Positions 1-64,000 of a DNA stretch of 64,000 bases are shown here, one piece after another. Under the pieces are notes generated by a model. That model ran no database searches and was not told the DNA's origin. It was given only the letters and a program-made list of their open reading frames with translations. Each line of letters starts with the position of its first letter. Positions within the stretch are counted from its first letter, which is position 1. Source of the DNA: Natrinema halophilum (GTDB lineage Archaea > Halobacteriota > Halobacteria > Halobacteriales > Natrialbaceae); contig NZ_CP058601.1 in assembly GCF_013402815.2 (NCBI RefSeq), positions 1,550,001 to 1,614,000 on the forward strand, written 5' to 3'. The position numbers and the translations under genes were made by a program.

Positions 1-415
1 GGAAAACGACGAGATCGATCGTGACCTCGACAGGCGATTGCGGGAAATCGCCGTCGAGGAGGACGATCTTGTACTCGAGTCCCGTCTCGCCGGCTGGCTG
101 GCAGGCGACGAGGCCGATTTTCGGTTCTGGTTGGATGCGCCGGCCCGGGTTCGCGGCGAGCGAATCGCCGACCGCGAGGACAAAGATCCCGATCGGGCGA
201 CCGAAGAGACGAAAGCCCGCGAGGCCAGCGAGGCCCAGCGGTATCAGGACTACTACGGGATCGACATTCGAGATCTGACCATCTACGACCTCTCGGTGAA
301 CACGGCTCGCTGGGAACCGGATGCCGTCCTCGACATGCTCGTTACCGCCGTCGAGCGCTACGACGCCGACGGCGACGAAGGAAAAGTGCTCGTCGACCTC
401 GAGTCGGACTTCTAA
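1..415 (+). CDS. cmk: (d)CMP kinase, C-terminal part (runs off the left edge)
   Basis: The reading frame is open from base 2 and stops at 413-415, so the N-terminal P-loop lies outside the window. The visible part contains an NMP-kinase lid-type stretch ([15 protein letters not shown], with the arginines that close over phosphates) and a [14 protein letters not shown] segment typical of archaeal cytidylate kinases. The enzyme phosphorylates CMP/dCMP with ATP in pyrimidine nucleotide synthesis. Its stop codon overlaps the start of the cbf5 gene by one base (TAATG), a cmk-cbf5 linkage that is common in haloarchaea. The family call rests on the C-terminal half only. Confidence 0.88.
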
Positions 416-1323
416 TGGTTCTCCGTGGCCCCCCGGCAGACCGGTCGCCAGCCGAATTGCTCACCTTCGGCGTCGTCAACCTCGACAAACCGCCGGGTCC
501 CTCCTCGCACCAGGTCAGCGGCTGGTTGCGAGACGCCGTCGACGAGACGCTCGCGGAGCGCGACACCGGCACGACGATCGACCGAGCGGCTCACGCGGGG
601 ACGCTCGATCCCAAAGTGACCGGCTGCCTCCCGGTGATGCTCGGCGACGCGACTCGGCTCGCGCCGGTTTTTCTGGAGGGAAGCAAGGAATACATCGCCG
701 TCCTCGAGTGTCACGCTCCGGTCCCCGGTGACGCAGCAGCCATCGTCTCCGAGTTCGAGGGACCGATCTACCAGAAACCGCCGCGCAAGAGCGCGGTCTC
801 CCGTCGCCTCCGCGTGAGGGAAGTATACGATCTCGAGGTGCTCGAGACCGACGAGCGTCGGCTCCTCTTGCGCATACGATGCGAGAGTGGAACCTACGTC
901 CGCAAACTGTGTCACGACCTGGGACTGGCACTCGGTACCGGCGGTCACATGGGCCATCTGCGCCGGACCGCGACGGACCCGTTCGACGACCGCACGCTCT
1001 ACAGCCCGTTCGACTTTCTCGACGCGCTGGCGTTCTGGCGCGAAGACGATGACCCCGACGTACTGTACGACGTCGTCGATCCCGCCGAACGGATCCTCGA
1101 GGGGATACCGAGCGTCGTAATCGCCGACAGCGCGGCTCGCGAAGTGGCCGAAGGGGCACCCGTCTACGCGCCGGGCGTCCTCGAAGCCGATGACGGACTG
1201 GACCGGGGGTCGCTGGTGGCCTGCTATACGCCGAACGAGGCGGCCGTGTGCCTCGGCGAACTGGTCGGCGATCCGAACGCCGAGCGCGGGACCGTCGTGG
1301 AACTCGAGCGCGTGCTGGTTTGA
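415..1323 (+). CDS. cbf5: tRNA/rRNA pseudouridine synthase Cbf5 (TruB family)
   Basis: The 302-aa protein carries the TruB/Cbf5 catalytic motif AGTLDPKVTGCL with the nucleophilic Asp at residue 65, preceded by the VNLDKPPGPSSHQV motif I region. The C-terminal third (about 220-302) fits a PUA RNA-binding domain. In archaea Cbf5 acts in H/ACA guide ribonucleoproteins with Nop10, Gar1 and L7Ae, and also makes Psi55 in tRNA. The start overlaps the cmk stop, so the two genes are translationally coupled. The length is normal for the archaeal family. A tRNA-Pro gene follows 87 bases downstream. Confidence 0.95.
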   Translation: MVLRGPPADRSPAELLTFGVVNLDKPPGPSSHQVSGWLRDAVDETLAERDTGTTIDRAAHAGTLDPKVTGCLPVMLGDATRLAPVFLEGSKEYIAVLECHAPVPGDAAAIVSEFEGPIYQKPPRKSAVSRRLRVREVYDLEVLETDERRLLLRIRCESGTYVRKLCHDLGLALGTGGHMGHLRRTATDPFDDRTLYSPFDFLDALAFWREDDDPDVLYDVVDPAERILEGIPSVVIADSAAREVAEGAPVYAPGVLEADDGLDRGSLVACYTPNEAAVCLGELVGDPNAERGTVVELERVLV

Positions 1324-1410
1324 ACCGGCACGGTCACAGTGGGGTGGCTCAGTACCACCCCGACCGCGAAACGACACTGTTAAACAGCAGACGACCATCG
1401 GTTCGGTTGC

Positions 1411-1481
1411 GGGACCGTGGGGTAGTGGTATCCTCTGCGGATGGGGTCCGTAGGACCCGAGTTCAATTCTCGGCGGTCCCA
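1411..1481 (+). tRNA. tRNA-Pro (anticodon GGG)
   Basis: A full cloverleaf folds by eye. Acceptor GGGACCG pairs with CGGTCCC, followed by discriminator A. The anticodon stem TGCGG/CCGTA encloses the 7-base loop ATGGGGT, giving anticodon GGG. The T stem CCGAG/CTCGG holds the loop TTCAATT. No intron is seen and CCA is not encoded. A short T run follows, consistent with archaeal transcription termination. Confidence 0.95.
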
Positions 1482-1651
1482 CTTTTTGCGACGCAAAACA
1501 GGGAGCGGAGACCACCGCAAAGCGATATTTCGGCCGCTGCATGCTTCTCACTCGCGTTCCGAAGAGTAGTCGGAGCAGCGAAAGGTCTGCCGACGGTCGT
1601 CCCCAGCCTGCGATCGAAAATCGGTCGACGTTCTCTCGACAGAGACTGACG

Positions 1652-2037
1652 TTATTCGAGATCTCGCGGATCGATGTGAGTGACTTCCCGGATCGTCGGA
1701 TACAGCGTGTCCGTGGAGAGTATCGGTTCGTCGAGTACCGTTGCGACGCCGAGGTGGACGGCATCGAAAAGGTTCAGGCGGTCGTACGCCCGTTGCAACG
1801 TCGACCCGGCAGCGAGGTGTTCGTGACGCAGTGGAACGAGCGCGACTCCTGCCTCGTCGAGTTGTTCGTGAACTGTTGTCCGTCGTTCTCGATCCCAATC
1901 GTCCTGCATTGCATACTGTACCTCGATACAGGTCGCGACGGAGGTTTTTGGTTGTCAACGGCATCGAACTCAACTTCAGAACTGAGCCAATCGTCGACCT
2001 TGAGAACGGCGAGAACGACGTCGGTATCAACGTACAC
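1652..2037 (-). pseudogene. PIN-domain toxin (VapC-like), frameshifted
   Basis: From a GTG at 2037 the frame reads VYVDTDVVLAVLK, a PIN N-terminus with the first acidic residue, and runs to about 1945. The continuation (VATCIEVQYAMQDDW, then FDAVHLGVA and LSTDT with the other conserved acidic residues) is in another frame ending at 1652. The frames join if one A is added to the A5 run (T5 on the plus strand, 1945-1949). PIN toxins of this class are Mg-dependent RNases. The start overlaps the antitoxin stop by 11 bases, the usual antitoxin-then-toxin order. As written the toxin is broken. A sequencing error is the alternative. Confidence 0.75.
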
Positions 2038-2251
2038 GTTTTCGCTCCAGTCGCTCTTCGATGTCCCGCTCAGCTGAGGTCGCCGTCTGCTCGTGGAGGC
2101 GTTTCTGAGTGGCTTCCCGTGCAACCAATCGGGCGCCGTACCGGAGGGCCTCGGACCGCGACCCGAACGTTCCTTCCTCGACGAGTTTGTCGAGTTCCTC
2201 AACCAACCCTTCCGGAATCGAGACCGGAATCGATTTTCTGTCCGTGCTCAT
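2027..2251 (-). CDS. Ribbon-helix-helix antitoxin of a VapBC-type pair
   Basis: This 74-aa protein begins MSTDRKSIPVSIPEGLVEEL and continues with a SRSEALRYGARLV helix-turn-helix segment, a CopG/RHH DNA-binding fold. The charged C-terminal tail would bind and neutralise the toxin. It lies directly upstream of, and overlaps, the PIN-domain frame. A perfect 16-bp palindrome overlaps its start codon, which fits autorepression by an RHH dimer. The family is clear; the exact VapB subfamily is inferred from context. Confidence 0.85.
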   Translation of the reverse strand: MSTDRKSIPVSIPEGLVEELDKLVEEGTFGSRSEALRYGARLVAREATQKRLHEQTATSAERDIEERLERKRVR

Positions 2252-2264
2252 ATGTATACATATG
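2249..2264. promoter_or_regulatory. Palindromic operator over the antitoxin start codon
   Basis: CATATGTATACATATG is a perfect 16-bp palindrome whose left end contains the antitoxin ATG (complement of 2249-2251). It is embedded in an AT-rich promoter-like stretch. RHH antitoxins normally repress their own promoters by binding such palindromes. The transcript would be leaderless or nearly so. The function is inferred from position and symmetry. Confidence 0.6.
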
Positions 2265-2383
2265 TATAGAGCTCGTATATGGTTTTCGGAGCTGTCGCAC
2301 TCACCGTCAGTGCTGCAACAGTGGGAGCGGAATACGAAAACGGGTTGCTCTTCGAATAGCGCGAGTCGTTGAATTCGGCGGTC

Positions 2384-2806
2384 TCACTCGAAATTATCTA
2401 GGTGTTCAACTCCTGGCAGCTCAGCCCCTCGAGACAGCCGAAAATCCAAGTCCAGGTTTCGGTATATTACCACATAGTCGATAGACTGTCCGGAGGTGGT
2501 CGGTGTGATGGTCGCACCGTGGCCGTCGGTCGACACCTCGACGTATCGCCACTGTGGAGCTCGCATCACCGACCAGTTCCGCCGTGTCTTCGGTGACAGT
2601 GACGACCGAACCCATCGGTGTGGTGACTGGATATGTATGCTCGATTGAGCCGGGCTTCCGCCGCTGGTGTCGATGTTGCAGTTCCCGACCCAGAGACGTC
2701 GCCGGGCCGTCACAGAGGGGAGGCCGATGCGTAGTGGGTTCGTTCCCGCGAACCGGCTGTACGACGTCGAGAGTCGAACGCTCATAGCCCACCGCCCATC
2801 AGGCAA
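2384..2806 (-). pseudogene. Degenerate coding remnant, unknown product
   Basis: Two overlapping minus-strand frames each contain a protein-like stretch. One has TYPVTTPMGSVVTVTEDTAEL and the other WRYVEVSTDGHGATITPTTS followed by SIDYVVIYRNLDLDFRL. The frame switches near 2545-2560, so a single ancestral gene with a frameshift is plausible. I do not recognise the family. The rest of 2265-2972 shows no convincing gene. Confidence 0.3.
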
Positions 2807-2972
2807 CCGACGAGGACGTTCGACGAACTCTCGAGAACCGAGGTGAGTCAGCGTGAATCAAGAGCGCGACGGAGCGTCCAGGGAGAGTCCGAACACAAGG
2901 CCCATACCGCAGGGACCGAGAGCAGATTCAGAACACTCACGGCCGACCTGACGCTGCCACACCACCCCCACC

Positions 2973-3455
2973 ATGACGAAACCCTTCAACAGACGGACGT
3001 TCCTCGCCGGTTCGATTGCCTTGCTCGGTGGCTGTTCCACCCTCGATTCAGACTCAGACTCTGACTCACAGTCCACTCCGGAGACCACCCTCAAGAGCAT
3101 CGTGCTCCGGAATCGATACGCCGGAGATGATGTCCCACCGGAGGAGGAAACCATCCGCACTCGCCAGACTGGGATTTCCCTCTTCGTCGAACTGGACGGC
3201 GAGGTCGTCCAGTGGTCCGAGCACAGTCTAAATCCCGACGAGGAGTACATCATCAATGCGAACTGGCCATCAACGGCAGGGGTCTGGACCGTCCACGCCA
3301 GAGAGATGAAGCCGAGTAAAAGCCTCGACCACAGCGAGTGGCCATCCGTCGATCTGGGTGATGTGGTCCAGGGCGACGAGGCCACCTCGGTCGCCGTCGA
3401 CGTGATCGTGAAGGAAACCGGTCGGATCGAGCTGGATGCGACGCCAATCACGTAG
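2973..3455 (+). CDS. Small Tat-exported lipoprotein, unknown function
   Basis: The 160-aa protein starts with a twin-arginine signal (FNRRTFLAG) leading to a lipobox LLGGC with the acceptor Cys at 21. A Ser/Asp-repeat linker (SDSDSDS) follows, as in many haloarchaeal surface lipoproteins. The remainder is a beta-rich domain with alternating hydrophobic strands. It should sit on the outer face of the membrane through a lipidated cysteine. No family is recognised and the neighbours give no functional hint. Confidence 0.8.
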   Translation: MTKPFNRRTFLAGSIALLGGCSTLDSDSDSDSQSTPETTLKSIVLRNRYAGDDVPPEEETIRTRQTGISLFVELDGEVVQWSEHSLNPDEEYIINANWPSTAGVWTVHAREMKPSKSLDHSEWPSVDLGDVVQGDEATSVAVDVIVKETGRIELDATPIT

Positions 3456-3746
3456 AAACGCCGATTTATAGCCCTCCCTGGGTGATTCCCTGTGCGCGGT
3501 GTCTCCCGTCTGACTGCTACGGTGCTCCTCTCTGTCCACATGAACGGAGCCAAAAAGACAGTCCTGGGAGAGAGACTGACTGGATGTAACCGCCTTATTG
3601 ACACCCTCGAGCGGCCGTGGATCGACGTCGACGAGCTTCTCGCCGGAGACGCAATCGGTGACGACCACCCGCTTCTTGCTCACCTTCTCGATGATCGTGC
3701 CGACACGCCACAGCAGTGGATGGATCGACGATTCGTCGTTTGCCAT
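3270..3746 (-). CDS. Hypothetical protein, possibly a truncated gene
   Basis: The first about 52 codons (MANDESSIHPLLWRV...) have the strong G/C third-position bias of real haloarchaeal genes, and then the bias is lost. The 3' part runs antisense through the lipoprotein gene, so the true coding segment is probably only about 3590-3746, a 5' fragment of a lost gene. I do not recognise it. Confidence 0.35.
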   Translation of the reverse strand: MANDESSIHPLLWRVGTIIEKVSKKRVVVTDCVSGEKLVDVDPRPLEGVNKAVTSSQSLSQDCLFGSVHVDREEHRSSQTGDTAHRESPREGYKSAFLRDWRRIQLDPTGFLHDHVDGDRGGLVALDHITQIDGWPLAVVEAFTRLHLSGVDGPDPCR

Positions 3747-4010
3747 GACGACACGCTACCGGAGCGGACACGGAACGGATGAACGGACTACACGTGCGAT
3801 TCTTGTACGTACAGTACGCCGGTTGACTGATGGTATGCTGGTATTCGTTCAATTTCGTCGACGTCAGTTCCTGCGATATCGTCGCTTCAGTCCATCGCAG
3901 TCACCGAGTCGGTGCGTGTGACTCAATGTAATATAGAGTGAGAGTGTTTTGAGAACGGCGATATCCGCTCCAGAAGGCACATAGGTGTCGGCCTCTGATC
4001 CCGATATCCT

Positions 4011-4115
4011 ATGGCCCACTATGCGGATGGGCGTTGTGCGGAATGTAATGGACGGAAGATCACCCGGTCTAATGGTTCTGTTTGGTGTCCAAACTGCGCC
4101 CTGTTCAGTCCCTAA
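4011..4115 (+). CDS. 34-aa zinc-finger micro-protein
   Basis: An ATG at 4011 opens a 34-codon frame: MAHYADGRCAECNGRK, then ITRSNGSVWCPNCALFSP, ending in TAA at 4113-4115. Two CxxC knuckles (C9/C12 and C26/C29) make a compact zinc ribbon, matching the very short zinc-finger proteins common in haloarchaea. An AT-rich promoter-like stretch lies upstream (about 3925-3945). The function is unknown. Confidence 0.7.
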   Translation: MAHYADGRCAECNGRKITRSNGSVWCPNCALFSP

Positions 4116-4475
4116 GAAAGGGGGCTGCTAAACTCGAGAATCAAACCTGTCGCTCTCGAAGTTCTGAAAAGCCATCCTGGCGATGTCGCGCCGAGTGATG
4201 ACCCAACTAAGCCCAGTTGAGACTGGTGGCTCGAGCAGGGTGAGTTTCACTAATCCATCGAAGCTATCGCTCTTCGAAACCGTTGGAAGGCCCTCACAGC
4301 GGAGCCGAGTCACCATATTTCGACTTTCGGATTTGGGACCTCGGGCCACTTCTTCGAGAGACGACCACGAAACCGATGGACTCGAGCAATCCGTCGACGA
4401 TGAATTCGCCCAGAATGGTGGGCCGTCAGCACGATCGGATTCTCGAGACCGTAACGAACAGAATAATTGCGCTCG
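4116..4475. other. Stretch without a supported gene
   Basis: Short frames exist on both strands, for example a minus-strand frame ending FQNFESDRFDSRV at 4128. None has a start, codon bias and length that agree. It may be old insertion-element or gene debris next to the duplicated module. Confidence 0.4.
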
Positions 4476-4661
4476 TCAACGACTCTGCTCCTGCGGTACT
4501 TTGCAGGTGGAATCGACCCGCTCGAGCAGTTCGATCGTGGTTTCAATATTTTCGACCGACGCTCGCAACGATATCGGCTCGGGAAGCTGATCATCGAGCG
4601 TCTCGACCTCGGCGAGGACCTCCTCGAGCCGAACGCGCGTGAACTGGTGGCCGTCGGTCAT
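4476..4661 (-). CDS. 61-aa acidic conserved protein, module copy 1 (second gene)
   Basis: The protein begins MTDGHQFTRVRLEEVLAEVE and continues with acidic helical sequence rich in Leu/Val/Glu, probably a small coiled helical protein. A near-identical homologue is encoded at 17172-17357. Its ATG overlaps the TGA of the upstream small gene (ATGA), so the two are translationally coupled. No function is known to me. Conservation between the two copies supports it being real. Confidence 0.65.
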   Translation of the reverse strand: MTDGHQFTRVRLEEVLAEVETLDDQLPEPISLRASVENIETTIELLERVDSTCKVPQEQSR

Positions 4662-4876
4662 GCGAACTCACCCGCCTTGCGACGGGCACTGGCGGGATCT
4701 GTCGTCCCGACCGGTGCGGAGGCGAACATCTCGAGCGACGACGAGCCGTCGGGAAAGAGCGATGGCCGCTCGTCGGACTGGAGGGATCTGGAAAAACCGG
4801 AAAGCAGCGACTCTCGAGACGGTTTCCCGGCCTGTGCGTCCGAAATTCTTTCGTAGGTTGGTGTGTGAGTATACAT
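4658..4876 (-). CDS. 72-aa protein, module copy 1 (first gene)
   Basis: The frame begins MYTHTPTYERISDAQ and ends GTTDPASARRKAGEFA just as the next gene starts. The second copy (17354-17572) encodes MYTQTPTYERISDAQ with the same tail. An overlapping frame that starts further upstream (MNESGRVVEHPTCVL) is also conserved between copies, so which frame is translated is not settled. I prefer this one because it is stop-start coupled to the following gene. Confidence 0.5.
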   Translation of the reverse strand: MYTHTPTYERISDAQAGKPSRESLLSGFSRSLQSDERPSLFPDGSSSLEMFASAPVGTTDPASARRKAGEFA

Positions 4877-5062
4877 TGTCCTCAATTGCGGAGAGGACGC
4901 AGGTCGGGTGCTCCACCACCCGGCCGCTTTCATTCATATCGGCCATCCTGCGCCTCGAATTTGGGTAATTATCATTGGTTACTTATAGCTTACTAAACAA
5001 CTCTACGGGCGACGGTTGGACGTCCAGCGCTGGTCCGACCTCACAGGCGACTGCCTCATCCG

Positions 5063-5221
5063 TCAGGCCATGTCTGCACGGCGGCCCTCTTCGCCGGAAT
5101 GGAGCGCACGCTCGTGAGACCGGAGCGCCCTGATCGCGTCCCCGCGCTCGAGCGCGACTGGGGCGTCATCCGCAGGACTCGCCTGCGTTGGAGACCCAAC
5201 GCGACGTACCCGGTTACTCAT
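5063..5221 (-). CDS. Possible 52-aa protein
   Basis: An ATG at 5221 opens MSNRVRRVGSPTQASPADDA and runs to TGA at 5063. Codon third positions are GC-rich and the sequence is of haloarchaeal type. It lies downstream of the flippase-like gene on the same strand. No motif is recognised; the call rests on composition only. Confidence 0.35.
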   Translation of the reverse strand: MSNRVRRVGSPTQASPADDAPVALERGDAIRALRSHERALHSGEEGRRADMA

Positions 5222-5326
5222 CTGGACCTGTGAGATGGTTATCGTGCAACGGTGGGTTGATCGGTCTGCCAGCTATCCCGCGTTGGATCACGACCTGTGC
5301 CTCGAGTTGATCGGTGGTGAAAGGGC

Positions 5327-6292
5327 TCAGCGAGTCGCCTTGTATGTGAGAAACACTGTCGTGCCGAGCGCCGCGGCGTACCACAGCGTCCCCACGCGGA
5401 TCACGATCGTGGCTGCGGCTGCGACGGCTTCGGGGTAGCCGAACGTGAGCAACACGGCGACCATCGACGCTTCCGCGGCCGCGAGCCCGCCGGGGAGCAT
5501 CGATATCGCGCCGATGACCGACCCGAGACCGAAGACGAACAGGCCGATCACGACAGTGGTCTCCAGGCCGAACCCGTCGAGGACCAGCCAGAGTGCGATG
5601 CCTTCGAGCCCCCACGCTGCGAGGCTGAGTAGCGTCGAGACTATCAACGGCCGCAACTGGAACAGGCGGTACGCGCTCTCGTAGAACCGTTCCAGCTCGG
5701 TCGCGTAGTCGCCGACGATCGGAAATACCTCGAGACGACCGAGGATCTCGAGACAGGCTCGTCGCCACTGGAGGAGCCCGATTCCGACCACGATGGTAGC
5801 GACGACGACGGTGACGGGGAGCGACGACCGGCTGTATACAAGGAGTCCGAGCGCGGCCATCGCGCTCAGCGCGACGAGATCCGTGACACGTTCTGCGCCG
5901 ACGACGGAGGTGGTCTTGCTCGCAGGAACGCCGCGCGCCTCTCGGAGGAACCACGCCTTCCAGACCTCGCCGGCTTTCCCCGGCGTGACTACCATCATCA
6001 GGCCGCTGAAGAAGGTGATCGCGCTCGCATCGAGCGGAACGCTAACCTCGAGGTGCCGGAGGTAATAGTGCCACTTGGCGAACCGGAAGCCGTACCCGAC
6101 CGTCGACAGGCCGATGACGGTCGCGAACGTTCTCCAGTTCAGGGCGGCGAGAGCGTCCATCACGTCACCGACGTTCGCGTAGATGGCGAGGCCGAGGAAG
6201 GCGGCGACCGAGAGCAGCGCCGTCAGCCAGATGCCATGGTCGCGGACGACCGTCCGGCCGCGATCGACGACGGCCTCACCGTGGTCGCTCAT
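5327..6292 (-). CDS. Flippase-like integral membrane protein (UPF0104/LPG synthase TM family)
   Basis: The 321-aa protein has about eight hydrophobic segments and the motif region TPGKAGEVWKAWFLRE and GAERVTDLVALS, characteristic of the lysylphosphatidylglycerol-synthase transmembrane/AglD-type family. Such proteins act in lipid-linked glycan or isoprenoid-lipid handling in the membrane; AglD in Haloferax works in S-layer glycosylation. The ATG overlaps the stop of the PHP gene (ATGA), so it is the third gene of the UbiA-PHP-flippase operon. The specific substrate is unknown. Confidence 0.85.
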   Translation of the reverse strand: MSDHGEAVVDRGRTVVRDHGIWLTALLSVAAFLGLAIYANVGDVMDALAALNWRTFATVIGLSTVGYGFRFAKWHYYLRHLEVSVPLDASAITFFSGLMMVVTPGKAGEVWKAWFLREARGVPASKTTSVVGAERVTDLVALSAMAALGLLVYSRSSLPVTVVVATIVVGIGLLQWRRACLEILGRLEVFPIVGDYATELERFYESAYRLFQLRPLIVSTLLSLAAWGLEGIALWLVLDGFGLETTVVIGLFVFGLGSVIGAISMLPGGLAAAEASMVAVLLTFGYPEAVAAAATIVIRVGTLWYAAALGTTVFLTYKATR

Positions 6293-6975
6293 CTCCGCAG
6301 GATCCCACCTGACGTGAGGTTCGCGACGGCGTGACTGGTGGCGGTACGGAATTGGTGGAGTTTCGTCGCGGCGTGTCCCGACAGGTATCGCCCACGACCG
6401 CTCGGACGGACACGCCCCTCGCGGACGGCGTCCACGAGCGAGCCATCGCTCTCGACGCCGGTGTACGCGCGACCGATTTCCATCGGAAAGTGGGCGTCAC
6501 TCCCGCCAGTCGCCGCCAGGTCGTACGCGGCAGCAAACGCCGTCGCTCGCCCGTTGAACCGGCGGCGAATGCAGCGGGAGTTAATCGCTTCGACCCCGTC
6601 GACGGCATCAGCGAGGGCCTCGAGGTCCGTCTCGAAATACTGTCGCAGCGCGTCGAACGGATGCGAGAGGATGGCGACGCCTCCCTGGTCGTGGACGTGG
6701 TCGACCACCGTCAGCGGGTCGGTTTGTGGCGGCGCTTCCGCGACGTCGAGCGCCAGAAGGTGACCTTCGGTCGTCGTCACTTCGACCCCGGAGATCACGT
6801 CGAACCCGTCCGGAACGGCGTCCCGGACGGCGTCGACGTTGGCGAGCGTGTCGTGGTCGGTAACGGCGATACCGTCGAGCCCAGCGGCGGTCGCGGCAGC
6901 GGCCACGTGCTCGGGCGGCGTGCTCGAGCAGGGCGAGGCGTCCGTGTGTACCTGGAGATCGTATCGTCGTGTCAT
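6289..6975 (-). CDS. PHP-domain phosphoesterase
   Basis: The chosen start gives MTRRYDLQVHTDASPCSS, the classic PHP motif I (DLQVHTDAS). It is followed by GIAVTDHDT (motif II), GVEVTT (motif III), ILSHPF and GGSDAHFP (motif IV). All metal-binding His/Asp residues of a PHP phosphoesterase are present. A longer frame starting at 7053 would add a basic, uncharacteristic N-terminus. PHP enzymes hydrolyse phosphoesters, for example in nucleotides or sugar phosphates. It sits between UbiA and the flippase-like gene and overlaps the latter by four bases. Confidence 0.88.
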   Translation of the reverse strand: MTRRYDLQVHTDASPCSSTPPEHVAAAATAAGLDGIAVTDHDTLANVDAVRDAVPDGFDVISGVEVTTTEGHLLALDVAEAPPQTDPLTVVDHVHDQGGVAILSHPFDALRQYFETDLEALADAVDGVEAINSRCIRRRFNGRATAFAAAYDLAATGGSDAHFPMEIGRAYTGVESDGSLVDAVREGRVRPSGRGRYLSGHAATKLHQFRTATSHAVANLTSGGILRR

Positions 6976-7003
6976 GGTCTCGGGAGGATGTCGGACGAGA
7001 TGA

Positions 7004-7927
7004 TCACGCGACCACCTCGAGAATGCGGGGCGGAACCCCGTAAAGGACTGCAATGACGAGAAGTCCCCAGACGGCGAGATTGGCGAGGAACGGGCGGTCG
7101 CCGAAGAGAAACGTTGGGTCGCCGCCCACGTTCCGCGTGTGAGCGAGGAAGTGATAGCGGAAGGCCGCGAAACAGGCGAACGGGAGCGTGATCAACATCC
7201 ACTGCCCGCCGCGGAAGAACGTGTAGAGGCAATAGGAGACGATCAGCGCCGCGAGAACGACGACGAGTAGCTGGTCGAGCGTCTCCTCGGTGTACTCGGC
7301 GAGGGTAGCGCGCGACGCGGCCGGATCATCGCTGACGGTCATTTCGTGGCGGCGCTTACCGAGGGCGAGCATCAGGGCCCCGAGGAACGTACAGACGACG
7401 AGCCAGGGGCTCAGGTAAACGTCGATAGCGACGACCCCCGCGACGGCCCGGAGGACGAATCCAACCGCGATGACCATCACGTCGACGATGACGACGTCCT
7501 TCAGAAACAGAGAGTAGAGCGCGTTCTGGACGAGATACGTACAGACGACGAGAAGGAACAGCGACCCGAGATACCAGGAGACGGCGAGTCCGCCGGCAAA
7601 GAGCAGGAACGCGAACGGCACTGCCACGGAGATCGGTACCTGTCTACTGGCGATGGGGCGGTGTTTCTTCCGCGGGTGGTTGCGGTCTTCCTCGACGTCG
7701 AGGATGTCGTTACTGATGTACGTCGCGCCCGCGATGACACAGAAGGCGGCGATCCCGAGGGTCACGTTCGTGACGGCGACCGGGTCGAACAGACTCCTCG
7801 AGAAGACGAGCGCCAGCAGCAGAACGCTCTGCTTGTACCACTGCCACGGACGCATCTCCTTCAGCAGACCGGAGACGGTCCCGACGACCGGGCTCCCGTC
7901 GGCGAAGGCGCGGGACATCTTCGCCAC
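7004..7927 (-). CDS. UbiA-family prenyltransferase (DPPR-synthase-like)
   Basis: The roughly 308-aa polytopic protein contains the Asp-rich motif ISNDILDVEEDRNHPRKKHR followed by RPIA, which binds Mg and prenyl-diphosphate. This variant, N-D-x-x-D-x-x-x-D-R-x-H-P, resembles decaprenyl-phosphate phosphoribosyltransferases. The second cytoplasmic loop holds GKRRHEM. It would make a prenyl-linked sugar or other prenylated product in the membrane. A GTG at 7927 or ATG at 7918 could be the start. First gene of a three-gene minus-strand operon. Confidence 0.85.
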   Translation of the reverse strand: MAKMSRAFADGSPVVGTVSGLLKEMRPWQWYKQSVLLLALVFSRSLFDPVAVTNVTLGIAAFCVIAGATYISNDILDVEEDRNHPRKKHRPIASRQVPISVAVPFAFLLFAGGLAVSWYLGSLFLLVVCTYLVQNALYSLFLKDVVIVDVMVIAVGFVLRAVAGVVAIDVYLSPWLVVCTFLGALMLALGKRRHEMTVSDDPAASRATLAEYTEETLDQLLVVVLAALIVSYCLYTFFRGGQWMLITLPFACFAAFRYHFLAHTRNVGGDPTFLFGDRPFLANLAVWGLLVIAVLYGVPPRILEVVA

Positions 7928-8371
7928 TCTCCCACGCTGAGCGTCAAAAAGAACCGGCTTGCTCTCAGCGCCCGGACGACGCTCCGCCGCCGCTAATCGT
8001 CGATTGGCTACTGAGATCGCAGATCTGGACCGAGATCGGTGACCCTAATGATCTGTTTCGGAAGTGAAATCGAGAAACGAGGCGTGGTACCGCCGCTTCG
8101 AAAGTTCGCCGTACACCTCCCGCAGGAGCCGTGTGACCGATCCGCGATGGACCGTCGGGGACAGAAGACCGTAACATACTGTTACCGATGTGGATCGCTG
8201 GTTCGTCGGTCCGGACGACACGGGGGAAGACGGCCCCTCGTCGAACGCGTCTCCCGCCCTTTCGCACCGTCGTTCTTCGAATCGAGGTCCCCGAGGGTAT
8301 GATTCGGCAAACGGCTGTGAAACGACGATATACTATTGTAGTGCCGTATCGACGTCCGGCCTGGTACCACG
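7928..8371. other. Divergent intergenic region
   Basis: No convincing gene is seen. It separates the UbiA operon (leftward) from the epimerase (rightward). A TATA-like GATATACTATTG at about 8330-8341 lies some 35 bases before the epimerase ATG at 8372. Confidence 0.5.
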
Positions 8372-9463
8372 ATGAATGATCGTGAGAGCGACAGCAACAA
8401 CTCGAGCGGCTCGGTTCTCGTCACGGGGGGCACCGGATTCCTCGGCCTGCATACGTGCCAGCACTTCCGGGACCGGGGGTGGGATGTTACCGCGTTCGAC
8501 CGCAAGTCCTTCGACGAGGCCGACGACACGGATGGAATCGACTACGTCGAGGGGGACGTCCGAAGCGAAGAGTCCGTGGCCGATGCGCTCGAGGAGAACG
8601 GCGCGACCGCGGTGGTGCACGCGGCGGCCGCACTCCCGCTGTGGAACGCCGACCGCATCCGCGAGACGACCATCGACGGGACGCGAAACGTACTCTGGGC
8701 GGCGAAAGAACGCGACGTTGGGCGGGTCTGTTACATCTCTTCGACCGCGGTGTACGGGACCCACGACGAACACCCCATTACTGAGGAGTCGCCCCTGGAC
8801 GGCGTCGGCCCCTACGGCGAGGCCAAGATCCAGGCCGAGAAGGTCTGTCAGGACTTCCGCCGCATGGGGATGTGCGTCCCCATTCTTCGACCGAAGACGT
8901 TCATTGGCCCGCAACGACTCGGCGTGTTTCAGGTGCTGTTCGACTGGATCGAAGACGGCGCGAACGTCCCGCTCGTCGGCTGGGGGAACAACCGCTACCA
9001 GCTGCTGCACGTCCACGACCTCGTCACTGCCATCGAACTGATGCTCACCGGCGACGCGGAAGCGGTGAACGACACGTTCAACGTCGGCACCGACGAGTTC
9101 GCCACGATGAAAGAGGACTTCCAGGCACCCATCGACTACGCGGGGACGGGCAAACGAACTATCGGAACGCCCGCCTTTCTCACGGTCGCGGTCCTCCGCG
9201 TACTGGACGAACTGAACCTCTCCCCGCTGTATCCGTGGGTGTACGAGACCGCCCACGAAGACTCCTACGTCTCCGTCGAGAAGCTGAAACGGCTCGGTTG
9301 GGAGCCAGCGTACTCCAACCGCGAGGCGCTCGTGGAGACGTACGAGTGGTACCTCGAGAACGACGGGGCCGACGGGGCGGACGACGAGACCGGGCTCGAC
9401 CACCGCGTCGCGTGGGATCAGGGCGCGCTGACAGTCGCGAAAAAGGTCTCGCAACGGATCTGA
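8372..9463 (+). CDS. NAD-dependent epimerase/dehydratase (extended SDR)
   Basis: The 363-aa protein has the Rossmann motif VTGGTGFLG (about 17-25), an acidic residue ending the second strand, and the catalytic YGEAK (YxxxK) preceded by SSTAVYG. It belongs to the nucleotide-sugar epimerase or 3-beta-HSD-like group of extended SDRs, using NAD(P). The C-terminal part fits a substrate domain. The following GT-C gene starts two bases after the stop, so the pair is an operon. The substrate is probably a sugar nucleotide or a prenyl lipid. Confidence 0.88.
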   Translation: MNDRESDSNNSSGSVLVTGGTGFLGLHTCQHFRDRGWDVTAFDRKSFDEADDTDGIDYVEGDVRSEESVADALEENGATAVVHAAAALPLWNADRIRETTIDGTRNVLWAAKERDVGRVCYISSTAVYGTHDEHPITEESPLDGVGPYGEAKIQAEKVCQDFRRMGMCVPILRPKTFIGPQRLGVFQVLFDWIEDGANVPLVGWGNNRYQLLHVHDLVTAIELMLTGDAEAVNDTFNVGTDEFATMKEDFQAPIDYAGTGKRTIGTPAFLTVAVLRVLDELNLSPLYPWVYETAHEDSYVSVEKLKRLGWEPAYSNREALVETYEWYLENDGADGADDETGLDHRVAWDQGALTVAKKVSQRI

Positions 9464-9464
9464 G

Positions 9465-10823
9465 ATGGCCGCCCGATCGCGCATCGAGACGGGCTTCGAC
9501 TGGCTCGCCGTTCTCGGACCGTGCGTCGCCGTCCCGTTCGCCGTCGGATTCGCCGGGTATTTGCTCGTCGAATGGCCGGCGATCGCGACCGATCCGGCGT
9601 TCTTCCAGCACACGGGCTGGTACGTCCTCGAAGGCGGCGTTCCGTACGTCGACGTCTGGGACGTTAACCCGCCTGTCCCGTTCGGTATCGCGGCCGTTCT
9701 CTCCCTCCTCTCGGGCGGGAACATGCTCGTTCTACACGGCCTCGGCTCGACGCTTACCACGCTCGTCGCCGGCTCGAGCGTCCTGCTCGTCGGGTGGGTT
9801 GCGTATCTCGTGACCGGAGACGACACGGCCGCGGTGGCCGCGGGTCTGACGATGCTCGTCGTCCCGGAGCTCTTCTTGCTCTCGCCGGAGGGCATTCGAG
9901 CGCAGTTCTATTCGCTGTTTTTCGGTGTGCTCGCGCTCGCTATGGCCCTTCGTGACCGACCGTTCCTCGCCGGGGCCGCCGCGGCACTGAGCGCCGGTTC
10001 GTGGCAGTCGGGGGTCGCGTTCGCCCCGCTGATCGTCGGGATGGCGTACCAGCGCAGCGGTTGGGAGGACGCGCTTCGGGCGATCGCGGGCGGCGTCGTC
10101 GTTACCGGGGCGGTCGCCCTCGTATTCGCCATTGCGGGCGCGCTCGTTCCGATGGTCGTTCAGGCGGTGATCGCACCGCTGTCCGCTGGTTCGCCGTACA
10201 CACTGGCAGAGCGCGGCTACACGATACTGCTGGTGTTCGGCTACGGATCGCTGCTCCTCCCGGTCGCGTTCTACGGCTGGATGCACGCCGCTGTCCGTGA
10301 CGTCCGGACGCGGTGGTGGGTGCCGGCGGGCGGCGTGATACTGGGCCTGCAGGTGTTGGTCGTCGACCTGGACGGCTCGACCGACGCGCTTCTCTGGCTC
10401 GCCTTCGTCGCGCTCGGCGTCGCCGTCGCAGTGGAACGCGCAACCGTCGGGCAATCGGTGACGACGGTTCGCCGCAGTGACGATGTGTCCCCGACCGGCC
10501 GCCGTCGATGGACGACCGTCGCCGCCGCCGCTGTTATCGTACTGGTCGTTCTCTCGGGACCGGTCTGGCACGTCGGCTCGCCGACCCCGAAGTCGACGCT
10601 ACGCACGCTGCAACAGGAGGCAGAGCCGGAAGGGGGGACCCTGCCGATAACGCCGGACGACGGGAACGTCCCGTCGATGCAGACCATCTACTGGGAGCAG
10701 ATGACGCCCGAAACCTGTCACTATCGGTTGAGCTGGAACGAAGTGCGGTGGATCGCGATGACCGACGACCGGTTGGACGCGCAGCGCTGTGACGGATGGC
10801 CGAGTCGAACCGATCGCGGTTAG
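9465..10823 (+). CDS. GT-C type glycosyltransferase-like membrane protein
   Basis: The 452-aa protein has about ten membrane segments. Its first external loop reads DPAFFQHTGWYVLEGG then PYVDVWDVNPP, the acidic loop plus WDxNPP signature of polyprenyl-phosphate-dependent GT-C transferases (ArnT/PMT-like). A soluble tail with a Cys pair (about 430-446) follows the last helix. It would transfer a sugar from a lipid carrier on the outer face. It is coupled to the epimerase. The family is fairly clear; donor and acceptor are unknown. Confidence 0.78.
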   Translation: MAARSRIETGFDWLAVLGPCVAVPFAVGFAGYLLVEWPAIATDPAFFQHTGWYVLEGGVPYVDVWDVNPPVPFGIAAVLSLLSGGNMLVLHGLGSTLTTLVAGSSVLLVGWVAYLVTGDDTAAVAAGLTMLVVPELFLLSPEGIRAQFYSLFFGVLALAMALRDRPFLAGAAAALSAGSWQSGVAFAPLIVGMAYQRSGWEDALRAIAGGVVVTGAVALVFAIAGALVPMVVQAVIAPLSAGSPYTLAERGYTILLVFGYGSLLLPVAFYGWMHAAVRDVRTRWWVPAGGVILGLQVLVVDLDGSTDALLWLAFVALGVAVAVERATVGQSVTTVRRSDDVSPTGRRRWTTVAAAAVIVLVVLSGPVWHVGSPTPKSTLRTLQQEAEPEGGTLPITPDDGNVPSMQTIYWEQMTPETCHYRLSWNEVRWIAMTDDRLDAQRCDGWPSRTDRG

Positions 10824-10980
10824 GTTCGCGAGGTCGGGCGAGTCGAACTCGCGAGCCACGCGAAAGGAGGGGACGGAACGTCGCCGGCGGACGCCCCGTG
10901 CGAGGGCCGGGGTGAGGAGCGGAGAGTTACGATGGCGGTCGGCTCGGGGTGCGTCGATGGTGCCGATGCCGACGGCGATT

Positions 10981-12519
10981 TTATCCGTCGTTCGACGTCC
11001 CTTCGAACCGAACCACGGTAATTCCGTTGTACCGGTTCACCGCGGCAGGGTCTCGATATTCGGAGCGGTTCGCTACCGCCTGGAGAATCCGTCGGTCGGT
11101 CGACGAACTGGTGTAGGAAAGGACGATCCAGACGTCGTCGTGTCCGTCGACCGACGCTCGTATTTCGTCCGGCGGTGCGTCGGGCGCGATCTGAACTGTG
11201 GGGACGCCCGATCGATCGAAGTAATAGTCGAACGTCCGCTCGGTGAACGGTTTGCTCACGAGGACGACATCGTCGGCATCGACGTTCGATTCGACGGTAG
11301 CGGCGGCCTCTCGCCACTGTTCTTTCTGATCGTTTTGATAGTACGCTGGAAGCGGTAACGCGAGACCGACGAGTAACAGTCCGGTCACGACGTACCGAAG
11401 CGACGGGCGTGAGACGGTCCGAATTCCTTTCGCGATCAGGAGAAAAAACGCCAGCGACGCCCCGATCGAGTAGCGATCGACGAAGATCGGTGTGACGACG
11501 TGCGAGAGCGCGATCGGAACGAGTATCGGCACTGCGAACCAGAGGACGACAATGTACGTGGCGTTCAGCGAAGCGTGTCGACGGTCGGTTTCCGTCCACC
11601 GGTCGCTCGAGAGCGAGAGTATCAGGAATCCGGTGACGACGAGCGAGATGGCCAGTGGGAACGATTCACTGAACAGGGGACCGCCGAGATACGCGGCGAA
11701 GGTCTCCCTGACGGTCGCGGCCGTCGGGAGCGGAATCCACCCGACGTTGCTCGTCTCACCGCCGTGAGCCGCCACCGTGCGGCGGAATAACCGCACCAAC
11801 CACGGGGCGAGTAGGAGAGCAGTGATCCCCTCGAGGGCGATCCAGCGGCGTACCGTCAGTCGCGACCGGGGGACGATTCGGAGGAGGTACCGAGAGAAGA
11901 CGTACACGTTCTGGGCGAGTATCGCGAACAGTCCGAAGACGTGGGTATAGCCGAGGAGGACCGTGGCAAGGACGTACCCGATCTCGGCCCGCACACCGGT
12001 ATCGTCACTCCGTGTCTCCGTCTGTATCCGCACGAACCAGTAGAACGAGAGCACAGTCAGCAGTCCGAGCAGACTGTACATTCGCACCTCCTGGGAGTAC
12101 CAGACGTGAAACGGTGAGACGGCGAGGAGGGACGCTGCAATCGCCCCGACTTCCCGATCGAACAGTCGTTGACCGACCCCGTAGAGGACTACTACCGTGG
12201 CGATACCGGCCAGGGCTGACAGCGATCGCGTGGCCAGTTCACCCGTTCCGAAGACCGCTGCCCAGCCGGAAAGGAGGAGATAGTAGAACGGTGGATGCGG
12301 ATCGTTTCCCGGCAGGCTGACGAGGAGTTCAGACGGTGTGTTCGACAGTACGGTGGTCACAGAGAAGGCCTCGTCGAGCCAGTAACTCTCGGACTCGAGC
12401 CGGAGCAGTCGGAGCGCACCGGCGAAGAGAACGATCGGATACAGCTCGATCGGGATACCCGTCAGAGAGAGATCCCCCGTTATTTCGCCGGCTCTTTCGG
12501 TCAGAGAGGGCAGCGGCAT
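10981..12519 (-). CDS. GT39-like (PMT/ArnT) glycosyltransferase family membrane protein
   Basis: Starting at the ATG complementary to 12517-12519, the 512-aa protein has a loop-1 acidic motif SYWLDEAFS, a HPPFYYLLL motif and about ten to twelve TM helices, as in dolichyl-phosphate-mannose-type transferases. A C-terminal globular domain (about 430-512) is predicted outside. The longer open frame to 12873 is Arg-rich and overlaps the next gene's promoter, so I reject that extension. It is convergent with the upstream GT-C gene and divergent from the arylsulfotransferase-like gene. Confidence 0.85.
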   Translation of the reverse strand: MPLPSLTERAGEITGDLSLTGIPIELYPIVLFAGALRLLRLESESYWLDEAFSVTTVLSNTPSELLVSLPGNDPHPPFYYLLLSGWAAVFGTGELATRSLSALAGIATVVVLYGVGQRLFDREVGAIAASLLAVSPFHVWYSQEVRMYSLLGLLTVLSFYWFVRIQTETRSDDTGVRAEIGYVLATVLLGYTHVFGLFAILAQNVYVFSRYLLRIVPRSRLTVRRWIALEGITALLLAPWLVRLFRRTVAAHGGETSNVGWIPLPTAATVRETFAAYLGGPLFSESFPLAISLVVTGFLILSLSSDRWTETDRRHASLNATYIVVLWFAVPILVPIALSHVVTPIFVDRYSIGASLAFFLLIAKGIRTVSRPSLRYVVTGLLLVGLALPLPAYYQNDQKEQWREAAATVESNVDADDVVLVSKPFTERTFDYYFDRSGVPTVQIAPDAPPDEIRASVDGHDDVWIVLSYTSSSTDRRILQAVANRSEYRDPAAVNRYNGITVVRFEGTSNDG

Positions 12520-12744
12520 AGTGCCCTTGCTACGATTCAGCGTATGAAGGTTGGCTGTCTTTGGGAGCACACCGACCGAACGATCTCTTCTCCGTCTCTT
12601 CGGGCCGTCGGACGGGATGGCTCGCAGATCCCCACCCGTACTCGCGGCGAGAACTGCAAGGCCGGACCGCCGTTCGGCCGAAAGCGCATCCTCGAACTCC
12701 CGACTCCCGTGGGTTTCGACGTAGCCGACCAGTTGGTTCTGGGT

Positions 12745-12756
12745 ACTATAATCCGT
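12745..12756 (+). promoter_or_regulatory. TATA-like promoter for the arylsulfotransferase-like gene
   Basis: GGTACTATAATC lies about 45 bases before the ATG at 12801, in a divergent intergenic region that is otherwise GC-rich. The spacing suits an archaeal TATA box with a short 5' leader. Confidence 0.4.
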
Positions 12757-12800
12757 GTATCCGATAAGGACTATCACTTGCGGCGTGGGCGCTACACACC

Positions 12801-14063
12801 ATGCGGTCACTCTCCCGCCGTCGAGTCGGCTGGGCTCTGGTTGCCGTCGCCGTCGCCGCTGTCGCGCTCTCACTCGGCGGTACTGCCCTGGTAGCGCCGC
12901 CCATAGAGAAGACCGACGATCCTCGTGACAGGGTCACGCTCGCCACCGGGCAGAGCGACGGCGTCGTGACGGCATTCGACGGGGCCGGCGACGTCGCCTG
13001 GAGCCTCGACGTCGGCGATAAGGCGTTCGACGCGACGCGTCTCGACGACGGCACCGTCCTCGTTGCGATGACGTACGAAGACGTCGAGGACTGCGGCCGT
13101 TTTGATCAGCCCTGCGGCCGTACCGGGTTCAAGATCGTTGACCCGAAGCCGGAACCGCGGGTCGTCCGCGAATGGACCGTTCCCGTGAGGACTGCCCACA
13201 ACAGCGAGGTCCACGACATCGAACGGCTCCCCTCCGGCGAAATCCTCGTCGTAGATATGGAATACGAGAGCCTGATCACCGTGGCCGAAAACGGATCGGT
13301 CACCTGGCGCTGGAACGCCAGCGAACGGTACGACGAGCCCGCGGACCCTACCGCGACCGATTGGCTCCACATAAATGACGTCGATACGCTCGGCGACGGC
13401 CGATACCTCGTCTCGGTCAGGAACGCCGACGAACTACTGATCATCGAGCGCGGCGAAGGCGTCGTCGAAGTGATCGAAGGCGTCGCTGACGGGCGAGCCG
13501 ACCGAGTGCTGTTCGAGGGCCAGCACAACCCCCAGTACCTCGGTGACGGCGCCCTGCTCGTGGCCGACAGCGAGAACGAACGGATCGTCGAACTCCACCG
13601 CGAGGACGACGAGTGGTCCATCGCCTGGAGCATAGCATCAGCCAACGGGCTTGCGTTCGACTGGCCGCGCGACGCGGACCGTCTGGAGAACGGCAACACA
13701 CTAATCGCCGACTCCCGGCACCATCGCGTCGTCGAGGTTACGCCCGACGGCTCGACCGCATGGAGCGTCCGCGGTCCTCACCTCGTCTACGAGGCCGACC
13801 GCCTCCCGGAGGGCGAGCGAGTCGGCGCGCAGAGGTACAGTGACGCTGTCGGGCACGACGACGGGCCGTCGCCCGGCGACCGAGACGACTTCTCACCGTT
13901 CGACGGCAGTCTCCCGTTGTTCGGCACGGTCCACGAGTCGCTGACCCACGTCGTCCGCGTCCCCTACTGGCTTCGCCCGTGGCACCTCGCCGTGATCGCG
14001 GCGGCGATTCCGATGGCCGGCATCGGGCTGGCGCTCGTCTGGAGGGAGCGATCAGGCGAGTGA
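12801..14063 (+). CDS. Membrane-anchored arylsulfotransferase-like beta-propeller protein
   Basis: The 420-aa protein has an N-terminal TM anchor (about 9-32), repeated blades with motifs such as GDVAWSLDVG, NSEVHDIERLPSGEILVVD and RLENGNTLIADSRHHRVVEV, and a C-terminal TM segment (about 393-412). The blade pattern and the HDIE/HINDV motifs match the arylsulfotransferase (ASST) superfamily. The propeller should face outside the cell. Sulfotransferase activity is not proven for the archaeal members; a structural role in the envelope is an alternative. It lies beside glycan genes. Confidence 0.75.
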   Translation: MRSLSRRRVGWALVAVAVAAVALSLGGTALVAPPIEKTDDPRDRVTLATGQSDGVVTAFDGAGDVAWSLDVGDKAFDATRLDDGTVLVAMTYEDVEDCGRFDQPCGRTGFKIVDPKPEPRVVREWTVPVRTAHNSEVHDIERLPSGEILVVDMEYESLITVAENGSVTWRWNASERYDEPADPTATDWLHINDVDTLGDGRYLVSVRNADELLIIERGEGVVEVIEGVADGRADRVLFEGQHNPQYLGDGALLVADSENERIVELHREDDEWSIAWSIASANGLAFDWPRDADRLENGNTLIADSRHHRVVEVTPDGSTAWSVRGPHLVYEADRLPEGERVGAQRYSDAVGHDDGPSPGDRDDFSPFDGSLPLFGTVHESLTHVVRVPYWLRPWHLAVIAAAIPMAGIGLALVWRERSGE

Positions 14064-14462
14064 TGGGCCGCTTCGCGGCCGTCGCTGCGTTCGCTGGAAC
14101 CCGTACTCTGATCGGCCGCGCCCGCTACTCAGTTTTTCATCTGTACTGAACGAGCAGTTGTTCGAGAAGCTGTGCAATCTCGGGGAAATCTGCTCGATCG
14201 AATCTATAACTTCCCAGAAGAGATCGCATTCTGCGGCACTGTTGAAATCCTATTGTCTCGACACCTTTTCCGCTGAAACAGCCATTAGGTAGGTCGGCTT
14301 ATTGACCGGTGGGATTCCTACCAATCAGCGTATCTCTTCAAAGAGTCGTGCTGAATAGATAGCGCGAATGTAGCACGGAGTGAGGAGCGACCAACGTGAA
14401 AGGTGAACGCTCAATACAGGCCAAGCAAACGCCTTAGTCATTCAAGAGCTCCCTGTCCCTCT
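14064..14462. other. Intergenic stretch with hairpin and insertion-element traces
   Basis: GGCCGC-TTC-GCGGCC just after the stop (about 14066-14080) is a perfect hairpin with a 3-base loop, possibly a terminator. Further on, GTCGTGCTGAATAGATAG (about 14346) resembles, in inverted orientation, the sequence at 15301-15335. This suggests insertion-element ends on either side of the lipoprotein gene. No gene is supported. Confidence 0.4.
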
Positions 14463-15200
14463 TTATGTTGCCCACGGGCAGACAGCCGGAGATGTATTGC
14501 CGGCTGAATCTGACGGTTCTGCCTCATCATCAGCTGAACCAGACGATTCTATCCCCTCGGTTTTAGGGATGGACAACGATATATCGTTTTCACTGATAGA
14601 TAACGATATGTCTTTAGGACTGTGGACTGTCACCGACTCTGTCCCCCAGTCTTCAACCGTAACCTCCACTATATATGACCCATAATCGCGGGGGAGCGAT
14701 ACTTCTGGACTACTATATATCTGTTTGATGGGGAGGTCTATCTCCTTAACAATTGTTCCACTTGTATATTTGATAGTGATCGAGATATGTAGTGGCACTT
14801 CAGGCACCTCAACTACAGTCAGATGTGGCGTTATCTCCTCAAACTCGATTATGTGGGTACCATTCGTAACGTCCACCTGTGGAGCATATAATACTGTGTC
14901 GTCCTCTATCTCCCCGTCCGAGTCTATGTGTCTCGTTCCCTGCACGAGCGCCTCCACCTCTGGTCCAGCAACCTGCTGCCATAGCAACTGCTCGTCGCTC
15001 ACGTAATGGCCCTCATTGAGTGCAGTATCAACCTCAGTCTTGACATCATCCGGCAAGTTTCGATACCTGAGGACACTGTGGTTACACGCCTCATACTTCC
15101 GTTCGTCGTTCTCATCCCTATTCAGTTTCCCAATACAACCAGCGACTGTAGCCGCACCCACGGTGATCGAAGTAAGAAGTGCTCGTCGCTTCATATTCAC
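14463..15200 (-). CDS. Lipoprotein of unknown function
   Basis: The 245-aa protein begins MNMKRRALLTSITVGAATVA followed by GC, a signal peptide with lipobox Cys at 22 (a second ATG at 15194 is equally possible). The mature part has beta-rich sequence and a Ser/Asp/Glu-rich C-terminal tail. Codon use is markedly AT-richer than in the flanking glycan genes, which suggests recent acquisition. No family is recognised. Possible insertion-element ends flank the gene. Confidence 0.75.
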   Translation of the reverse strand: MNMKRRALLTSITVGAATVAGCIGKLNRDENDERKYEACNHSVLRYRNLPDDVKTEVDTALNEGHYVSDEQLLWQQVAGPEVEALVQGTRHIDSDGEIEDDTVLYAPQVDVTNGTHIIEFEEITPHLTVVEVPEVPLHISITIKYTSGTIVKEIDLPIKQIYSSPEVSLPRDYGSYIVEVTVEDWGTESVTVHSPKDISLSISENDISLSIPKTEGIESSGSADDEAEPSDSAGNTSPAVCPWAT

Positions 15201-15455
15201 TTCTACAAAAACTTCTATAAGTGCTTTCGGGACCGGCTGTTCAGTATGCAGATCTACGGAACGGCTGGTTCAATAGATTGGTCGTGAAACAAACGAGATA
15301 ATCGTGCTGAACTCATCCTCTATATTCAGCAGGCGGCTTCTGGCATAGTTCAGACAGATCAATAGCCGCTTCGGTAACTGCTTGCTCTGTAGTTACTGAA
15401 TTACGTCGAGAATTCGGGGTGTTTCGGTCAAGCCCCGTTACGATTTCCGGATAGG

Positions 15456-15971
15456 TTATCCCTGAATTTCGGGGCCATCCTGGACATTGTTTCCGCCACC
15501 GTCGAAGATCGAGTCCGGGAACTTCTTCTCATCCCAGTCAGAACCAGGGAAGTTCTTCTCATCCCAGTCGGCACCAGGGAAGTTCTTCTCATCCCAGTCG
15601 GCACCAGGGAAGTTCTTCTCATCCCAGTCGGCACCAGGGAAGTTCTTCTCATCCCAGTCGGCACCAGGGAAGTTCTTCTCATCCCAGTCGGCACCAGGGA
15701 AGTTCTTCTCATCCCAGTCGGCACCAGGGAAATTCTTCTCGTCCCAGTCGGCACCAGGGAAATTCTTCTCGTCCCAGTCGGAACCAGGGAAGTTCTTCTC
15801 ATCCCAGTCGGCACCAGGGAAATTCTCATTTTCGCCGAAGTTCGCGTCGGGGAAGAGATCGCCGTGATCTGGATCTTTTGGGTCATGGGCGGCAGCAGCT
15901 GTGCCTGCGAATACACTGAGGACGAACATCAGCACAACAGCAGTGGCAGTTATCGATTGAATGGCTTTCAT
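15456..15971 (-). CDS. Secreted decapeptide-repeat protein (FPGADWDEKN)n
   Basis: The start MKAIQSITATAVVLMFVLSV is a Sec signal peptide ending at AGTAAAA (an upstream in-frame start at 15986 is possible). The mature protein has a short acidic spacer and then ten consecutive copies of FPG(A/S)DWDEKN, encoded by 30-bp units at about 15511-15820, followed by a degenerate copy (FPDSIFDGGGNN). Copies are nearly identical at DNA level, implying recent expansion. The repeat is acidic and aromatic, suggesting a surface filament, adhesion or Ca-binding role, but none is shown. Confidence 0.8.
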   Translation of the reverse strand: MKAIQSITATAVVLMFVLSVFAGTAAAAHDPKDPDHGDLFPDANFGENENFPGADWDEKNFPGSDWDEKNFPGADWDEKNFPGADWDEKNFPGADWDEKNFPGADWDEKNFPGADWDEKNFPGADWDEKNFPGADWDEKNFPGSDWDEKKFPDSIFDGGGNNVQDGPEIQG

Positions 15972-16251
15972 CAGAACTCGATACATGGTACACAGCCTGA
16001 GTATATATATTAGTAGTCTGAAAATTCAATGACACGGAAATATCAGCTGCCTCCTCCAGGGTCCGGATAGTGAACAAACGACTCCAGAAGCGGAGACCGA
16101 CCCAACGCTGTTCAGCGGTTCCGGGAACGTAGTGGAGCAGACGACACCGAAATGAACAGGCGCTACGTGCCGAGCCCTCTGTATCTTGCACGGATTTTCT
16201 GACAACCGGTGAATAAATCATCGCTTGCCGTGTTAGATCGTTCCCCAATCT

Positions 16252-17079
16252 CTAACGTTCAGGGTGCCTTGTCGATGGTGTGAGTGAGACAGCCGACAAC
16301 GAGTTCACGGAACTGCTTCCACCAGTGTCGTGAGCGGATGAATGCGCCGTATTTCCGTTTGAGGCGAGGGTTCTCCGTCTCGTTCTGACTACGTGGCCGT
16401 AGCTGTCGGCGTCCAGTCGAGCGTTCCGCGCCTTGTGGAGAGACGAAAATTCTCGGTGCTTGATGAGCGGACGGACACCATCTTCATGGGCTAACGCGTG
16501 AATCTTCTGGTCGTCGTATCCCTTGTCGCCGAGGAAAATCGCTACTTCACCGCTATTCCGCTTGCTGAGCGACGGCGCGATCTTCGAGTCGTGCGTTCTG
16601 GTTGTCGTCACGTGAAGATCGAGGATGGCATTCGCTCTCGTGTCCACGAGAAGTGTGACTGTCAACTGCTGAATCGTCAACTTCGTTCGCTTTGTGTAGT
16701 GTTTTGAGGCGTGACTACGGTCAAAGCCGGAGGCGTCGATCCCGACGACGCCGTTAGTTGGGAGAAGTGTGACCGAGAGGGTGAGCAGGATGCGCCAGAC
16801 AGCCATACCGAGCCGATTGAACGCCTTACACAACGTCGAAGGAGAGGGGAGTTCCTCAAGTTCAATTGCTCTGCGAATCCGAGGCATCTCGATGAGTTCG
16901 TCAAGCAGCATCCGGTACGTCGTATTCTTCCGCACTGTGAGACACAGCAGGATGATGTGCTGGTGAAGTGTGTACCGCCGTTTCGAGAACGTCGAAGAGT
17001 AGCGAGCGACAGCTCGCCGAGCCAAGTGAAATGCCTGCCTAACGAACTGGAGTACCCGTGATTTTGGGAGGGCCTGCAT
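16252..17079 (-). pseudogene. IS5-type transposase, frameshifted before the catalytic Glu
   Basis: The 275-aa frame has an N-terminal HTH region, first catalytic Asp (VGIDASGFDRSH) and second Asp (FLGDKGYDD), as in IS5-family DDE transposases. Near 16394 the frame departs. The other frame reads QNETENPRLKRKYGAFIRSR and ends at a TGA at 16259, supplying the third catalytic residue Glu. One additional base would restore a full protein, so as written the enzyme lacks Glu and should be inactive. The element's inverted repeats were not identified with confidence. Confidence 0.8.
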
Positions 17080-17171
17080 CCGGTCAGACTACCGGGTGAC
17101 CGTGTAACTCTCTGCGGATTCCAACAGTGCCTGATAAGTCGAAATCGTACCGGACAGAATAATTGCGCTCG

Positions 17172-17357
17172 TCAGCGACGCTGCTCCTGCGTTACGTTGC
17201 AGGTGGAGTCGACCCGCTCGAGCAGTTCGATCGAGGTTTCCATATTTTCGACCGACGCTCGCAACGATATCGGCCCGGGAAGCTGGTCGTCGAGCGTCTC
17301 GACCTCGGCGAGGACCTCTTCGAGCCGAACGCGCGTGAACTGGTGGCCGTCGGTCAC
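17172..17357 (-). CDS. 61-aa acidic conserved protein, module copy 2 (second gene)
   Basis: It begins MTDGHQFTRVRLEEVLAEVE and is the close paralogue of the gene at 4476-4661, with a handful of substitutions (E/G, I/M, T/S, K/N). ATGA coupling to the upstream gene is preserved. It lies just upstream of the frameshifted transposase, which may have been involved in moving the module. Confidence 0.65.
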   Translation of the reverse strand: MTDGHQFTRVRLEEVLAEVETLDDQLPGPISLRASVENMETSIELLERVDSTCNVTQEQRR

Positions 17358-17572
17358 GCGAACTCACCCGCCTCGCGACGGGCACTGGCGGGATCTGTCG
17401 TCCCGACCGGTGCGGAGACGAACACCTCGAGTGAGAGCGGGTCGTCGGGAAAGAGCGACGGGCGCTCGCCGGATTGGCAGGGAGTCACGAAACGGCAAAG
17501 AAGCGACTCTCGAGACGGTTTCCCGGTCTGTGCGTCCGAAATTCTTTCGTAGGTTGGTGTCTGAGTATACAT
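17354..17572 (-). CDS. 72-aa protein, module copy 2 (first gene)
   Basis: The frame MYTQTPTYERISDAQTGKPS to the tail ASARREAGEFA matches copy 1 and is stop-start coupled to the 61-aa gene. An alternative overlapping frame, MNEIGRVVQHPTCVL, starts further upstream and is also conserved, so the translated frame is uncertain. Confidence 0.5.
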   Translation of the reverse strand: MYTQTPTYERISDAQTGKPSRESLLCRFVTPCQSGERPSLFPDDPLSLEVFVSAPVGTTDPASARREAGEFA

Positions 17573-17801
17573 TGTCCTCGATAGGTCCGAGGACGCAGGT
17601 CGGGTGTTGCACCACCCGGCCGATTTCATTCATATCGGCCGTCCTGCGCCTCGAATTTGGGTAATTATCATTGGTTACTTATAGCTTACTAAACAACTCG
17701 AGGAGGGTCCTGTTCGCATACACCCGCGGCCATCACCCGATTTCGACCGAGCTGAGTAATCGTCTCGACCGACCGGTGTTACACGTCTCCGACTAAGCGG
17801 G

Positions 17802-17888
17802 CAGCCCTCGACCAGAGAACAGCCTTCGACCAGAGAACAGCCCTCGACCAGAGAACAGCCCTCGACCAGAGAACAGCCCTCGACCAGA
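17802..17888. repeat. Tandem 18-bp repeat
   Basis: Five head-to-tail copies of CAGCCCTCGACCAGAGAA (one with T for C, the last partial). Open frames through it are Arg/Ser-rich and not of haloarchaeal type, so 17701-18133 is treated as non-coding. Confidence 0.75.
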
Positions 17889-18133
17889 CGGTGCAGCCGT
17901 CTCGGCTGGGCGGTGCGGCCGTCCCGACCGAACGGCCAGCAACCGGACGAACGGAAGTCTCCGGCCTCGAGTGCCGCGAACGACCGCCCGGACGCGCTCG
18001 ACTCGAGGCGTGGTCGGAGGCGCACCGGTCGATATCCGGTGACGTTTGCCGGCCCGGTGTACGCGTTTGGGCTGTTCGCTCCGGGACGGCCGCAAATGGA
18101 ACCGATCAAATCTGGCGACTGGAATCGATGGAG

Positions 18134-19204
18134 TCAGACGGGATTGGACGCCTGCTGTGTGGCGGATTCAGGTGGATTTTCTTTCGGGAGCGATATTCGG
18201 ACGATGTTGCCTCGCGGCGTGTTCTCCTCGAACGTGAGTTGTCCACCGAGGGAGTCGACACACCACTTCATCACCCACAGGCCGACACCGGAGCCGTGAT
18301 AGGTGCTGTGGACGTCTGCTTCTGTATCCAGGACGTCGGTCTCGATATCTGGAATCGGCGGCCCGTCGTCGGCGATTTGAACGACACCCCGGTCGTTTTC
18401 GGGATCGTCAGTCACCGTCACCCGTACGGTCGGCGTCTCGAGATCGTTGTGCGTAATCGCGTTATCCAGCGCATGATCGAGCGCATATTGAAGCCCTTTG
18501 TCGGCGGTAACCCAGATGCTAGACGGCGCGTCGACCGTTAGATCCACCGCTGGATACTCCGCCTCGATTTCCCCGGCGCGGTTTTGAACGACCGTTTGCA
18601 GGTTCGTTCGCTGCCGCTCGGTCGCAGCCGGTTCGACAATATGTTCGATCTCGTGAATCGATTCACTCAGCCGTCCGACCTCTGAGGCGATGGATTCGAT
18701 CGTTTCAACCTCTTCTCGGAGATCGTTGTTTTCGATCGCTGATTTGATCCGATCGGCATAACCCATGAGGATATTCATCTCGTTTCGGAGATTGTGACGG
18801 ATGACTCGATTCAGAAGACGGAGAAGTTGCTCACGCGTTCTGTACACCGTTATATCACAAACCTCGGCGATGACGTATTTCCCATCGTCGATCGTCGTCG
18901 GCGTGAGGTCGACACTCGCCCACCGATACTCCCCGTTGCTGCGTTCGATCTGCCACTCGAAAGACTGGGGATCACCACTGCCAGCGGCCTGGATACGGCG
19001 AATGGCTTCCTCTTGTGTGTATTTCGTCGAGGGCGCAGTGAAATCCTCGACCGCCATCGTCCGGAGTTCGGCCGTCGAATATCCGTATAGTTCTTCTACC
19101 GCTTCGTTCACGTCGAGAATCGCTCCCGTCTCGATTTCGTGGAGCGTGATTCCCGTATTCAGATCTCGTAGCACTGACGGTAGTGTGACAGACTCGTTAT
19201 CCAT
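18134..19204 (-). CDS. PAS-domain sensor histidine kinase
   Basis: The 356-aa protein has an N-terminal PAS domain (about 10-120; motifs ILDVNEAVEELYGYS and EWQIERSNGEYRWASVD). A HisKA-type H-box RVIRHNLRNEMNIL follows, with the phosphorylated His at 137. A HATPase_c domain comes last (DNAITHN N-box, VQIADDGPPIP G1, GSGVGLWVMKW G2). No membrane segment is seen, so it is likely cytoplasmic and senses an internal signal. No response regulator is adjacent, as is usual for orphan haloarchaeal kinases. Confidence 0.9.
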   Translation of the reverse strand: MDNESVTLPSVLRDLNTGITLHEIETGAILDVNEAVEELYGYSTAELRTMAVEDFTAPSTKYTQEEAIRRIQAAGSGDPQSFEWQIERSNGEYRWASVDLTPTTIDDGKYVIAEVCDITVYRTREQLLRLLNRVIRHNLRNEMNILMGYADRIKSAIENNDLREEVETIESIASEVGRLSESIHEIEHIVEPAATERQRTNLQTVVQNRAGEIEAEYPAVDLTVDAPSSIWVTADKGLQYALDHALDNAITHNDLETPTVRVTVTDDPENDRGVVQIADDGPPIPDIETDVLDTEADVHSTYHGSGVGLWVMKWCVDSLGGQLTFEENTPRGNIVRISLPKENPPESATQQASNPV

Positions 19205-19966
19205 TTCTTATTGTATATACAGAAGGAGTTTATCAGTGCATGATGGTTATGCCAAACTGGTTTGGCCCGCAGTCGATCGGCTCAGAGACTCCCGTAGTAG
19301 ACGACCGAGCCCATCGCTGTGACGATTGCGATACGCATGATCGGCCGAGTCGGGGTCTAAACGGGTATTGACGTCTGGGTTCCGCCTCCGGAGACACCGC
19401 CGGGTCGTCACGACGTGAGGCAAATGTGTCTGGCCGGGTTTAGGCCTGCGAATTAACTGACCGACGTCGGCGGACGGATGCCAGTGACATCCTCCTCGCC
19501 GGAAACGGAGCGGGATCGAAGATCCCGCAGGCAGTCGGGCATAGCCCGACGACGAGGCTTCCCACCGAAGTCGGCTGATTTGGGAACGTACGTTTACAGA
19601 CCGACACTGCTGGGAGTGCCACGCCCCCGGGACTCCTATCCGTTGGTGGGGTCACGCTTCTGCCCCGATGACTCGGAAGTATCATTCTTGGTTTCCGTCG
19701 GTAAGTATTTCCAGATATCCGAACACGTAAGACTGTCGTGCGGCGATTCACGCCCGTCCCCAGAACGCATAGCGTTCTGGTGTGCGAACGAGACGCTTCG
19801 CGTCACGTCAACGCCGTTTACGGCTGGATTCTCTTGCCTAAGTAAGATAGCCAGCCGCCCTGTCAGGCGACCGACGAAGACGATCGGCGAGCGATGGCAA
19901 AGGAGGACCGAATCGATGGGAGGATCGGTCACTCCTCGAGCGGGCCCGATCACGCGACGAAATATC
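19205..19966. other. Decayed region between kinase and zinc-ribbon gene
   Basis: No intact gene is seen. Several perfect hairpins with 3-base loops occur (CGGGATC-GAA-GATCCCG about 19511, TCGGGC-ATA-GCCCGA about 19535, CAGAACGC-ATA-GCGTTCTG about 19762, GACGC-TTC-GCGTC about 19793). The left part looks like the end of a TnpB-type element (separate entry). Confidence 0.5.
19484..19570 (-). mobile_element. Probable right end of an IS1341/TnpB-type element (remnant)
   Basis: Read on the minus strand the sequence runs GGGAAGCCTCGTCG, two perfect hairpins, then GGCGAGGAGGATGTCAC. A hairpin followed by GGAGGATGTC is my recollection of how haloarchaeal IS200/IS605-family TnpB elements end, and the same GGAGGATGYC terminus follows a hairpin at about 36247-36275. 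No TnpB reading frame survives upstream. The call is based on pattern, not on alignment. Confidence 0.45.
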
Positions 19967-20164
19967 TCAGTCGGTCGGTGTACCAGCGGAGCGACGGCTC
20001 TGGTTTCGATCGCCAACGAGCCGAAAATCAGTTGAACCACACGAACAACCGCTCCGTTGGGCAATTGGTCGAACAGTGCCGGAAGGCCATATCTGTACGG
20101 CGTATACGTCTCCGCAGCACCGACACTGTGCAACACCTTTATCGAGTTCCGCTGTCGTCGGCAT
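19967..20164 (-). CDS. 65-aa zinc-ribbon protein
   Basis: It begins MPTTAELDKGVAQCRCCGDV and contains CRCCG and GCSCGS, two Cys pairs that would bind one zinc. The length and spacing fit the small zinc-ribbon proteins common in haloarchaea. It is intact inside a decayed region, suggesting it is under selection. The function is unknown. Confidence 0.65.
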   Translation of the reverse strand: MPTTAELDKGVAQCRCCGDVYAVQIWPSGTVRPIAQRSGCSCGSTDFRLVGDRNQSRRSAGTPTD

Positions 20165-20694
20165 CGATCTAACTCAGCAGCGGAACGCCCACTCAAATAG
20201 TATTTTGACAAAACCGTCCAAACGATCAGTAGACACGGTCACTGACCGCGAGGACCGAGGTCCTCGATGAATCTCTTCGTCGAGTCTGACGGGTGAAACC
20301 GCTGTGGTGGTCGCGTTGACGCGCTTCGTCGGGTTGTGATTCGCGGTGAGCGTCGACGTCGATGGTGACGTTGTCACCTCAAGGCCAAACTGACGTGTCC
20401 ATCGTTCGGGCGAATCGGCGTTCTAGCCGACGCTGTGTGAGCTGAGGACGGACCCGTACCGAGCGGCCGGTTCGTGGAAGTTCACCACGTGCGAAGCCGT
20501 CCCGTCGACAGGGGGTAGGCACTCAAGATCTCGGGGGATCGAACCGTGAACCAAATCCGCGAAACACCGTGTCGTCGCAATTTCCGTATCGAAATCAATA
20601 CCTGAACGCGAGCCGGTACAGTCGGTCGACAACGCTGCGTCCTGGCCGATACCGGCGATTGCGGTCCCACGCAATGATCGCTGCCGGAAACGAG
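20165..20694. other. Intergenic stretch, no supported gene
   Basis: Frames in this interval are basic and Ser/Arg-rich or lack starts. No RNA, repeat or element end is recognised. Confidence 0.45.
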
Positions 20695-21018
20695 TCAGTG
20701 ACCGCCGGATGCGAAGTGGAGACCGACGATACCGACGACGATCACACCGATACACAGAATCCGAACGAGTGTGGCAGGTTCGTCAAAGAGGATAATTCCG
20801 AGGGAGGCGGTTCCGACAGCTCCGATACCCGTCCAGACCGCATACGCTGTGCCGACGGGGAGGTCTTTCACTGCCTGCGCAAGAAGTAGCATACTGATGA
20901 TGAGAGCGACGACGGTTCCAAGTGTGGGGAGCGGTTTCGAGAACCCGTCGGAGTACTCGAGTCCGATCGCCCAGCCGATCTCGAACACCCCTGCGAGTAT
21001 CAAAATATACCACGACAT
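20695..21018 (-). CDS. SMR-family small multidrug/guanidinium exporter
   Basis: The 107-aa protein MSWYILILAGVFEIGWAIGL has four TM helices and the conserved membrane Glu (E13) in helix 1 that couples proton and cation exchange in EmrE/Gdx (SugE) proteins. The WAIGLEYSDGF region is closer to the SugE/Gdx branch, which exports guanidinium or quaternary ammonium. An upstream in-frame ATG at 21030 would add MRVE. SMR pumps act as antiparallel or paired dimers; no partner gene lies alongside. Confidence 0.88.
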   Translation of the reverse strand: MSWYILILAGVFEIGWAIGLEYSDGFSKPLPTLGTVVALIISMLLLAQAVKDLPVGTAYAVWTGIGAVGTASLGIILFDEPATLVRILCIGVIVVGIVGLHFASGGH

Positions 21019-21843
21019 TTCGACTCGCACCTACCGATTCGGCCGGGCTATAGTTTCCGTTATCCGCCGTTCTGTGACAGACTGGCAGCGGAACGTACGG
21101 ACGTCCCGTTCGACGCCCCACCTCGCCGATGGCCAACCGCGATCGCCGTTCGGTTACCGCCACTGTGGGACGTCACCCGAGAGTCACCAGGTCCTCGTTC
21201 GATCTGCCGTCGACCATCGCCGATGAAAGTGCGATCTTCAGCACGTGATCAGTCGACCGCTACCGAAAGCTACGGTGACTGCTCCTCTCATCGTCGCAGC
21301 AGGACGTACCCCGGATTCACCCGGATGACGCTGCATATAAAAAACCGGCCGATCGGACGCGACGTCACGCGCCCGTCGACGGAGCCCCAATCTGTTGACT
21401 ATACCGAGTATGCCAACATCGTAATGGAACGATGCATACCTCCATAATTATTCCCCTCCTAAAGAGTAGGCTATACCCGGTTTCGGAATTTTCCCAAGTC
21501 GTTGAAATCCCATCAGACACGTTCAAAATCGGTTCTATCGCCGAAATTGATCAGTTTCGCACGGTTTGAAATCTAGGATTCGCCTACAAAGTGTGATGAC
21601 CCGACCGCGACGGTCACCCGGAGACGGCGACTGCACGCGCACACCGTTCACCAAATAACGCGCCGGGAGTTCGGTCTCACAAAAGTGAACCCACGACCAG
21701 AAAGAAACGATATCCCTGTCGTAGGACGGTGATCGGCCCACTTCAGTCGGTGCCGACCGAAGGAACGTCACAGCGATCATCGGCGATAGTTCTCGAATAG
21801 TGAATCGAGGAGGGAGAGGCAAATTGACCGACTCACGGGTCCG
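21019..21843. other. Intergenic stretch, no supported gene
   Basis: No frame here shows a start with consistent GC-rich third positions. An AT-rich patch at 21430-21480 may be a promoter or old junction. Confidence 0.4.
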
Positions 21844-22113
21844 TTGTGCAGGTTCGACTCGTTTCACCGATATGGTGGGCCGACGGGTCCGTACCTGAAC
21901 GATCGGGTCGGTCGACTCGAGCAGTTCATCCTGTTCCGGGAGCGAATCGACCGTCTCGAACAGGGAAGGGTGGCGAAAGGCGAAGTTCCGACGGACGAGT
22001 TGGCCGGGCAGGTTGCCGACGAGCTGATGCCCGCCGAGTGCGCCGAAACGATTCGAACCGACGCGCAGAACGGTCGGGTCGCTGCTCTCGACGGTCCCAC
22101 TCGTTACGCGTGA
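21844..22113 (+). CDS. Possible hypothetical protein (89 aa)
   Basis: From a TTG the frame reads through YLNDRVGRLEQFILFRERID with GC-rich third positions and an acidic C-terminal half, so part of it looks coding. No good start codon or promoter is seen and the family is unknown. It may be a fragment. Confidence 0.3.
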   Translation: MCRFDSFHRYGGPTGPYLNDRVGRLEQFILFRERIDRLEQGRVAKGEVPTDELAGQVADELMPAECAETIRTDAQNGRVAALDGPTRYA

Positions 22114-22223
22114 AATGAAGGGGGAAGTCCTGCAAAGCGGTGTCCCGGCGGTCTCGGTCGAATTTATGCATAAGATAACCGTCCCCCCTCCAATCGAACC
22201 AGTCGTCGATCCGATCACCAGTT

Positions 22224-23122
22224 TCACCCCGTTACCGAAGTTGGCGCCAGCTCCCGTTCCGGCACCCAGTCGAACAGCGATTCGGCCTTCGTACCGTCGA
22301 TCAACGCCTCGTAAGCGCATCCTTCGAGATCACTCCGATCTGCGTCGGGAAAGAGTTCCGCGGCAATTTCGCGGCTGGGCGTCTCGGCGCTCGTATCGGG
22401 TGCTGACACCCAGACTCGCTCGTGGCCGTCGAACTCCGCCTCGGCCCGCTCGACGATCTCCGCCGCATCCGATTCGTGAACGTAGGAGAACAGCGTGTTG
22501 CGCTGGGTATGGAACGATCCGGATTCGCGCAATCTTGACAGGGTCCGGTCGGCCGCTACGAACGTCTCGCGAGCGCAGTCGTCGTCGACGATCCACGGGA
22601 ATCGGAGGAAGGTGACCGTTCGCGGCCGGTCGGCGGATCGGCGAGCGAATCCGTCGGCGACGATCTCGAGCGCCTGTTTGCCGAGCCCATAGGGAGTCGA
22701 CGGTGTGAGACGATGCGCTTCGTCGACGGGCAGGTAGTCGACGGTGATCGGCGCAGATTCGTAGCCGCCCCCATGACGCTGAGACTCGAGGCCAGCACCA
22801 CCGTGTCGATCCAGAGTTCCCCTGCGGCTTCCAGAACGTAGTAGCAGGACATCGCTTTGCTTTCGACCGTTCGGAATCCCGGTGCCGTCTCGGGTGTCGG
22901 AAGCATGCCAAGGTGGACGATCGAATCGGCGTCGGCTCTCGCGAGCGAGCCGTAGACCTCGCCCGCGTTGACCGGATCGGTCGTGAGATAGTCATCTGAG
23001 CGGTTCTCAGATCGTTTGCTCCGCGAGAGGTTGACCGTTCGGTGGCCCGCGTCGTTCAAGCGGGCGAGTACGCACCGTCCTAAACGGCCGTTTCCACCCG
23101 TGACTGCGATCGCTCCCGTCAT
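22224..23122 (-). pseudogene. NAD-dependent epimerase (SDR), frameshifted
   Basis: The N-terminal frame starts MTGAIAVTGGNGRLGRCVLA (Rossmann GxxGxxG) and runs to SSLSVMG. The continuation GYESAPITVDYLPVDEAH, TPYGLGKQALE (YxxxK) through to VPERELAPTSVTG is in the next frame. The break is at the C5 run 22768-22772; one more base gives an intact protein of about 299 aa. It would be an extended SDR similar to haloarchaeal UDP-sugar epimerase-like proteins. Decay or a base-calling error are both possible. Confidence 0.75.
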
Positions 23123-23315
23123 AGTCCGTCTATCCGTATTGGCGGTGAAAACAGCCCGGAACGAGGATACAACGCGACGTCTCGTCTGGTTCACGATCCA
23201 GTACGTGCCCCGAACGGTTTGACTGGCGGCAACTGTGCCGTCAGTCAGACGTGCGTCAGTCGCGCGTCAGTAAAGTATCGAGGGTATTATTTGGGTCCTC
23301 GTTGCCGGGTGAAAT

Positions 23316-23588
23316 ATGTCGAAAACTATGCCAACCAGTATGCGGGTCGTTCAGGCGGTAGCAGCTCAGGAAGACGTCGACCCTGCCGAACTGCGGCCGC
23401 CGCTTCACGCAGTCGTCGATGCGGACGCGCTCGACGAACTGTTTCCGTCGGGGGGCGCTACGGGTGATCTCGTCAGGTCGGTCGAATTCACGTACCGCGG
23501 GAACCAGGTCTCTATCGACAGCAGAGGCAACGTGGACGTGCTCGCAGCGTCCACCGAATCGGAAGCGTCGACGGCTCCCGATCGATAG
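23316..23588 (+). CDS. HalOD1 output-domain protein
   Basis: The 90-aa protein has the layout of the haloarchaeal HalOD1 domain: VVQAVAAQEDVDPAEL, then PPLHAVVDADALDELF, then VEFTYRGNQVSIDSRG ahead of a short tail. HalOD1 is a putative output module of haloarchaeal signal-transduction proteins and often stands alone. It is monocistronic here. The ligand or DNA-binding role is not established. Confidence 0.8.
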   Translation: MSKTMPTSMRVVQAVAAQEDVDPAELRPPLHAVVDADALDELFPSGGATGDLVRSVEFTYRGNQVSIDSRGNVDVLAASTESEASTAPDR

Positions 23589-23702
23589 CCGAGTCGGGTG
23601 GAGAGAACTCGGCCATCGGTTGCCATTGATCGTGCCGTCTCGAGTCGTCACTCCAAGACGGTATCTCTGTCAGCGGATCACGCCGACAGCGGGCACCACG
23701 AG

Positions 23703-25058
23703 TCACCGGTCGACGGTGACGGCCGACGTCGACGGCGTGTACATGTGGTCGTGGATGTGTCCCCAGTCGTCGAACCCCGTCAATCCTCCTTCCGAAAACC
23801 CGTAATAATCGGGCGGCGCGTTGTAGTTCATAACGCTCCGATACCGCCAGAACCCGTACTCTTCGGAGTCGATGCCATCGTAATCGATGGTGGATAATCC
23901 AAGCGAGTGTCCCAGTTCGTGCATCACCGTCGAGCCCGTTTCGTCGCGTTCGGGCTGGGATTCGACCATCATCGTTCCGAGTCCGGCCTTGCCGACGATA
24001 TTCGTCGCAGCCGTATCCCCGGCCACGTTCTCGACGATGACCAGGTAATGATAACCCTGGTCCAACCGGTCGAAATTTCGCGTTCGATGGCCGTTCAAAT
24101 CGCCATCGTCGGTAGCTGACGCCCAGGGAATCGTCTCGTCGCGAACGAAGTGTAGAGACGCACCGGTCGAGCCGTCGGGATTCTCGAGGGGTGCGTTCTC
24201 GAATTCGGTGACGATCCGGTCGGCTTCCGCACGCCTGAATTCGGTCCGTTCCATGGTATCGACTTCGACGAATATGTCGGTTCTGAGCGGGTCGGCGTCG
24301 GGATACAGGTCCTGGCGGCGACTCTCCGCGCCGTCCGTGAGCCCATCACCGTCCGTGTCCGATGTCGTCGGATCAGTCCCGTGTTCGAAAACTTCCGTGC
24401 CGTCTTCGAGCCCGTCCCCGTCCGAGTCCGCTTCGCGCGGATCGCTGTCGTGGTCCCGAATTTCCGCGCCGTCCTCGAGGCCGTCAGCGTCCGTATCCGC
24501 GGCCACTGGATCGGTCTCGTACCGCTCGAGTTCGTCGGCATCGGACAGTCCGTCGGCGTCCGAATCCGCTGCGAGCGGGTCGGTTTCGAAGTCGAATACC
24601 TCCTCCCCGTCACCGAGTCCGTCGGCGTCCGAATCCGCGTCGCTCGGATCGGTGCCGTACGCCGTGACCTCCGCGCCGTCGTCGATCCCGTCGCCGTCCG
24701 TATCGGACGCGGTCGGATTGGTATTGTGGTCGCGGACTTCCGATGCGTCATCGAGTCCGTCCCCATCGGAATCGGTCTCGAGCGGATTCGTTCCGGGCCC
24801 GACTACTTCCTGCCCATCAGAAAGTCCGTCGCCATCCGTATCACTGACCGTCGGATCGGTGCCGTATCGTTGTTCGTCGCCATCGTCGAGCCCATCGCCG
24901 TCCGTATCAGCCCCGAAGACGGCGGTCCCGTCGCGGAGTTCCGCTACGGGCGCTACCCCATCGCCGTCGGGATCGACGATTGTCGTTCCACCGACGAGTC
25001 CGGTCGTGAGGAGACCGAGTACCACAACGAGACTGCCGACCGACCGCGACAGTTGCAT
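23703..25058 (-). CDS. Secreted zinc metalloprotease with thrombospondin type-3-like calcium repeats
   Basis: The 451-aa protein has a Sec-type signal (about 1-25) and then nine repeats of about 23 residues on the pattern D(T/S)D(G/A)DGLxDxxEVxxxxTDP (about 50-257), which bind Ca. A C-terminal metalloprotease domain carries HELGHSLGL (His 380, Glu 381, His 384) and a Met-turn-like SVMNY. The third zinc ligand is not at the standard metzincin position; a His in WGHIHDH could serve. It should act outside the cell. High extracellular salt and Ca fit the repeats. Confidence 0.85.
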   Translation of the reverse strand: MQLSRSVGSLVVVLGLLTTGLVGGTTIVDPDGDGVAPVAELRDGTAVFGADTDGDGLDDGDEQRYGTDPTVSDTDGDGLSDGQEVVGPGTNPLETDSDGDGLDDASEVRDHNTNPTASDTDGDGIDDGAEVTAYGTDPSDADSDADGLGDGEEVFDFETDPLAADSDADGLSDADELERYETDPVAADTDADGLEDGAEIRDHDSDPREADSDGDGLEDGTEVFEHGTDPTTSDTDGDGLTDGAESRRQDLYPDADPLRTDIFVEVDTMERTEFRRAEADRIVTEFENAPLENPDGSTGASLHFVRDETIPWASATDDGDLNGHRTRNFDRLDQGYHYLVIVENVAGDTAATNIVGKAGLGTMMVESQPERDETGSTVMHELGHSLGLSTIDYDGIDSEEYGFWRYRSVMNYNAPPDYYGFSEGGLTGFDDWGHIHDHMYTPSTSAVTVDR

Positions 25059-25230
25059 TTCGTGAACGTCACGAACACAAGGGTAATTAGATTACCGCTG
25101 TCACAAACCCACAGCTAAGACCACGTAGTAGTTTCCCGAGTCGCAACTCGGCGGCGGGATAGTCCGCTCTCACACCACTTTCACTCCGCTGTCCAAACCC
25201 TCTTACACACCGGTCCCGCAGACGATCATA

Positions 25231-28128
25231 ATGGACGGGAACGAGCGCCTCGAGTTGCCGACTTCCGACGACGTCCTCCCATTCGACCCCGATTCGACGA
25301 CGATCGGAGACGGCGACGTGTTCGAACTCCTCGAGCCGGCGGTTCAGGAGTGGTGGCTCCGGGAATTCGGCGAGTTCGTTCCCGAAAACGGCGGCTTCTT
25401 TACGCCGCCACAGCGCGGTGCGATCCCGAAGATTCGCGAGGGGACGAACACGCTGATCTGTGCACCGACGGGATCGGGCAAGACCCTCGCCAGTTTCACG
25501 TCGATACTGAACACGCTCTACGAGCGCGTCCGGGAATCCGACACCGGCCTCGAGAATTCGGTCTACTGTCTCTACGTATCGCCGTTGAAATCCCTCGCGA
25601 ACGACATTCACCGCAACCTCGAAGTCCCGCTCGAGGGAATCGAAGAAATCGTCGCACAGGGCGACGGTGACGGGTCGATGGGAGAGATCCGCCACGCAAT
25701 CCGCCACGGCGACACCGACTCCAGCGACCGGCAGAAGATGCTCGACGAAACCCCGCACATCCTCAATACGACCCCCGAGACGCTTGCAATTCTCCTCAAT
25801 TCGCCGAAGTTCCGCGAGAAGCTTCGCACCGTCGAGTACGTCATCGTCGACGAGATTCATTCGGTAGCCGCGGGCAAGCGCGGGACCCACCTCGCGGTCA
25901 GCCTCGAGCGACTCGAGGCGATGACCGACGAGGAGATCACCAGGATCGGCTGTTCGGCAACGATCGAACCGCTGTCGCGCGTCGCGGAGTTTCTCGTCGG
26001 ATACGAGACACCCCGAGTCACCGACGAATCGAGTGACAGGGACAGCAAGGTATCCCCCGGCTCACGCGATCGGAGTACTGAACCCCGGGCGAACGAGAAG
26101 CGAGACGATCCCCGAGAGAGCGAAGAACGCGGCCGTCGGCCCCGTAACTACGAGATCGTCGACGCGCGCTTCGCCCGAGAGTTCGACCTGCAACTCGAAT
26201 GTCCGACCGACGACCTGATACACACGCCCCGCGAGGTCGTTCAAGAGCGGTTCTATCGAACGCTTCACGACCACATTCAGAACCACACGAACACGCTCGT
26301 ATTCACCAACACGCGCTCGGGTGCGGAGCGAGTCCTCCACAACCTTCGAGAACGGTTCGACGCCTACGACGAGGAGAACTCGGGGTGTCACCACGGGAGC
26401 CTCTCGAAGGAGGTCCGTCAGGACATCGAAGGCCGGCTGAAAGAGGGGGCCCTCGACGTGGTCACCTCCTCGACGAGCCTCGAGCTCGGAATCGATATGC
26501 CCCACGTCGATCTGGTCGTTCAGGTCGGTTCGCCCAAGTCCGTCGCCGCCTTGCTCCAGCGGGTCGGCCGGGCCGGCCACCGCGTCGGCCAGACCGTAAC
26601 CGGACGCGTAATCGCGCTCGATCGGGACGAACTGCTCGAGTGTGCAGTCATGCTCTCGAAAGCCCAAGAAGGGTTCGTCGATTCGGTATCGATCCCCGAG
26701 AACGCCCAGGACGTCGCCGCACAGCACGTCTACGGGATGGCCATCGCCGAGATCCGGCCCGAATCCGAGGTCAAAGCGATCCTTCGACGCGCGTATCCCT
26801 ACCGCAACTACACCGAGGAGGAGTACGAATCACTTATGCGATACCTGACGGCCGAATACGCAGGTCTCGAGGATCGCAACGTCTACGCGAAGGTCTGGCG
26901 AGACGCAAACGACCCGCCCGATGGCGAACACCACCACGAGGAATATCCGGTCGGCGAGCGGTTGATCGGAAAGCGAGGCCGACTCGCGAGGGTCATCTAT
27001 ATGACCAACATCGGGACGATCCCGGACTCGTTCACCTGCGACGTCAAGACGCGCGCGAGCGACGAGTGGGTCGGCCAACTGGACGAACAGTACCTCGATA
27101 CGCTCGAGAAAGGAGACGTCTTCATCCTCGGCGGCAACCACTTCGAGTATCGGTACCGGCGAGGATCGAAGGTCTACGTCGACCGCACGAGCGCGCGTCC
27201 GACCGTTCCCTCGTGGTACTCGGAGCGCCTCCCGTTGTCTTACGACCTGGGATGTGAGATTCTCGGTTTTCAGGACGAACTCCTCGAACGCTACGAAAGC
27301 GGCGGGCCACCGCGAGTCCGCGCGTGGCTCCGTCAGTTCCCGCTGGACGACGATAGCGTTCGAGCTATCGCTCGGCTGTTCGATTACCAGTGTCAGTACG
27401 CGGGAGCCGAAAGCATCAGCACCCCCGACAGGCTCGCGATCGAGGTCGTCCGCGATCGCGAGGAGTACGAACGTCACTATTACGTTCATTCGTCGTACGG
27501 TCGCAAGGTCAACGACGGGTTCGCTCGCTTGCTCGCGTATCGGTGCGCGCAAGAGGCGACCGCGAACGTCCGCGTCGCGGTCGCAGACAACGGCTTCGTC
27601 CTCTCGATGCCGCTCAACCGGAAGGTCGACATCGAGGGGATCATCGGTGACCTCGATCCAGACGACGTTCGAGACGACCTCCGTGCGTCGCTGTCGGGAA
27701 CCGATCTGCTCCAGCGATACTTTCGGATCAACGCGACGCGGGCGCTCATGATACTCAAACGGTACAAGGGCTACGAGAAATCGGCCAGCGAACAACAGGT
27801 TTCGAGCGAGATGCTGCTCGGCTTCGCCGAGGGCCTCGAGAACTTCGCAGTGATCGAAGAAACGTATCGAGAGATCCTCGAGGACAAACTGAACGTGGCG
27901 GAGATCGAAGCTATCGTCGACGCCATCGACGCGGGTGAGCTCGCGATCTCCCGACGATTGCTCGATTCGCCGACGCCCCGAGCGTTCGGCCTGGCGACGC
28001 TGTCAGCGAGTGACGTGGTCCTCGCCGAAGACGAAAGCGCCGCCCTGCAGGCGTTTCACGACCACGTCCTCGAGGAGATCGGAAGGGAATCGCTGACCGG
28101 ACTCACGGCGGGCTCGGAAGACGAATAG
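25231..28128 (+). CDS. lhr: Lhr-type DEAD/DEAH-box helicase
   Basis: The 965-aa superfamily-2 helicase has Walker A APTGSGKT (78-85), DEIH box (VIVDEIHSVAAGKRG), motif III GCSATIEP, and motifs IV-VI (TNTRSGAERVLHNL, STSLELGIDMPHVDLV, QRVGRAGHR). The long C-terminal part matches the Lhr-core winged-helix and beta-barrel region. Archaeal Lhr-type enzymes unwind DNA or RNA:DNA in repair and restart. A charged linker (about 270-310) is specific to this copy. The frame is intact over 2.9 kb, a useful contrast to the many small frameshifts elsewhere. Confidence 0.93.
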   Translation: MDGNERLELPTSDDVLPFDPDSTTIGDGDVFELLEPAVQEWWLREFGEFVPENGGFFTPPQRGAIPKIREGTNTLICAPTGSGKTLASFTSILNTLYERVRESDTGLENSVYCLYVSPLKSLANDIHRNLEVPLEGIEEIVAQGDGDGSMGEIRHAIRHGDTDSSDRQKMLDETPHILNTTPETLAILLNSPKFREKLRTVEYVIVDEIHSVAAGKRGTHLAVSLERLEAMTDEEITRIGCSATIEPLSRVAEFLVGYETPRVTDESSDRDSKVSPGSRDRSTEPRANEKRDDPRESEERGRRPRNYEIVDARFAREFDLQLECPTDDLIHTPREVVQERFYRTLHDHIQNHTNTLVFTNTRSGAERVLHNLRERFDAYDEENSGCHHGSLSKEVRQDIEGRLKEGALDVVTSSTSLELGIDMPHVDLVVQVGSPKSVAALLQRVGRAGHRVGQTVTGRVIALDRDELLECAVMLSKAQEGFVDSVSIPENAQDVAAQHVYGMAIAEIRPESEVKAILRRAYPYRNYTEEEYESLMRYLTAEYAGLEDRNVYAKVWRDANDPPDGEHHHEEYPVGERLIGKRGRLARVIYMTNIGTIPDSFTCDVKTRASDEWVGQLDEQYLDTLEKGDVFILGGNHFEYRYRRGSKVYVDRTSARPTVPSWYSERLPLSYDLGCEILGFQDELLERYESGGPPRVRAWLRQFPLDDDSVRAIARLFDYQCQYAGAESISTPDRLAIEVVRDREEYERHYYVHSSYGRKVNDGFARLLAYRCAQEATANVRVAVADNGFVLSMPLNRKVDIEGIIGDLDPDDVRDDLRASLSGTDLLQRYFRINATRALMILKRYKGYEKSASEQQVSSEMLLGFAEGLENFAVIEETYREILEDKLNVAEIEAIVDAIDAGELAISRRLLDSPTPRAFGLATLSASDVVLAEDESAALQAFHDHVLEEIGRESLTGLTAGSEDE

Positions 28129-28384
28129 CATGTGCCTCGTTTCTCGTTCAGTTCGAGACCGTCGACTGCCTCGCCAACGACGGGTGTAGATTGTCATTTG
28201 ATCTCCGTCGATCATTAACATCGGTAGCCCTCTCCCAAACTGACTTTATGATGGAAACGGAATGGCCGGTATGTCACTGATGATGGCGTCCAGAACAGTT
28301 TCTTGGGACGGCAGTTACCGGCCCGTCGAAAGCGATACCGAGAACGTGACGCCGCGAGCTGTTCGGCGAAACGGAGGGTTCTAA

Positions 28385-29239
28385 ATGGTCGATCACGACG
28401 CCTGGACCGACCAACAGTCGGCGACGACAGTCACCGTCGACGGCCACGATCTGGAGGTCGCGTTCCACGAGGACGGGTCCAACGAAACCGAAGAGCCCCC
28501 TGTCGTCTTCGTCCACGGCATTCCGACCTGGTCGTTTCTCTGGCGCGACGTCGTGCCGGACGTCGCCGAAGGCCGCAGGACTATCGCGCCTGACATGCTC
28601 GGCTACGGCAATTCTGCAATGAGCGATGATTTCGATCGTTCAATCCGCGCTCAGGAGAAGATGCTCGAGGAACTACTCGACGACCTGAACGTCGAACGGA
28701 TCGCGCTCGTCGGCCACGACATCGGTGGCGGCGTCGCGCTACGCTTTGCTGCGCACAATCCTGACGTCGTCGAACGACTGGTCCTCTCGAATGCCGTCTG
28801 TTACGACTCCTGGCCGGTCGAGTTTGTCTCTAACCTCGGTCTGCCGTCGACCGCCGACGTAGAGCGTGAGGAACTCGAAGGGCGCCTCGATTCGGCGTTC
28901 GTCGACGGAGCCTACGGCGAAGCAGATCCCGAGTTCGTCGCTGGAATGAAAGCGCCGTGGCTCACCGACGAGGGTCACGTCTCGCTGGTTCGCAACGCCA
29001 TCGCGACGAACACGAACCACACGACGGAGATCGATTACGGCGCGATTACGGCCGAAACGCTGCTCCTGTGGGGCGAAGACGACGTCATGCAGCCCTACGC
29101 CTACGCCGAGCGGTTGGCCGACGACATCGGCAACACCGAACTCGCGCCGCTGTCGAACGCTTACCACTGGGTCCCCGAGGATCGGCCGGACGCGTACGCC
29201 GATCGCCTCCGCGAGTTTCTGACTGACGGGTTGGCATAA
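28385..29239 (+). CDS. Alpha/beta hydrolase (haloalkane-dehalogenase/epoxide-hydrolase-like)
   Basis: The 284-aa protein has the oxyanion motif FVHGIPTWSFLW and the nucleophile elbow VGHDIGGG with Asp at 112 rather than Ser, as in haloalkane dehalogenases, fluoroacetate dehalogenases and epoxide hydrolases. The LLLWGEDDVM strand carries the usual acid, and the catalytic His lies in the C-terminal NAYHWVPED. Substrate unknown. A Lrp-like regulator follows 30 bases downstream and may control it. Confidence 0.85.
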   Translation: MVDHDAWTDQQSATTVTVDGHDLEVAFHEDGSNETEEPPVVFVHGIPTWSFLWRDVVPDVAEGRRTIAPDMLGYGNSAMSDDFDRSIRAQEKMLEELLDDLNVERIALVGHDIGGGVALRFAAHNPDVVERLVLSNAVCYDSWPVEFVSNLGLPSTADVEREELEGRLDSAFVDGAYGEADPEFVAGMKAPWLTDEGHVSLVRNAIATNTNHTTEIDYGAITAETLLLWGEDDVMQPYAYAERLADDIGNTELAPLSNAYHWVPEDRPDAYADRLREFLTDGLA

Positions 29240-29269
29240 AATGGCGAATTCCGTAACGAGGACGAAATC

Positions 29270-29794
29270 ATGAGCAACGACCCACCGAACTGGGAGTTCA
29301 AGGATCGCGACATTGCAATTCTCAGTGAACTCTCCAGCGATCCACAGTTGTCGTCACGAGAACTCACACAGGTTCTCGAGTCAGAGTACGATATCGACGT
29401 CTCTCACGTAACCGTCAGCGAATCGATTCGGCGGATGCGCGACGAAGGAGTCTTCCGCGAGGCGATCATCCCGAACGAAGAGTACTACATCTTTGCGCTG
29501 TTCGAATTCAAGTTCAATCCCGAACACTTCGCCGACAACTGGCGCGACGCGATGGAATACATCCAGGCGGACAAACACACGCTGTTCTTCTTCCTCTCCG
29601 ATGGTGACTACCAGTGGAAAACGGTGATGATGTTTCGGGATCGCCAGGAAATCTCGAAGTGGATTCACAACTGCTACAGGGATTATGGGACGGTCATCGC
29701 AAATATTCGCAATTCGGCGGTCCATAACGTTCTCAAGTTTCAGACCGACCCACGGATTTTCGAGGATCTCGGAGACGATCCGGAAACGACGTGA
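29270..29794 (+). CDS. Winged-helix transcriptional regulator (Lrp/AsnC-like)
   Basis: The 174-aa protein has an N-terminal winged helix (DRDIAILSELSSDPQLSSRE through SHVTVSESIRRMRDEGVF) and a C-terminal alpha/beta ligand-type domain. It lies 30 bases after the alpha/beta hydrolase on the same strand and may regulate it or the convergent acyl-CoA genes. The architecture resembles Lrp-family proteins but the C-terminal domain is divergent. Confidence 0.8.
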   Translation: MSNDPPNWEFKDRDIAILSELSSDPQLSSRELTQVLESEYDIDVSHVTVSESIRRMRDEGVFREAIIPNEEYYIFALFEFKFNPEHFADNWRDAMEYIQADKHTLFFFLSDGDYQWKTVMMFRDRQEISKWIHNCYRDYGTVIANIRNSAVHNVLKFQTDPRIFEDLGDDPETT

Positions 29795-29848
29795 CTATCA
29801 CACGCGTCGCCGTGACTCTCTCGAAGTCGTCGAACGCGAGGGGGTCGA

Positions 29849-30301
29849 TTACTCGTCCAGTCCGTTCCGGAACAGACGGTACGTGGTCCGCCCGACAGCA
29901 GCTTCACCGTCGGCACCGACGACGGTGACGTCGGTGACTCCGGTCGAGCCGCCGACCCGAAGCACCTCGGCTTCGGCTCGCAGATCGCCGGTCGCCGGCC
30001 GGAGATACGAGACGTTGAGATCCGTCGTCGTCAAGTAAGCCCCTGACGGGTTCTCGAGCATGGTTCGAAGCGCGAACGCACTCGAGGAATCGATCAGCGT
30101 CGCGACGATGCCGCCGTGGACCGGATCGTGTCCCTCGCTGTCGACGGGGTTCTCGAAGTCGTCGTTCTGTTCGAGCACCATGACCGCCCGCCCGTCTGCG
30201 AGGTGATCGACCTCGACATCGAGCCACGACAGGAAGCCGTGGCGATTTACGAACGACTGCCACTCGGGCCACCCTGACGGATCGTCCGGTCCGCCGGGCA
30301 T
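29849..30301 (-). CDS. Hotdog-fold thioesterase (PaaI-like)
   Basis: The 150-aa protein has the PaaI/4HBT signature with catalytic region HDPVHGGIVATLIDSSSAFAL and a following TTTDLNVSYLRPA strand. Such enzymes hydrolyse acyl- or phenylacyl-CoA thioesters. It begins one base before the end of the HACD-ECH fusion gene's region (stop at 30303), so it is transcribed with it in a fatty-acid metabolism operon. Confidence 0.9.
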   Translation of the reverse strand: MPGGPDDPSGWPEWQSFVNRHGFLSWLDVEVDHLADGRAVMVLEQNDDFENPVDSEGHDPVHGGIVATLIDSSSAFALRTMLENPSGAYLTTTDLNVSYLRPATGDLRAEAEVLRVGGSTGVTDVTVVGADGEAAVGRTTYRLFRNGLDE

Positions 30302-30302
30302 G

Positions 30303-32258
30303 TTATTTTCCTTCGAACTCGGGGTCGCGATCCTCGGCGAATGCAGCGGTGCCTTCCAGTACGTCCTCCGTACTCGTCAAGAGACCGAAGCCCTGACTCT
30401 CCATGGCGAGTGCAGCATCGAGACTGGCGTCTTGCCCTTCGTTCATGACCTTCTTGGCGACCTTGAGACCGATCGGCGGACCCGTCCGCAGATCGTCGAC
30501 GAACTCGGCTACCATCTCGTCGAACTCGTCGCGGTCGACCGAGCGATTGACCAGACCCCACTCTTCGGCGCGGTTTGCGTCGATGTGGTTGCCCCGGAAG
30601 ACCAGTTCCTTTGCGCGGGTTTCCCCGAGAATGCGGGTGAGACGCTGGGTCCCGCCGCCACCGGGGATCAGACCGAGTGTGATTTCGGGGACCCCGAACG
30701 ACGAGCGCTCTGTGGCGATTCGCAGGTCACACGAGAGTGCGAGTTCGAGGCCGCCGCCGAGACAGAAGCCGTCGATCTTTGCGACGACGGGACGGGGAAA
30801 GTCGTTAATCGTCTCGAAGGCGGGAGTGACGTCCATCAGATCTGTCGGATCGACATCGCTGAAGCTGGAGATGTCAGCGCCGGCGCTGAATGCCTGATCG
30901 CCCGCACCCTCTATCGTCGCACACCGGATCTCGTCGGTGTCGACCGAAGAGAAGAGGTCGTCTATCTCGGAAAGCAAATCGTTCGAAAGGGCGTTCATTC
31001 GTGACGGCCGGTCGAGTTCGACCTGGAGGACGTTGTCTTCGAGTTCGTAGTTCAGGTTGTGGAAGGGGCCGAATCCGCCGTCATCGCCGTAATCGTAGAA
31101 GCCAGCACCGGCGTCCTCGCCCGTGTTGCCCTCCTCGACGAGTTCCTCGAGGTAGGGATGGGGTTCGAAGCGCTCCGCGCCGGTTTCCTCGAAGAGGGTC
31201 TCGAGTTTCTCGAGGACCGTGTCGAGGCCGATCTTGTCCCCGCGTCGGCAGATGCCTTCGGGGAACCCGAGACCAAGTTGGACGCCGGTATCGATTTCCT
31301 CGGGTTTGGCGACGCCTTCGCCGACGAGATAGGCGGCGCGGTTGATCATTCGGGCTTCCACCCGGAGCGTGTCGAACCCTTCGCCCTCACCAGGCTCGTA
31401 GTCGGCGCCGTCGCCGTCCTCGTAGTCGTAGAAACCCTTGCCGGTCTTCTGACCGAGTTCGCCGGCCTCGACTTTTTCCTCCATGATCGGCGGGATTGGG
31501 CTGCTGGCTTCCTTTCGGACGTGATAGCCGACGTCGATTCCGGTGAGATCGCCGAGTTCGAACGGCCCCATCGGATAGCCTCGCTGGTGAACCATCGCCG
31601 CGTCGGCCTGCCGAATCGTTGCCTCGCCCTCCGAAACCATCCACGCCGGCTCGCCGCCGAACGGACCGACGATAGTGTTGACGACGAAGCCGCGGACGTC
31701 CTTGCGGACGTAGATCGGCGTTTTGTCGATCGATTCGACCCACTCGTAGCCTGCCTCAGCGGCTTCGTCGCTTGTCTCTCCGCCATAGATGACCTCGACG
31801 AGGTCCATCTTCACCGGCGGGTTGAAAAAGTGAAGGCCGAGGATGCGCTCGGCGGTGTCGACTGCCTCCGCGATGTCCGTAATCGGCAGACTCGAGGTAT
31901 TGGTTGCAAGCAACGTGTCTTCGCTCGTGTACTCCTCGAGGTCCGAGAAGATGTCGTGTTTCAGGTCGAGTTCCTCGGGTGCCGCTTCGATCACGAGGTC
32001 GGCGTCGGCGACGGCAGCCTCCAGATCCGTCGTCGTATCGATCCGCGAGAGGACATCGTCGGCCGGTTCGTCGATCATCTCCTTTTCCTCGAGCTTTCGA
32101 AGGCTCCACTCGATCGACTCGTAGCCGTCGTCGACGAACTCGTCTTTGATATCGCGCATCGTGACATCGTAGCCGGCCATAGCCGTTACTTCAGTGATCC
32201 CGTGTCCCATGTTTCCCGCGCCGAGAACTGCAACGCGGTCAATGCTTTCGAGTGACAT
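30303..32258 (-). CDS. 3-hydroxyacyl-CoA dehydrogenase / enoyl-CoA hydratase fusion
   Basis: The 651-aa protein starts at the ATG complementary to 32256-32258 (MSLESIDRVAVLGAGNMGHG). The N-terminal NAD-binding domain and dehydrogenase (to about 380) include LLATNTSSLP, HFFNPPVKMDLVE and a duplicated C-terminal HACD domain. The C-terminal part (about 400-651) is an enoyl-CoA hydratase with GADISSF and CLGGGLELALSCDLRI. This order, dehydrogenase first, is that of haloarchaeal/bacterial FadJ-like fusions with domains reversed from FadB. It catalyses two consecutive steps of beta-oxidation. Confidence 0.93.
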   Translation of the reverse strand: MSLESIDRVAVLGAGNMGHGITEVTAMAGYDVTMRDIKDEFVDDGYESIEWSLRKLEEKEMIDEPADDVLSRIDTTTDLEAAVADADLVIEAAPEELDLKHDIFSDLEEYTSEDTLLATNTSSLPITDIAEAVDTAERILGLHFFNPPVKMDLVEVIYGGETSDEAAEAGYEWVESIDKTPIYVRKDVRGFVVNTIVGPFGGEPAWMVSEGEATIRQADAAMVHQRGYPMGPFELGDLTGIDVGYHVRKEASSPIPPIMEEKVEAGELGQKTGKGFYDYEDGDGADYEPGEGEGFDTLRVEARMINRAAYLVGEGVAKPEEIDTGVQLGLGFPEGICRRGDKIGLDTVLEKLETLFEETGAERFEPHPYLEELVEEGNTGEDAGAGFYDYGDDGGFGPFHNLNYELEDNVLQVELDRPSRMNALSNDLLSEIDDLFSSVDTDEIRCATIEGAGDQAFSAGADISSFSDVDPTDLMDVTPAFETINDFPRPVVAKIDGFCLGGGLELALSCDLRIATERSSFGVPEITLGLIPGGGGTQRLTRILGETRAKELVFRGNHIDANRAEEWGLVNRSVDRDEFDEMVAEFVDDLRTGPPIGLKVAKKVMNEGQDASLDAALAMESQGFGLLTSTEDVLEGTAAFAEDRDPEFEGK

Positions 32259-32599
32259 GGACGTGTCGTCGGTCGGAAGTATCTTAATACCACCGACACG
32301 GATTAGCAATGTTAAGCGGGTTGTTTCCGGTTTTCCGCGTCTCCGCTGAGTCGTGATAGCGGCGAAATTCAGTACCGAACAGTTCTTCAATAGTCACTCC
32401 CTGCCCGTTCGTCGTGACTTTCGGTCACTTCTATCTGCCATCACAAATGAACGTTCTATATACCTTTACGCGAGCCAGTTCGGTCTACACGTCTCCTTCG
32501 AACAGCGGATCGTCTCTCGTCGGGGAGAAATGCCAGACAATCGTTCTCTATCTGAGCCGGCGACAGCCGTGTCCGTCTCCCAGACCGGCACGAGGACGA
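32259..32599. other. Intergenic stretch between acyl-CoA genes
   Basis: No gene is supported. It should contain the promoter of the fusion gene (an AT-rich ATCTTAATACC about 32280-32290). Confidence 0.45.
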
Positions 32600-33661
32600 T
32601 TATAGCGGTTCGTCGCCCTCGATGATGCGTTTTGCTCGCGCGGCCAGCGCCGGAACGCGTTTGCGCATTTTCGGATACATCGGATCGTCGCTGTTGCCCT
32701 CGAGGTACCGCCGGAAGAACATTTCACCGAGTCCGGCCAGTTTGTAGACGGCCAGTGTGCGGTAGAACCGTTCGTGTTCGAACTCGAAGCCGGTTCGGTC
32801 TTCCCAGCGCTCGACTAATTCGAGACGGCTCGAGTAGCCCTCCCGTTCCATGAACTGGGTCGTCAATTCGGGAATCGTCGGGTCGGGGTCTTTTGCGTCG
32901 CGCCAGTACGATAACATCCAGCCAAGATCCGCACGTGGGTCGCCGAGCGTGGACATTTCCCAGTCGAAGACTCCGACGAGCTCCGGTGGTGTCCCCGGCG
33001 CGAACATGACGTTGTCGAGTTTGTAGTCGCCGTGGACGAGCGTGTGGGGATGGGTCTCGGGAACTGACTCTCGAAGCCAATCGCCGACGTCGTGGAGGTC
33101 GGGTACTTCTCGCTCCTCTTCGGTGACCTCGAACGCCCACGAGAGTTGCTTGCCCCAGCGGTCGACCTGGCGCTGCGTGTAACCCGCGGGACGACCGAAT
33201 TCGTCGAGGCCGATCGCTTCGTAATCGAGGTCGTGAATTTTCGCCAGATTGTCGACGAGTTCCCGGCCAATCCGCTGGCGGTGTTCGGGTTCGGCGAACC
33301 GTTCGGGTTCGTCCTCGCGGAGGACGTCCCCCTCGAGTTGCTCCATGACGTAGAAATCGCTCCCGATGACGTCGTGATCCTCGCAGGCGAGGATCGGGTT
33401 CGGAACCGGTACGTCGGTGTCGGCCAGTGTGTTGGTGACGCGATACTCCCGGAGGACGTCGTGAGCCGTATCTGCGGTTTCACCTGGCGGCGGCCGTCGG
33501 ATAACGAGCCTTCGGTCACCCCAGGTAACAAATAGCGTTTCGTTCGAGTGGCCCTCCTGGTGACGGACGATGTCGTACTCACCGACCGCTCCGAGATGGT
33601 CTTCCAGATACGCGATCAGCGCGTCCTCGTCGATGAGACGCTCGAAATACGTATCGCTCAT
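32600..33661 (-). CDS. Phosphotransferase-family protein (APH/ACAD10-like kinase)
   Basis: The 353-aa protein has a kinase-like fold with HQEGHSNETLFVTW (nucleotide loop), the Brenner motif HGDYKLDNV and the metal motif FDWEMSTLGDPRADLGW. This version is the acyl-CoA-dehydrogenase-10/11-associated phosphotransferase type, found with acyl-CoA genes. It may phosphorylate 4-hydroxy fatty acids, an inference from ACAD10/11 work. Its place next to a HACD-ECH fusion fits lipid breakdown. Confidence 0.88.
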   Translation of the reverse strand: MSDTYFERLIDEDALIAYLEDHLGAVGEYDIVRHQEGHSNETLFVTWGDRRLVIRRPPPGETADTAHDVLREYRVTNTLADTDVPVPNPILACEDHDVIGSDFYVMEQLEGDVLREDEPERFAEPEHRQRIGRELVDNLAKIHDLDYEAIGLDEFGRPAGYTQRQVDRWGKQLSWAFEVTEEEREVPDLHDVGDWLRESVPETHPHTLVHGDYKLDNVMFAPGTPPELVGVFDWEMSTLGDPRADLGWMLSYWRDAKDPDPTIPELTTQFMEREGYSSRLELVERWEDRTGFEFEHERFYRTLAVYKLAGLGEMFFRRYLEGNSDDPMYPKMRKRVPALAARAKRIIEGDEPL

Positions 33662-33876
33662 GGGGTTGGATGGATTGATACGGAATCTGTCGTCGGGTTA
33701 CAGTTCGCGCTCGACATGGTATACAGTATCATAACTACGGTGACTAACGAAAATAGTTACGCTGTCTTTCCTATTTTACAATGTTCACCGCTTTAGCTCA
33801 GGGTTTCGTTCACAGATAGCAGTCCGCTGTAGGAAAACCAGCGTCTCCGCTGTCCGACTCCGATACGCGCAATCGA

Positions 33877-34608
33877 TCAGTTGTCGGGTGCATCGACGAT
33901 ATCGAGTACGTCCTCGGGTGTCTCGATCCGATACGAGACGGCTGGGCCGTCGTCGGCTCCAAACGCGACGCCGTGCATCCCCATATTCGCGGCCCCCTCG
34001 ACGTCGTGGGCGTAGCGGTCACCGATCATCAGCGACCGCCCGGGAGAAACGCCGGCCTTGTCGAGAGCGGTCTCGAAGATGGCCGGATCGGGTTTGGTGC
34101 GTCCGACCTCCTCGGAGGTCGTAATCGAGTCGAAGTGCGAAGCAACGCCGAATTGCTCGAGAATACGTCGGCCTTCGGCGTCGTCGACGTCGCTGATAAT
34201 GCCGACGTGCAGTTCCCGCTCGGCCAGACGCTCGATCGTTTCGGGCGCGCCGGGAATCGGTTCGATCGACGAGCGCACGATTTCGTCGAACCGCGGCTTC
34301 CATTCGTCTCGAGATACCGTCTCGCCGACGATGGACTCGATTCCCCGGTGATAGCCGTCGCGGGCGGATCGGAACTCGGTCCCATCGCGCTTGCGGAAGT
34401 GGTTCCCCACGGTCGTCCGCCACGTGTCGATCGCTTCCTCGACCGTCGTGTCGACATCGTGGCGTTCGATCAGGTCTTCGACGAAGGCCGCATGGGCGGC
34501 CTGGACGTCGTCGAGTGGGAGGATGACACCGCCGATGTCCCAGAAGACGGCCTCCCACTCGGTGATGGTCGTGTCCGCGCTGACGTCTGCCGTCACGTCC
34601 TTTCCCAT
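33877..34608 (-). CDS. HAD-superfamily hydrolase
   Basis: The 243-aa protein has motif I FWDIGGVILPLDD (nucleophilic first Asp), a cap domain, motif II IISDVDD and motif III with KPDPAIFETAL followed by MIGDRYAHDVEGAANMGM. It probably removes phosphate from a small metabolite or phosphoglycolate. Its ATG overlaps the stop of the upstream dehydrogenase gene (TGATG), so the two are coupled. Confidence 0.88.
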   Translation of the reverse strand: MGKDVTADVSADTTITEWEAVFWDIGGVILPLDDVQAAHAAFVEDLIERHDVDTTVEEAIDTWRTTVGNHFRKRDGTEFRSARDGYHRGIESIVGETVSRDEWKPRFDEIVRSSIEPIPGAPETIERLAERELHVGIISDVDDAEGRRILEQFGVASHFDSITTSEEVGRTKPDPAIFETALDKAGVSPGRSLMIGDRYAHDVEGAANMGMHGVAFGADDGPAVSYRIETPEDVLDIVDAPDN

Positions 34609-35810
34609 CAGTCTGCCCTCCGGATCGTCGATCGAGTGACGTCATCGAGGCTCGCACACCCCGATAGTCCGACGGTCAGGTCCAGATCCGCCAACAGGTT
34701 CTCGAGGACGGCACGAACGCCGTCTTCACCGCCGATCCCGAGTCCCAGCGCGTAGGGCCGGCCGAGCAAGACGGCATCGGCGCCGAGCGCTATCGCGCGA
34801 ACGACGTCGCTCCCGCGCCGAATGCCGCTGTCGAAGAGAACCGGAACGTCGTTATCGGAACCCACCGCCTCGTCGACCGCATCGACGATGTCCGGTAGCG
34901 CATCCAGTGCGGGAATCGCACCATCGACCTGCCGACCGCCGTGATTCGAGACGACCATCCCGTCGACGCCTTGATCGACCGCCTTCCGGGCGTCAGCGGG
35001 ATGGAGTACCCCTTTGATGATGATCGGGAGGTCAGTCTGTGCCCGAAGCCAGTCGAGATCGTCCCAGGTCAGCGATGCATCGCCGAAACACTCCTGCCAG
35101 GACGCGATCGCGGCTTCCTCGTTTTCCCACGGGTCGTCTCCATCGAGGCGGTTGCGAAAGGCCGGGTCCTCGAAGTAGTTTTTCAGCCCTTCTCCCTCGA
35201 GGAAGGGCAGGTAGCCGAGTTCGATATCCCGTTCCCGCCAGCCCATCTTCGGGGTGTCGAGCGTGACGACGACGGCCTCGAAGCCCGCCTCTTCGGCGCG
35301 CTCGAGGAAGCTAGCCGCGACATCCCTGTCGGAACTCCAGTAGAGTTGGAACCAGCCGGGACCATCGCCGAGTTCCTCGCCGACTTCCTCGATCGTGTAC
35401 GAGGAGACGGAGCTACAGATCATCGGTATTTCGAGATCGCTTACCGCCCGTGCCACCGCCAGTTCCGCTTCCTCGTGGAGGATCGACTGGACGCCGACGG
35501 GGGCGAGCATCACGGGAGCGGGGTACTCTCGACCGAAGAGTTCGATGGACAGATCACGCTCCGAGACGTCCCGCATGACCCGGGGTGCTATCTGCCACTT
35601 GTCGAAGGCGCGGTCGTTCGCCTCGACCGTGGACTCCGAGCCAGCGCCGCCGACGACGTAGGCGAATGCCTCATCGCTGAGTTCCTCGCGGGCACGTTTT
35701 TTGAGGTCCTCGTACGAAACGGGAAACTCGGGCGGTTGGTCCTCGAGCATTCCGCTGAGATAAACCTCGGCCTGTCGATGCGGACCGTAATCGGGTGTTT
35801 CCATCGTCAT
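34608..35810 (-). CDS. FMN-dependent alpha-hydroxy-acid dehydrogenase (lactate 2-monooxygenase-like)
   Basis: The 400-aa TIM-barrel protein has PVMLAPVGVQSILHEEAELA, the FMN-phosphate and catalytic signature SNHGGRQVDGAIPALDALP (His base) and a Lys in IIIKGVLHP. The C-terminal DSGIRRGSDVVRAIALGADA motif is standard. The sequence length matches lactate 2-monooxygenase/glycolate oxidase. It would oxidise a 2-hydroxy acid. It is coupled to the HAD gene, a possible pairing of 2-hydroxyacid oxidation with phosphoglycolate clearance. Confidence 0.9.
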   Translation of the reverse strand: MTMETPDYGPHRQAEVYLSGMLEDQPPEFPVSYEDLKKRAREELSDEAFAYVVGGAGSESTVEANDRAFDKWQIAPRVMRDVSERDLSIELFGREYPAPVMLAPVGVQSILHEEAELAVARAVSDLEIPMICSSVSSYTIEEVGEELGDGPGWFQLYWSSDRDVAASFLERAEEAGFEAVVVTLDTPKMGWRERDIELGYLPFLEGEGLKNYFEDPAFRNRLDGDDPWENEEAAIASWQECFGDASLTWDDLDWLRAQTDLPIIIKGVLHPADARKAVDQGVDGMVVSNHGGRQVDGAIPALDALPDIVDAVDEAVGSDNDVPVLFDSGIRRGSDVVRAIALGADAVLLGRPYALGLGIGGEDGVRAVLENLLADLDLTVGLSGCASLDDVTRSTIRRAD

Positions 35811-35985
35811 AACGTATCTTGCGGCGACGGTCGTTCGACCGCCGTGCGAACATCAGTGGCAGTGATTCGAATTCACTTAACAGTACGGAATCAATACGTA
35901 TCTCTATTAACATTCGATTGGTATTTGCCTTCGAACTTAACAATGGAGGATTTTGTCAATTGTATAAGTAAAAAGGAGATGGAGC

Positions 35986-36153
35986 ATGAGTACCGACCGG
36001 TTCAGCGGTGACGGCGACACCGCTATTATTACGGGATCTTCGAGCGGCATCGGGAAGTCGATCGCAGAGCGGTTCGCCGAGGACGGCGTCGACGTCGTCG
36101 TCTGCTCCCGCGAGCAGGAGAACGGGTCGATTCGCTTCGCGGGCCATTCGTGA
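35986..36153 (+). pseudogene. Short-chain dehydrogenase, 5' fragment only
   Basis: The frame starts MSTDRFSGDGDTAIITGSSS and includes GIGKSIAERFAEDGVDVVVC, the Rossmann motif of a FabG-type SDR, then reads 11 unrelated residues and stops at 36151-36153. A purine-rich AAAAGGAGATGG ribosome-binding site lies just upstream. The rest of the gene is missing and is replaced by what looks like the end of a TnpB-type element, so insertion and deletion removed it. Confidence 0.8.
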
Positions 36154-36195
36154 ACCGTCCAGCGTTTCGGCTGATCCGTTCAACGGAAGCCTCAG

Positions 36196-36277
36196 TCACC
36201 GCAGCTCGCGACGGCCGTAGCCGAACCACTTCTCCCCAGAGAGGACCCCACGGCTTTAGCCCTGGGAGGATGCCGGA
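36196..36277 (+). mobile_element. Probable right end of an IS1341/TnpB-type element (remnant)
   Basis: The sequence CCCCACGGCTTTAGCCCTGG folds as an imperfect hairpin and is followed by GAGGATGCCGG. The minus-strand remnant at 19484-19570 ends the same way (GGAGGATGTC after hairpins), which supports both calls. No intact TnpB frame survives; the left boundary is unknown, probably near 36130 where the SDR sequence stops. Confidence 0.45.
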
Positions 36278-36349
36278 GTGCGAGAGCATAAACGATCAGC
36301 CTCTCGCCTCCGGTTCCCATACAGCCAAAGGGCCACGCTCCTTCTGTGA

Positions 36350-37357
36350 ATGACGATGACTGACAGAGACGTTCACCTACCAGTCGCCGCGCAGCCGACG
36401 ATCGAATCGATTACCGACTATACGCAGACAGCCGAAGAGAAGAGCTACGACTGCGCGTGGCTTCCGGAGACGTGGGGACGGGATGGCGTAACTGTGCTGA
36501 CGGCGATGGCCGAGCGGACGGAGTCGATCGATATCGGCTCGAGTATCCTCAATACTTACTCGCGATCGCCGGCACTACTGGGCCAGACTGCGGCGACGCT
36601 GCAAGAGCTTTCGGAGGGACGATTTCGGCTGGGCCTGGGACCGAGTGGCCCCGTCGTAATCGAAAACTGGCACGGGATGGAGTTTGGCAATCCACTCAAG
36701 CGAACCCGTGAGACAGTCGAAATCGTCAGAAAAGTGCTGTCAGGGGAACCCGTCGATTACGACGGAGAGGACTTCCAGCTGTCTGGCTTTCGCCTGCGCT
36801 GTGACCCGCCCGAGCCGGAGCCACCCGTCGAGGTCACCGGGATGGGGCCCAAAGCCGTCGAACTCGCGGGTCGGTTTTCCGACGGCTGGCACGGCATCAT
36901 GCTCACCCCCGATGGGATGAAAGACCGAATCGAAGATATCGAGCGCGGCGCCGAACTCGGCGACCGCGATGCGGACGACGTTCAGGTTACCGCGGGCGTT
37001 ACCTGCTGTGCACTGGACGATCCCGAGCAAGCCCGCGCGCTCACACGGCAACACATCGGATTCTATATCGGTGGAATGGGTACCTTCTACCGCGATACGC
37101 TCGAGCGCCAGGGCTATGACGAAGCCACTGAAATCTACGACAGCTGGCAAGACGGCGACCGCAAGCGCGCCCTCGAACTGATCGAGGAAAACATCCTCGA
37201 CGATCTCTGTGCCGCGGGCGATCCCGAAACTGCCAGAACGAAACTCGAGCGCTACGAAGCGATCGACGGCATCGACGCCATCGCAGTCAGTTTCCCACGA
37301 GGCGCAAACGACGAGCAGATCCGCCAGACGATGGACGCTGTTGCGCCCACTAACTGA
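36350..37357 (+). CDS. LLM-class (F420-dependent) oxidoreductase
   Basis: The 335-aa protein has a luciferase-like TIM barrel with YDCAWLPETWGRDGVTVL, SSILNTYSRSPALLGQTAAT and LGLGPSGPVVIENWHG, the pattern of the haloarchaeal F420-dependent subgroup related to methylene-H4MPT reductase. Haloarchaea make F420, so this is the likely cofactor. The substrate is unknown. A second ATG at 36356 is possible. Confidence 0.88.
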   Translation: MTMTDRDVHLPVAAQPTIESITDYTQTAEEKSYDCAWLPETWGRDGVTVLTAMAERTESIDIGSSILNTYSRSPALLGQTAATLQELSEGRFRLGLGPSGPVVIENWHGMEFGNPLKRTRETVEIVRKVLSGEPVDYDGEDFQLSGFRLRCDPPEPEPPVEVTGMGPKAVELAGRFSDGWHGIMLTPDGMKDRIEDIERGAELGDRDADDVQVTAGVTCCALDDPEQARALTRQHIGFYIGGMGTFYRDTLERQGYDEATEIYDSWQDGDRKRALELIEENILDDLCAAGDPETARTKLERYEAIDGIDAIAVSFPRGANDEQIRQTMDAVAPTN

Positions 37358-37433
37358 GCGCGGTCGACACCCACCCGAGTCCGGCATCCGAATCGGTGAC
37401 CGTGATAGTGGCCGAACTGGATCGTTTCCGATT

Positions 37434-37501
37434 GGAACTGAAAAGGGGAGCGTCCGGATGGAACTGAAAAGGGGTGCGTCCGGATGGAACTGAAAAGGGG
37501 A
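37434..37501. repeat. Tandem 26-bp repeat
   Basis: Nearly three head-to-tail copies of GGAACTGAAAAGGGGTGCGT plus CCGGAT, spacing 26 bases, in the short intergenic region before the AIR-synthase-like gene. No coding role is apparent. Confidence 0.7.
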
Positions 37502-37586
37502 CCGAAGTGGTCTCAATAGGGATACGATTCGTCGCGGCGATCGATGCTTCGATAGCTACAAACCGCTCATTGTCCCAGTTCGTGGT

Positions 37587-38588
37587 ATGCCCGGCAAGGT
37601 GAGTCCCGACGACCTGCTCACGCACGTGTTCGAGCGAACGGGGGCAACCGAGTCCGATGACACGATACTGCAGGGACCCGCAGATGGCGAAGATGCTGCG
37701 GCAATCGAGTGGCCGGACGGCGATGACACGCTCGTCGTCAGTTCCGATCCGATATCGCTGGCCGCCTCGCAAGTCGGCCGGCTCGGCGTCTCCGTCGCGA
37801 CCAACGACGTCGCGGTTTCGGGAGCCGATCCGCGCTGGTTGACAGCCGTCGTATTACTCCCTGGCGGGGCCGACGAGACCGTTCTCGAGGAGATAACCCG
37901 CGATCTCGACGAGGCCGCCCGCACGGTCGGCGCATCGATCGTCGGCGGCCACTCGGAGTACGTCGACCAACTCGAGCGACCGCTCCTCTCCCTGACGGCG
38001 ATGGGAACGACCGAGCGCTTCGTTCCGACCGGCGGTGCGGAACCCGGCGACGCCGTCGTCCTTACGAAGGCGGCGGGGATCGAGGGAACGGCTATTCTCG
38101 CGGCCGACTTCGGCGACGATCTCGGGGTCGATCCCGACACTTGCACGCGCGCGGTAACGTTTCTCGAGGAGATCAGTGTCGTCCCGGATAGCCGCATCGT
38201 CCGCGAGTACGCGAACGCGATGCACGACCCGACCGAAGGCGGTGTTGCAGCCGGTTTGCTCGAGGTAGCACGCGCCTCGAACGTACAGATCGACGCGGAT
38301 CGAGACGCCGTACCGATCCGGAAGGAGACCGCGACCCTGTGTGAGGCGGCCGGCGTCGATCCGCTGCGAATTTTCGGTTCTGGCGGGCTGATCGCGACCG
38401 TGCCAGCGGAGTCGCTCGACCCATGTCTCGCTGACCTCGAGGAAACGGGTATCGAAGCCGCCGTAATCGGCACCGTCCGAGAAGTTGACGGTGGCGATCC
38501 CGGCCTCTCTATCGGCGAGGAGTCGATCGTCGATCCGATCGACGACGACCTCTATCCGCTCTGGGCGGCAGCCGACGCTGGCGGCTAA
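37587..38588 (+). CDS. AIR-synthase-family protein (HypE/ThiL/SelD-like)
   Basis: The 333-aa protein has the N-terminal ATP-binding domain with SSDPISLAASQVGRLGVSVA plus TNDVAVSGADPRWL, and the C-terminal PurM domain with VLTKAAGIEGTAILA, MHDPTEGGVAAGLLEVA and IFGSGGLIATVP. These match HypE-like archaeal AIR-synthase-related proteins. Without hypF/hypC neighbours a hydrogenase role is unlikely; it may be another ATP-dependent small-molecule enzyme. Confidence 0.85.
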   Translation: MPGKVSPDDLLTHVFERTGATESDDTILQGPADGEDAAAIEWPDGDDTLVVSSDPISLAASQVGRLGVSVATNDVAVSGADPRWLTAVVLLPGGADETVLEEITRDLDEAARTVGASIVGGHSEYVDQLERPLLSLTAMGTTERFVPTGGAEPGDAVVLTKAAGIEGTAILAADFGDDLGVDPDTCTRAVTFLEEISVVPDSRIVREYANAMHDPTEGGVAAGLLEVARASNVQIDADRDAVPIRKETATLCEAAGVDPLRIFGSGGLIATVPAESLDPCLADLEETGIEAAVIGTVREVDGGDPGLSIGEESIVDPIDDDLYPLWAAADAGG

Positions 38589-38765
38589 TTCTCCACGTCA
38601 GTTGTGATCCGTTATCCAGTCGTCGCACCGATTCATCAGCGTCAGGATTGGACTGGGGGGAGTGATTTCGTCATCGCAGTCGATTCATATACTCTCCAGA
38701 TCCCATAGACTATAGATAATAACCAACACAAAAAAGTACGCCTACGTTGTGGTGGTCGTCGTGAG

Positions 38766-39416
38766 ATGAGATACGCAAAATGCATCATCATCCCTGACGA
38801 CGAGGGATTACACCCCGTCGACAAGCGGATTGCAGACCATCCCGACGTCGACCGCGAACTTCTTCACAACGTGAATCTACTCGACGACGAGTCGATCGTG
38901 ACTATCTATCAATTCTCGGGTGACAGAACTGCTCTCGAACCGATTTTGCAGGATTCCTCGATGGTGTGTAAGTATCAGCTCTCGGGTGTGGACGACGTAA
39001 TACACGCCTACATTCACGTCAAGCCTTATGACAAACTCGTGGGCCTGCTGAGCATGCTCAAGAAATTCGAGTTCATATTCGATACGCCACTCGAATTTAC
39101 GCGACGCGGCGGATTGTGCGTGACGATGATTGGTGACGTCCAGAGCTTCCAGAACGCCATTCCGGACGTTCCTGATGGGATCAGGCTCAAGCTCCTCAAG
39201 ACGGGGAGTTACGAACCGAACACCGACAGGCTATACTCCCAGCTTACCGACCGCCAACAGGAGATCCTGCGGACTGCTGTCGATATGGGCTATTACAGTG
39301 TTCCGCGGGCCGTTACACACGACGATATCGGAACCGAACTCGGCTGTACCGGGGGTACTGTCGGTGGCCACCTGCGAAAAATAGAGTCGAAACTGCTCTC
39401 ACAGATCGTTCCGTAA
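38766..39416 (+). CDS. HTH_10 (bacterio-opsin-activator-like) transcriptional regulator
   Basis: The 216-aa protein has a C-terminal HTH_10 domain: LTDRQQEILRTAVDMGYYSV then PRAVTHDDIGTELGCTGGTV and GGHLRKIESKLL. The N-terminal 150 residues form an alpha/beta sensor-like domain seen in many haloarchaeal HTH_10 proteins. It is monocistronic, with an AT-rich promoter region upstream (about 38690-38750). The regulated genes are unknown. Confidence 0.87.
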   Translation: MRYAKCIIIPDDEGLHPVDKRIADHPDVDRELLHNVNLLDDESIVTIYQFSGDRTALEPILQDSSMVCKYQLSGVDDVIHAYIHVKPYDKLVGLLSMLKKFEFIFDTPLEFTRRGGLCVTMIGDVQSFQNAIPDVPDGIRLKLLKTGSYEPNTDRLYSQLTDRQQEILRTAVDMGYYSVPRAVTHDDIGTELGCTGGTVGGHLRKIESKLLSQIVP

Positions 39417-39812
39417 CCCGAATCCGGGGCGCCGGCAAAGACATCCGTGTTGTCGGTGACCTGGACGCCGACCAGACCACCGTAACGGGATCGACCGTCG
39501 CGAGAAGTTGGGTCCGAAACGGGCAGCATCTTTCGAGAAGAGGTGCGACGGGAACGCTCCGAGATTCACGTCTGGAAGGCGAAAACGGCGATGAGACGAA
39601 ATCGGTCGTCAGCGTTCGGCGAACGTGACTGAGTCGGCCGATGCTCCCGACTCACTCTCGGTTATCGTTCGCGCGACAGGAGAGTAACGGTTTACCGACA
39701 GTCACAGGCCCGGATATAAACCGCCGCGTATTACACGGATCAAACTGTTCGACAGTCATCGTCTCTACGCTAGCAACGGGACTCTCCGCCGGATGAGCCC
39801 GAACCGATAGCC
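39417..39812. other. Intergenic stretch
   Basis: No supported gene. A minus-strand frame here contains VGVQVTDNTDVFAGAPDSGY, which looks protein-like but has no family or coherent start, so I leave it unannotated. Confidence 0.4.
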
Positions 39813-40385
39813 ATGGCGACCAACGACATCGTTCAAGAAATCGACGCATCGCTGAGAAAATCGGATACCGAACTCGAGGCAGCCCTTCCGAAGTTGCTCC
39901 AGGATATCGAGGGTCATGTCGAGACGTTCGTGCGCGACTATCCCGAAACGTTCAACCGCTTGATCGAGCGGTCGAGAACGGTTGACATCGCGTCATTGGT
40001 CTCCGACGATCCCGTGATCGCCGCCACGTTTCAGGAACTGCTCTGGACCCGAACGAACGTTCTCGCCGAATCGTCACCCGAGGTCAAAGAGCACATCGAT
40101 GACGACATTACCGTCAACTTTGAGGCCAAAGATTGCCCGATAGCGGGCCATCTCGTCATCGATGGTGACGAGCAGACGATGTACGGCGACACGGGTCGAC
40201 TCGACGATCCGATGCTCGAGATTACCGGGCCCGCGACGACGCTTATCGGTCTGATCCTCGGGAACGTCCATCCGATTCGAGGGTACATACAACAGCAGTA
40301 CGATATGGACGGGCCGGTTCACATGGGGACTCGTCTCGCACCGATCATGAACTCGCTGTCCGAACAGGTGCCTGTAGAGAGATAG
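39813..40385 (+). CDS. SCP2 (sterol-carrier-like) domain protein
   Basis: The 190-aa protein has an N-terminal helical region (about 1-90) and a C-terminal SCP2-like lipid-binding fold: ITVNFEAKDCPIAGHLVIDG, then LEITGPATTLIGLILG and YIQQQYDMDGPVHMGTRLAP. SCP2 folds bind hydrophobic ligands in a tunnel. A larger relative is encoded at 41845-42570. No partner gene is obvious. Confidence 0.75.
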   Translation: MATNDIVQEIDASLRKSDTELEAALPKLLQDIEGHVETFVRDYPETFNRLIERSRTVDIASLVSDDPVIAATFQELLWTRTNVLAESSPEVKEHIDDDITVNFEAKDCPIAGHLVIDGDEQTMYGDTGRLDDPMLEITGPATTLIGLILGNVHPIRGYIQQQYDMDGPVHMGTRLAPIMNSLSEQVPVER

Positions 40386-40513
40386 AAAGCAGACGGCCGA
40401 CGATCAGATGGGATGTCGCAATCAGTTCTGACGTCCCTCGAGGCCGAGATCGAATCGACAATCGCTATGAGCCGGGATGGCTTAGGTCCGCGAGTCGGTG
40501 TCTTTCTCAACGA

Positions 40514-40762
40514 TTAGTCACCGGACCGAACGACGATCTGATCGTTCACCGTTTCGATGCGGCTAACAGGGATTCGTAGTCGGTCGTCGGCGTCTGATCG
40601 GATGCTGGGGGCCGACGAGGGTTGACTATGCGAATCGACGACGAGGTCCCGAAGAGTGCCGGATTTTGGATCCATCGTAATCGTATGGAGCGTTCCAAAA
40701 TCAGTGCCGTCGATTCCGACGATGTGCTTTCCGCCGAGATTACGAGCCAATATATCGCTCAT
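40514..40762 (-). CDS. PRC-barrel domain protein
   Basis: From the ATG at 40762 (MSDILARNLGGKHIVGIDGT) the 82-aa protein has a single PRC-barrel beta fold (DFGTLHTITMDPKSGTLRDL, then LRIPVSRIETVNDQIVV). Archaeal PRC-barrel proteins such as CdpB are implicated in cell division, while others have RNA-related roles; this one is only assigned to the fold. A start at 40777 would add MGRKH. Confidence 0.82.
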   Translation of the reverse strand: MSDILARNLGGKHIVGIDGTDFGTLHTITMDPKSGTLRDLVVDSHSQPSSAPSIRSDADDRLRIPVSRIETVNDQIVVRSGD

Positions 40763-40876
40763 ATGTTTTCGGCCCACATCCTGTACTAAATCATTTGCGC
40801 CTCGAACGTCGCATAAATTGTCTTTAACTTCACTGAAGCTTGGGTTCCGTATAAATAACCGTGGATGCGCGGACTA

Positions 40877-41596
40877 ATGATGAGGTGTGTCACCAATGTA
40901 CACTCTATGGCGAGTATGGCAGATTCCGACGCCGATCGTGGAGCCGAATCCGGTCGTGGAACCGATACCGGTAATAGAGCAGATACCGGTCGCCGAGCCG
41001 ACGTCCGTTCGGCCGTCGATACTGACGAGCCGCCGTACAGGGTCGCGTTGGCTCCACTCCTTGAGAAGATCGAATCGTTCGAAGTCGACGTTCGAGCTGT
41101 CGAAGCCGCTATTGCTGGCGGACTCGCCGGCGGGTTTCAAGCTGCGCTGGTCATCCAACTGTACGACACTGACGCGATTCGCCGGATTGGTGCAGTCGTC
41201 GGCGCACCGACTCTGGACGGCGGCTGGCTCGCGATGTTCGCACTCGGTGTGTTGTTCGCGCTGCCGTTTCACGGATACGTCTCGAGATCGATCGACGGGT
41301 TCGTCTCGAAGGTACTGGAACTCTCGAGGGCCAATGAGGCCCTTCGGACGATCCTCTCGGTCGTGCTCCGGCGATCGGCGCTGACGACGACGACGGTCGT
41401 ACTCGGTAACGGCTACGGGATCGCGATCGGTATTCTCTTCTCCGTGTTTCTGCTGCCGATGTGGTTGACGGTCGTGACGAACGTGGCGACGCCCGTGCCC
41501 GACGTCACGATCGCTGGCGTCGCTGGCGTCATCGCGTGGACGGTATACGGAGGGACGCTCGGGTTCGTATATGGCCTCATCATCGAATACCGATAG
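40877..41596 (+). CDS. Four-TM membrane protein with disordered N-terminus, unknown function
   Basis: The protein has an Asp/Gly/Arg-rich N-terminal stretch (about 15-45) and then four TM segments, including AAIAGGLAGGFQAALVIQL, WLAMFALGVLFALPF and ITIAGVAG-type helices near the end. A TATA-like CGTATAAATAACC at 40849-40861 lies about 25 bases before ATG 40877, which suggests a leaderless start. ATGs at 40907 and 40916 are alternatives. No family is recognised. Confidence 0.7.
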   Translation: MMRCVTNVHSMASMADSDADRGAESGRGTDTGNRADTGRRADVRSAVDTDEPPYRVALAPLLEKIESFEVDVRAVEAAIAGGLAGGFQAALVIQLYDTDAIRRIGAVVGAPTLDGGWLAMFALGVLFALPFHGYVSRSIDGFVSKVLELSRANEALRTILSVVLRRSALTTTTVVLGNGYGIAIGILFSVFLLPMWLTVVTNVATPVPDVTIAGVAGVIAWTVYGGTLGFVYGLIIEYR

Positions 41597-41679
41597 CATC
41601 GAGATGGGTCTCGAGCGGACTGAGACGGGAAACGACGGGGTTCCACCGCAACCGACGATCGGTGGCTGGCAGGTCGACC

Positions 41680-41840
41680 GGCGGTCAGCAGGTCGGTAAC
41701 GGGGAGGATCAATCGGCGGTCAGCAGATCGGTAACGGGGAGGATCAATCGGCGGTCAGCAGATCGGTAACGGGGAGGATCAATCGGCGGTCAGCAGATCG
41801 GTAACGGGGAGGATCAATCGGCGGTCAGCAGATCGGTAAC
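41680..41840. repeat. Tandem 35-bp repeat
   Basis: About four and a half head-to-tail copies of a 35-bp unit (GGCGGTCAGCAGATCGGTAA, then CGGGGAGGATCAATC) with no spacers. The last copy runs to the 3' end of the SCP2-protein gene. It is not a CRISPR array. Confidence 0.85.
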
Positions 41841-41844
41841 AGGA

Positions 41845-42570
41845 TCAGACGATGAATCGTGTGTCGATACCGGCTGAAATTTCGGTGAGAGCGACCGCAG
41901 CACCGGAATACTGCAGGATCGTCTGCACGTCGCCGTCGAGTTCGAAATCGCCGGCCATCAGCATGTCGATGACGTCGCCGTTGCCCCCAACGAGCGTCTT
42001 CCAGTGCTCGTAGTCCCCGACGAGTCGAAACCCATACTGTCGGTCATCGAGTTCGGTGACCGTATCGACGCCACGGCACTCGGTATCCGAGAGGTCCAGA
42101 TACGCGTAGATCGTCCCGTCGGGGGCGACGTTCTCCTCGAGTTGGGTTAGTAGATCGTCGAGAGAATCGGGGGCTGTCGAACGCAGTTCCGGCCACAGTC
42201 GGTCCGGGACATCCGCAAGGGTCGTCGTCAGGACCTCCTCGGTGACCCGTTCCTCGAGCGGTCCGGTCCGGGACTCGATGCGTTCGCGGACGTCTGGCGG
42301 GGCTTCTTCGAGGAGCGGTTCGAGTTGCGTTTCGGGCCGATCGAGAAGTTCTTTGATCGTCTCGACGATTTCCGGCGGCAGATCGGCGACCGCGTTGCTA
42401 TCGAATGGGACGTTCTCCATCTGAAAAACGAATGAGCCATCGAAGTCGACGCCCCACCCAGCAGATTTGTCGGCGTATTCGTCGCTCGCGTTGATCGCGT
42501 CTCGATACGCTTCGAGCCACGGTTCGGTCGGAAAATATCGTTCGATCGGTCGGAGTCGTTGCGTACTCAT
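41845..42570 (-). CDS. SCP2-like domain protein (larger paralogue)
   Basis: From the ATG at 42570 (MSTQRLRPIERYFPTEPWLE) the 241-aa protein ends with an SCP2-type fold: YAYLDLSDTECRGVDTVTEL, the FRLVGDYEHWKTLVGGNGDV strand/helix and MLMAGDFELDGDVQTILQYS. It shares fold and probable hydrophobic-ligand binding with the protein at 39813-40385. The longer open frame to 42825 adds an uncharacteristic N-terminus. Confidence 0.75.
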   Translation of the reverse strand: MSTQRLRPIERYFPTEPWLEAYRDAINASDEYADKSAGWGVDFDGSFVFQMENVPFDSNAVADLPPEIVETIKELLDRPETQLEPLLEEAPPDVRERIESRTGPLEERVTEEVLTTTLADVPDRLWPELRSTAPDSLDDLLTQLEENVAPDGTIYAYLDLSDTECRGVDTVTELDDRQYGFRLVGDYEHWKTLVGGNGDVIDMLMAGDFELDGDVQTILQYSGAAVALTEISAGIDTRFIV

Positions 42571-43279
42571 ATGTTGTGACCGGGCCTCGAAACCCGGCGT
42601 AGTACCGTGGTCGTTGGGAATTCTTGTCGTGGTTTCTCCGACCATGCACGGGGATTTATCAACGGAATCAACGGTATCAGCGATATCAGCGGTATTAGCG
42701 ATAGCAAAGAATATCTCGGAGTCGTTCGAGAGAGCGTCACTCTCTCGTGATCTGGTGAAACCGTTGGTTCGCTTGTTCACGGAAATATTCGATTTCCGGC
42801 CGACCCCGAGGCACTCGCCTTGCATATCTGTAGGTCCCGTGCTATTATGACGGGTCAGTCACGCGGCAAATCGCCGCACGGGCGACACGTTCCTCGACAC
42901 TGTTCCTCGTAGATCGGGGTAGGTAAGTCCACCGACGCCGTCTTGGACCGCCCGTAGGACGACTCAGAACGTGTGAGACGGTACTTACTCGAGCAGGAGA
43001 AGAGAAATCTACTTCGGAGCAAACCCGTAGTGTCGGCTTTCAAAGCGAGCGCCCCCTCTGTCGGCAGCATTGGTACCCGAACGCTGCCGAGGCGGATACA
43101 TGGAAACATGATTTCCACTTTTTCTCGTTCGAAACCACTCGAGATGGTCGAATCGACTCGAACTCACTCAAAATACGTCAGTTCTACGTCCGTTCCCGTC
43201 CTGATCTCCGTATTCGGCACGGGACCGAAAGTAGTGGGTACAATGCTCGTTCTATCGGATCAGATCGTCGGTCGATTGG
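42571..43279. other. Intergenic stretch, no supported gene
   Basis: Reading frames on both strands are short or of non-haloarchaeal composition. A run of related ATCAGCG(A/G)TAT words at 42665-42700 is the only pattern seen. Confidence 0.45.
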
Positions 43280-44476
43280 TTATTTCATTAATTCCTTCCA
43301 CACCTTGCTCTTGTATTCTTCTTTTTTCTTCTTTTTCCACCCTGAGTGCGACCACTTCTTCTTGTGGTGGCGCTTGTCCTTCCACCAGTCAAACGGACAG
43401 TCATCACCGCCGCCCGGTGGGTTGTCGCGGCCCGGTGGTTTATCGTGGCCTGGAGGACAGTCGCGGCCCGGCGGTTTGTCGTGGCCCGGTGGACAGTCAC
43501 GGCCCGGCGGTTTGTCGTCGCCCGGTGGACAATCGCCGCCGGGTGGACAGTCTCCGCCCGGTGGGTTGTCGCCGCCCGGTGGGTTGTCGCCGCCCGGTGG
43601 GTTGTCTCCGCCCGGTGGGTTGTCTCCGCCCGGTGGGTTGTCGCCGCCCGGTGGGTTGTCGCCGCCCGGTGGGTTGTTGCCGCCCGGTGGGTTGTCTCCG
43701 CCCGGTGGGTTGTCGCCGCCCGGTGGGTTGTCGCCGCCCGGTGGGTTGTCTCCGCCCGGTGGGTTGTCTCCGCCCGGTGGGTTGTCTCCGCCCGGTGGGT
43801 TGTCGCCGCCCGGTGGGTTGTCTCCGCCCGGTGGGTTGTCGCCGCCCGGTGGGTTGTCTCCGCCCGGTGGTTTATCGTCTCCCGGTGGACAGTCATCGCC
43901 CGGCGGCTTGTCGTCTCCTGGCGGCTTGTCGTCTCCTGGCGGCTTGTCGTCTCCTGGCGGCTTGTCGTCTCCTGGCGGCTTGTCGTCTCCTGGCGGCTTG
44001 TCGTCTCCTGGCGGCTTGTCGTCTCCTGGCGGCTTGTCGTCTCCTGGCGGCTTGTCGTCTCCTGGCGGCTTGTCATCGCCCGGCGGCTTGTCATCGCCCG
44101 GCGGACAGTCATCATCGCCCGGTGGGTTGTCGTCGCCCGGTGGGTTGTCGTCGCCCGGCGGATTGTCGTCGCCCGGCGGATTGTCGTCGCCCGGCGGATT
44201 GTCGTCGCCCGGCGGATTGTCGTCGCCCGGCGGATTGTCGTCGCCCGGTGGGTTGTCGTCGCCCGGCGGATTGTCGTCGCCTGGCGGGTTGTCGTCACCG
44301 TTGTCTGGACAGTCGTCGTCTTCAGAACAGTCCTTCTCTCTATCTCCATCGGAACAATCGTCGTCGGTTCCTTTGTCACCCCAGGAAGTCGCACTCCCTG
44401 CTCCTGAGAATCCCCCAGCAACTGATACGGTCAGTGCGCACCCCTTCAGAAATCGTCGTCTACTATTATCGGGCAT
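43280..44476 (-). CDS. Tat-exported protein made of about 50 PPGxxN/K hexapeptide repeats
   Basis: The 398-aa protein starts MPDNSRRRFLKGCALTVSVA, a twin-arginine signal. An acidic Cys-containing segment (DDDCSDGDREKDCSEDDDC) follows, then about 50 hexapeptides. These fall in blocks: NPPGDD first, then KPPGDD, then NPPGGD, with CPPGGD/CPPGHD/KPPGRD near the end. The C-terminus is strongly basic (WKKKKKEEYKSK). The 18-bp DNA units are homogenised block by block, showing repeat expansion. Gly occurs once per six residues in the main blocks, so it is not collagen. Probably an exported structural or adhesive protein. Confidence 0.8.
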   Translation of the reverse strand: MPDNSRRRFLKGCALTVSVAGGFSGAGSATSWGDKGTDDDCSDGDREKDCSEDDDCPDNGDDNPPGDDNPPGDDNPPGDDNPPGDDNPPGDDNPPGDDNPPGDDNPPGDDNPPGDDNPPGDDDCPPGDDKPPGDDKPPGDDKPPGDDKPPGDDKPPGDDKPPGDDKPPGDDKPPGDDKPPGDDKPPGDDKPPGDDCPPGDDKPPGGDNPPGGDNPPGGDNPPGGDNPPGGDNPPGGDNPPGGDNPPGGDNPPGGDNPPGGDNPPGGNNPPGGDNPPGGDNPPGGDNPPGGDNPPGGDNPPGGDNPPGGDCPPGGDCPPGDDKPPGRDCPPGHDKPPGRDCPPGHDKPPGRDNPPGGGDDCPFDWWKDKRHHKKKWSHSGWKKKKKEEYKSKVWKELMK

Positions 44477-44966
44477 ACACTCGAGCCATCGAAGAGGGGT
44501 ATTATACATATACGATCTCTAAAGAAAATTTATAATAAGTCCCAGGTAAATATACTGTTTCAAATGTAGAAAGGTCCTCCCCCTCTTCCTATTGTTTTTG
44601 GACAATGCTAATGGATATTAAGAAACGATCCATGCAGTAACTGTTTATGATTGGGCCCACCGAACGATACAGTTCACGTGTTTTTCGTCTGAAACTAACC
44701 AGAGAACATCGGGGATCTACTGTCTGTCATCTGGCGATCAACTGGACCAGTTCGATACGAATTTCGGTCGACTGTCGAATGACTCGCCCACGTTCGCTCA
44801 CCGCCAACGGTGCACTCGAAGATGGTAGCGGCTTTCGCGAAGCGACCGTCGTTCCGCGAACAAGTCGATCGACGGGCCAGCTATCCCGCGGAGAATCAGC
44901 ACCGTGGTCTCACGCCATCCATGACCGGAGATCACAGCCTCGAGTCATTCCCCCCAGAGCAGGCGA
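44477..44966. other. Intergenic stretch
   Basis: AT-rich promoter sequence for the repeat protein lies at 44500-44545 (ATTATACATATACG). No gene is supported further on. Confidence 0.45.
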
Positions 44967-45337
44967 ATGACAGGTACCACCAGAAATGGAAAGGCGACGT
45001 ACCCAAGGAACCCTACAGGCACACCACTACCGGCTCATTCACTTCGTTCGACGGTGCGACGAGAACGGCAGTTGATAGTACTGACTGTGCTATGGCTCGC
45101 CTGTGCTCGAGGAGACGTAGTATCCGCAGTAGTCGCCACTATCGTAGCCACTGTCAATCGCCACCGCGGAGCGGATTCCCGATGAATGCGACACGGACAT
45201 CAACCGTCATCCGTATCTCAGAACAGTCTTCGTCGCTGTGGAAGCAGTAGTATACGTCGGAACTGTGGTTTCCTCGACCCTGGATACGGTCATCACTGCT
45301 GTCGACCGCGCTATTTGTCTCCCGATTGTCCGAGGCT
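44967..45337 (+). pseudogene. Possible decayed small membrane protein
   Basis: The first frame contains LIVLTVLWLACARGDVVSAV and VATIVATVNRHRGADSR, then stops at 45180. A second frame immediately continues DECDTDINRHPYLRTVFVAV and EAVVYVGTVVSSTLDTVI up to 45337. Joining them needs removal of one C in CCC. Two or three hydrophobic segments would result. The family is unknown and the reading is tentative. Confidence 0.3.
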
Positions 45338-45478
45338 GATGTGACCGTATGGCCGGTGGTGTCCTCGTTCGTCCAGATACCCGTCTCCCCTATCGGCGTG
45401 GCTGTGCTACGGGTCGAACGTTCTCCGTGGCGAGATATCGCACCGTAGCCTATCGAGATCCGTTTGGTGGAGCAGTCA

Positions 45479-45775
45479 TCATTTCATCGTCACATAGGCG
45501 AGGAACGCGATGGCGGATAGCTGGAGGAACCGGAGCACTAGGAGCATCCGCTGTGCGAATGGATCACCCGCATAGAGCATGTTCGTACTGAAAAAGAAGT
45601 AGAGAGCGAGTACGTTTTCGGCCAAGAGAACGACGCCGAAGGCCAGCAATCCGAGGACCATCGACGACCCGAACGTCCGATAGTTGCGTATCCACACGGC
45701 GGTGAGACCGAGTAACAACAGGATGCTCAGGCTGGACAGTACGGTCGCGATTGCGAGAGTGGGTTCCATCACCAT
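45479..45775 (-). CDS. Three-TM membrane protein paired with a regulator
   Basis: The 98-aa protein has three hydrophobic helices (ATVLSSLSILLLLGL, MVLGLLAFGVVLLAENVLAL, LQLSAIAFLAYVTM). It follows the winged-helix gene by three bases on the same strand, an arrangement common in haloarchaea. The pair may form a simple membrane-linked sensor. No function is known. Confidence 0.8.
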   Translation of the reverse strand: MVMEPTLAIATVLSSLSILLLLGLTAVWIRNYRTFGSSMVLGLLAFGVVLLAENVLALYFFFSTNMLYAGDPFAQRMLLVLRFLQLSAIAFLAYVTMK

Positions 45776-45778
45776 TTC

Positions 45779-46057
45779 TCAGTTCTCTATTTGATCGATG
45801 ATCTGCTCGAATTCCGCTTCGTGGCGTTTGAACCGGTCAGTAAGGAAGTACAGCTTGCCGTAATCGTCACCACCGGTTTCCGCGATATCGTGCTCGACGA
45901 GCTTTTCGAGGTGATACCGAATCGTATTGTATTCGAGGTCGAGCGTCTTGCTGAGCTGATTCGCGTTCTGAGGCCGCTCGGAGAGCACGCGGATAATCCG
46001 TACCCGGTTTTCGCCGCCACGCGTGCCGACCAGCAAGTACCAGAGCGCCTTCTCCAT
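45779..46057 (-). CDS. Winged-helix (ArsR-like) transcriptional regulator
   Basis: The 92-aa protein is a single winged helix: VRIIRVLSERPQNANQLSKT, then LEYNTIRYHLEKLVEHDI and the wing TGGDDYGKLYFLTDRF. It lies directly upstream of, and is transcribed with, the three-TM protein. Such regulators normally sense a ligand, or are tethered by the partner protein. Confidence 0.85.
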   Translation of the reverse strand: MEKALWYLLVGTRGGENRVRIIRVLSERPQNANQLSKTLDLEYNTIRYHLEKLVEHDIAETGGDDYGKLYFLTDRFKRHEAEFEQIIDQIEN

Positions 46058-46259
46058 CTGACGGTGGTCGGGCTTTCATCGAACGATGCTATATATCTGG
46101 TCACCCGCTGATAGTCCGAGAACTGCACCTCGTCGAACTGGTCGGAATGCATGGGATCTCTTCACTTCGAGAGACCTGCCTTTGGAATGGTACCGGCCAG
46201 TGAGACTAACCCAGGACAGACGTCCGTAGAGAGGCTCACTGCGTGATGCTTGACCGACT

Positions 46260-47246
46260 CTATTCCATCCCAACGGAGACGACGGGACAGTTGACAGTCG
46301 TCGCGTCCGACTCGAGCAATGTCACCTCCGTGGCCGACTCGAGATCGGTAACGCTGGCGAAGTCAGCGTTGTCGTAAATGTTGATCGTCCACAGCGGCGA
46401 GTAGCCGCCGTCGTCGGGTACCGTGGCGACCACGTTGTGGGTCTGATCGTTCCCGCCTTCGGTCATGAAGCCGGACGGCGGTCCGCCCCCGTCCTCGCCT
46501 GGATTCTCGTTGAAGGTGACGTAGATGGGTGAGACGGGGACGGAACCGTCAGTCACCGCAAGCGGAGCCTCTTCGAACAGGAAGTAGCTCACGACCTGGT
46601 CATTGTACCAGCCTTCCACGAGGCCCGTATCGCCCTCGCTGTGGCGCAGGGAGGCGGTCGACTCATCGGGGACGACGGGGCAGTTCTTCAGGACCTCGGT
46701 AGCCATGATATCGTACCCTCCGTCCCGCAAGTCCTGGACGGTGGTCGCCGTGTTCGCCTCGTAGTCTGCTGGCACCGTTACCTCGTGAACGTGCCAGAAG
46801 TCGTTGTACCCCTCATCACCGGGGATCTCGTCGATGATGTTGAGTTGGCCTTCGACCGGCGCGTCTTCGCCCTCACGGAAGAGCGCGTAGATCGGCGCCG
46901 GGTCAGTCGGTTGGACGTCGAAGTTGTAGTAGGAGACCATCTCGCCGTCGGGGCCGAGCCCCCGCGTCAAAAACGGCTTCTGATCGAAATCGATGGGCTC
47001 GTTCGGTCCGGGCAGACCGTTCTCTTCGGTGCGGATCATCAGCGTGCCGGCCGCTTCGCTGAAGCGGTCGATCCTGGTCCGTGGTGCGTTCGCGGGATCG
47101 GTCACGTCTCCCGTTCCGTCGGCCATCTCGCCGTTCGATACATCGGTAGCATTCGACCGGCTACCTGTACATCCCGCCACCAATACCATGCTGAGAGTTC
47201 CAGTCTTTGCGAGGAATCGCCTTCGCGTTTCGTCTTCGGACATCAC
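46260..47246 (-). CDS. Tat-exported lipoprotein of a haloarchaeal family
   Basis: The 328-aa protein begins MMSEDETRRRFLAKTGTLSM, with a twin-arginine motif and lipobox VLVAGC (Cys 26). It contains two similar halves around NCPVVPDESTAS and TTVNCPVVSVG with GYNDFWHVHEVTVP and GYSPLWTINIYD, an internal duplication. It should be lipid-anchored outside. I recognise it as a recurrent haloarchaeal type but know no function. Confidence 0.8.
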   Translation of the reverse strand: MMSEDETRRRFLAKTGTLSMVLVAGCTGSRSNATDVSNGEMADGTGDVTDPANAPRTRIDRFSEAAGTLMIRTEENGLPGPNEPIDFDQKPFLTRGLGPDGEMVSYYNFDVQPTDPAPIYALFREGEDAPVEGQLNIIDEIPGDEGYNDFWHVHEVTVPADYEANTATTVQDLRDGGYDIMATEVLKNCPVVPDESTASLRHSEGDTGLVEGWYNDQVVSYFLFEEAPLAVTDGSVPVSPIYVTFNENPGEDGGGPPSGFMTEGGNDQTHNVVATVPDDGGYSPLWTINIYDNADFASVTDLESATEVTLLESDATTVNCPVVSVGME

Positions 47247-47532
47247 GTCCTACGTGTGGCCCACGATAGCGATATACATTTTTCAAAGTCAGACGGAGAT
47301 CGGTGTCGGGTTCGTGGGAAGTCTCACTAGATTCTCTACCAAATTGTCTCGAGCAGCCGGCAGTATCAGCTAAAGGTGGACCGAAGATCGCTGGCGTCAC
47401 GTACGTCCGACAGGCTCCCAGCCAGTCGGCATCTCCATCGGCTTCGTTTCGAGTGCCCGTGTTCCGTTCGATCCCCAGACGAGGAGGACGCGATGCTCGT
47501 CGATGGAGAGCGCTGAACGCGTGCTACAAAGC

Positions 47533-47642
47533 GTTGACCGGGGTTTCCGTTCGACTCTCTCGCCGTAAACGGGCGGTATACAAGGTAATCCAGCCGCTGT
47601 CCGGTCAATTCGCTTCGACGAGAAACTCGATCCGCCCTCCCC
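47533..47642. repeat. 110-bp direct repeat, left copy (element boundary)
   Basis: From GTTGACCGGGGTTTCCG to TCCGCCCTCCCC this is repeated at 51982-52091 with about four mismatches. The last 12 bases equal the 3' end of the tRNA-Tyr gene read on the plus strand. The integrase gene begins just inside this repeat, so it marks one end of an integrated element. Confidence 0.85.
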
Positions 47643-47697
47643 GTATGGGGGTACTTTGCAGTCGATGTCTGTCGTCGGTCAACGTGGCAACTCACGC

Positions 47698-48738
47698 TCA
47701 TAGTTCGAAGGACCTCCGTCGCTGCTCCGCTTTCTGTCGCTCGCTACGCCGATCGTAGTGTTTGTCCAGAATCTCTTCGCTCGCATTCATCCGATCAGAA
47801 ACCAACGAACGATCCTCATCAGAAAGTCGATGCGCGGTCACTCGACCACTCCGAACATCGTGGGGTGATCGTGACGACGGACACTGGCTCATCTTCGAGT
47901 AGTGAGTCCACTCGCAGTCATCCGGATCACGGTCGTGCGGACACGCCTCATCGCGCCAGCACGGCCGGGTCACTCTGTACAACGTATCTCGGCAGGCAGA
48001 CACCGAAACGCGGCCGTACTGGGTGGTCACAAGCGGCGACCGGCCGTGTTCGTCGACAATGTCGACTCGAGGACTGTCGATATAATCCTGCACCGTCTGC
48101 GCGACGTGCGCACTGATGACATTCCACCGCTCGCCTTTCTCTTTGTTTTTCAGCGGTGTATCAGTTTCAGGACGATGGACGAAGTGGACCGCCGGTCCAT
48201 CGGCGCGCGGACGTTCGCCCTCGAGGTCGAGATCGCCGAGGTCGAGCGCACGCAACTCGCCGACACGACACCCGGTATGCCAGAGCAATAGGACGGTTAA
48301 GTGTCGCCGGCTCGCGTACTCGTACCGTTCCAGGTAATCGACAATCGCGATCGCTCGGTCCGGATCGAGGGTCGTTTTGCTTACGTCGACTCCATCAGTC
48401 CGAGGAAGGGGAACTTGATCATACAGGTCTTCGCGAACGGCGTCGATCTTTCCGCAGAAGCGGAGGAATGCACGCATCGTCGCCATGTCGCCGCGAAGTG
48501 TGACCGATGCGAGTGCGTCACCGGAGTATCTGCCTTCGCGACGCCATATACGATAGGCGTACATATCGCGCCCGGACAATTCGTTCAGATTGGCGACACC
48601 TTCCTCGTCGCACCACATGATGAATGCACGCAGGCGATAGTCCTGAGCCTCCATCGTGTTCTCGGCGGCATCGTCACGCGCCTCGAGATACAGATTGACA
48701 GCCTCCAGTGGGGTGATCGGCTCGAGATTATCGCTCAA
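47698..48738 (-). CDS. Tyrosine recombinase (SNJ2-type integrase)
   Basis: From a TTG at 48738 (overlapping the stop of the zinc protein, TTGA) the 346-aa protein has catalytic GCRVGELRALDL (Arg 158), HDVRSG (His 293, Arg 296) and DKHYDRR (Tyr 328). Upstream is an N-terminal SAM-like DNA-binding region. A longer frame from 48789 would overlap the small gene. Two overlapping small genes precede it, the arrangement I recall for the pleolipovirus SNJ2 integrase operon, whose small proteins modulate integration. Its gene end lies 56 bases from the left direct repeat. Confidence 0.88.
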   Translation of the reverse strand: MSDNLEPITPLEAVNLYLEARDDAAENTMEAQDYRLRAFIMWCDEEGVANLNELSGRDMYAYRIWRREGRYSGDALASVTLRGDMATMRAFLRFCGKIDAVREDLYDQVPLPRTDGVDVSKTTLDPDRAIAIVDYLERYEYASRRHLTVLLLWHTGCRVGELRALDLGDLDLEGERPRADGPAVHFVHRPETDTPLKNKEKGERWNVISAHVAQTVQDYIDSPRVDIVDEHGRSPLVTTQYGRVSVSACRDTLYRVTRPCWRDEACPHDRDPDDCEWTHYSKMSQCPSSRSPHDVRSGRVTAHRLSDEDRSLVSDRMNASEEILDKHYDRRSERQKAEQRRRSFEL

Positions 48739-48836
48739 ACTTGACCACCTCCACACTTCGACCAGCCGCATTCCAGGCAGAACGGGCACCCGCCGGACGG
48801 GTGGACACGGCCGCTGCCGCAGTCAGGACACTTCAT
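48735..48836 (-). CDS. 33-aa zinc-finger protein of the integrase operon
   Basis: The frame reads MKCPDCGSGRVHPSGGCPFC then LECGWSKCGGGQV and stops at 48735-48737. Three CxxC-type pairs allow a zinc ribbon. Its ATG overlaps the preceding stop (ATGA) and its stop overlaps the TTG start of the integrase, so all three genes are coupled. By analogy with SNJ2 it may direct integration or excision. Confidence 0.75.
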   Translation of the reverse strand: MKCPDCGSGRVHPSGGCPFCLECGWSKCGGGQV

Positions 48837-48949
48837 CGATTCGCCCTCCCATCGGTGGGGTTCCGAGTTCGCACCTGCTCGTATTGGGCGGCGATCTCCG
48901 ACGCGCAAAACGAACTGACGTACCCCTGCGGGTGTTTGTAGAAGACCAT
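48833..48949 (-). CDS. 38-aa protein, first gene of the integrase operon
   Basis: The frame is MVFYKHPQGYVSSFCASEIA then AQYEQVRTRNPTDGRANR and stops with ATGA overlap onto the zinc protein. Sequence upstream is strongly AT-rich, consistent with a promoter near 48960-48990. It would correspond to the third small gene of SNJ2-type integrase operons. The sequence has no known domain. Confidence 0.6.
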   Translation of the reverse strand: MVFYKHPQGYVSSFCASEIAAQYEQVRTRNPTDGRANR

Positions 48950-49074
48950 AATATGGTTCATCAGATTCAAATATAGTAACTTATTTATTTCCAGTAGTTG
49001 TATAAAGTAGTTATGGTGGTGAAAATAACTGGGCGAGGCGTTCAGTACTGCGAAAAACTGTCCTTTCAATTGGA

Positions 49075-49788
49075 ATGATCCTCAGCGGGAGTGGATTAGG
49101 AAGCGCTGCGGATTCCCCGTGGGGGGACAGCAGTGGTGGGATCAGTGTAGAAGACGGAAAGTTTGTGCTTGGCGCGACACCAGACGAAATCAGTCAGGAA
49201 ACATACCGTCTCTCCAAGACTGCTGTCAGTAATTTCAATGCCGTTATCGAGGCAGGATATTTCAGCATTAACAGTCCAACCACGAATAGAAGACTGACAA
49301 CCCAGCAAATTGAGAAAACGACATTAACGCCTTCTGAGGGAGCGACCGTCGCAGATATTGCTGCAGCTGACGGTGTTGAACCGCAGGAGGCATCAGTCTC
49401 TTTAGGCCGGACTCAAGAGCGTGAGGATTCCAGTAGGATTACGCTAGCTGCACAAAGCTGTAACAAAAATAATGTTGACACCAGCAGACAGGCCCTCCCG
49501 CCAAAGGTAGATTTCCATATATACAAGTCACATGACTTCATCACTGACATCAACCACGCCGTTGCGTACGGTTCACCATCTGGTGCTCTAATATATAAAT
49601 ATCTCGTCAGGCGAGGATACATTGCAGCAGGAGCGTTGGCAGGACCGGTCGCAACGGCAGTCTTTGCCGGAGTTGCTGCGTATTGGGGGGTCGTCAATAT
49701 CCAAAATGACGGCTGCGGTGTCATTATTAAGACAGGAGTCAGCCCAATCGATCCACTGGTCCCGACACCGACTGTTAATTCACAATAA
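49075..49788 (+). CDS. Tat-exported precursor, candidate halocin-like toxin
   Basis: The annotated frame starts MILSGSGLGSAADSPWGDSS, but the same frame is open upstream from 49006 and reads NNWARRSVLRKTVLSIGMIL, a clear twin-arginine signal. It has no ATG/GTG/TTG of its own. ATG 49013 would supply one if the A4 run 49022-49025 had one more A. The middle part is polar. The C-terminal about 100 residues include a Gly/Ala-rich hydrophobic helix (AAGALAGPVATAVFAGVAAY) ahead of NIQNDGCGVIIKTGVSP. Signal, polar pro-region and small hydrophobic end recall halocin precursors. No homologue identified. Confidence 0.65.
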   Translation: MILSGSGLGSAADSPWGDSSGGISVEDGKFVLGATPDEISQETYRLSKTAVSNFNAVIEAGYFSINSPTTNRRLTTQQIEKTTLTPSEGATVADIAAADGVEPQEASVSLGRTQEREDSSRITLAAQSCNKNNVDTSRQALPPKVDFHIYKSHDFITDINHAVAYGSPSGALIYKYLVRRGYIAAGALAGPVATAVFAGVAAYWGVVNIQNDGCGVIIKTGVSPIDPLVPTPTVNSQ

Positions 49789-49833
49789 TGACTACAAAAT
49801 GCTATTGGAAATAGCTTCTACAAATTATGTTCA

Positions 49834-50268
49834 GTGACAACAACTAAAAACTTCGGCCACGTAGAGTGGAACAATATGAGCCCATCAACTAACAACATCC
49901 GAAAGGCTGCCGTTCCGATTGTTGTTATGGTAATCGCCACAATCATGATGTACCCTGGGATTCAGACACTGCTACGTGGGGCTCCACTCGAAAACGGGAT
50001 TACCCAGATCGTCGTTGGCTTGCTAACTTTAATCTTGTATCTCGGTTTCAAGCTCATAGAGAGGATCTCGGTTACGTCTGGGTTTGGGACAAAAGATGAG
50101 AGATCGGCAATCTTGGCACTGCTAGCATCGATCATTGGCATCAACGCAGTGTTGATCTACGCTGTACCGGACTCGCCAGAGGCGGTAGGAATGCTAATTG
50201 TCTGTGTCATTGGTGCACTAGTCGTGCTTTTTGACCTCGATGGTCGAAGATTCAGTTCTCAGTCATAA
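49834..50268 (+). CDS. Small multi-spanning membrane protein, candidate immunity partner
   Basis: The 144-aa protein has four hydrophobic segments (AAVPIVVMVIATIMMYPGI, IVVGLLTLILYLGFKLI, ILALLASIIGINAVLIY, VGMLIVCVIGALVVLFDL). An internal ATG at 49876 begins MSPSTNNIRKAAVP and may be the true start. It lies 45 bases after the candidate halocin gene on the same strand and is inside the element. The immunity idea rests on context only. Confidence 0.65.
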   Translation: MTTTKNFGHVEWNNMSPSTNNIRKAAVPIVVMVIATIMMYPGIQTLLRGAPLENGITQIVVGLLTLILYLGFKLIERISVTSGFGTKDERSAILALLASIIGINAVLIYAVPDSPEAVGMLIVCVIGALVVLFDLDGRRFSSQS

Positions 50269-50483
50269 ACCAGCAGACAATATGAACCCTTACAATCGAA
50301 TTGCCAAACTTTTCGATTAGGGGACCGGCTCTAATGAGGGACAATTGGAAATCGATGGCTCTGGTTGACCATTGGGCGGCGTTGAATTTTACCGTTTGGA
50401 TTAGGGAGCCAATGCAGGAAACAATAGATAGTTCGGTTGTATTTAGTTTGTTCCATTATGTTAGCAGGCGAAGGCTTGAAGCC

Positions 50484-50959
50484 ATGAATTTCGGACGCTC
50501 CAACAAGAAGCCACGACGGCGTTCAACTCCCTGACCGACCTACTGCAGGGTGAAACCGGAGGATATGACGAGCTACTCGTCGACGATGGTGGGATTGACC
50601 GAAGCCTACAGGAATTGATGGCGCTGACCCGGCTCTATCAGACAGTGTGGTTCCTGCATGATATCGAGGACGAGAATCAAGCAGTGGCTATCACACGTGC
50701 GACCTTCGAGGAGTTCGTTCAGAAACACCGGACCACTGACGACAAGCAACCCCGGAAGTGGCTGGTCAAGGCCGAGACTTACCGTAAAGACCGTCTCCGA
50801 CGGGCTAGTGAAAGTTGCGACCGAGGGATGTTCGAGCGGTTTCTTCACGGAGATCCAAAAGCGGATGAATATGAGCGGTGGTCTGGCAACTACTCGCTAA
50901 TAACACGGGAGGTAGTTCACACCGGAGTTCACACTAAAGGAGTTTGTCCTCCGAAATGA
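50484..50959 (+). CDS. Soluble protein of unknown function in the element (apparent frameshift near the start)
   Basis: ATG 50484 reads MNF and leaves frame. The frame FRTLQQEATTAFNSLTDLLQ continues through DELLVDDGGIDRSLQELMAL and DENQAVAITRATFEEFVQKH to HTGVHTKGVCPPK and a stop at 50957-50959. Adding a T to the T3 run 50489-50491 joins them into about 158 aa. As written, only the later TTG 50615 opens the frame. It is helical and charged. Its stop overlaps the next start (ATGA), so it is coupled to the membrane gene. Confidence 0.55.
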
Positions 50960-51015
50960 TACTTATGTGGTGGCTGGCACTTGTTGTATTCCTCATACTC
51001 GGGCCGTTCGCATAG
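50956..51015 (+). CDS. 19-aa hydrophobic peptide or N-terminus of the next gene
   Basis: The frame MILMWWLALVVFLILGPFA ends at TAG 51013-51015. It overlaps the previous stop by ATGA. Past the TAG the same frame reads VAGLSRWIGDRVRL, so TAG-for-TGG plus one frame change would make this the membrane-anchor N-terminus of the following gene. As written it is a single TM peptide. Confidence 0.4.
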   Translation: MILMWWLALVVFLILGPFA

Positions 51016-51032
51016 GTTGCAGGCCTTTCCCG

Positions 51033-51851
51033 ATGGATAGGGGACCGTGTACGATTGACCGCTTCTATCTGTGGTTGTTTGACCACATAGTGGGACGAGA
51101 GACAGCCCAAGACATACGGGACGAACACGTCGACCGTGTGGTGGAGTATCTCATTGAGGAGGACGCAGAGATTGGGGGGAGTGAAGAGCTTGTACGTGAT
51201 ATTGAGCACATGAGGCGTCGGACGGAGCAGCGTTTTGCCCGAGGTGAATCCGTCCTCAGTATTCTATTGGCCGGAGCGGCAGTATTTGCTCCGTGGTGGC
51301 TGGCTTTCATTCTGACCGTCCTCCTCATAGTCTCGATGGGAACACGGCTCACGGCTATTGAGGTAGTGGCGTTTACCGACCCAGATCCGGAGACGCGAGA
51401 GGAGAGACTCTTTGCGATGCGAGTGTGGAATAACAAAGTATTGGCCGAGAGCAAGGTGGCCCGAAACACGGTTGGTGCGAAGGCGGTCCGAGGGTTGAGT
51501 AGAGGAGTATACGACCTATATCTTGACAAGGTATTTATTGGTTCTCTTAGGGACCAAGACGTGCTCAATCAGAGTGTCCTCGGACAAGCGAAGTGGACAT
51601 ACCACGAGATAGGGTGGGAAGCCGTCGAGATAATAGAGGAGGAGTATGGGATACGTCGGATGAGGACGGAGAGAACGGGGATGAAAGCGACGAGGAGCAA
51701 AAGCAGATTGTGTCTCGAGAGCAAGCCGAGTAGCCACGTCATTTCCTCTTCGGACCTGCTGGGCCTACCAGACCCTCTAGCTGGGAGACGAACGAACGAC
51801 ACAGTCAAACCCCTTGTTGACTTGCCGGAGTCACTGACGAGGGCGCTGTGA
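51033..51851 (+). CDS. Membrane-associated protein of unknown function in the element (frameshifted C-terminus)
   Basis: From ATG 51033 the protein reads IDRFYLWLFDHIVGRETAQ and VDRVVEYLIEEDAEIGGSEE, has one long TM region (LLAGAAVFAPWWLAFILTVL), then a soluble domain. After EEEYG (51648) the reading becomes Arg/Ser-rich. The other frame gives a natural acidic tail DTSDEDGENGDESDEEQKQI to a stop at 51733, restored by one G in the run 51649-51651. So the real end is probably 51733. No family is recognised. Confidence 0.55.
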   Translation: MDRGPCTIDRFYLWLFDHIVGRETAQDIRDEHVDRVVEYLIEEDAEIGGSEELVRDIEHMRRRTEQRFARGESVLSILLAGAAVFAPWWLAFILTVLLIVSMGTRLTAIEVVAFTDPDPETREERLFAMRVWNNKVLAESKVARNTVGAKAVRGLSRGVYDLYLDKVFIGSLRDQDVLNQSVLGQAKWTYHEIGWEAVEIIEEEYGIRRMRTERTGMKATRSKSRLCLESKPSSHVISSSDLLGLPDPLAGRRTNDTVKPLVDLPESLTRAL

Positions 51852-52173
51852 GGGGTCTGACGAATGCTACGAGGCTCGTGAGTGAGGAAGTCGTATCTCA
51901 GTTGGCCCGCGACGAGTATGACGGTGACAAAAACTAACCATTTGGCCTACGAATCCTCGGGTCGAACCTGCGCCACGGAGAGTTGACTGGGGTTCCCGTT
52001 CGACTCTCTCGCCGTAAACGGGCGGTATACAAGGTAATCCAGCCGCTGTCCGGTCAATTCGCTTTGACGAGAAACTCGATCCGCACTCCCCGATTTGAAC
52101 ACTGTGAGACGTGCTCGCTCCGCTGTGCGCGCCTCACAAGCTCGAATCGTCTCGGTCGGATTTATAAAATAAA
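51852..52173. other. Right end of the element and tRNA-proximal remnant
   Basis: Contains a short acidic frame tail (about 51835-51937), the right direct repeat, and about 70 bases between it and tRNA-Tyr that look like the residue of another insertion at the same tRNA. Confidence 0.5.
51982..52091. repeat. 110-bp direct repeat, right copy (element boundary)
   Basis: Counterpart of 47533-47642. Here the tRNA-like end extends further (TCCGCACTCCCCGATTTGAA, 52080-52101), one mismatch from the tRNA-Tyr 3' end at 52174. The two repeats bound about 4.4 kb. Confidence 0.85.
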
Positions 52174-52247
52174 TCCGCCCTCCCCGATTTGAACGGGGGA
52201 CAAGTCGATCTACAGTCGACTGCTCTACCAGTCTGAGCTAAGGGCGG
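52174..52247 (-). tRNA. tRNA-Tyr (anticodon GTA)
   Basis: On the minus strand acceptor CCGCCCT pairs with AGGGCGG followed by A. The anticodon stem GTCGA/TCGAC encloses CTGTAGA, giving anticodon GTA. The T arm CCCCG-TTCAAAT-CGGGG is intact. Its 3' end is the apparent attachment site for the neighbouring element; integration left this gene complete. Confidence 0.95.
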
Positions 52248-52372
52248 GCACTCCAACGTAGCCTCCGAGGGGATCATAAGGGTTATTATTTGAAACGGGA
52301 GGATCGTGTAATCGAACACGAACGGCAGAATGATTGATATAGGTGGCGTGACAACACCGGTATACTTCGGCT

Positions 52373-53020
52373 ATGAGCAAGATCACGTTCCGCGCGGATG
52401 ACGACCTCGTCGAGCAACTCGAGTCGCTCGACGCTTCGAAGAGCGAAGCGATGCGGGAAGCGCTTCGATCGTATCTCGAAGCCGACGACGCAACCGGAGG
52501 TAGCGGGAGCGATTCGGAATCGGAACGTGATCAGGACCAGGCGATCGAGGACGTGATTCGCGAGCGGGTCGACGAACAGCTGGCAGCGCGACTGGGAGAG
52601 GGTGCTCGCCCCGGAACGAGGTACGCAAATGGGCATGGCCGGGAGGTCGCACAGTCGCCTGAACCACAGGATGTCAACGTCACGATTTCCCTGGAAGGGG
52701 CTGTGGCCCAGTCGGACGGCCAGTCCCAGACCGCTCGCGTTCGCAGCCGGGAAACGGCCGACGGTGATCAGTCGGTGAACCGACCACGGGAGCAGACTGG
52801 ATCGCAACCCCACGATCGCGACGGAGCAAGGCAGTGCAACCAGTGTGGCGACCATCTCAATGGCGACCACGTCTATTGTCCAAACTGTGGTGAAAAAGCC
52901 TCGCGGCGGTTGTTCTGTGACTGCGGCGACGAGATCCGTTCCGACTGGTCGTTTTGCCCCGGGTGCGGCAGACGGACACCTGCAGCGGACGTCCTCGAGT
53001 CGGACGGTACCCAATACTGA
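52373..53020 (+). CDS. cdrL: CdrL-like regulator: RHH domain plus double zinc ribbon
   Basis: The 215-aa protein starts MSKITFRADDDLVEQLESLD with SKSEAMREALRSYL, an RHH DNA-binding domain. A long acidic linker (about 45-150) follows, then two zinc ribbons (QCNQCGDHLNGDHVYCPNCG; FCDCGDEIRSDWSFCPGCG). Position directly upstream of a short RHH gene and ftsZ2 matches the haloarchaeal cdrL-cdrS-ftsZ2 locus, where CdrL and CdrS control cell-division genes. The symbol is assigned from this synteny and architecture. Confidence 0.82.
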   Translation: MSKITFRADDDLVEQLESLDASKSEAMREALRSYLEADDATGGSGSDSESERDQDQAIEDVIRERVDEQLAARLGEGARPGTRYANGHGREVAQSPEPQDVNVTISLEGAVAQSDGQSQTARVRSRETADGDQSVNRPREQTGSQPHDRDGARQCNQCGDHLNGDHVYCPNCGEKASRRLFCDCGDEIRSDWSFCPGCGRRTPAADVLESDGTQY

Positions 53021-53217
53021 CCAGTGTAAGACATGGAAAGTCACACTGGGCGAAAGTTTTATTATCCAAGCCAAACATCGCCTTAGTCGCGTAAGACGGA
53101 ATGTCTTACACCCGTCGATAAGACGGAAAATCGCCCCAGAGCGGGTGGTTGCGGTGTAAGACACGCCGCGTCTGACAGGGGCGCACCACCGTCTTACCCC
53201 CAACGGGGAATACAACC
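53021..53217 (+). promoter_or_regulatory. cdrS-ftsZ2 control region with repeated GTAAGAC boxes
   Basis: Five exact GTAAGAC/GTCTTAC heptamers occur at 53026-53032, 53091-53097, 53103-53109, 53156-53162 and 53191-53197, plus ATAAGAC at 53118-53124. The pair at 53091-53109 is an inverted repeat with a 5-bp spacer. A TATA-like TTTATTATCC lies at about 53057-53066. RHH proteins bind such short boxes cooperatively, so CdrL and/or CdrS are the obvious candidates. Confidence 0.65.
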
Positions 53218-53397
53218 ATGGAGCGTGTAACACTGCGAATCCCGAAACAGCAGATCGAGGAAGTCGAACAGTTAGTCGACTCGGGCGAGTTCCCGAACCG
53301 GAGCGAAGCGATCCGGTCGGCCGTCCGTGAGATGGTCAACGAACAACAGGACGGGCCGAACGAACGGTCCGGCAAACGCAACTGGGCCAAGGTATAA
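53218..53397 (+). CDS. cdrS: CdrS-like short RHH regulator
   Basis: The 59-aa protein [20 protein letters not shown] with [16 protein letters not shown] is a minimal ribbon-helix-helix protein. Its TAA at 53395-53397 is two bases before the ftsZ2 ATG at 53400, so the two are co-transcribed. In Halobacterium and Haloferax the orthologue CdrS regulates ftsZ2 and other division genes. The multiple heptamer boxes immediately upstream are likely targets of it or of CdrL. Confidence 0.88.
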
Positions 53398-53399
53398 CG

Positions 53400-54587
53400 A
53401 TGCAAGACATCGTTCAGGATGCGTTAGAGAACGCGGAGGAAGAGGCCCGGGAAATGGACGTCTCGATGGACGATGACGAATTTGGCGACCCCCGAATCGT
53501 CATCGTCGGTTGTGGCGGTGCCGGAAACAACACGATCAATCGACTGTATAACATCGGCGTCGACGGCGCCGATACCGTGGCGATCAACACGGACAAACAG
53601 CACCTCAAGATGATCGAGGCTGACACGAAGATTCTCGTGGGCAAGTCGCTCACGAATGGGCTCGGGGCTGGTGGCGATCCGTCGATGGGCGAGCGCGCCA
53701 CAGAGATGGCTCAGAGCACGATCAAGGACGTTCTCGGCGACGCGGACCTCGTGTTCGTGACCGCCGGAATGGGCGGTGGCACCGGCACGGGTGCAGCCCC
53801 CGTCGTCTCGAAAATCGCCAAAGAGCAGGGTGCGATCGTCGTCGGCATGGTCTCGACTCCGTTCAACGTCGAACGTGCCCGCACGGTCAAAGCCGAGGAA
53901 GGCCTCGAGAAATTGCGAGAGCAGGCCGACTCGATCATCGTGTTGGACAACAACCGACTGCTCGATTACGTCCCGAATCTGCCGATCGGAAAGGCGTTTT
54001 CGGTGATGGATCAGATCATCGCCGAAACCGTCAAAGGAATCTCGGAGACAATCACCCAGCCGTCACTAATCAACCTGGACTACGCCGATATGTCCACGAT
54101 AATGAATCAGGGCGGCGTCGCCGTCATGCTGGTCGGCGAGACCCAGGACAAGAACAAGACCGACGAGGTTGTCAAAGATGCGATGAACCATCCGCTTTTG
54201 GACGTCGACTACCGCGGCGCCTCGGGCGGACTCGTTCACATCACCGGTGGCCCCGACCTGACGCTGAAAGAGGCCGAGGGCATCGCCGACAATATCACCG
54301 AACGCCTCGAGGCGAGCGCAAACGTGATTTGGGGTGCCCGTATTCAGGAGAACTACAAGGGCAAAGTACGCGTCATGGCGATCATGACCGGCGTTCAGAG
54401 CGCCCAGGTTCTCGGCCCGACGACTCAGAAGCAGGCCGATAAGTCCCGTGCGAGCATCGAGGGACTGAACGACGGCGACTTCGACGCAAGCAACAACGTC
54501 GAGAGCCGAACGTCGGATTTCGGCGCACAGAGTGATGGCGGGCGCGACAAGGTCGAACAACAGAACGGCGTCGACGTCATTCGCTAA
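53400..54587 (+). CDS. ftsZ2: Cell-division GTPase FtsZ2
   Basis: The 395-aa protein has the tubulin/FtsZ signature GMGGGTGTG (123-131), [15 protein letters not shown] at the nucleotide site, the T7-type region [16 protein letters not shown] and the C-terminal domain [18 protein letters not shown], then an acidic flexible tail. The short acidic N-terminal extension (about 1-30) and linkage with cdrS mark it as FtsZ2 rather than FtsZ1. It polymerises at mid-cell and is needed for constriction. Confidence 0.95.
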
Positions 54588-54704
54588 CAGCGGACCCGCT
54601 CGAGCGAATTTCTCGAAGTAGTCCGGACGCTTTCAGCGTTCCTACCACTACTGGAGGAACCTCAATTCTGTGATCGTTTGAAAGAGAGAAACACAGCTGT
54701 CACC

Positions 54705-54755
54705 TCGTGAACGGATAGTCCGAGGGTTCACTTCGTGAACTGATAGTCCGAGGGT
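54705..54755. repeat. Two copies of a 21-bp direct repeat
   Basis: CGTGAAC(G/T)GATAGTCCGAGGGT occurs at 54705 and 54734, 29 bases apart, between the convergent ftsZ2 and ncsA genes. It contains no coding frame; a terminator-related role is possible. Confidence 0.6.
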
Positions 54756-54817
54756 GAGTGTATATTGCGAAAACGGCGCGTAAACGGACTCCAGGCGGAT
54801 GTGTTTTGTATGGTAAT

Positions 54818-55786
54818 TTATGCGAGCGATTCGAGCAACGAACACTTCCGACAGACTTCTCGAGTCGTGGTCGAACCGCACTCGACGCAGTTTTGGAGGT
54901 CGGCGCCGTTGTCACCGGCGTACCGTTCCGCCGCGATATCCGCCAGTTCCTCGTATCCCGAGAGGATCGAGTGGCGGGTGCCCGGGTGATTCTCTTCGAG
55001 TTCGTAGAGAAGTTGCTGTATTTCGCCACGATATGCTTCGCTCGCGTGCGGGCACTCGGTAATGTGTGCTGGGAGGTCGTTGACGTGGGCGTAGAGGGCG
55101 ACTTCCTTTTCGGGGACGTCACGCAGCGGTTTCGCACGTGGAACGAACTCATCTTGCTCCTCGCGGTCCGAAAGCGGGCCGAGACTCGCGTCGAAATGCT
55201 TTGCGATCTGCTCGACGTCGCCTTCGAGGACGTTCATCAGTGCGGTCTGGGCTTCGTCGTCAAGGTTGTGGCCCGTGAGAAGGAGGTCGGCTTCGAGTTC
55301 CGTTGCGTAGTTCGAAAGCAGGTCCCGCCGGAAGACGCCGCAGTACGCACAGGGAGCCATGTTCTCAGGGTCGTCTTCGACGACATCGTCCATTCGGACG
55401 CCGAATTCTTCTTCGTAGCTGACTAGTTCGTGTCGGATTCCGAGCTCTTCGCTGAGTTCCACGCAAGCCTCGACCGATTTGTCCCGGTAGCCGTCGATGC
55501 CTTCGTGAATCGTCAGGCCGACGAGTTCGATGCGGGGATCTTTGGCGAAGGTATCGTGGAGGATCTGTGTGAGGACGACGCTGTCCTTGCCGCCCGAGAG
55601 GCCGATCACCCACGTCTGGGGATTCTCTGGCGTCGCATCGTGCGGAACGAGGTCGTCCCGTCGGATTCGGCGGCGAACCCGCTTTTCGACCGACTCACGG
55701 AAGTGGTCGGCACAGAGGTGTGCCCCGGAGTAGGCTGCGTGCATGATCGCCTCCTCGTCACACCGATTGCAGTCCATCGCGGTCAC
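54818..55786 (-). CDS. ncsA: tRNA 2-thiolation protein NcsA (TtuA/CTU1-like)
   Basis: The 322-aa protein has N-terminal zinc CxxC (DCNRCDEEA), the PP-loop LSGGKDSV (64-70), central APCAYCGVFRRDLL Cys pair and C-terminal zinc ribbon (NCVECGSTTTREVCRKCSL). This is the archaeal NcsA/TtuA/CTU1 layout. It adenylates U34 and adds sulfur delivered by the ubiquitin-like SAMP proteins. A second ATG at 55777 (MDC) is an alternative start. It is monocistronic and convergent with ftsZ2. Confidence 0.92.
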   Translation of the reverse strand: MTAMDCNRCDEEAIMHAAYSGAHLCADHFRESVEKRVRRRIRRDDLVPHDATPENPQTWVIGLSGGKDSVVLTQILHDTFAKDPRIELVGLTIHEGIDGYRDKSVEACVELSEELGIRHELVSYEEEFGVRMDDVVEDDPENMAPCAYCGVFRRDLLSNYATELEADLLLTGHNLDDEAQTALMNVLEGDVEQIAKHFDASLGPLSDREEQDEFVPRAKPLRDVPEKEVALYAHVNDLPAHITECPHASEAYRGEIQQLLYELEENHPGTRHSILSGYEELADIAAERYAGDNGADLQNCVECGSTTTREVCRKCSLLESLA

Positions 55787-55917
55787 GTTGCCGTCGAACG
55801 CGTATGTCCGTTTCGTCTCTTCGCTATCGATACAGCCGGCGATCGAATCCGACGCGATCGGCTACTGGTTGTGACGATCGAAACGTATTACGGCTGTCTG
55901 TCTGTCGACACCACGTG

Positions 55918-56612
55918 ATGAGTTACGACAGATCGCCGTCGACGGAGTATCGGCAGATCGACGACTTCGAGAGCGGCGTCGGCTGGTTCGCCCACCCAGA
56001 CGAGGCCGGCCGTCGCGCGAGTCATGCCCTGGTCGGGGACGGGGGTGACGTCTGGCTGTTCGATCCGATCGAGGCACCCGGGATAGACGAAGAGATTCGG
56101 TCTTTTGGCGACGTTGCAGGCGTCGTCGTCTGTTCGGCATACCACGCTCGAGACGCCGACAGGTTCGCCCGCCGATTCGACGTGCCCGTTTACGTCCCAT
56201 CGTGGCTGGCCCGCGTTCACGAGCGGGTCGACGCACCCATCGAGCGCTTCGACGGAGCGTACCCGAGTCGGGATTCGAGGTGCGCGAGGTGAGTCCGATC
56301 CCCGGGTGGTCCGAAGCGGTCGCCTATCGGCGGTCGGTCGGAACGCTGTACGTACCCGATCTCCTCGGGACAGCGCCGCCGTACCTCGTGGACGACGAGC
56401 GACTCGCGGTCTATCTACTCCTTCGACCCATCGTCCCGACGAACGTTTTCGAAGGCATCGCACCGAAACGGATCCTCGTCGGACACGGGACCGGAATCTT
56501 CTCGGATGCTGCAAGCGCCCTCGCCGAGGCACTCTCGACCGCTCGACGGCGGTTTCCACGCGCACTCCTCGAGGGCAGTCCACAGCTCCGTGCGTTGGTC
56601 GACGCGCTCTAA
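55918..56612 (+). pseudogene. Metallo-beta-lactamase-fold-like protein, frameshifted
   Basis: The first frame reads MSYDRSPSTEYRQIDDFESG to RFDGAYP. The second, entered through ESGFEVREVSPIPGWSEAVA, continues RSVGTLYVPDLLGTAPPYLV to LVDAL and stops at 56612. They join if the C3 run 56262-56264 had four Cs, giving 231 aa. The layout (VWLFDPIEAPG, VVVCSAYHARDADRF, ILVGHGTGIF) recalls degenerate metallo-hydrolase folds. Both halves have good codon bias, so a base-calling error is quite likely. Confidence 0.7.
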
Positions 56613-56637
56613 AGATTCGTTGGACGCCGCGTCGGCG

Positions 56638-57357
56638 TTAGGCAGGGACGGTCGGGCGCTCCTCGACGGCCTCTGACCCATCATCGAGGGCCGCAAGCAG
56701 GAGGTCGACGTACTGCTCGCGATCGGGGGCCGAAAACAGTTCGTGACCGCCATCGTAGAGGACGACGTGTTCTGCAGGGACCCGCTCGCCGATCGGGCGG
56801 AGGCTGATGACGGGATCACGAAGCGAGCAGAAGACGACGGCGTCGTGGTCGATCGTCAGCAGATCCCGCTGTGCGCGGCGAGTTTCACGGATGAACGCTG
56901 GAGAGATCCACGATGGAATCGTGGCGAGCTGGTGGTCAGTCGCCCGTTCGCCGAGTGCCTCTCTGTCCATGTTGCTGATCGGCAAACACGGAAACGTGGT
57001 CGGGATCATGGATATCGCCTCCAGCAACGGTTCGGGGAACCCCTCGTCGTATCCCCACCACGGACTCAGGTAGACGTGATTATCCGCGCCGTCGAGGGCC
57101 TGTGCGACGAGCGAGCCGGCACTGTGACCCAGCAGCTGGTAGTCGTCTACGTCGCGGACGTACTCGGCGACCGGCTCGAGCCAGTCAGCTTTGAAGTCGT
57201 CAATGTTGGTGGGGAGTTCGAACGCGTGGACCCGGTAGCCCGCCCCGGTCAGGTTTCCGATGAGCCAACTCATGTTCTCGTGGGTCCAGCGGTTTCCCCA
57301 GCCCATGACGAAGACGAGTTCCTCGTCGCCGTCCTCGTTGAAGATCCGGTGTCGCAT
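56638..57357 (-). CDS. Alpha/beta hydrolase
   Basis: From the ATG at 57357 (MRHRIFNEDGDEELVFVMGW) the 239-aa protein has the nucleophile elbow LLGHSAGSLVA (Ser 79), an Asp in FCSLRDPVISLRP and the catalytic His in YDGGHELF. The fold and spacing are those of a serine alpha/beta hydrolase; the MGWGNRW start is unlike classical esterases. It is convergent with the frameshifted gene. The substrate is unknown. Confidence 0.85.
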   Translation of the reverse strand: MRHRIFNEDGDEELVFVMGWGNRWTHENMSWLIGNLTGAGYRVHAFELPTNIDDFKADWLEPVAEYVRDVDDYQLLGHSAGSLVAQALDGADNHVYLSPWWGYDEGFPEPLLEAISMIPTTFPCLPISNMDREALGERATDHQLATIPSWISPAFIRETRRAQRDLLTIDHDAVVFCSLRDPVISLRPIGERVPAEHVVLYDGGHELFSAPDREQYVDLLLAALDDGSEAVEERPTVPA

Positions 57358-57586
57358 AGGATTCCGTTCGCCGCGAACAGACAAAAACCTGAACTCCTGA
57401 CCCAGGTACCGAGAGTGTCGACTACGTATCGGAGCAGACGGTACCGGGGATCGTCACTGCGCTCGTGACGGTCATCATCGATCCGTCCGGAACTCCAGCG
57501 AGCCGGTTCGCAATCGTCCTGCGAATCGATGCGGGACGCCCGCGAACCGAGAAACGGTTTTAGACGTCGAGTCCCAACGACGAGCG

Positions 57587-58300
57587 ATGAGTGGATTCGA
57601 CCGAGACGAAGCGGTCGACCGCCTCGAGCGGCTCGTCGATACCGTCGAGGAAGAACGGATGCCGGTGCCGGTCCGCGAGGTGTGGGCGTTCGGCGACGTC
57701 GCGCTTGGGCTCGATCCGGTCGAGCGACTGGACGTTTACGCCACCAAAGACGTTCTCGTACGCGACGATAGCGCGACCTCGATTTCGAGCACCGACGCTG
57801 AGGGTGCCCATGGCGGTGATGGCGAGGAAAGGGGTCCGGATGCCCGTTTCCGCGAATCTCACGGTGTCCGGGGCGTCGGAAAATCCGTCAGAGCGGATTG
57901 GGCCGTCGAGTTTCCCCATTTTCTCCGGGCCAACGAAAGCGGCCACGCTGCCCCGGAACGGTGTCTCGCAGCCCACCTCCTGGGGGATGACGAACCAATT
58001 CATTTCGAGGTCTGCAACTCGCGATTCGAGGACAACGTCACCCAGCGACTTCGTGGCGCGCAGTTGCGCGAGGACTACACCCAGTTGCTCGACCCGCGGG
58101 GGGTTTGTCTCTGGGCCGACGGCACCAGAAGCGAGGAGGCATTTCGAAAACTGCGAGAGAGCGAACTAGCGCTGCCGACGTTGTCAGCGGCTCTCGAGAT
58201 GTTGGGGATGGACGACGACGAGGCCGAAGCCGCGGCCAAGGAACTCCACGCGTGGCGCTCGCGCCAGGACGGCGTAACGGTACGCGGTGACGTCGTTTGA
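57587..58300 (+). CDS. Conserved haloarchaeal protein, unknown function
   Basis: The 237-aa protein starts MSGFDRDEAVDRLERLVDTV with PVPVREVWAFGDVALGLDPV and VERLDVYATKDVLVRDD. The N-terminal part suggests a nucleotidyltransferase-like or related fold, but no full motif is present. The middle (about 70-100) is Gly/Asp-rich and probably loop. Good codon bias and a leaderless-looking start support it. I recognise it only as a conserved haloarchaeal family. Confidence 0.8.
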   Translation: MSGFDRDEAVDRLERLVDTVEEERMPVPVREVWAFGDVALGLDPVERLDVYATKDVLVRDDSATSISSTDAEGAHGGDGEERGPDARFRESHGVRGVGKSVRADWAVEFPHFLRANESGHAAPERCLAAHLLGDDEPIHFEVCNSRFEDNVTQRLRGAQLREDYTQLLDPRGVCLWADGTRSEEAFRKLRESELALPTLSAALEMLGMDDDEAEAAAKELHAWRSRQDGVTVRGDVV

Positions 58301-58469
58301 AATCGCTCGTCACGCTGGTAGCGACTGCGTTCCGGACCCCTCGTCCGATTTGGGCGGGACCGAACTGCCATCGCGAATCCGGCACTGTCGTCGTCCCGTG
58401 ATCGCCTTCGCTCGAGGAACGCGGACAGCGAGTCGCCGTTTCTTCGAACGCGGGCCGTTACCGGGGGAA

Positions 58470-59258
58470 TCAAGCGATATCGGCCCGGGCGAACCACAGT
58501 TGGGCGGCGACGAGGAGAGCGACGGTCATCGCAACGAGGATCGCCGCACCCGCGAGGTCGTAACTTCCCTCGAGCAGGATCGCGTTCGGGTCGTAGTACC
58601 GCATCGGGGCAATCGCTCCGACCACCTCGGCGTCAGTTCCCGTCAGGAGCGATTCGGTCAGAAACAGCGCGAACGTCACTCCGAGGGCGACACGTTGGGC
58701 GATCCCCGCTCGGTCGAAAACGACCGATGCGAGCAGACCGATCCCGGCACAGGCAAAGAGGTACGGGATCGAAAACAGGTGGACCGCGATGACGTCCGCG
58801 GCGGCCAGTTGCTCGTCGATTAGTTCCGCACCGACGTAGACCACGATCGGCGGCAAGAGGTTCGCGACGACGACCGGGACGGCTACCGCCGCGAACCGCT
58901 CTCCGACCAGTCGCGTTCGGGAAATCGGCATCGCCAGGAGGACGTCCATCCGGCCACGATCGACGTCGTCGGCGATCGTCCCCGCCGTACTGTAGGCCAA
59001 GTACAGCCCCAGCAGGATCACCCAGCCGAACGTATAGAGTTCGAACGAGAGAAACCCGCCCAGACTGGCCATCGTCTGAATGCCCATCACCTGCAATATC
59101 GGTTCCGGATAGGCCGATAGCAACTGATCTAGATCGACTTCGGCCCGAAACGACGGGTAGACCCAGATGACCATCGCGGCGAGCAACGAGAGGCCGATCG
59201 AGAGGTAGATGCTCCCTCGTACCCGGCGGCGACCATCGTATCGGGTCAACTCAAACAT
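58470..59258 (-). CDS. ABC-2 type transporter permease
   Basis: From ATG 59258 (MFELTRYDGRRRVRGSIYLS) the 262-aa protein has six hydrophobic segments and the ABC-2 cytoplasmic motif AGTIADDVDRGRMDVLLAMP-type region (ISRTRLVGERFAA). It overlaps the end of the ATPase gene by eight bases, so the pair forms one exporter. The cargo is unknown; this type often exports lipids, drugs or small peptides. Confidence 0.88.
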   Translation of the reverse strand: MFELTRYDGRRRVRGSIYLSIGLSLLAAMVIWVYPSFRAEVDLDQLLSAYPEPILQVMGIQTMASLGGFLSFELYTFGWVILLGLYLAYSTAGTIADDVDRGRMDVLLAMPISRTRLVGERFAAVAVPVVVANLLPPIVVYVGAELIDEQLAAADVIAVHLFSIPYLFACAGIGLLASVVFDRAGIAQRVALGVTFALFLTESLLTGTDAEVVGAIAPMRYYDPNAILLEGSYDLAGAAILVAMTVALLVAAQLWFARADIA

Positions 59259-60249
59259 CGTTACCACCCTCGACACCGGTGCCGGCGGCGACGCGATCCG
59301 TCCCTGTCGATTCGTCGTCCAGGTCGTTCTCGCCGTAAAATCGCATGAACACATCCTCGAGCGGTGCCTCCTCGATCGAGAGATCGTGCAGTTTGTACTC
59401 CCGGAGGCGCTCGAGAAGAACGTTGACGTCGCCGGTGAACGTAAACGTGTATTCGGGTTCCGACGCACCGGATTCGCCGCCTGCTGGACCGTCCGGTCCG
59501 GAAACGGTGTGGCTCTCGAGTTCGTGAACGCCCGCGATCTTGAGGTCGTTCGAGTCGATTGGCTCTACAGCGTGCAGACGGACGACTTTTCCGCTTCTTT
59601 CCAGCAGCGTCTCGACCGGCTCGACCGTGACGAGCCGGCCGTTTCGAATGATTCCGACCCGGTCGCAAAGCCGCCGAACCTCACTCAGAATGTGTGAGGA
59701 GAAAAACACCGTTACACCGTTGTCACGTTCGCCTCGAACGAACTCGGTAAAGCGCCGTTGTAACAGGGGATCCAATCCGCTCGTCGGCTCGTCGAGAATC
59801 ACCAGGTCGGGGTCGTGCATGAACGTCGTCACGAGCCCCAACTTCTGGACGTTTCCGCTTGAGTACTCTCGTATCTCGCGATCCAGCGGCGGTTGGAACA
59901 GTTCGAGCAGTTCCTCGCTTCGGTCGTCGCCCTTGATCGAGGCGTGTAGCTCGAGAATTTCCCGTCCGGTCGCAGTTTCGTCGAACGCCAGGTTGTCCGG
60001 GAGGTAGCCGAGGTTGCGTTTCGCCTCGAGGAGTTGGCGTTCGTCGGTGATCTCCTGTCCCAGCAGCCGCGCCGTCCCGGCAGTCGGAGAGATAAATCCA
60101 AGCAGCGTCCGGATCGTCGTCGTCTTTCCCGCACCGTTCGGGCCGAGATAACCGAAGATTTCGCCTCGTTCGACGGCGAACGACACGTCGTCGTTTGCGA
60201 GCACCTCGCCGTAATCCTTCGTGAGCCCCTCGAGTTCGATCGCGTTCAT
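59251..60249 (-). CDS. ABC transporter ATP-binding protein
   Basis: From ATG 60249 (MNAIELEGLTKDYGEVLAND) the 332-aa protein has Walker A GPNGAGKTTTIRTLLG, Q-loop region, ABC signature EYSSGNVQKLG (a degenerate LSGGQ), Walker B LVILDEPTSGLDP and the switch His in FFSSHILSEV. A C-terminal extension (about 215-332) follows, typical of DRA/CcmA-like exporters. It energises the overlapping ABC-2 permease. Confidence 0.92.
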   Translation of the reverse strand: MNAIELEGLTKDYGEVLANDDVSFAVERGEIFGYLGPNGAGKTTTIRTLLGFISPTAGTARLLGQEITDERQLLEAKRNLGYLPDNLAFDETATGREILELHASIKGDDRSEELLELFQPPLDREIREYSSGNVQKLGLVTTFMHDPDLVILDEPTSGLDPLLQRRFTEFVRGERDNGVTVFFSSHILSEVRRLCDRVGIIRNGRLVTVEPVETLLERSGKVVRLHAVEPIDSNDLKIAGVHELESHTVSGPDGPAGGESGASEPEYTFTFTGDVNVLLERLREYKLHDLSIEEAPLEDVFMRFYGENDLDDESTGTDRVAAGTGVEGGNDV

Positions 60250-60394
60250 ACGTATTATTGTCGCGGTGATACCTTTGGTGTGGTGGTTTTGACAACCGGT
60301 TGAGAACGGTACCGATAGCCCTTCAGTTCGAGAGACACGGACCGAGATGACGAACTCGCGCATCCGAGAATCGGGAAGGCTGTTCGAGAGCGAG

Positions 60395-60766
60395 TTATTC
60401 GACGGTCTGTCGTCTCCGTGTATCGAACGCGGTCAACCGGACGAGACCGAAGGCGAGGACCAGAACGAGGCCGCTTCCGGTGAGGACGATGGGAAGTTCG
60501 TTCCTGGCGGGGGTATCTACAAACGCCACGACCGCACGGGGAAAAGCGATCCCGGCGACGCCCACTGATACGACGCCGATCGCAAATGCCGGGACGCGCG
60601 CTCCAGATGGAACGAAGATAATCACGCCCGCTACCACGAAACCGAGTCCAACAGCAGCGGCGTAATCCGGTCCCGGAAAGATTCCGAGCATGTACGCTAC
60701 GAGTGCGAGACCGGCGGCGAGAGCAAGGAGCGTGTCGAATCCCAGTTCGTCGTACAGTTCTGTCAT
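60395..60766 (-). CDS. Small four-TM membrane protein, unknown function
   Basis: The 123-aa protein has four hydrophobic segments (LLALAAGLALVAYMLGIF, YAAAVGLGFVVAGVIIFV, AFAIGVVSVGVAGIAF, LPIVLTGSGLVLVLAFGL). It is monocistronic between the ABC genes and the ferredoxin operon. No family recognised. Confidence 0.75.
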   Translation of the reverse strand: MTELYDELGFDTLLALAAGLALVAYMLGIFPGPDYAAAVGLGFVVAGVIIFVPSGARVPAFAIGVVSVGVAGIAFPRAVVAFVDTPARNELPIVLTGSGLVLVLAFGLVRLTAFDTRRRQTVE

Positions 60767-60956
60767 CTCTCATCTCACCCTGCTCTCGCGAAACGACAAA
60801 GACATTTCTCACGCTGAAAGACGCGTTTCAGCCAGCGGCTCGACTGACTGCGGAACGGGCGTCCGAGTTCCGAAAACGTGCCCCGATGTCGAATTCTGCC
60901 TCGGAACGACGAAGCGATCCCGCTACTCGAGCACGCACGAACGAACCTGGTTTGCC

Positions 60957-61265
60957 TCAACGAACGTCGAGGCCGAGAAGGTCGTTCTGGACGCGTTCAC
61001 CGACCTGAATCTCGCAGTCTGCTCGCGGATACGAACAACACAGGAGCACGTAGCCGTCGGTCTCCTGTTCGGTGGTGAGGGCTGTCCCCTCGCTTCCGTC
61101 GAGGTCCCCCTCAAGCAATTTGCCGGTACATCGCCGACACATTCCGTTTCGACAGGAGTGTGGAAGATCGAGACCGGCTCTCATCGCCGCATCGAGGACG
61201 TACTCGTCCGGGGAGACGGCGACGGTTTTCGTTTCGTTCTCGAGGTGAAACGTGACGTCGTACAT
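60957..61265 (-). CDS. Plant-type 2Fe-2S ferredoxin, third gene of the R2lox operon
   Basis: The 102-aa protein has the plant-type cluster motif HSCRNGMCRRC (Cys 38, 43, 46) and a Cys pair CC at 76-77, one of which is the fourth ligand. It starts directly after the stop of the 95-aa protein, so it is co-translated with the R2lox-like oxidase. It would hand single electrons to the diiron site, an inference from linkage. It differs from the large haloarchaeal 2Fe-2S ferredoxins by lacking the acidic insertion. Confidence 0.9.
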   Translation of the reverse strand: MYDVTFHLENETKTVAVSPDEYVLDAAMRAGLDLPHSCRNGMCRRCTGKLLEGDLDGSEGTALTTEQETDGYVLLCCSYPRADCEIQVGERVQNDLLGLDVR

Positions 61266-61553
61266 CTACACTCGCTGGCGCAGTTTGTACAGTTCCAGTG
61301 CCTCGAGGCGTGGGTCGCCGGTTCCGACTTCGTCGTGTTCGAGGCTGGCTCCGCTGATACTCTCGTTGAACGACGTGCTGACGCCGTCGGTTTCGAACGT
61401 CGAATCCATGATGTACGCGACGTTCTCGCGGATTTCCTCGACGCTCTGGTCGAGTTCCGCGGCAGCGTCCTCGATCGCATCGGCGACGTCATCTTCCGAG
61501 GCGGTAAACGCCGCCCCGCGGGACAACTCGTTTAGTTCGGTGATGTCAGTCAT
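61266..61553 (-). CDS. 95-aa acidic protein, second gene of the R2lox operon
   Basis: From ATG 61553 (MTDITELNELSRGAAFTASE) the protein is acidic and helical, with no cysteine cluster or other motif. Its start overlaps the oxidase stop by eight bases and its stop abuts the ferredoxin start. It may be a scaffold, assembly or substrate-binding partner for the oxidase. No homologue is recognised. Confidence 0.75.
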   Translation of the reverse strand: MTDITELNELSRGAAFTASEDDVADAIEDAAAELDQSVEEIRENVAYIMDSTFETDGVSTSFNESISGASLEHDEVGTGDPRLEALELYKLRQRV

Positions 61554-62607
61554 CATCGCGACCTCCATCGGCCGCAGCGCCGCGTTTGCGATTGTACTGT
61601 TCCTGATACTTCCGTACCTCCTCGTCGATGTCTGTTTCCAGACACTCCTGATGGCGGTCGGCGACGATACCGATGATCTTGTGATGGTTGACCTCGAGGT
61701 CCAGCGCTTCGTTGAACTGGCCGTCGACGAGGTGGCCCACCCGTAACAGGAGGTCGTCGAAGCTGATCTCGAGCGGGTCGTCGACGGCCCCCGTGAACAT
61801 GTACCCGAAGTCGGCGATCGAACCCACGTTCTCGTAGAGAACGTCGATAATCGCCTGACTGACGCCCTGAAACTCCCGCCGGCCGGATCGTTCCTTTTCG
61901 ATCAGTTCGTTCAACGCTTCGACGCCGTGGGTGATGTGCCGTCCTTCGTCCGTGCTGATTAGCTTGAACCCGTGGTTCAAAAGCGACAGCGGTGCATTCT
62001 GCGAGAGTTTATTGATCGAATAGAACCCGCCGCGGGCGAGCAGCCCCTCCACGATCATGTGATACACCGTAAGCGCCTCGGCGATGTCGACGGGGTCCTG
62101 TGAGTGGGCCGCTCTCGCTGTTAACTGGCCCTGTCGGTCGAAAACGTCGCCGAGCCCAGTTGCTTGCACGATCGGAATCCGCGCTCCTCCGCGTTTCGGG
62201 TTCAGTTCCGCGAACGCGTCCTGTTCGCCCATCACCTCGTGCATGTACACGTCGAGAAACTGTGTGTGCTTGTGTTCGGTCAGCGTAAACATCGTCATAT
62301 ACATCTCCATTTCTTCGTTGTCGTCGAAACACGGCGCGCCAACGATTCGCTGGAGATGATGGCTCGCGTCCTCGCCGACAGCAAACTCTCCGTCGAGAAA
62401 TCCGGATAACAGGTATCGGATCTGTTTTCGCTCGCCAGGCTCGAGCGATGCCCAGATCTCGCGATCCTCCTCGAAACCGACCTCGTCGAACAGTTTCTCG
62501 ACGTCCCACGTCCCGAGTTCGACACCTTTCTGAAAGAGATCGTACCATTTGCTCGTGGTGTCGATCCGTTCGGCCTGCCAGTTCGTACCCGTGGTGTCTT
62601 GTAACAC
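61546..62607 (-). CDS. R2-like ligand-binding oxidase (R2lox-type diiron protein)
   Basis: From GTG 62607 the 353-aa protein is of the ferritin-like R2 superfamily. Ligand pattern: Glu 74 (LDGEFAVGED), Glu 111xxHis 114 (TEHKHTQF), Glu 187 (YHMIVEGLLA), Glu 221xxHis 224 (DEGRHITHG). Val 77 (three after Glu 74) and Tyr 182 (five before Glu 187) are at the positions of the Val-Tyr cross-link pair described for R2lox. No R1 partner is adjacent, which argues against ribonucleotide reductase. The physiological reaction of R2lox proteins is not known. Confidence 0.85.
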   Translation of the reverse strand: MLQDTTGTNWQAERIDTTSKWYDLFQKGVELGTWDVEKLFDEVGFEEDREIWASLEPGERKQIRYLLSGFLDGEFAVGEDASHHLQRIVGAPCFDDNEEMEMYMTMFTLTEHKHTQFLDVYMHEVMGEQDAFAELNPKRGGARIPIVQATGLGDVFDRQGQLTARAAHSQDPVDIAEALTVYHMIVEGLLARGGFYSINKLSQNAPLSLLNHGFKLISTDEGRHITHGVEALNELIEKERSGRREFQGVSQAIIDVLYENVGSIADFGYMFTGAVDDPLEISFDDLLLRVGHLVDGQFNEALDLEVNHHKIIGIVADRHQECLETDIDEEVRKYQEQYNRKRGAAADGGRDDD

Positions 62608-62721
62608 ACTAGTCGTTCGCGAGTACTACCAATGAGCGTACCTGCTCGAATAACCGGTACTTAAAGACGAACGGCGTGACTCGAGTCGTCGGCAGCCACC
62701 TTCTGCCGTGGACGATCCGAG

Positions 62722-62889
62722 GTGAATCGCCCCGGGATCACGTGGTTCGAAAGGCCTTCGGCCTTTCGTCGCCAATCGGGGCTCCGCGAAGTCAGCGAAA
62801 CCAACGGTTTCGCGGTCCTGGCGAATCGTTGATTCGTTCAGTCACGAGAATCGGAAATTCTCGAACGACTTGACTCCGAGGCGATTCAC
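62722..62889. mobile_element. MITE-like element with four hairpins
   Basis: GTGAATCGCCCCGG at 62722-62735 is an inverted match (one mismatch) of CCGAGGCGATTCAC at 62876-62889. Between them are four perfect hairpins: 62748-62768 (loop TTC), 62795-62813 (loop AAC), 62822-62836 (loop GTT) and 62845-62863 (loop CGGAA). It fills the gap between the exported lipase-like gene and the R2lox operon. There is no reading frame of size. Terminal inverted repeats suggest a non-autonomous mobile element. Confidence 0.6.
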
Positions 62890-62894
62890 TCGCG

Positions 62895-63827
62895 TTACCT
62901 GTCGTCTCGATTCTCCACAGCGGTATCGGCAGCTCTGAAGTCAGTTACAACCTGACTGACGATCCCGCCGCTTTGAATTTGATAGGCGCAATGACCGCCA
63001 ATTTCGTCGGTTACGTCGACGTCGACGTAGGCGTCCGGCGTCGACCCACTTCCGGACAACGCGGTACAATCAGCACCATCGCATCCGAGTCCACCGTTCG
63101 AGTTTCCGATCGTGTACGTCGTACAGATCGTATCGTCATCGTTCGAGTAGTAGTTGAATATCGTTCCCGTGGAGGCGTCGATTGCCGCACCATCGTATCC
63201 GGTCGAACTATTCGAACAGAGCCACGTGGCATCGACCGCTGCCCCGAAGAGCGAAACGGTTGCGACAGTAACGTCGCCATCTAACGCCTCGAGCGTCGTG
63301 AGTGGGACACGTGCTCCGAGCGAGAGTCCAGCGAGACGAATCGTAACGTCTGGATGGCGGGTCCGGTAGTCGCGGAGCCAGTCGGCCAGACGATGCGCAC
63401 ACTCGTCTGCGCGTCGTCCGGCCTCAGCCAGGTCGAAGGAATCCGATTCCCACTGAGCGTTGACGACGGGATGTTCGTACCCGTTCGCTCGAAGCGCATG
63501 TTCGAACGTGGCCGCTTGATCGCGGCCGTTCTTTCCTTCGCTGTTCCATCCGTGAGCGTAAATCAGCAACTCCGTCGGAGAGTTGGGGACGTTACGGGTC
63601 GTGGGTTGCGAGACCGTTAGATCGAGTTGCGGATACGTTTCCGAGGCGGCATCCCAAAACGTGAAACAATCCGTAAGCTCCTCGATCGGTCCAGGGTCGG
63701 GTTCTGCAGCATCCACTCGATTCGATAGTCCGAGACTACCGGTGGCTGTGACAGCAGTGGCCTGTAGCAGTCGTCGGCGGCGTACGGTTATTCCTTCTGA
63801 CCGACTTGAATTGTAATTACCATCCAT
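62895..63827 (-). CDS. Tat-exported alpha/beta hydrolase (lipase-like)
   Basis: The 310-aa protein has a twin-arginine signal (VRRRRLLQATAVTATGSLG), LIYAHGWNSEGKN (oxyanion region), the nucleophile elbow LAGLSLGARVPL with Ser, and a C-terminal GGHCAYQIQSGG holding a likely catalytic His. Six or more cysteines in the region CSNSST to CDGADC suggest disulfides in the exported enzyme. It would act outside on esters or lipids. Confidence 0.82.
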   Translation of the reverse strand: MDGNYNSSRSEGITVRRRRLLQATAVTATGSLGLSNRVDAAEPDPGPIEELTDCFTFWDAASETYPQLDLTVSQPTTRNVPNSPTELLIYAHGWNSEGKNGRDQAATFEHALRANGYEHPVVNAQWESDSFDLAEAGRRADECAHRLADWLRDYRTRHPDVTIRLAGLSLGARVPLTTLEALDGDVTVATVSLFGAAVDATWLCSNSSTGYDGAAIDASTGTIFNYYSNDDDTICTTYTIGNSNGGLGCDGADCTALSGSGSTPDAYVDVDVTDEIGGHCAYQIQSGGIVSQVVTDFRAADTAVENRDDR

Positions 63828-64000
63828 GGTGATTCATCATATGCACCTCTGTCTGAAGAAATAACCGATCGTTACGCTGGGACGTTCGCGAGACACTGAT
63901 CGGAAACGAACCAACGAATCGACGCAGTGGCGGCCTGGCCGAGCGAGGTGCGAGAACGTCGGCAACAACGAATCCGTCGGTCAGGATTCGGTCGTCAGTA

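Follow-up and report, generated by a model that had tools for sequence, protein, structure and literature searches.

A divergent R2lox-type protein encoded with a small helical partner and a ferredoxin: a putative multicomponent oxygenase of haloarchaea

Within a 64,000-nucleotide stretch of the Natrinema halophilum genome (contig NZ_CP058601.1, positions 1,550,001 to 1,614,000; hereafter the window), we describe an operon that encodes an R2lox-type protein of a divergent haloarchaeal subfamily, a 95-aa protein of no recognized family and a plant-type ferredoxin. On balance, we slightly favor the view that these proteins form a multicomponent R2lox-type monooxygenase, which would be fed by the ferredoxin, act on a long-chain lipid or hydrocarbon and require the small protein as an essential subunit or effector. 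Sequence and structural models show the gene set, its residues, fold, linkage and constraint, and from these we infer the oxygenase activity.

Results

All three genes lie on the reverse strand, with the start of the 95-aa reading frame overlapping the stop of the R2 gene by 8 bases and the ferredoxin gene abutting in turn (Table 1). Pairwise dN/dS values against five relatives (R2, 0.10-0.19; small protein, 0.12-0.25; ferredoxin, 0.19-0.28) mark them as real genes under purifying selection, and the retention of gene order across many haloarchaeal genera excludes chance. The operon and its coordinates, first proposed in a sequence-only reading of the window, are thus correct. A putative promoter block upstream combines a haloarchaeal TATA-like element with some 25 conserved bases, and is common to Natrinema and Natrialba relatives.

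Table 1 Features of the R2lox-type operon and of the linked lipid module in the window
Feature	Coordinates	Strand	Remarks
R2lox-type dinuclear-metal oxidase/oxygenase	61546..62607	-	353 aa, GTG start
Small all-helical partner (model)	61266..61553	-	95 aa; invariant VAYI-DS, NE and C-terminal DPRLEAL motifs
Plant-type [2Fe-2S] ferredoxin	60957..61265	-	102 aa; cluster cysteines C38, C43, C46, C76
Conserved promoter-like block preceding the operon	62630..62666	-	TTTAAG...CCGGTTATTCGAGC-GGTACGCTCATTG; sequence comparison only
SCP2-like (sterol-carrier-like lipid-binding) protein, c0	41845..42570	-	full-length copy near R2 at 28 of 35 loci
Second SCP2-like family of the linked lipid module, c5	39798..40379	+	
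HVO_0513_N/HTH_10 (Bat-like) regulator, c7	38766..39416	+	recurrent near the R2 operon
Predicted membrane protein, c6	40865..41596	+	linked to the locus in Natrialbaceae

The sequence-only reading had assigned six metal ligands to the 353-aa protein, together with a Val77-Tyr182 pair described as specific to R2lox. All six R2lox ligands (E74, E111, H114, E187, E221 and H224) do occupy these positions and, like V77 and Y182, are invariant in an alignment of 18 diverse relatives; the first is Glu, as against the Asp of class I ribonucleotide reductase (RNR) R2. The six ligands recur in R2lox of Mycobacterium and Geobacillus and in ordinary haloarchaeal R2lox, as does the Val/Tyr pair, which is not present in the aligned E. 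coli NrdB or NrdF and is a candidate for the ether cross-link of R2lox. Equally invariant among the 18 relatives is A191 (E187+4), the equivalent of GkR2loxI A171, a residue lining the fatty-acid tunnel that is always alanine in R2lox, where RNR R2 has phenylalanine (PMC6399176); the phenylalanine is that paper's assignment, the E. coli NrdB row of our alignment being misaligned near residue 191. The radical tyrosine is absent: residue 118 is Leu here, and relatives have Phe, Val or Ile at this position but in no case Tyr. This Leu differs from the Phe that is the usual hallmark of R2lox at the radical-tyrosine site (PMC5134839).

Among NCBIfam models, the best for the 353-aa protein are those of R2lox (NF006200, 98.7 bits), with RNR models far behind. 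The score does not reach the NF006200 cut-off of 194; the ordinary haloarchaeal R2lox tested also fall under the NCBIfam R2lox cut-off, at 119-152 bits, so that the cut-off delimits subgroups narrower than the R2lox family, and we file the 353-aa protein as an R2lox-type new subfamily outside those equivalogs. Its AlphaFold model is confident (pLDDT 86), and the best 27 PDB structural matches of this model are all R2lox (Z 27.4-30.5), RNR R2 following at 26.5 and below. A phylogeny, the check proposed in the earlier reading for telling R2lox from class I RNR R2, agrees with the structure: the R2 proteins of the trio group with R2lox, and NrdB/NrdF fall outside this group. As for RNR large subunits, NrdJ alone was detected in the genome, a protein of the adenosylcobalamin-dependent class II (TIGR02504, 717 bits; cut-off 400); no class I large subunit was found there.

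Similar proteins are frequently annotated as small subunits of class I RNR, an identity for which the common fold and a Pfam Ribonuc_red_sm match above cut-off (43.9 bits) can be cited. We regard it as very improbable here and reject it, given the missing radical tyrosine, the Glu first ligand, the Val/Tyr pair, the open-tunnel alanine, the ranking of fold matches, the tree and the presence of NrdJ alone. Because residues, fold matches and the sole detected large subunit point the same way, the 353-aa protein is R2lox-type and not an RNR subunit.

In calling the protein R2lox-like, the sequence-only reading was right as to type, but this is not a typical R2lox: profile scores and a long-branch tree place it in a deep haloarchaeal subfamily that is well separated from ordinary R2lox. 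Complete members score 510-640 bits against the subfamily profile and a contig-truncated member 385, with all other R2lox at about 103 or less. In the tree, a long branch (2.25 changes per site; support 82/99) sets the 21 subfamily sequences apart; it falls among R2lox with NrdB/NrdF outside, the long branches making its exact placement within R2lox unsure. The genome also carries three ordinary R2lox genes, none of which has the small protein or a ferredoxin of this type beside it.

The 95-aa protein has no significant match in Pfam, NCBIfam or PDB. Its low-confidence model (pLDDT 61.5) arranges three main helices about a disordered loop, and a fold search with this query, uninformative at such confidence, returned no significant match. 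The gene is adjacent to and downstream of all 35 distinct subfamily R2 genes, and the 15 of 242 haloarchaeal genomes that encode it are exactly the 15 with a subfamily R2. Across a wider sample of the phylum (295 genomes, haloarchaea included) it occurred in the genus of the window only, and viral contigs yielded no relative. A mirror-tree comparison of R2 and the small protein gave r = 0.94, which none of 2000 permutations equaled. Hence the novel, conserved-looking partner of the earlier reading holds up as a protein without known family match, under constraint and constant in its position beside R2. An MmoB-type coupling protein was considered and rejected, there being no MmoB/DmpM Pfam match (E<=1) and an all-helical, if low-confidence, model.

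The ferredoxin passes the plant-type [2Fe-2S] model TIGR02008 (91 bits against a cut-off of 81.15), and its four cluster cysteines are invariant in an alignment of relatives; a YfaE-type ferredoxin was rejected, the YfaE model giving 26 bits against a cut-off of 75. Its gene follows in 32 of the 35 subfamily loci. The survey of genome neighborhoods suggested with the original proposal thus finds that the trio recurs, and the description of the ferredoxin as plant-type and dedicated to the operon is upheld. The three loci without it imply either that the ferredoxin can be substituted or that those copies function in another way. The mirror-tree correlation between R2 and ferredoxin was 0.87 (0 of 2000 permutations as high); a tree of this short protein did not resolve a single clade of trio ferredoxins, and so we do not argue that these ferredoxins share an exclusive ancestry. 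In the window's ferredoxin, cluster cysteines two and three stand in a CRRC motif (61125-61155), where aligned relatives have CTSC, CTTC or CTAC.

The partner set of the sequence-only reading was right to include the small protein and the ferredoxin but missed a usual fourth member, the SCP2-like protein. A full-length copy lies within 2.5 kb of R2 in 28 of 35 loci, and a 29th locus holds a weak 19.5-bit match. Against PF02036 (gathering score 21.3), the orthologue in one relative (L087) scores 35.5 bits and the window copy 17.5. In a sample of 234 genomes, all 14 trio genomes and one other (G175) encode the full-length protein; such counts across haloarchaeal genomes come from related genomes and are not independent events.

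In most relatives the operon has as neighbors both SCP2-like families, an acyl-CoA dehydrogenase (c4) and the Bat-like regulator. Among 40 stretches surveyed (some duplicates), the acyl-CoA dehydrogenase was present in 20 and the second SCP2-like family in 18; an aldehyde and alcohol dehydrogenase pair (c8, c9) also recurs near the operon, and an AMP ligase (c10) sometimes does. In locus L082, an ordinary haloarchaeal R2lox gene is followed directly by the same dehydrogenase pair. Genome G175 keeps the lipid module, the trio having been lost or never present. Modules of AMP ligase, acyl-CoA dehydrogenase and SCP2-like genes without the R2 operon were observed in G175 (L113) and in a further genome, G156 (L114), so that the link between trio and lipid module is strong but not exclusive.

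Within the window, c0, c5, c6 and c7 lie at 38.8-42.6 kb, with the SCP2-like gene c0 18.7 kb from R2. The segment from 52.3 to 62.6 kb is colinear with genomes G005 and G322, in which c0, c6 and c7 adjoin R2; in the window these genes are flipped and distant. An inversion appears to have moved the SCP2-like gene away from R2, the arrangement being that which such an event with one breakpoint directly ahead of the R2 promoter would produce. When 38766-62700 is compared with related loci (L098-L101), one breakpoint falls immediately ahead of this promoter and the other near 42.8-47.7 kb.

Several repeats were seen in this region. An 18-base tandem array (43320-44150; 41 register positions, encoding a six-residue protein repeat in the plus-strand reading frame 42973-44535) adjoins one of the breakpoints. 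Tandem 35-base repeats, in about five to six copies, occupy 41639-41848 directly downstream of the SCP2-like gene. An integrase-like gene (47698-48789) and a 129-base direct repeat, present at 47515 and 51964 in copies that are 91% identical, give the segment 47515-52092 the look of a small mobile element.

Discussion

In the multicomponent monooxygenase that we slightly favor, the oxygenase core would be an R2lox-type dinuclear helical bundle, probably Mn/Fe or Fe/Fe, to which reduced ferredoxin would deliver two electrons per turnover. Haloarchaeal [2Fe-2S] ferredoxins are themselves reduced by 2-oxoacid:ferredoxin oxidoreductases. The small protein could be a stable subunit or an effector, docking on the oxygenase, the ferredoxin or both. 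Activation of O2 at the metal pair would lead to hydroxylation of a long-chain aliphatic or other lipid lying in the tunnel, for which the SCP2-like carrier may present the substrate or remove the product. Enzymes encoded by the recurrent neighbors of the operon (alcohol and aldehyde dehydrogenases, AMP ligase and acyl-CoA dehydrogenase) may then take up the product.

Known R2lox proteins bind a long-chain fatty acid at the metals and make the Tyr-Val link (PMC6399176). The sequence-only reading took the function of R2lox to be unknown, which no longer holds in full: passages of PMC10867098 report that GkR2loxI in crude lysate consumed alkanes and claim alkane hydroxylation. The same passages cite Kumar et al. 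2020 for up-regulation of an R2lox gene on hexadecane in a haloarchaeon.

The main rival to a ferredoxin-fed oxygenase is that the ferredoxin serves cofactor assembly or maintenance, as YfaE does for NrdB, reducing the site while the cross-linked cofactor is assembled or repaired, with the catalytic electrons of R2 coming from elsewhere or not being needed. In E. coli, yfaE encodes a [2Fe-2S] ferredoxin-like maintenance protein and directly follows nrdB, and the loci that do without a ferredoxin would fit such an auxiliary task; moreover, the Tyr-Val ether link of R2lox forms in a two-electron reaction with O2 (PMC6399176). We nevertheless judge this role unlikely, since the ferredoxin fails the YfaE model and passes the plant-type one, the linked lipid module speaks for turnover, and the ordinary R2lox loci that were searched have no adjacent ferredoxin of this type, which implies that R2lox assembly needs no linked one in general.

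The second rival concerns the substrate: instead of degrading alkanes or fatty acids, the enzyme may make or modify a cellular lipid, for instance a membrane-lipid chain, an isoprenoid, a carotenoid or a quinone. SCP2-like proteins bind varied lipids and haloarchaeal membranes are isoprenoid, both of which suit this reading, as does the occurrence of other haloarchaeal R2lox genes alongside those of acyl carrier protein and ketosynthase, in clusters of biosynthetic appearance. The acyl-CoA dehydrogenase, AMP ligase and alcohol/aldehyde dehydrogenase neighbors are of catabolic type, however, and we consider a biosynthetic role rather doubtful. The clusters in question lie on plasmids of Haloferax mediterranei and Natronorubrum bangense (L091 and L092) and involve another R2lox group, accompanied by quinone oxidoreductase, acyl carrier protein, ketosynthase, holo-ACP synthase and malonyltransferase genes; in Natronorubrum a 2Fe-2S protein precedes R2lox.

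R2lox has long served as a model for the study of Mn/Fe chemistry, with no substrate, reductant or partner yet agreed upon. The gene set described here names candidates for each: the ferredoxin as reductant, the small protein as obligate partner and, from the SCP2-like protein and acyl-CoA genes, a lipid-like compound as substrate class. Thus, the question of R2lox substrate and electron source becomes testable in genetically workable haloarchaea. R2lox itself and the idea that it oxidizes alkanes are already known; the titles, abstracts and passages of open-access literature that we consulted contained no account of the subfamily, its small partner, its ferredoxin or its SCP2-like neighbor. 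A broader proposal, which we advance more tentatively, is that of a new oxygenase class, in which an R2lox-family hydroxylase would be active only in complex with an undescribed helical effector and a dedicated ferredoxin, would receive its substrate from an SCP2-like carrier and would have been assembled independently of the methane and toluene monooxygenases. If true, this would be a multicomponent oxygenase with an origin separate from that of methane-monooxygenase-type enzymes.

Comparison with known systems

With the R2lox proteins of known structure (4HR0 GkR2loxI, 3EE4 MtR2lox, 7QBP SeR2lox and 6QRZ/7QBK SaR2lox I/II), the subfamily has in common the fold, the six ligands, the Val/Tyr pair, the tunnel alanine and the lack of a radical tyrosine. 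It differs in its low identity (about 22% over the structural alignments), in forming a separate clade on a long stem, and in the addition of an obligate small partner, a linked ferredoxin and an SCP2-like protein.

The alkane-degradation cluster of Geobacillus kaustophilus is comparable in that R2lox (GkR2loxI) lies beside alcohol/aldehyde dehydrogenase and beta-oxidation genes; the available passages of its description make no mention of a dedicated ferredoxin, and the authors credit host-cell cofactors with the supply of electrons (PMC10867098). The E. coli NrdB-YfaE pair likewise consists of an R2 protein followed by a [2Fe-2S] ferredoxin, but NrdB is a true RNR subunit encoded beside nrdA, and YfaE belongs to a different ferredoxin group.

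The soluble methane and toluene monooxygenases offer an analogy in mode of action, each combining a dinuclear oxygenase with an iron-sulfur electron carrier and a small protein. They nevertheless represent a different oxygenase family, with a fused reductase in place of the separate ferredoxin found here; and unlike their small protein, the 95-aa partner is all-helical in its model and without an MmoB/DmpM Pfam match.
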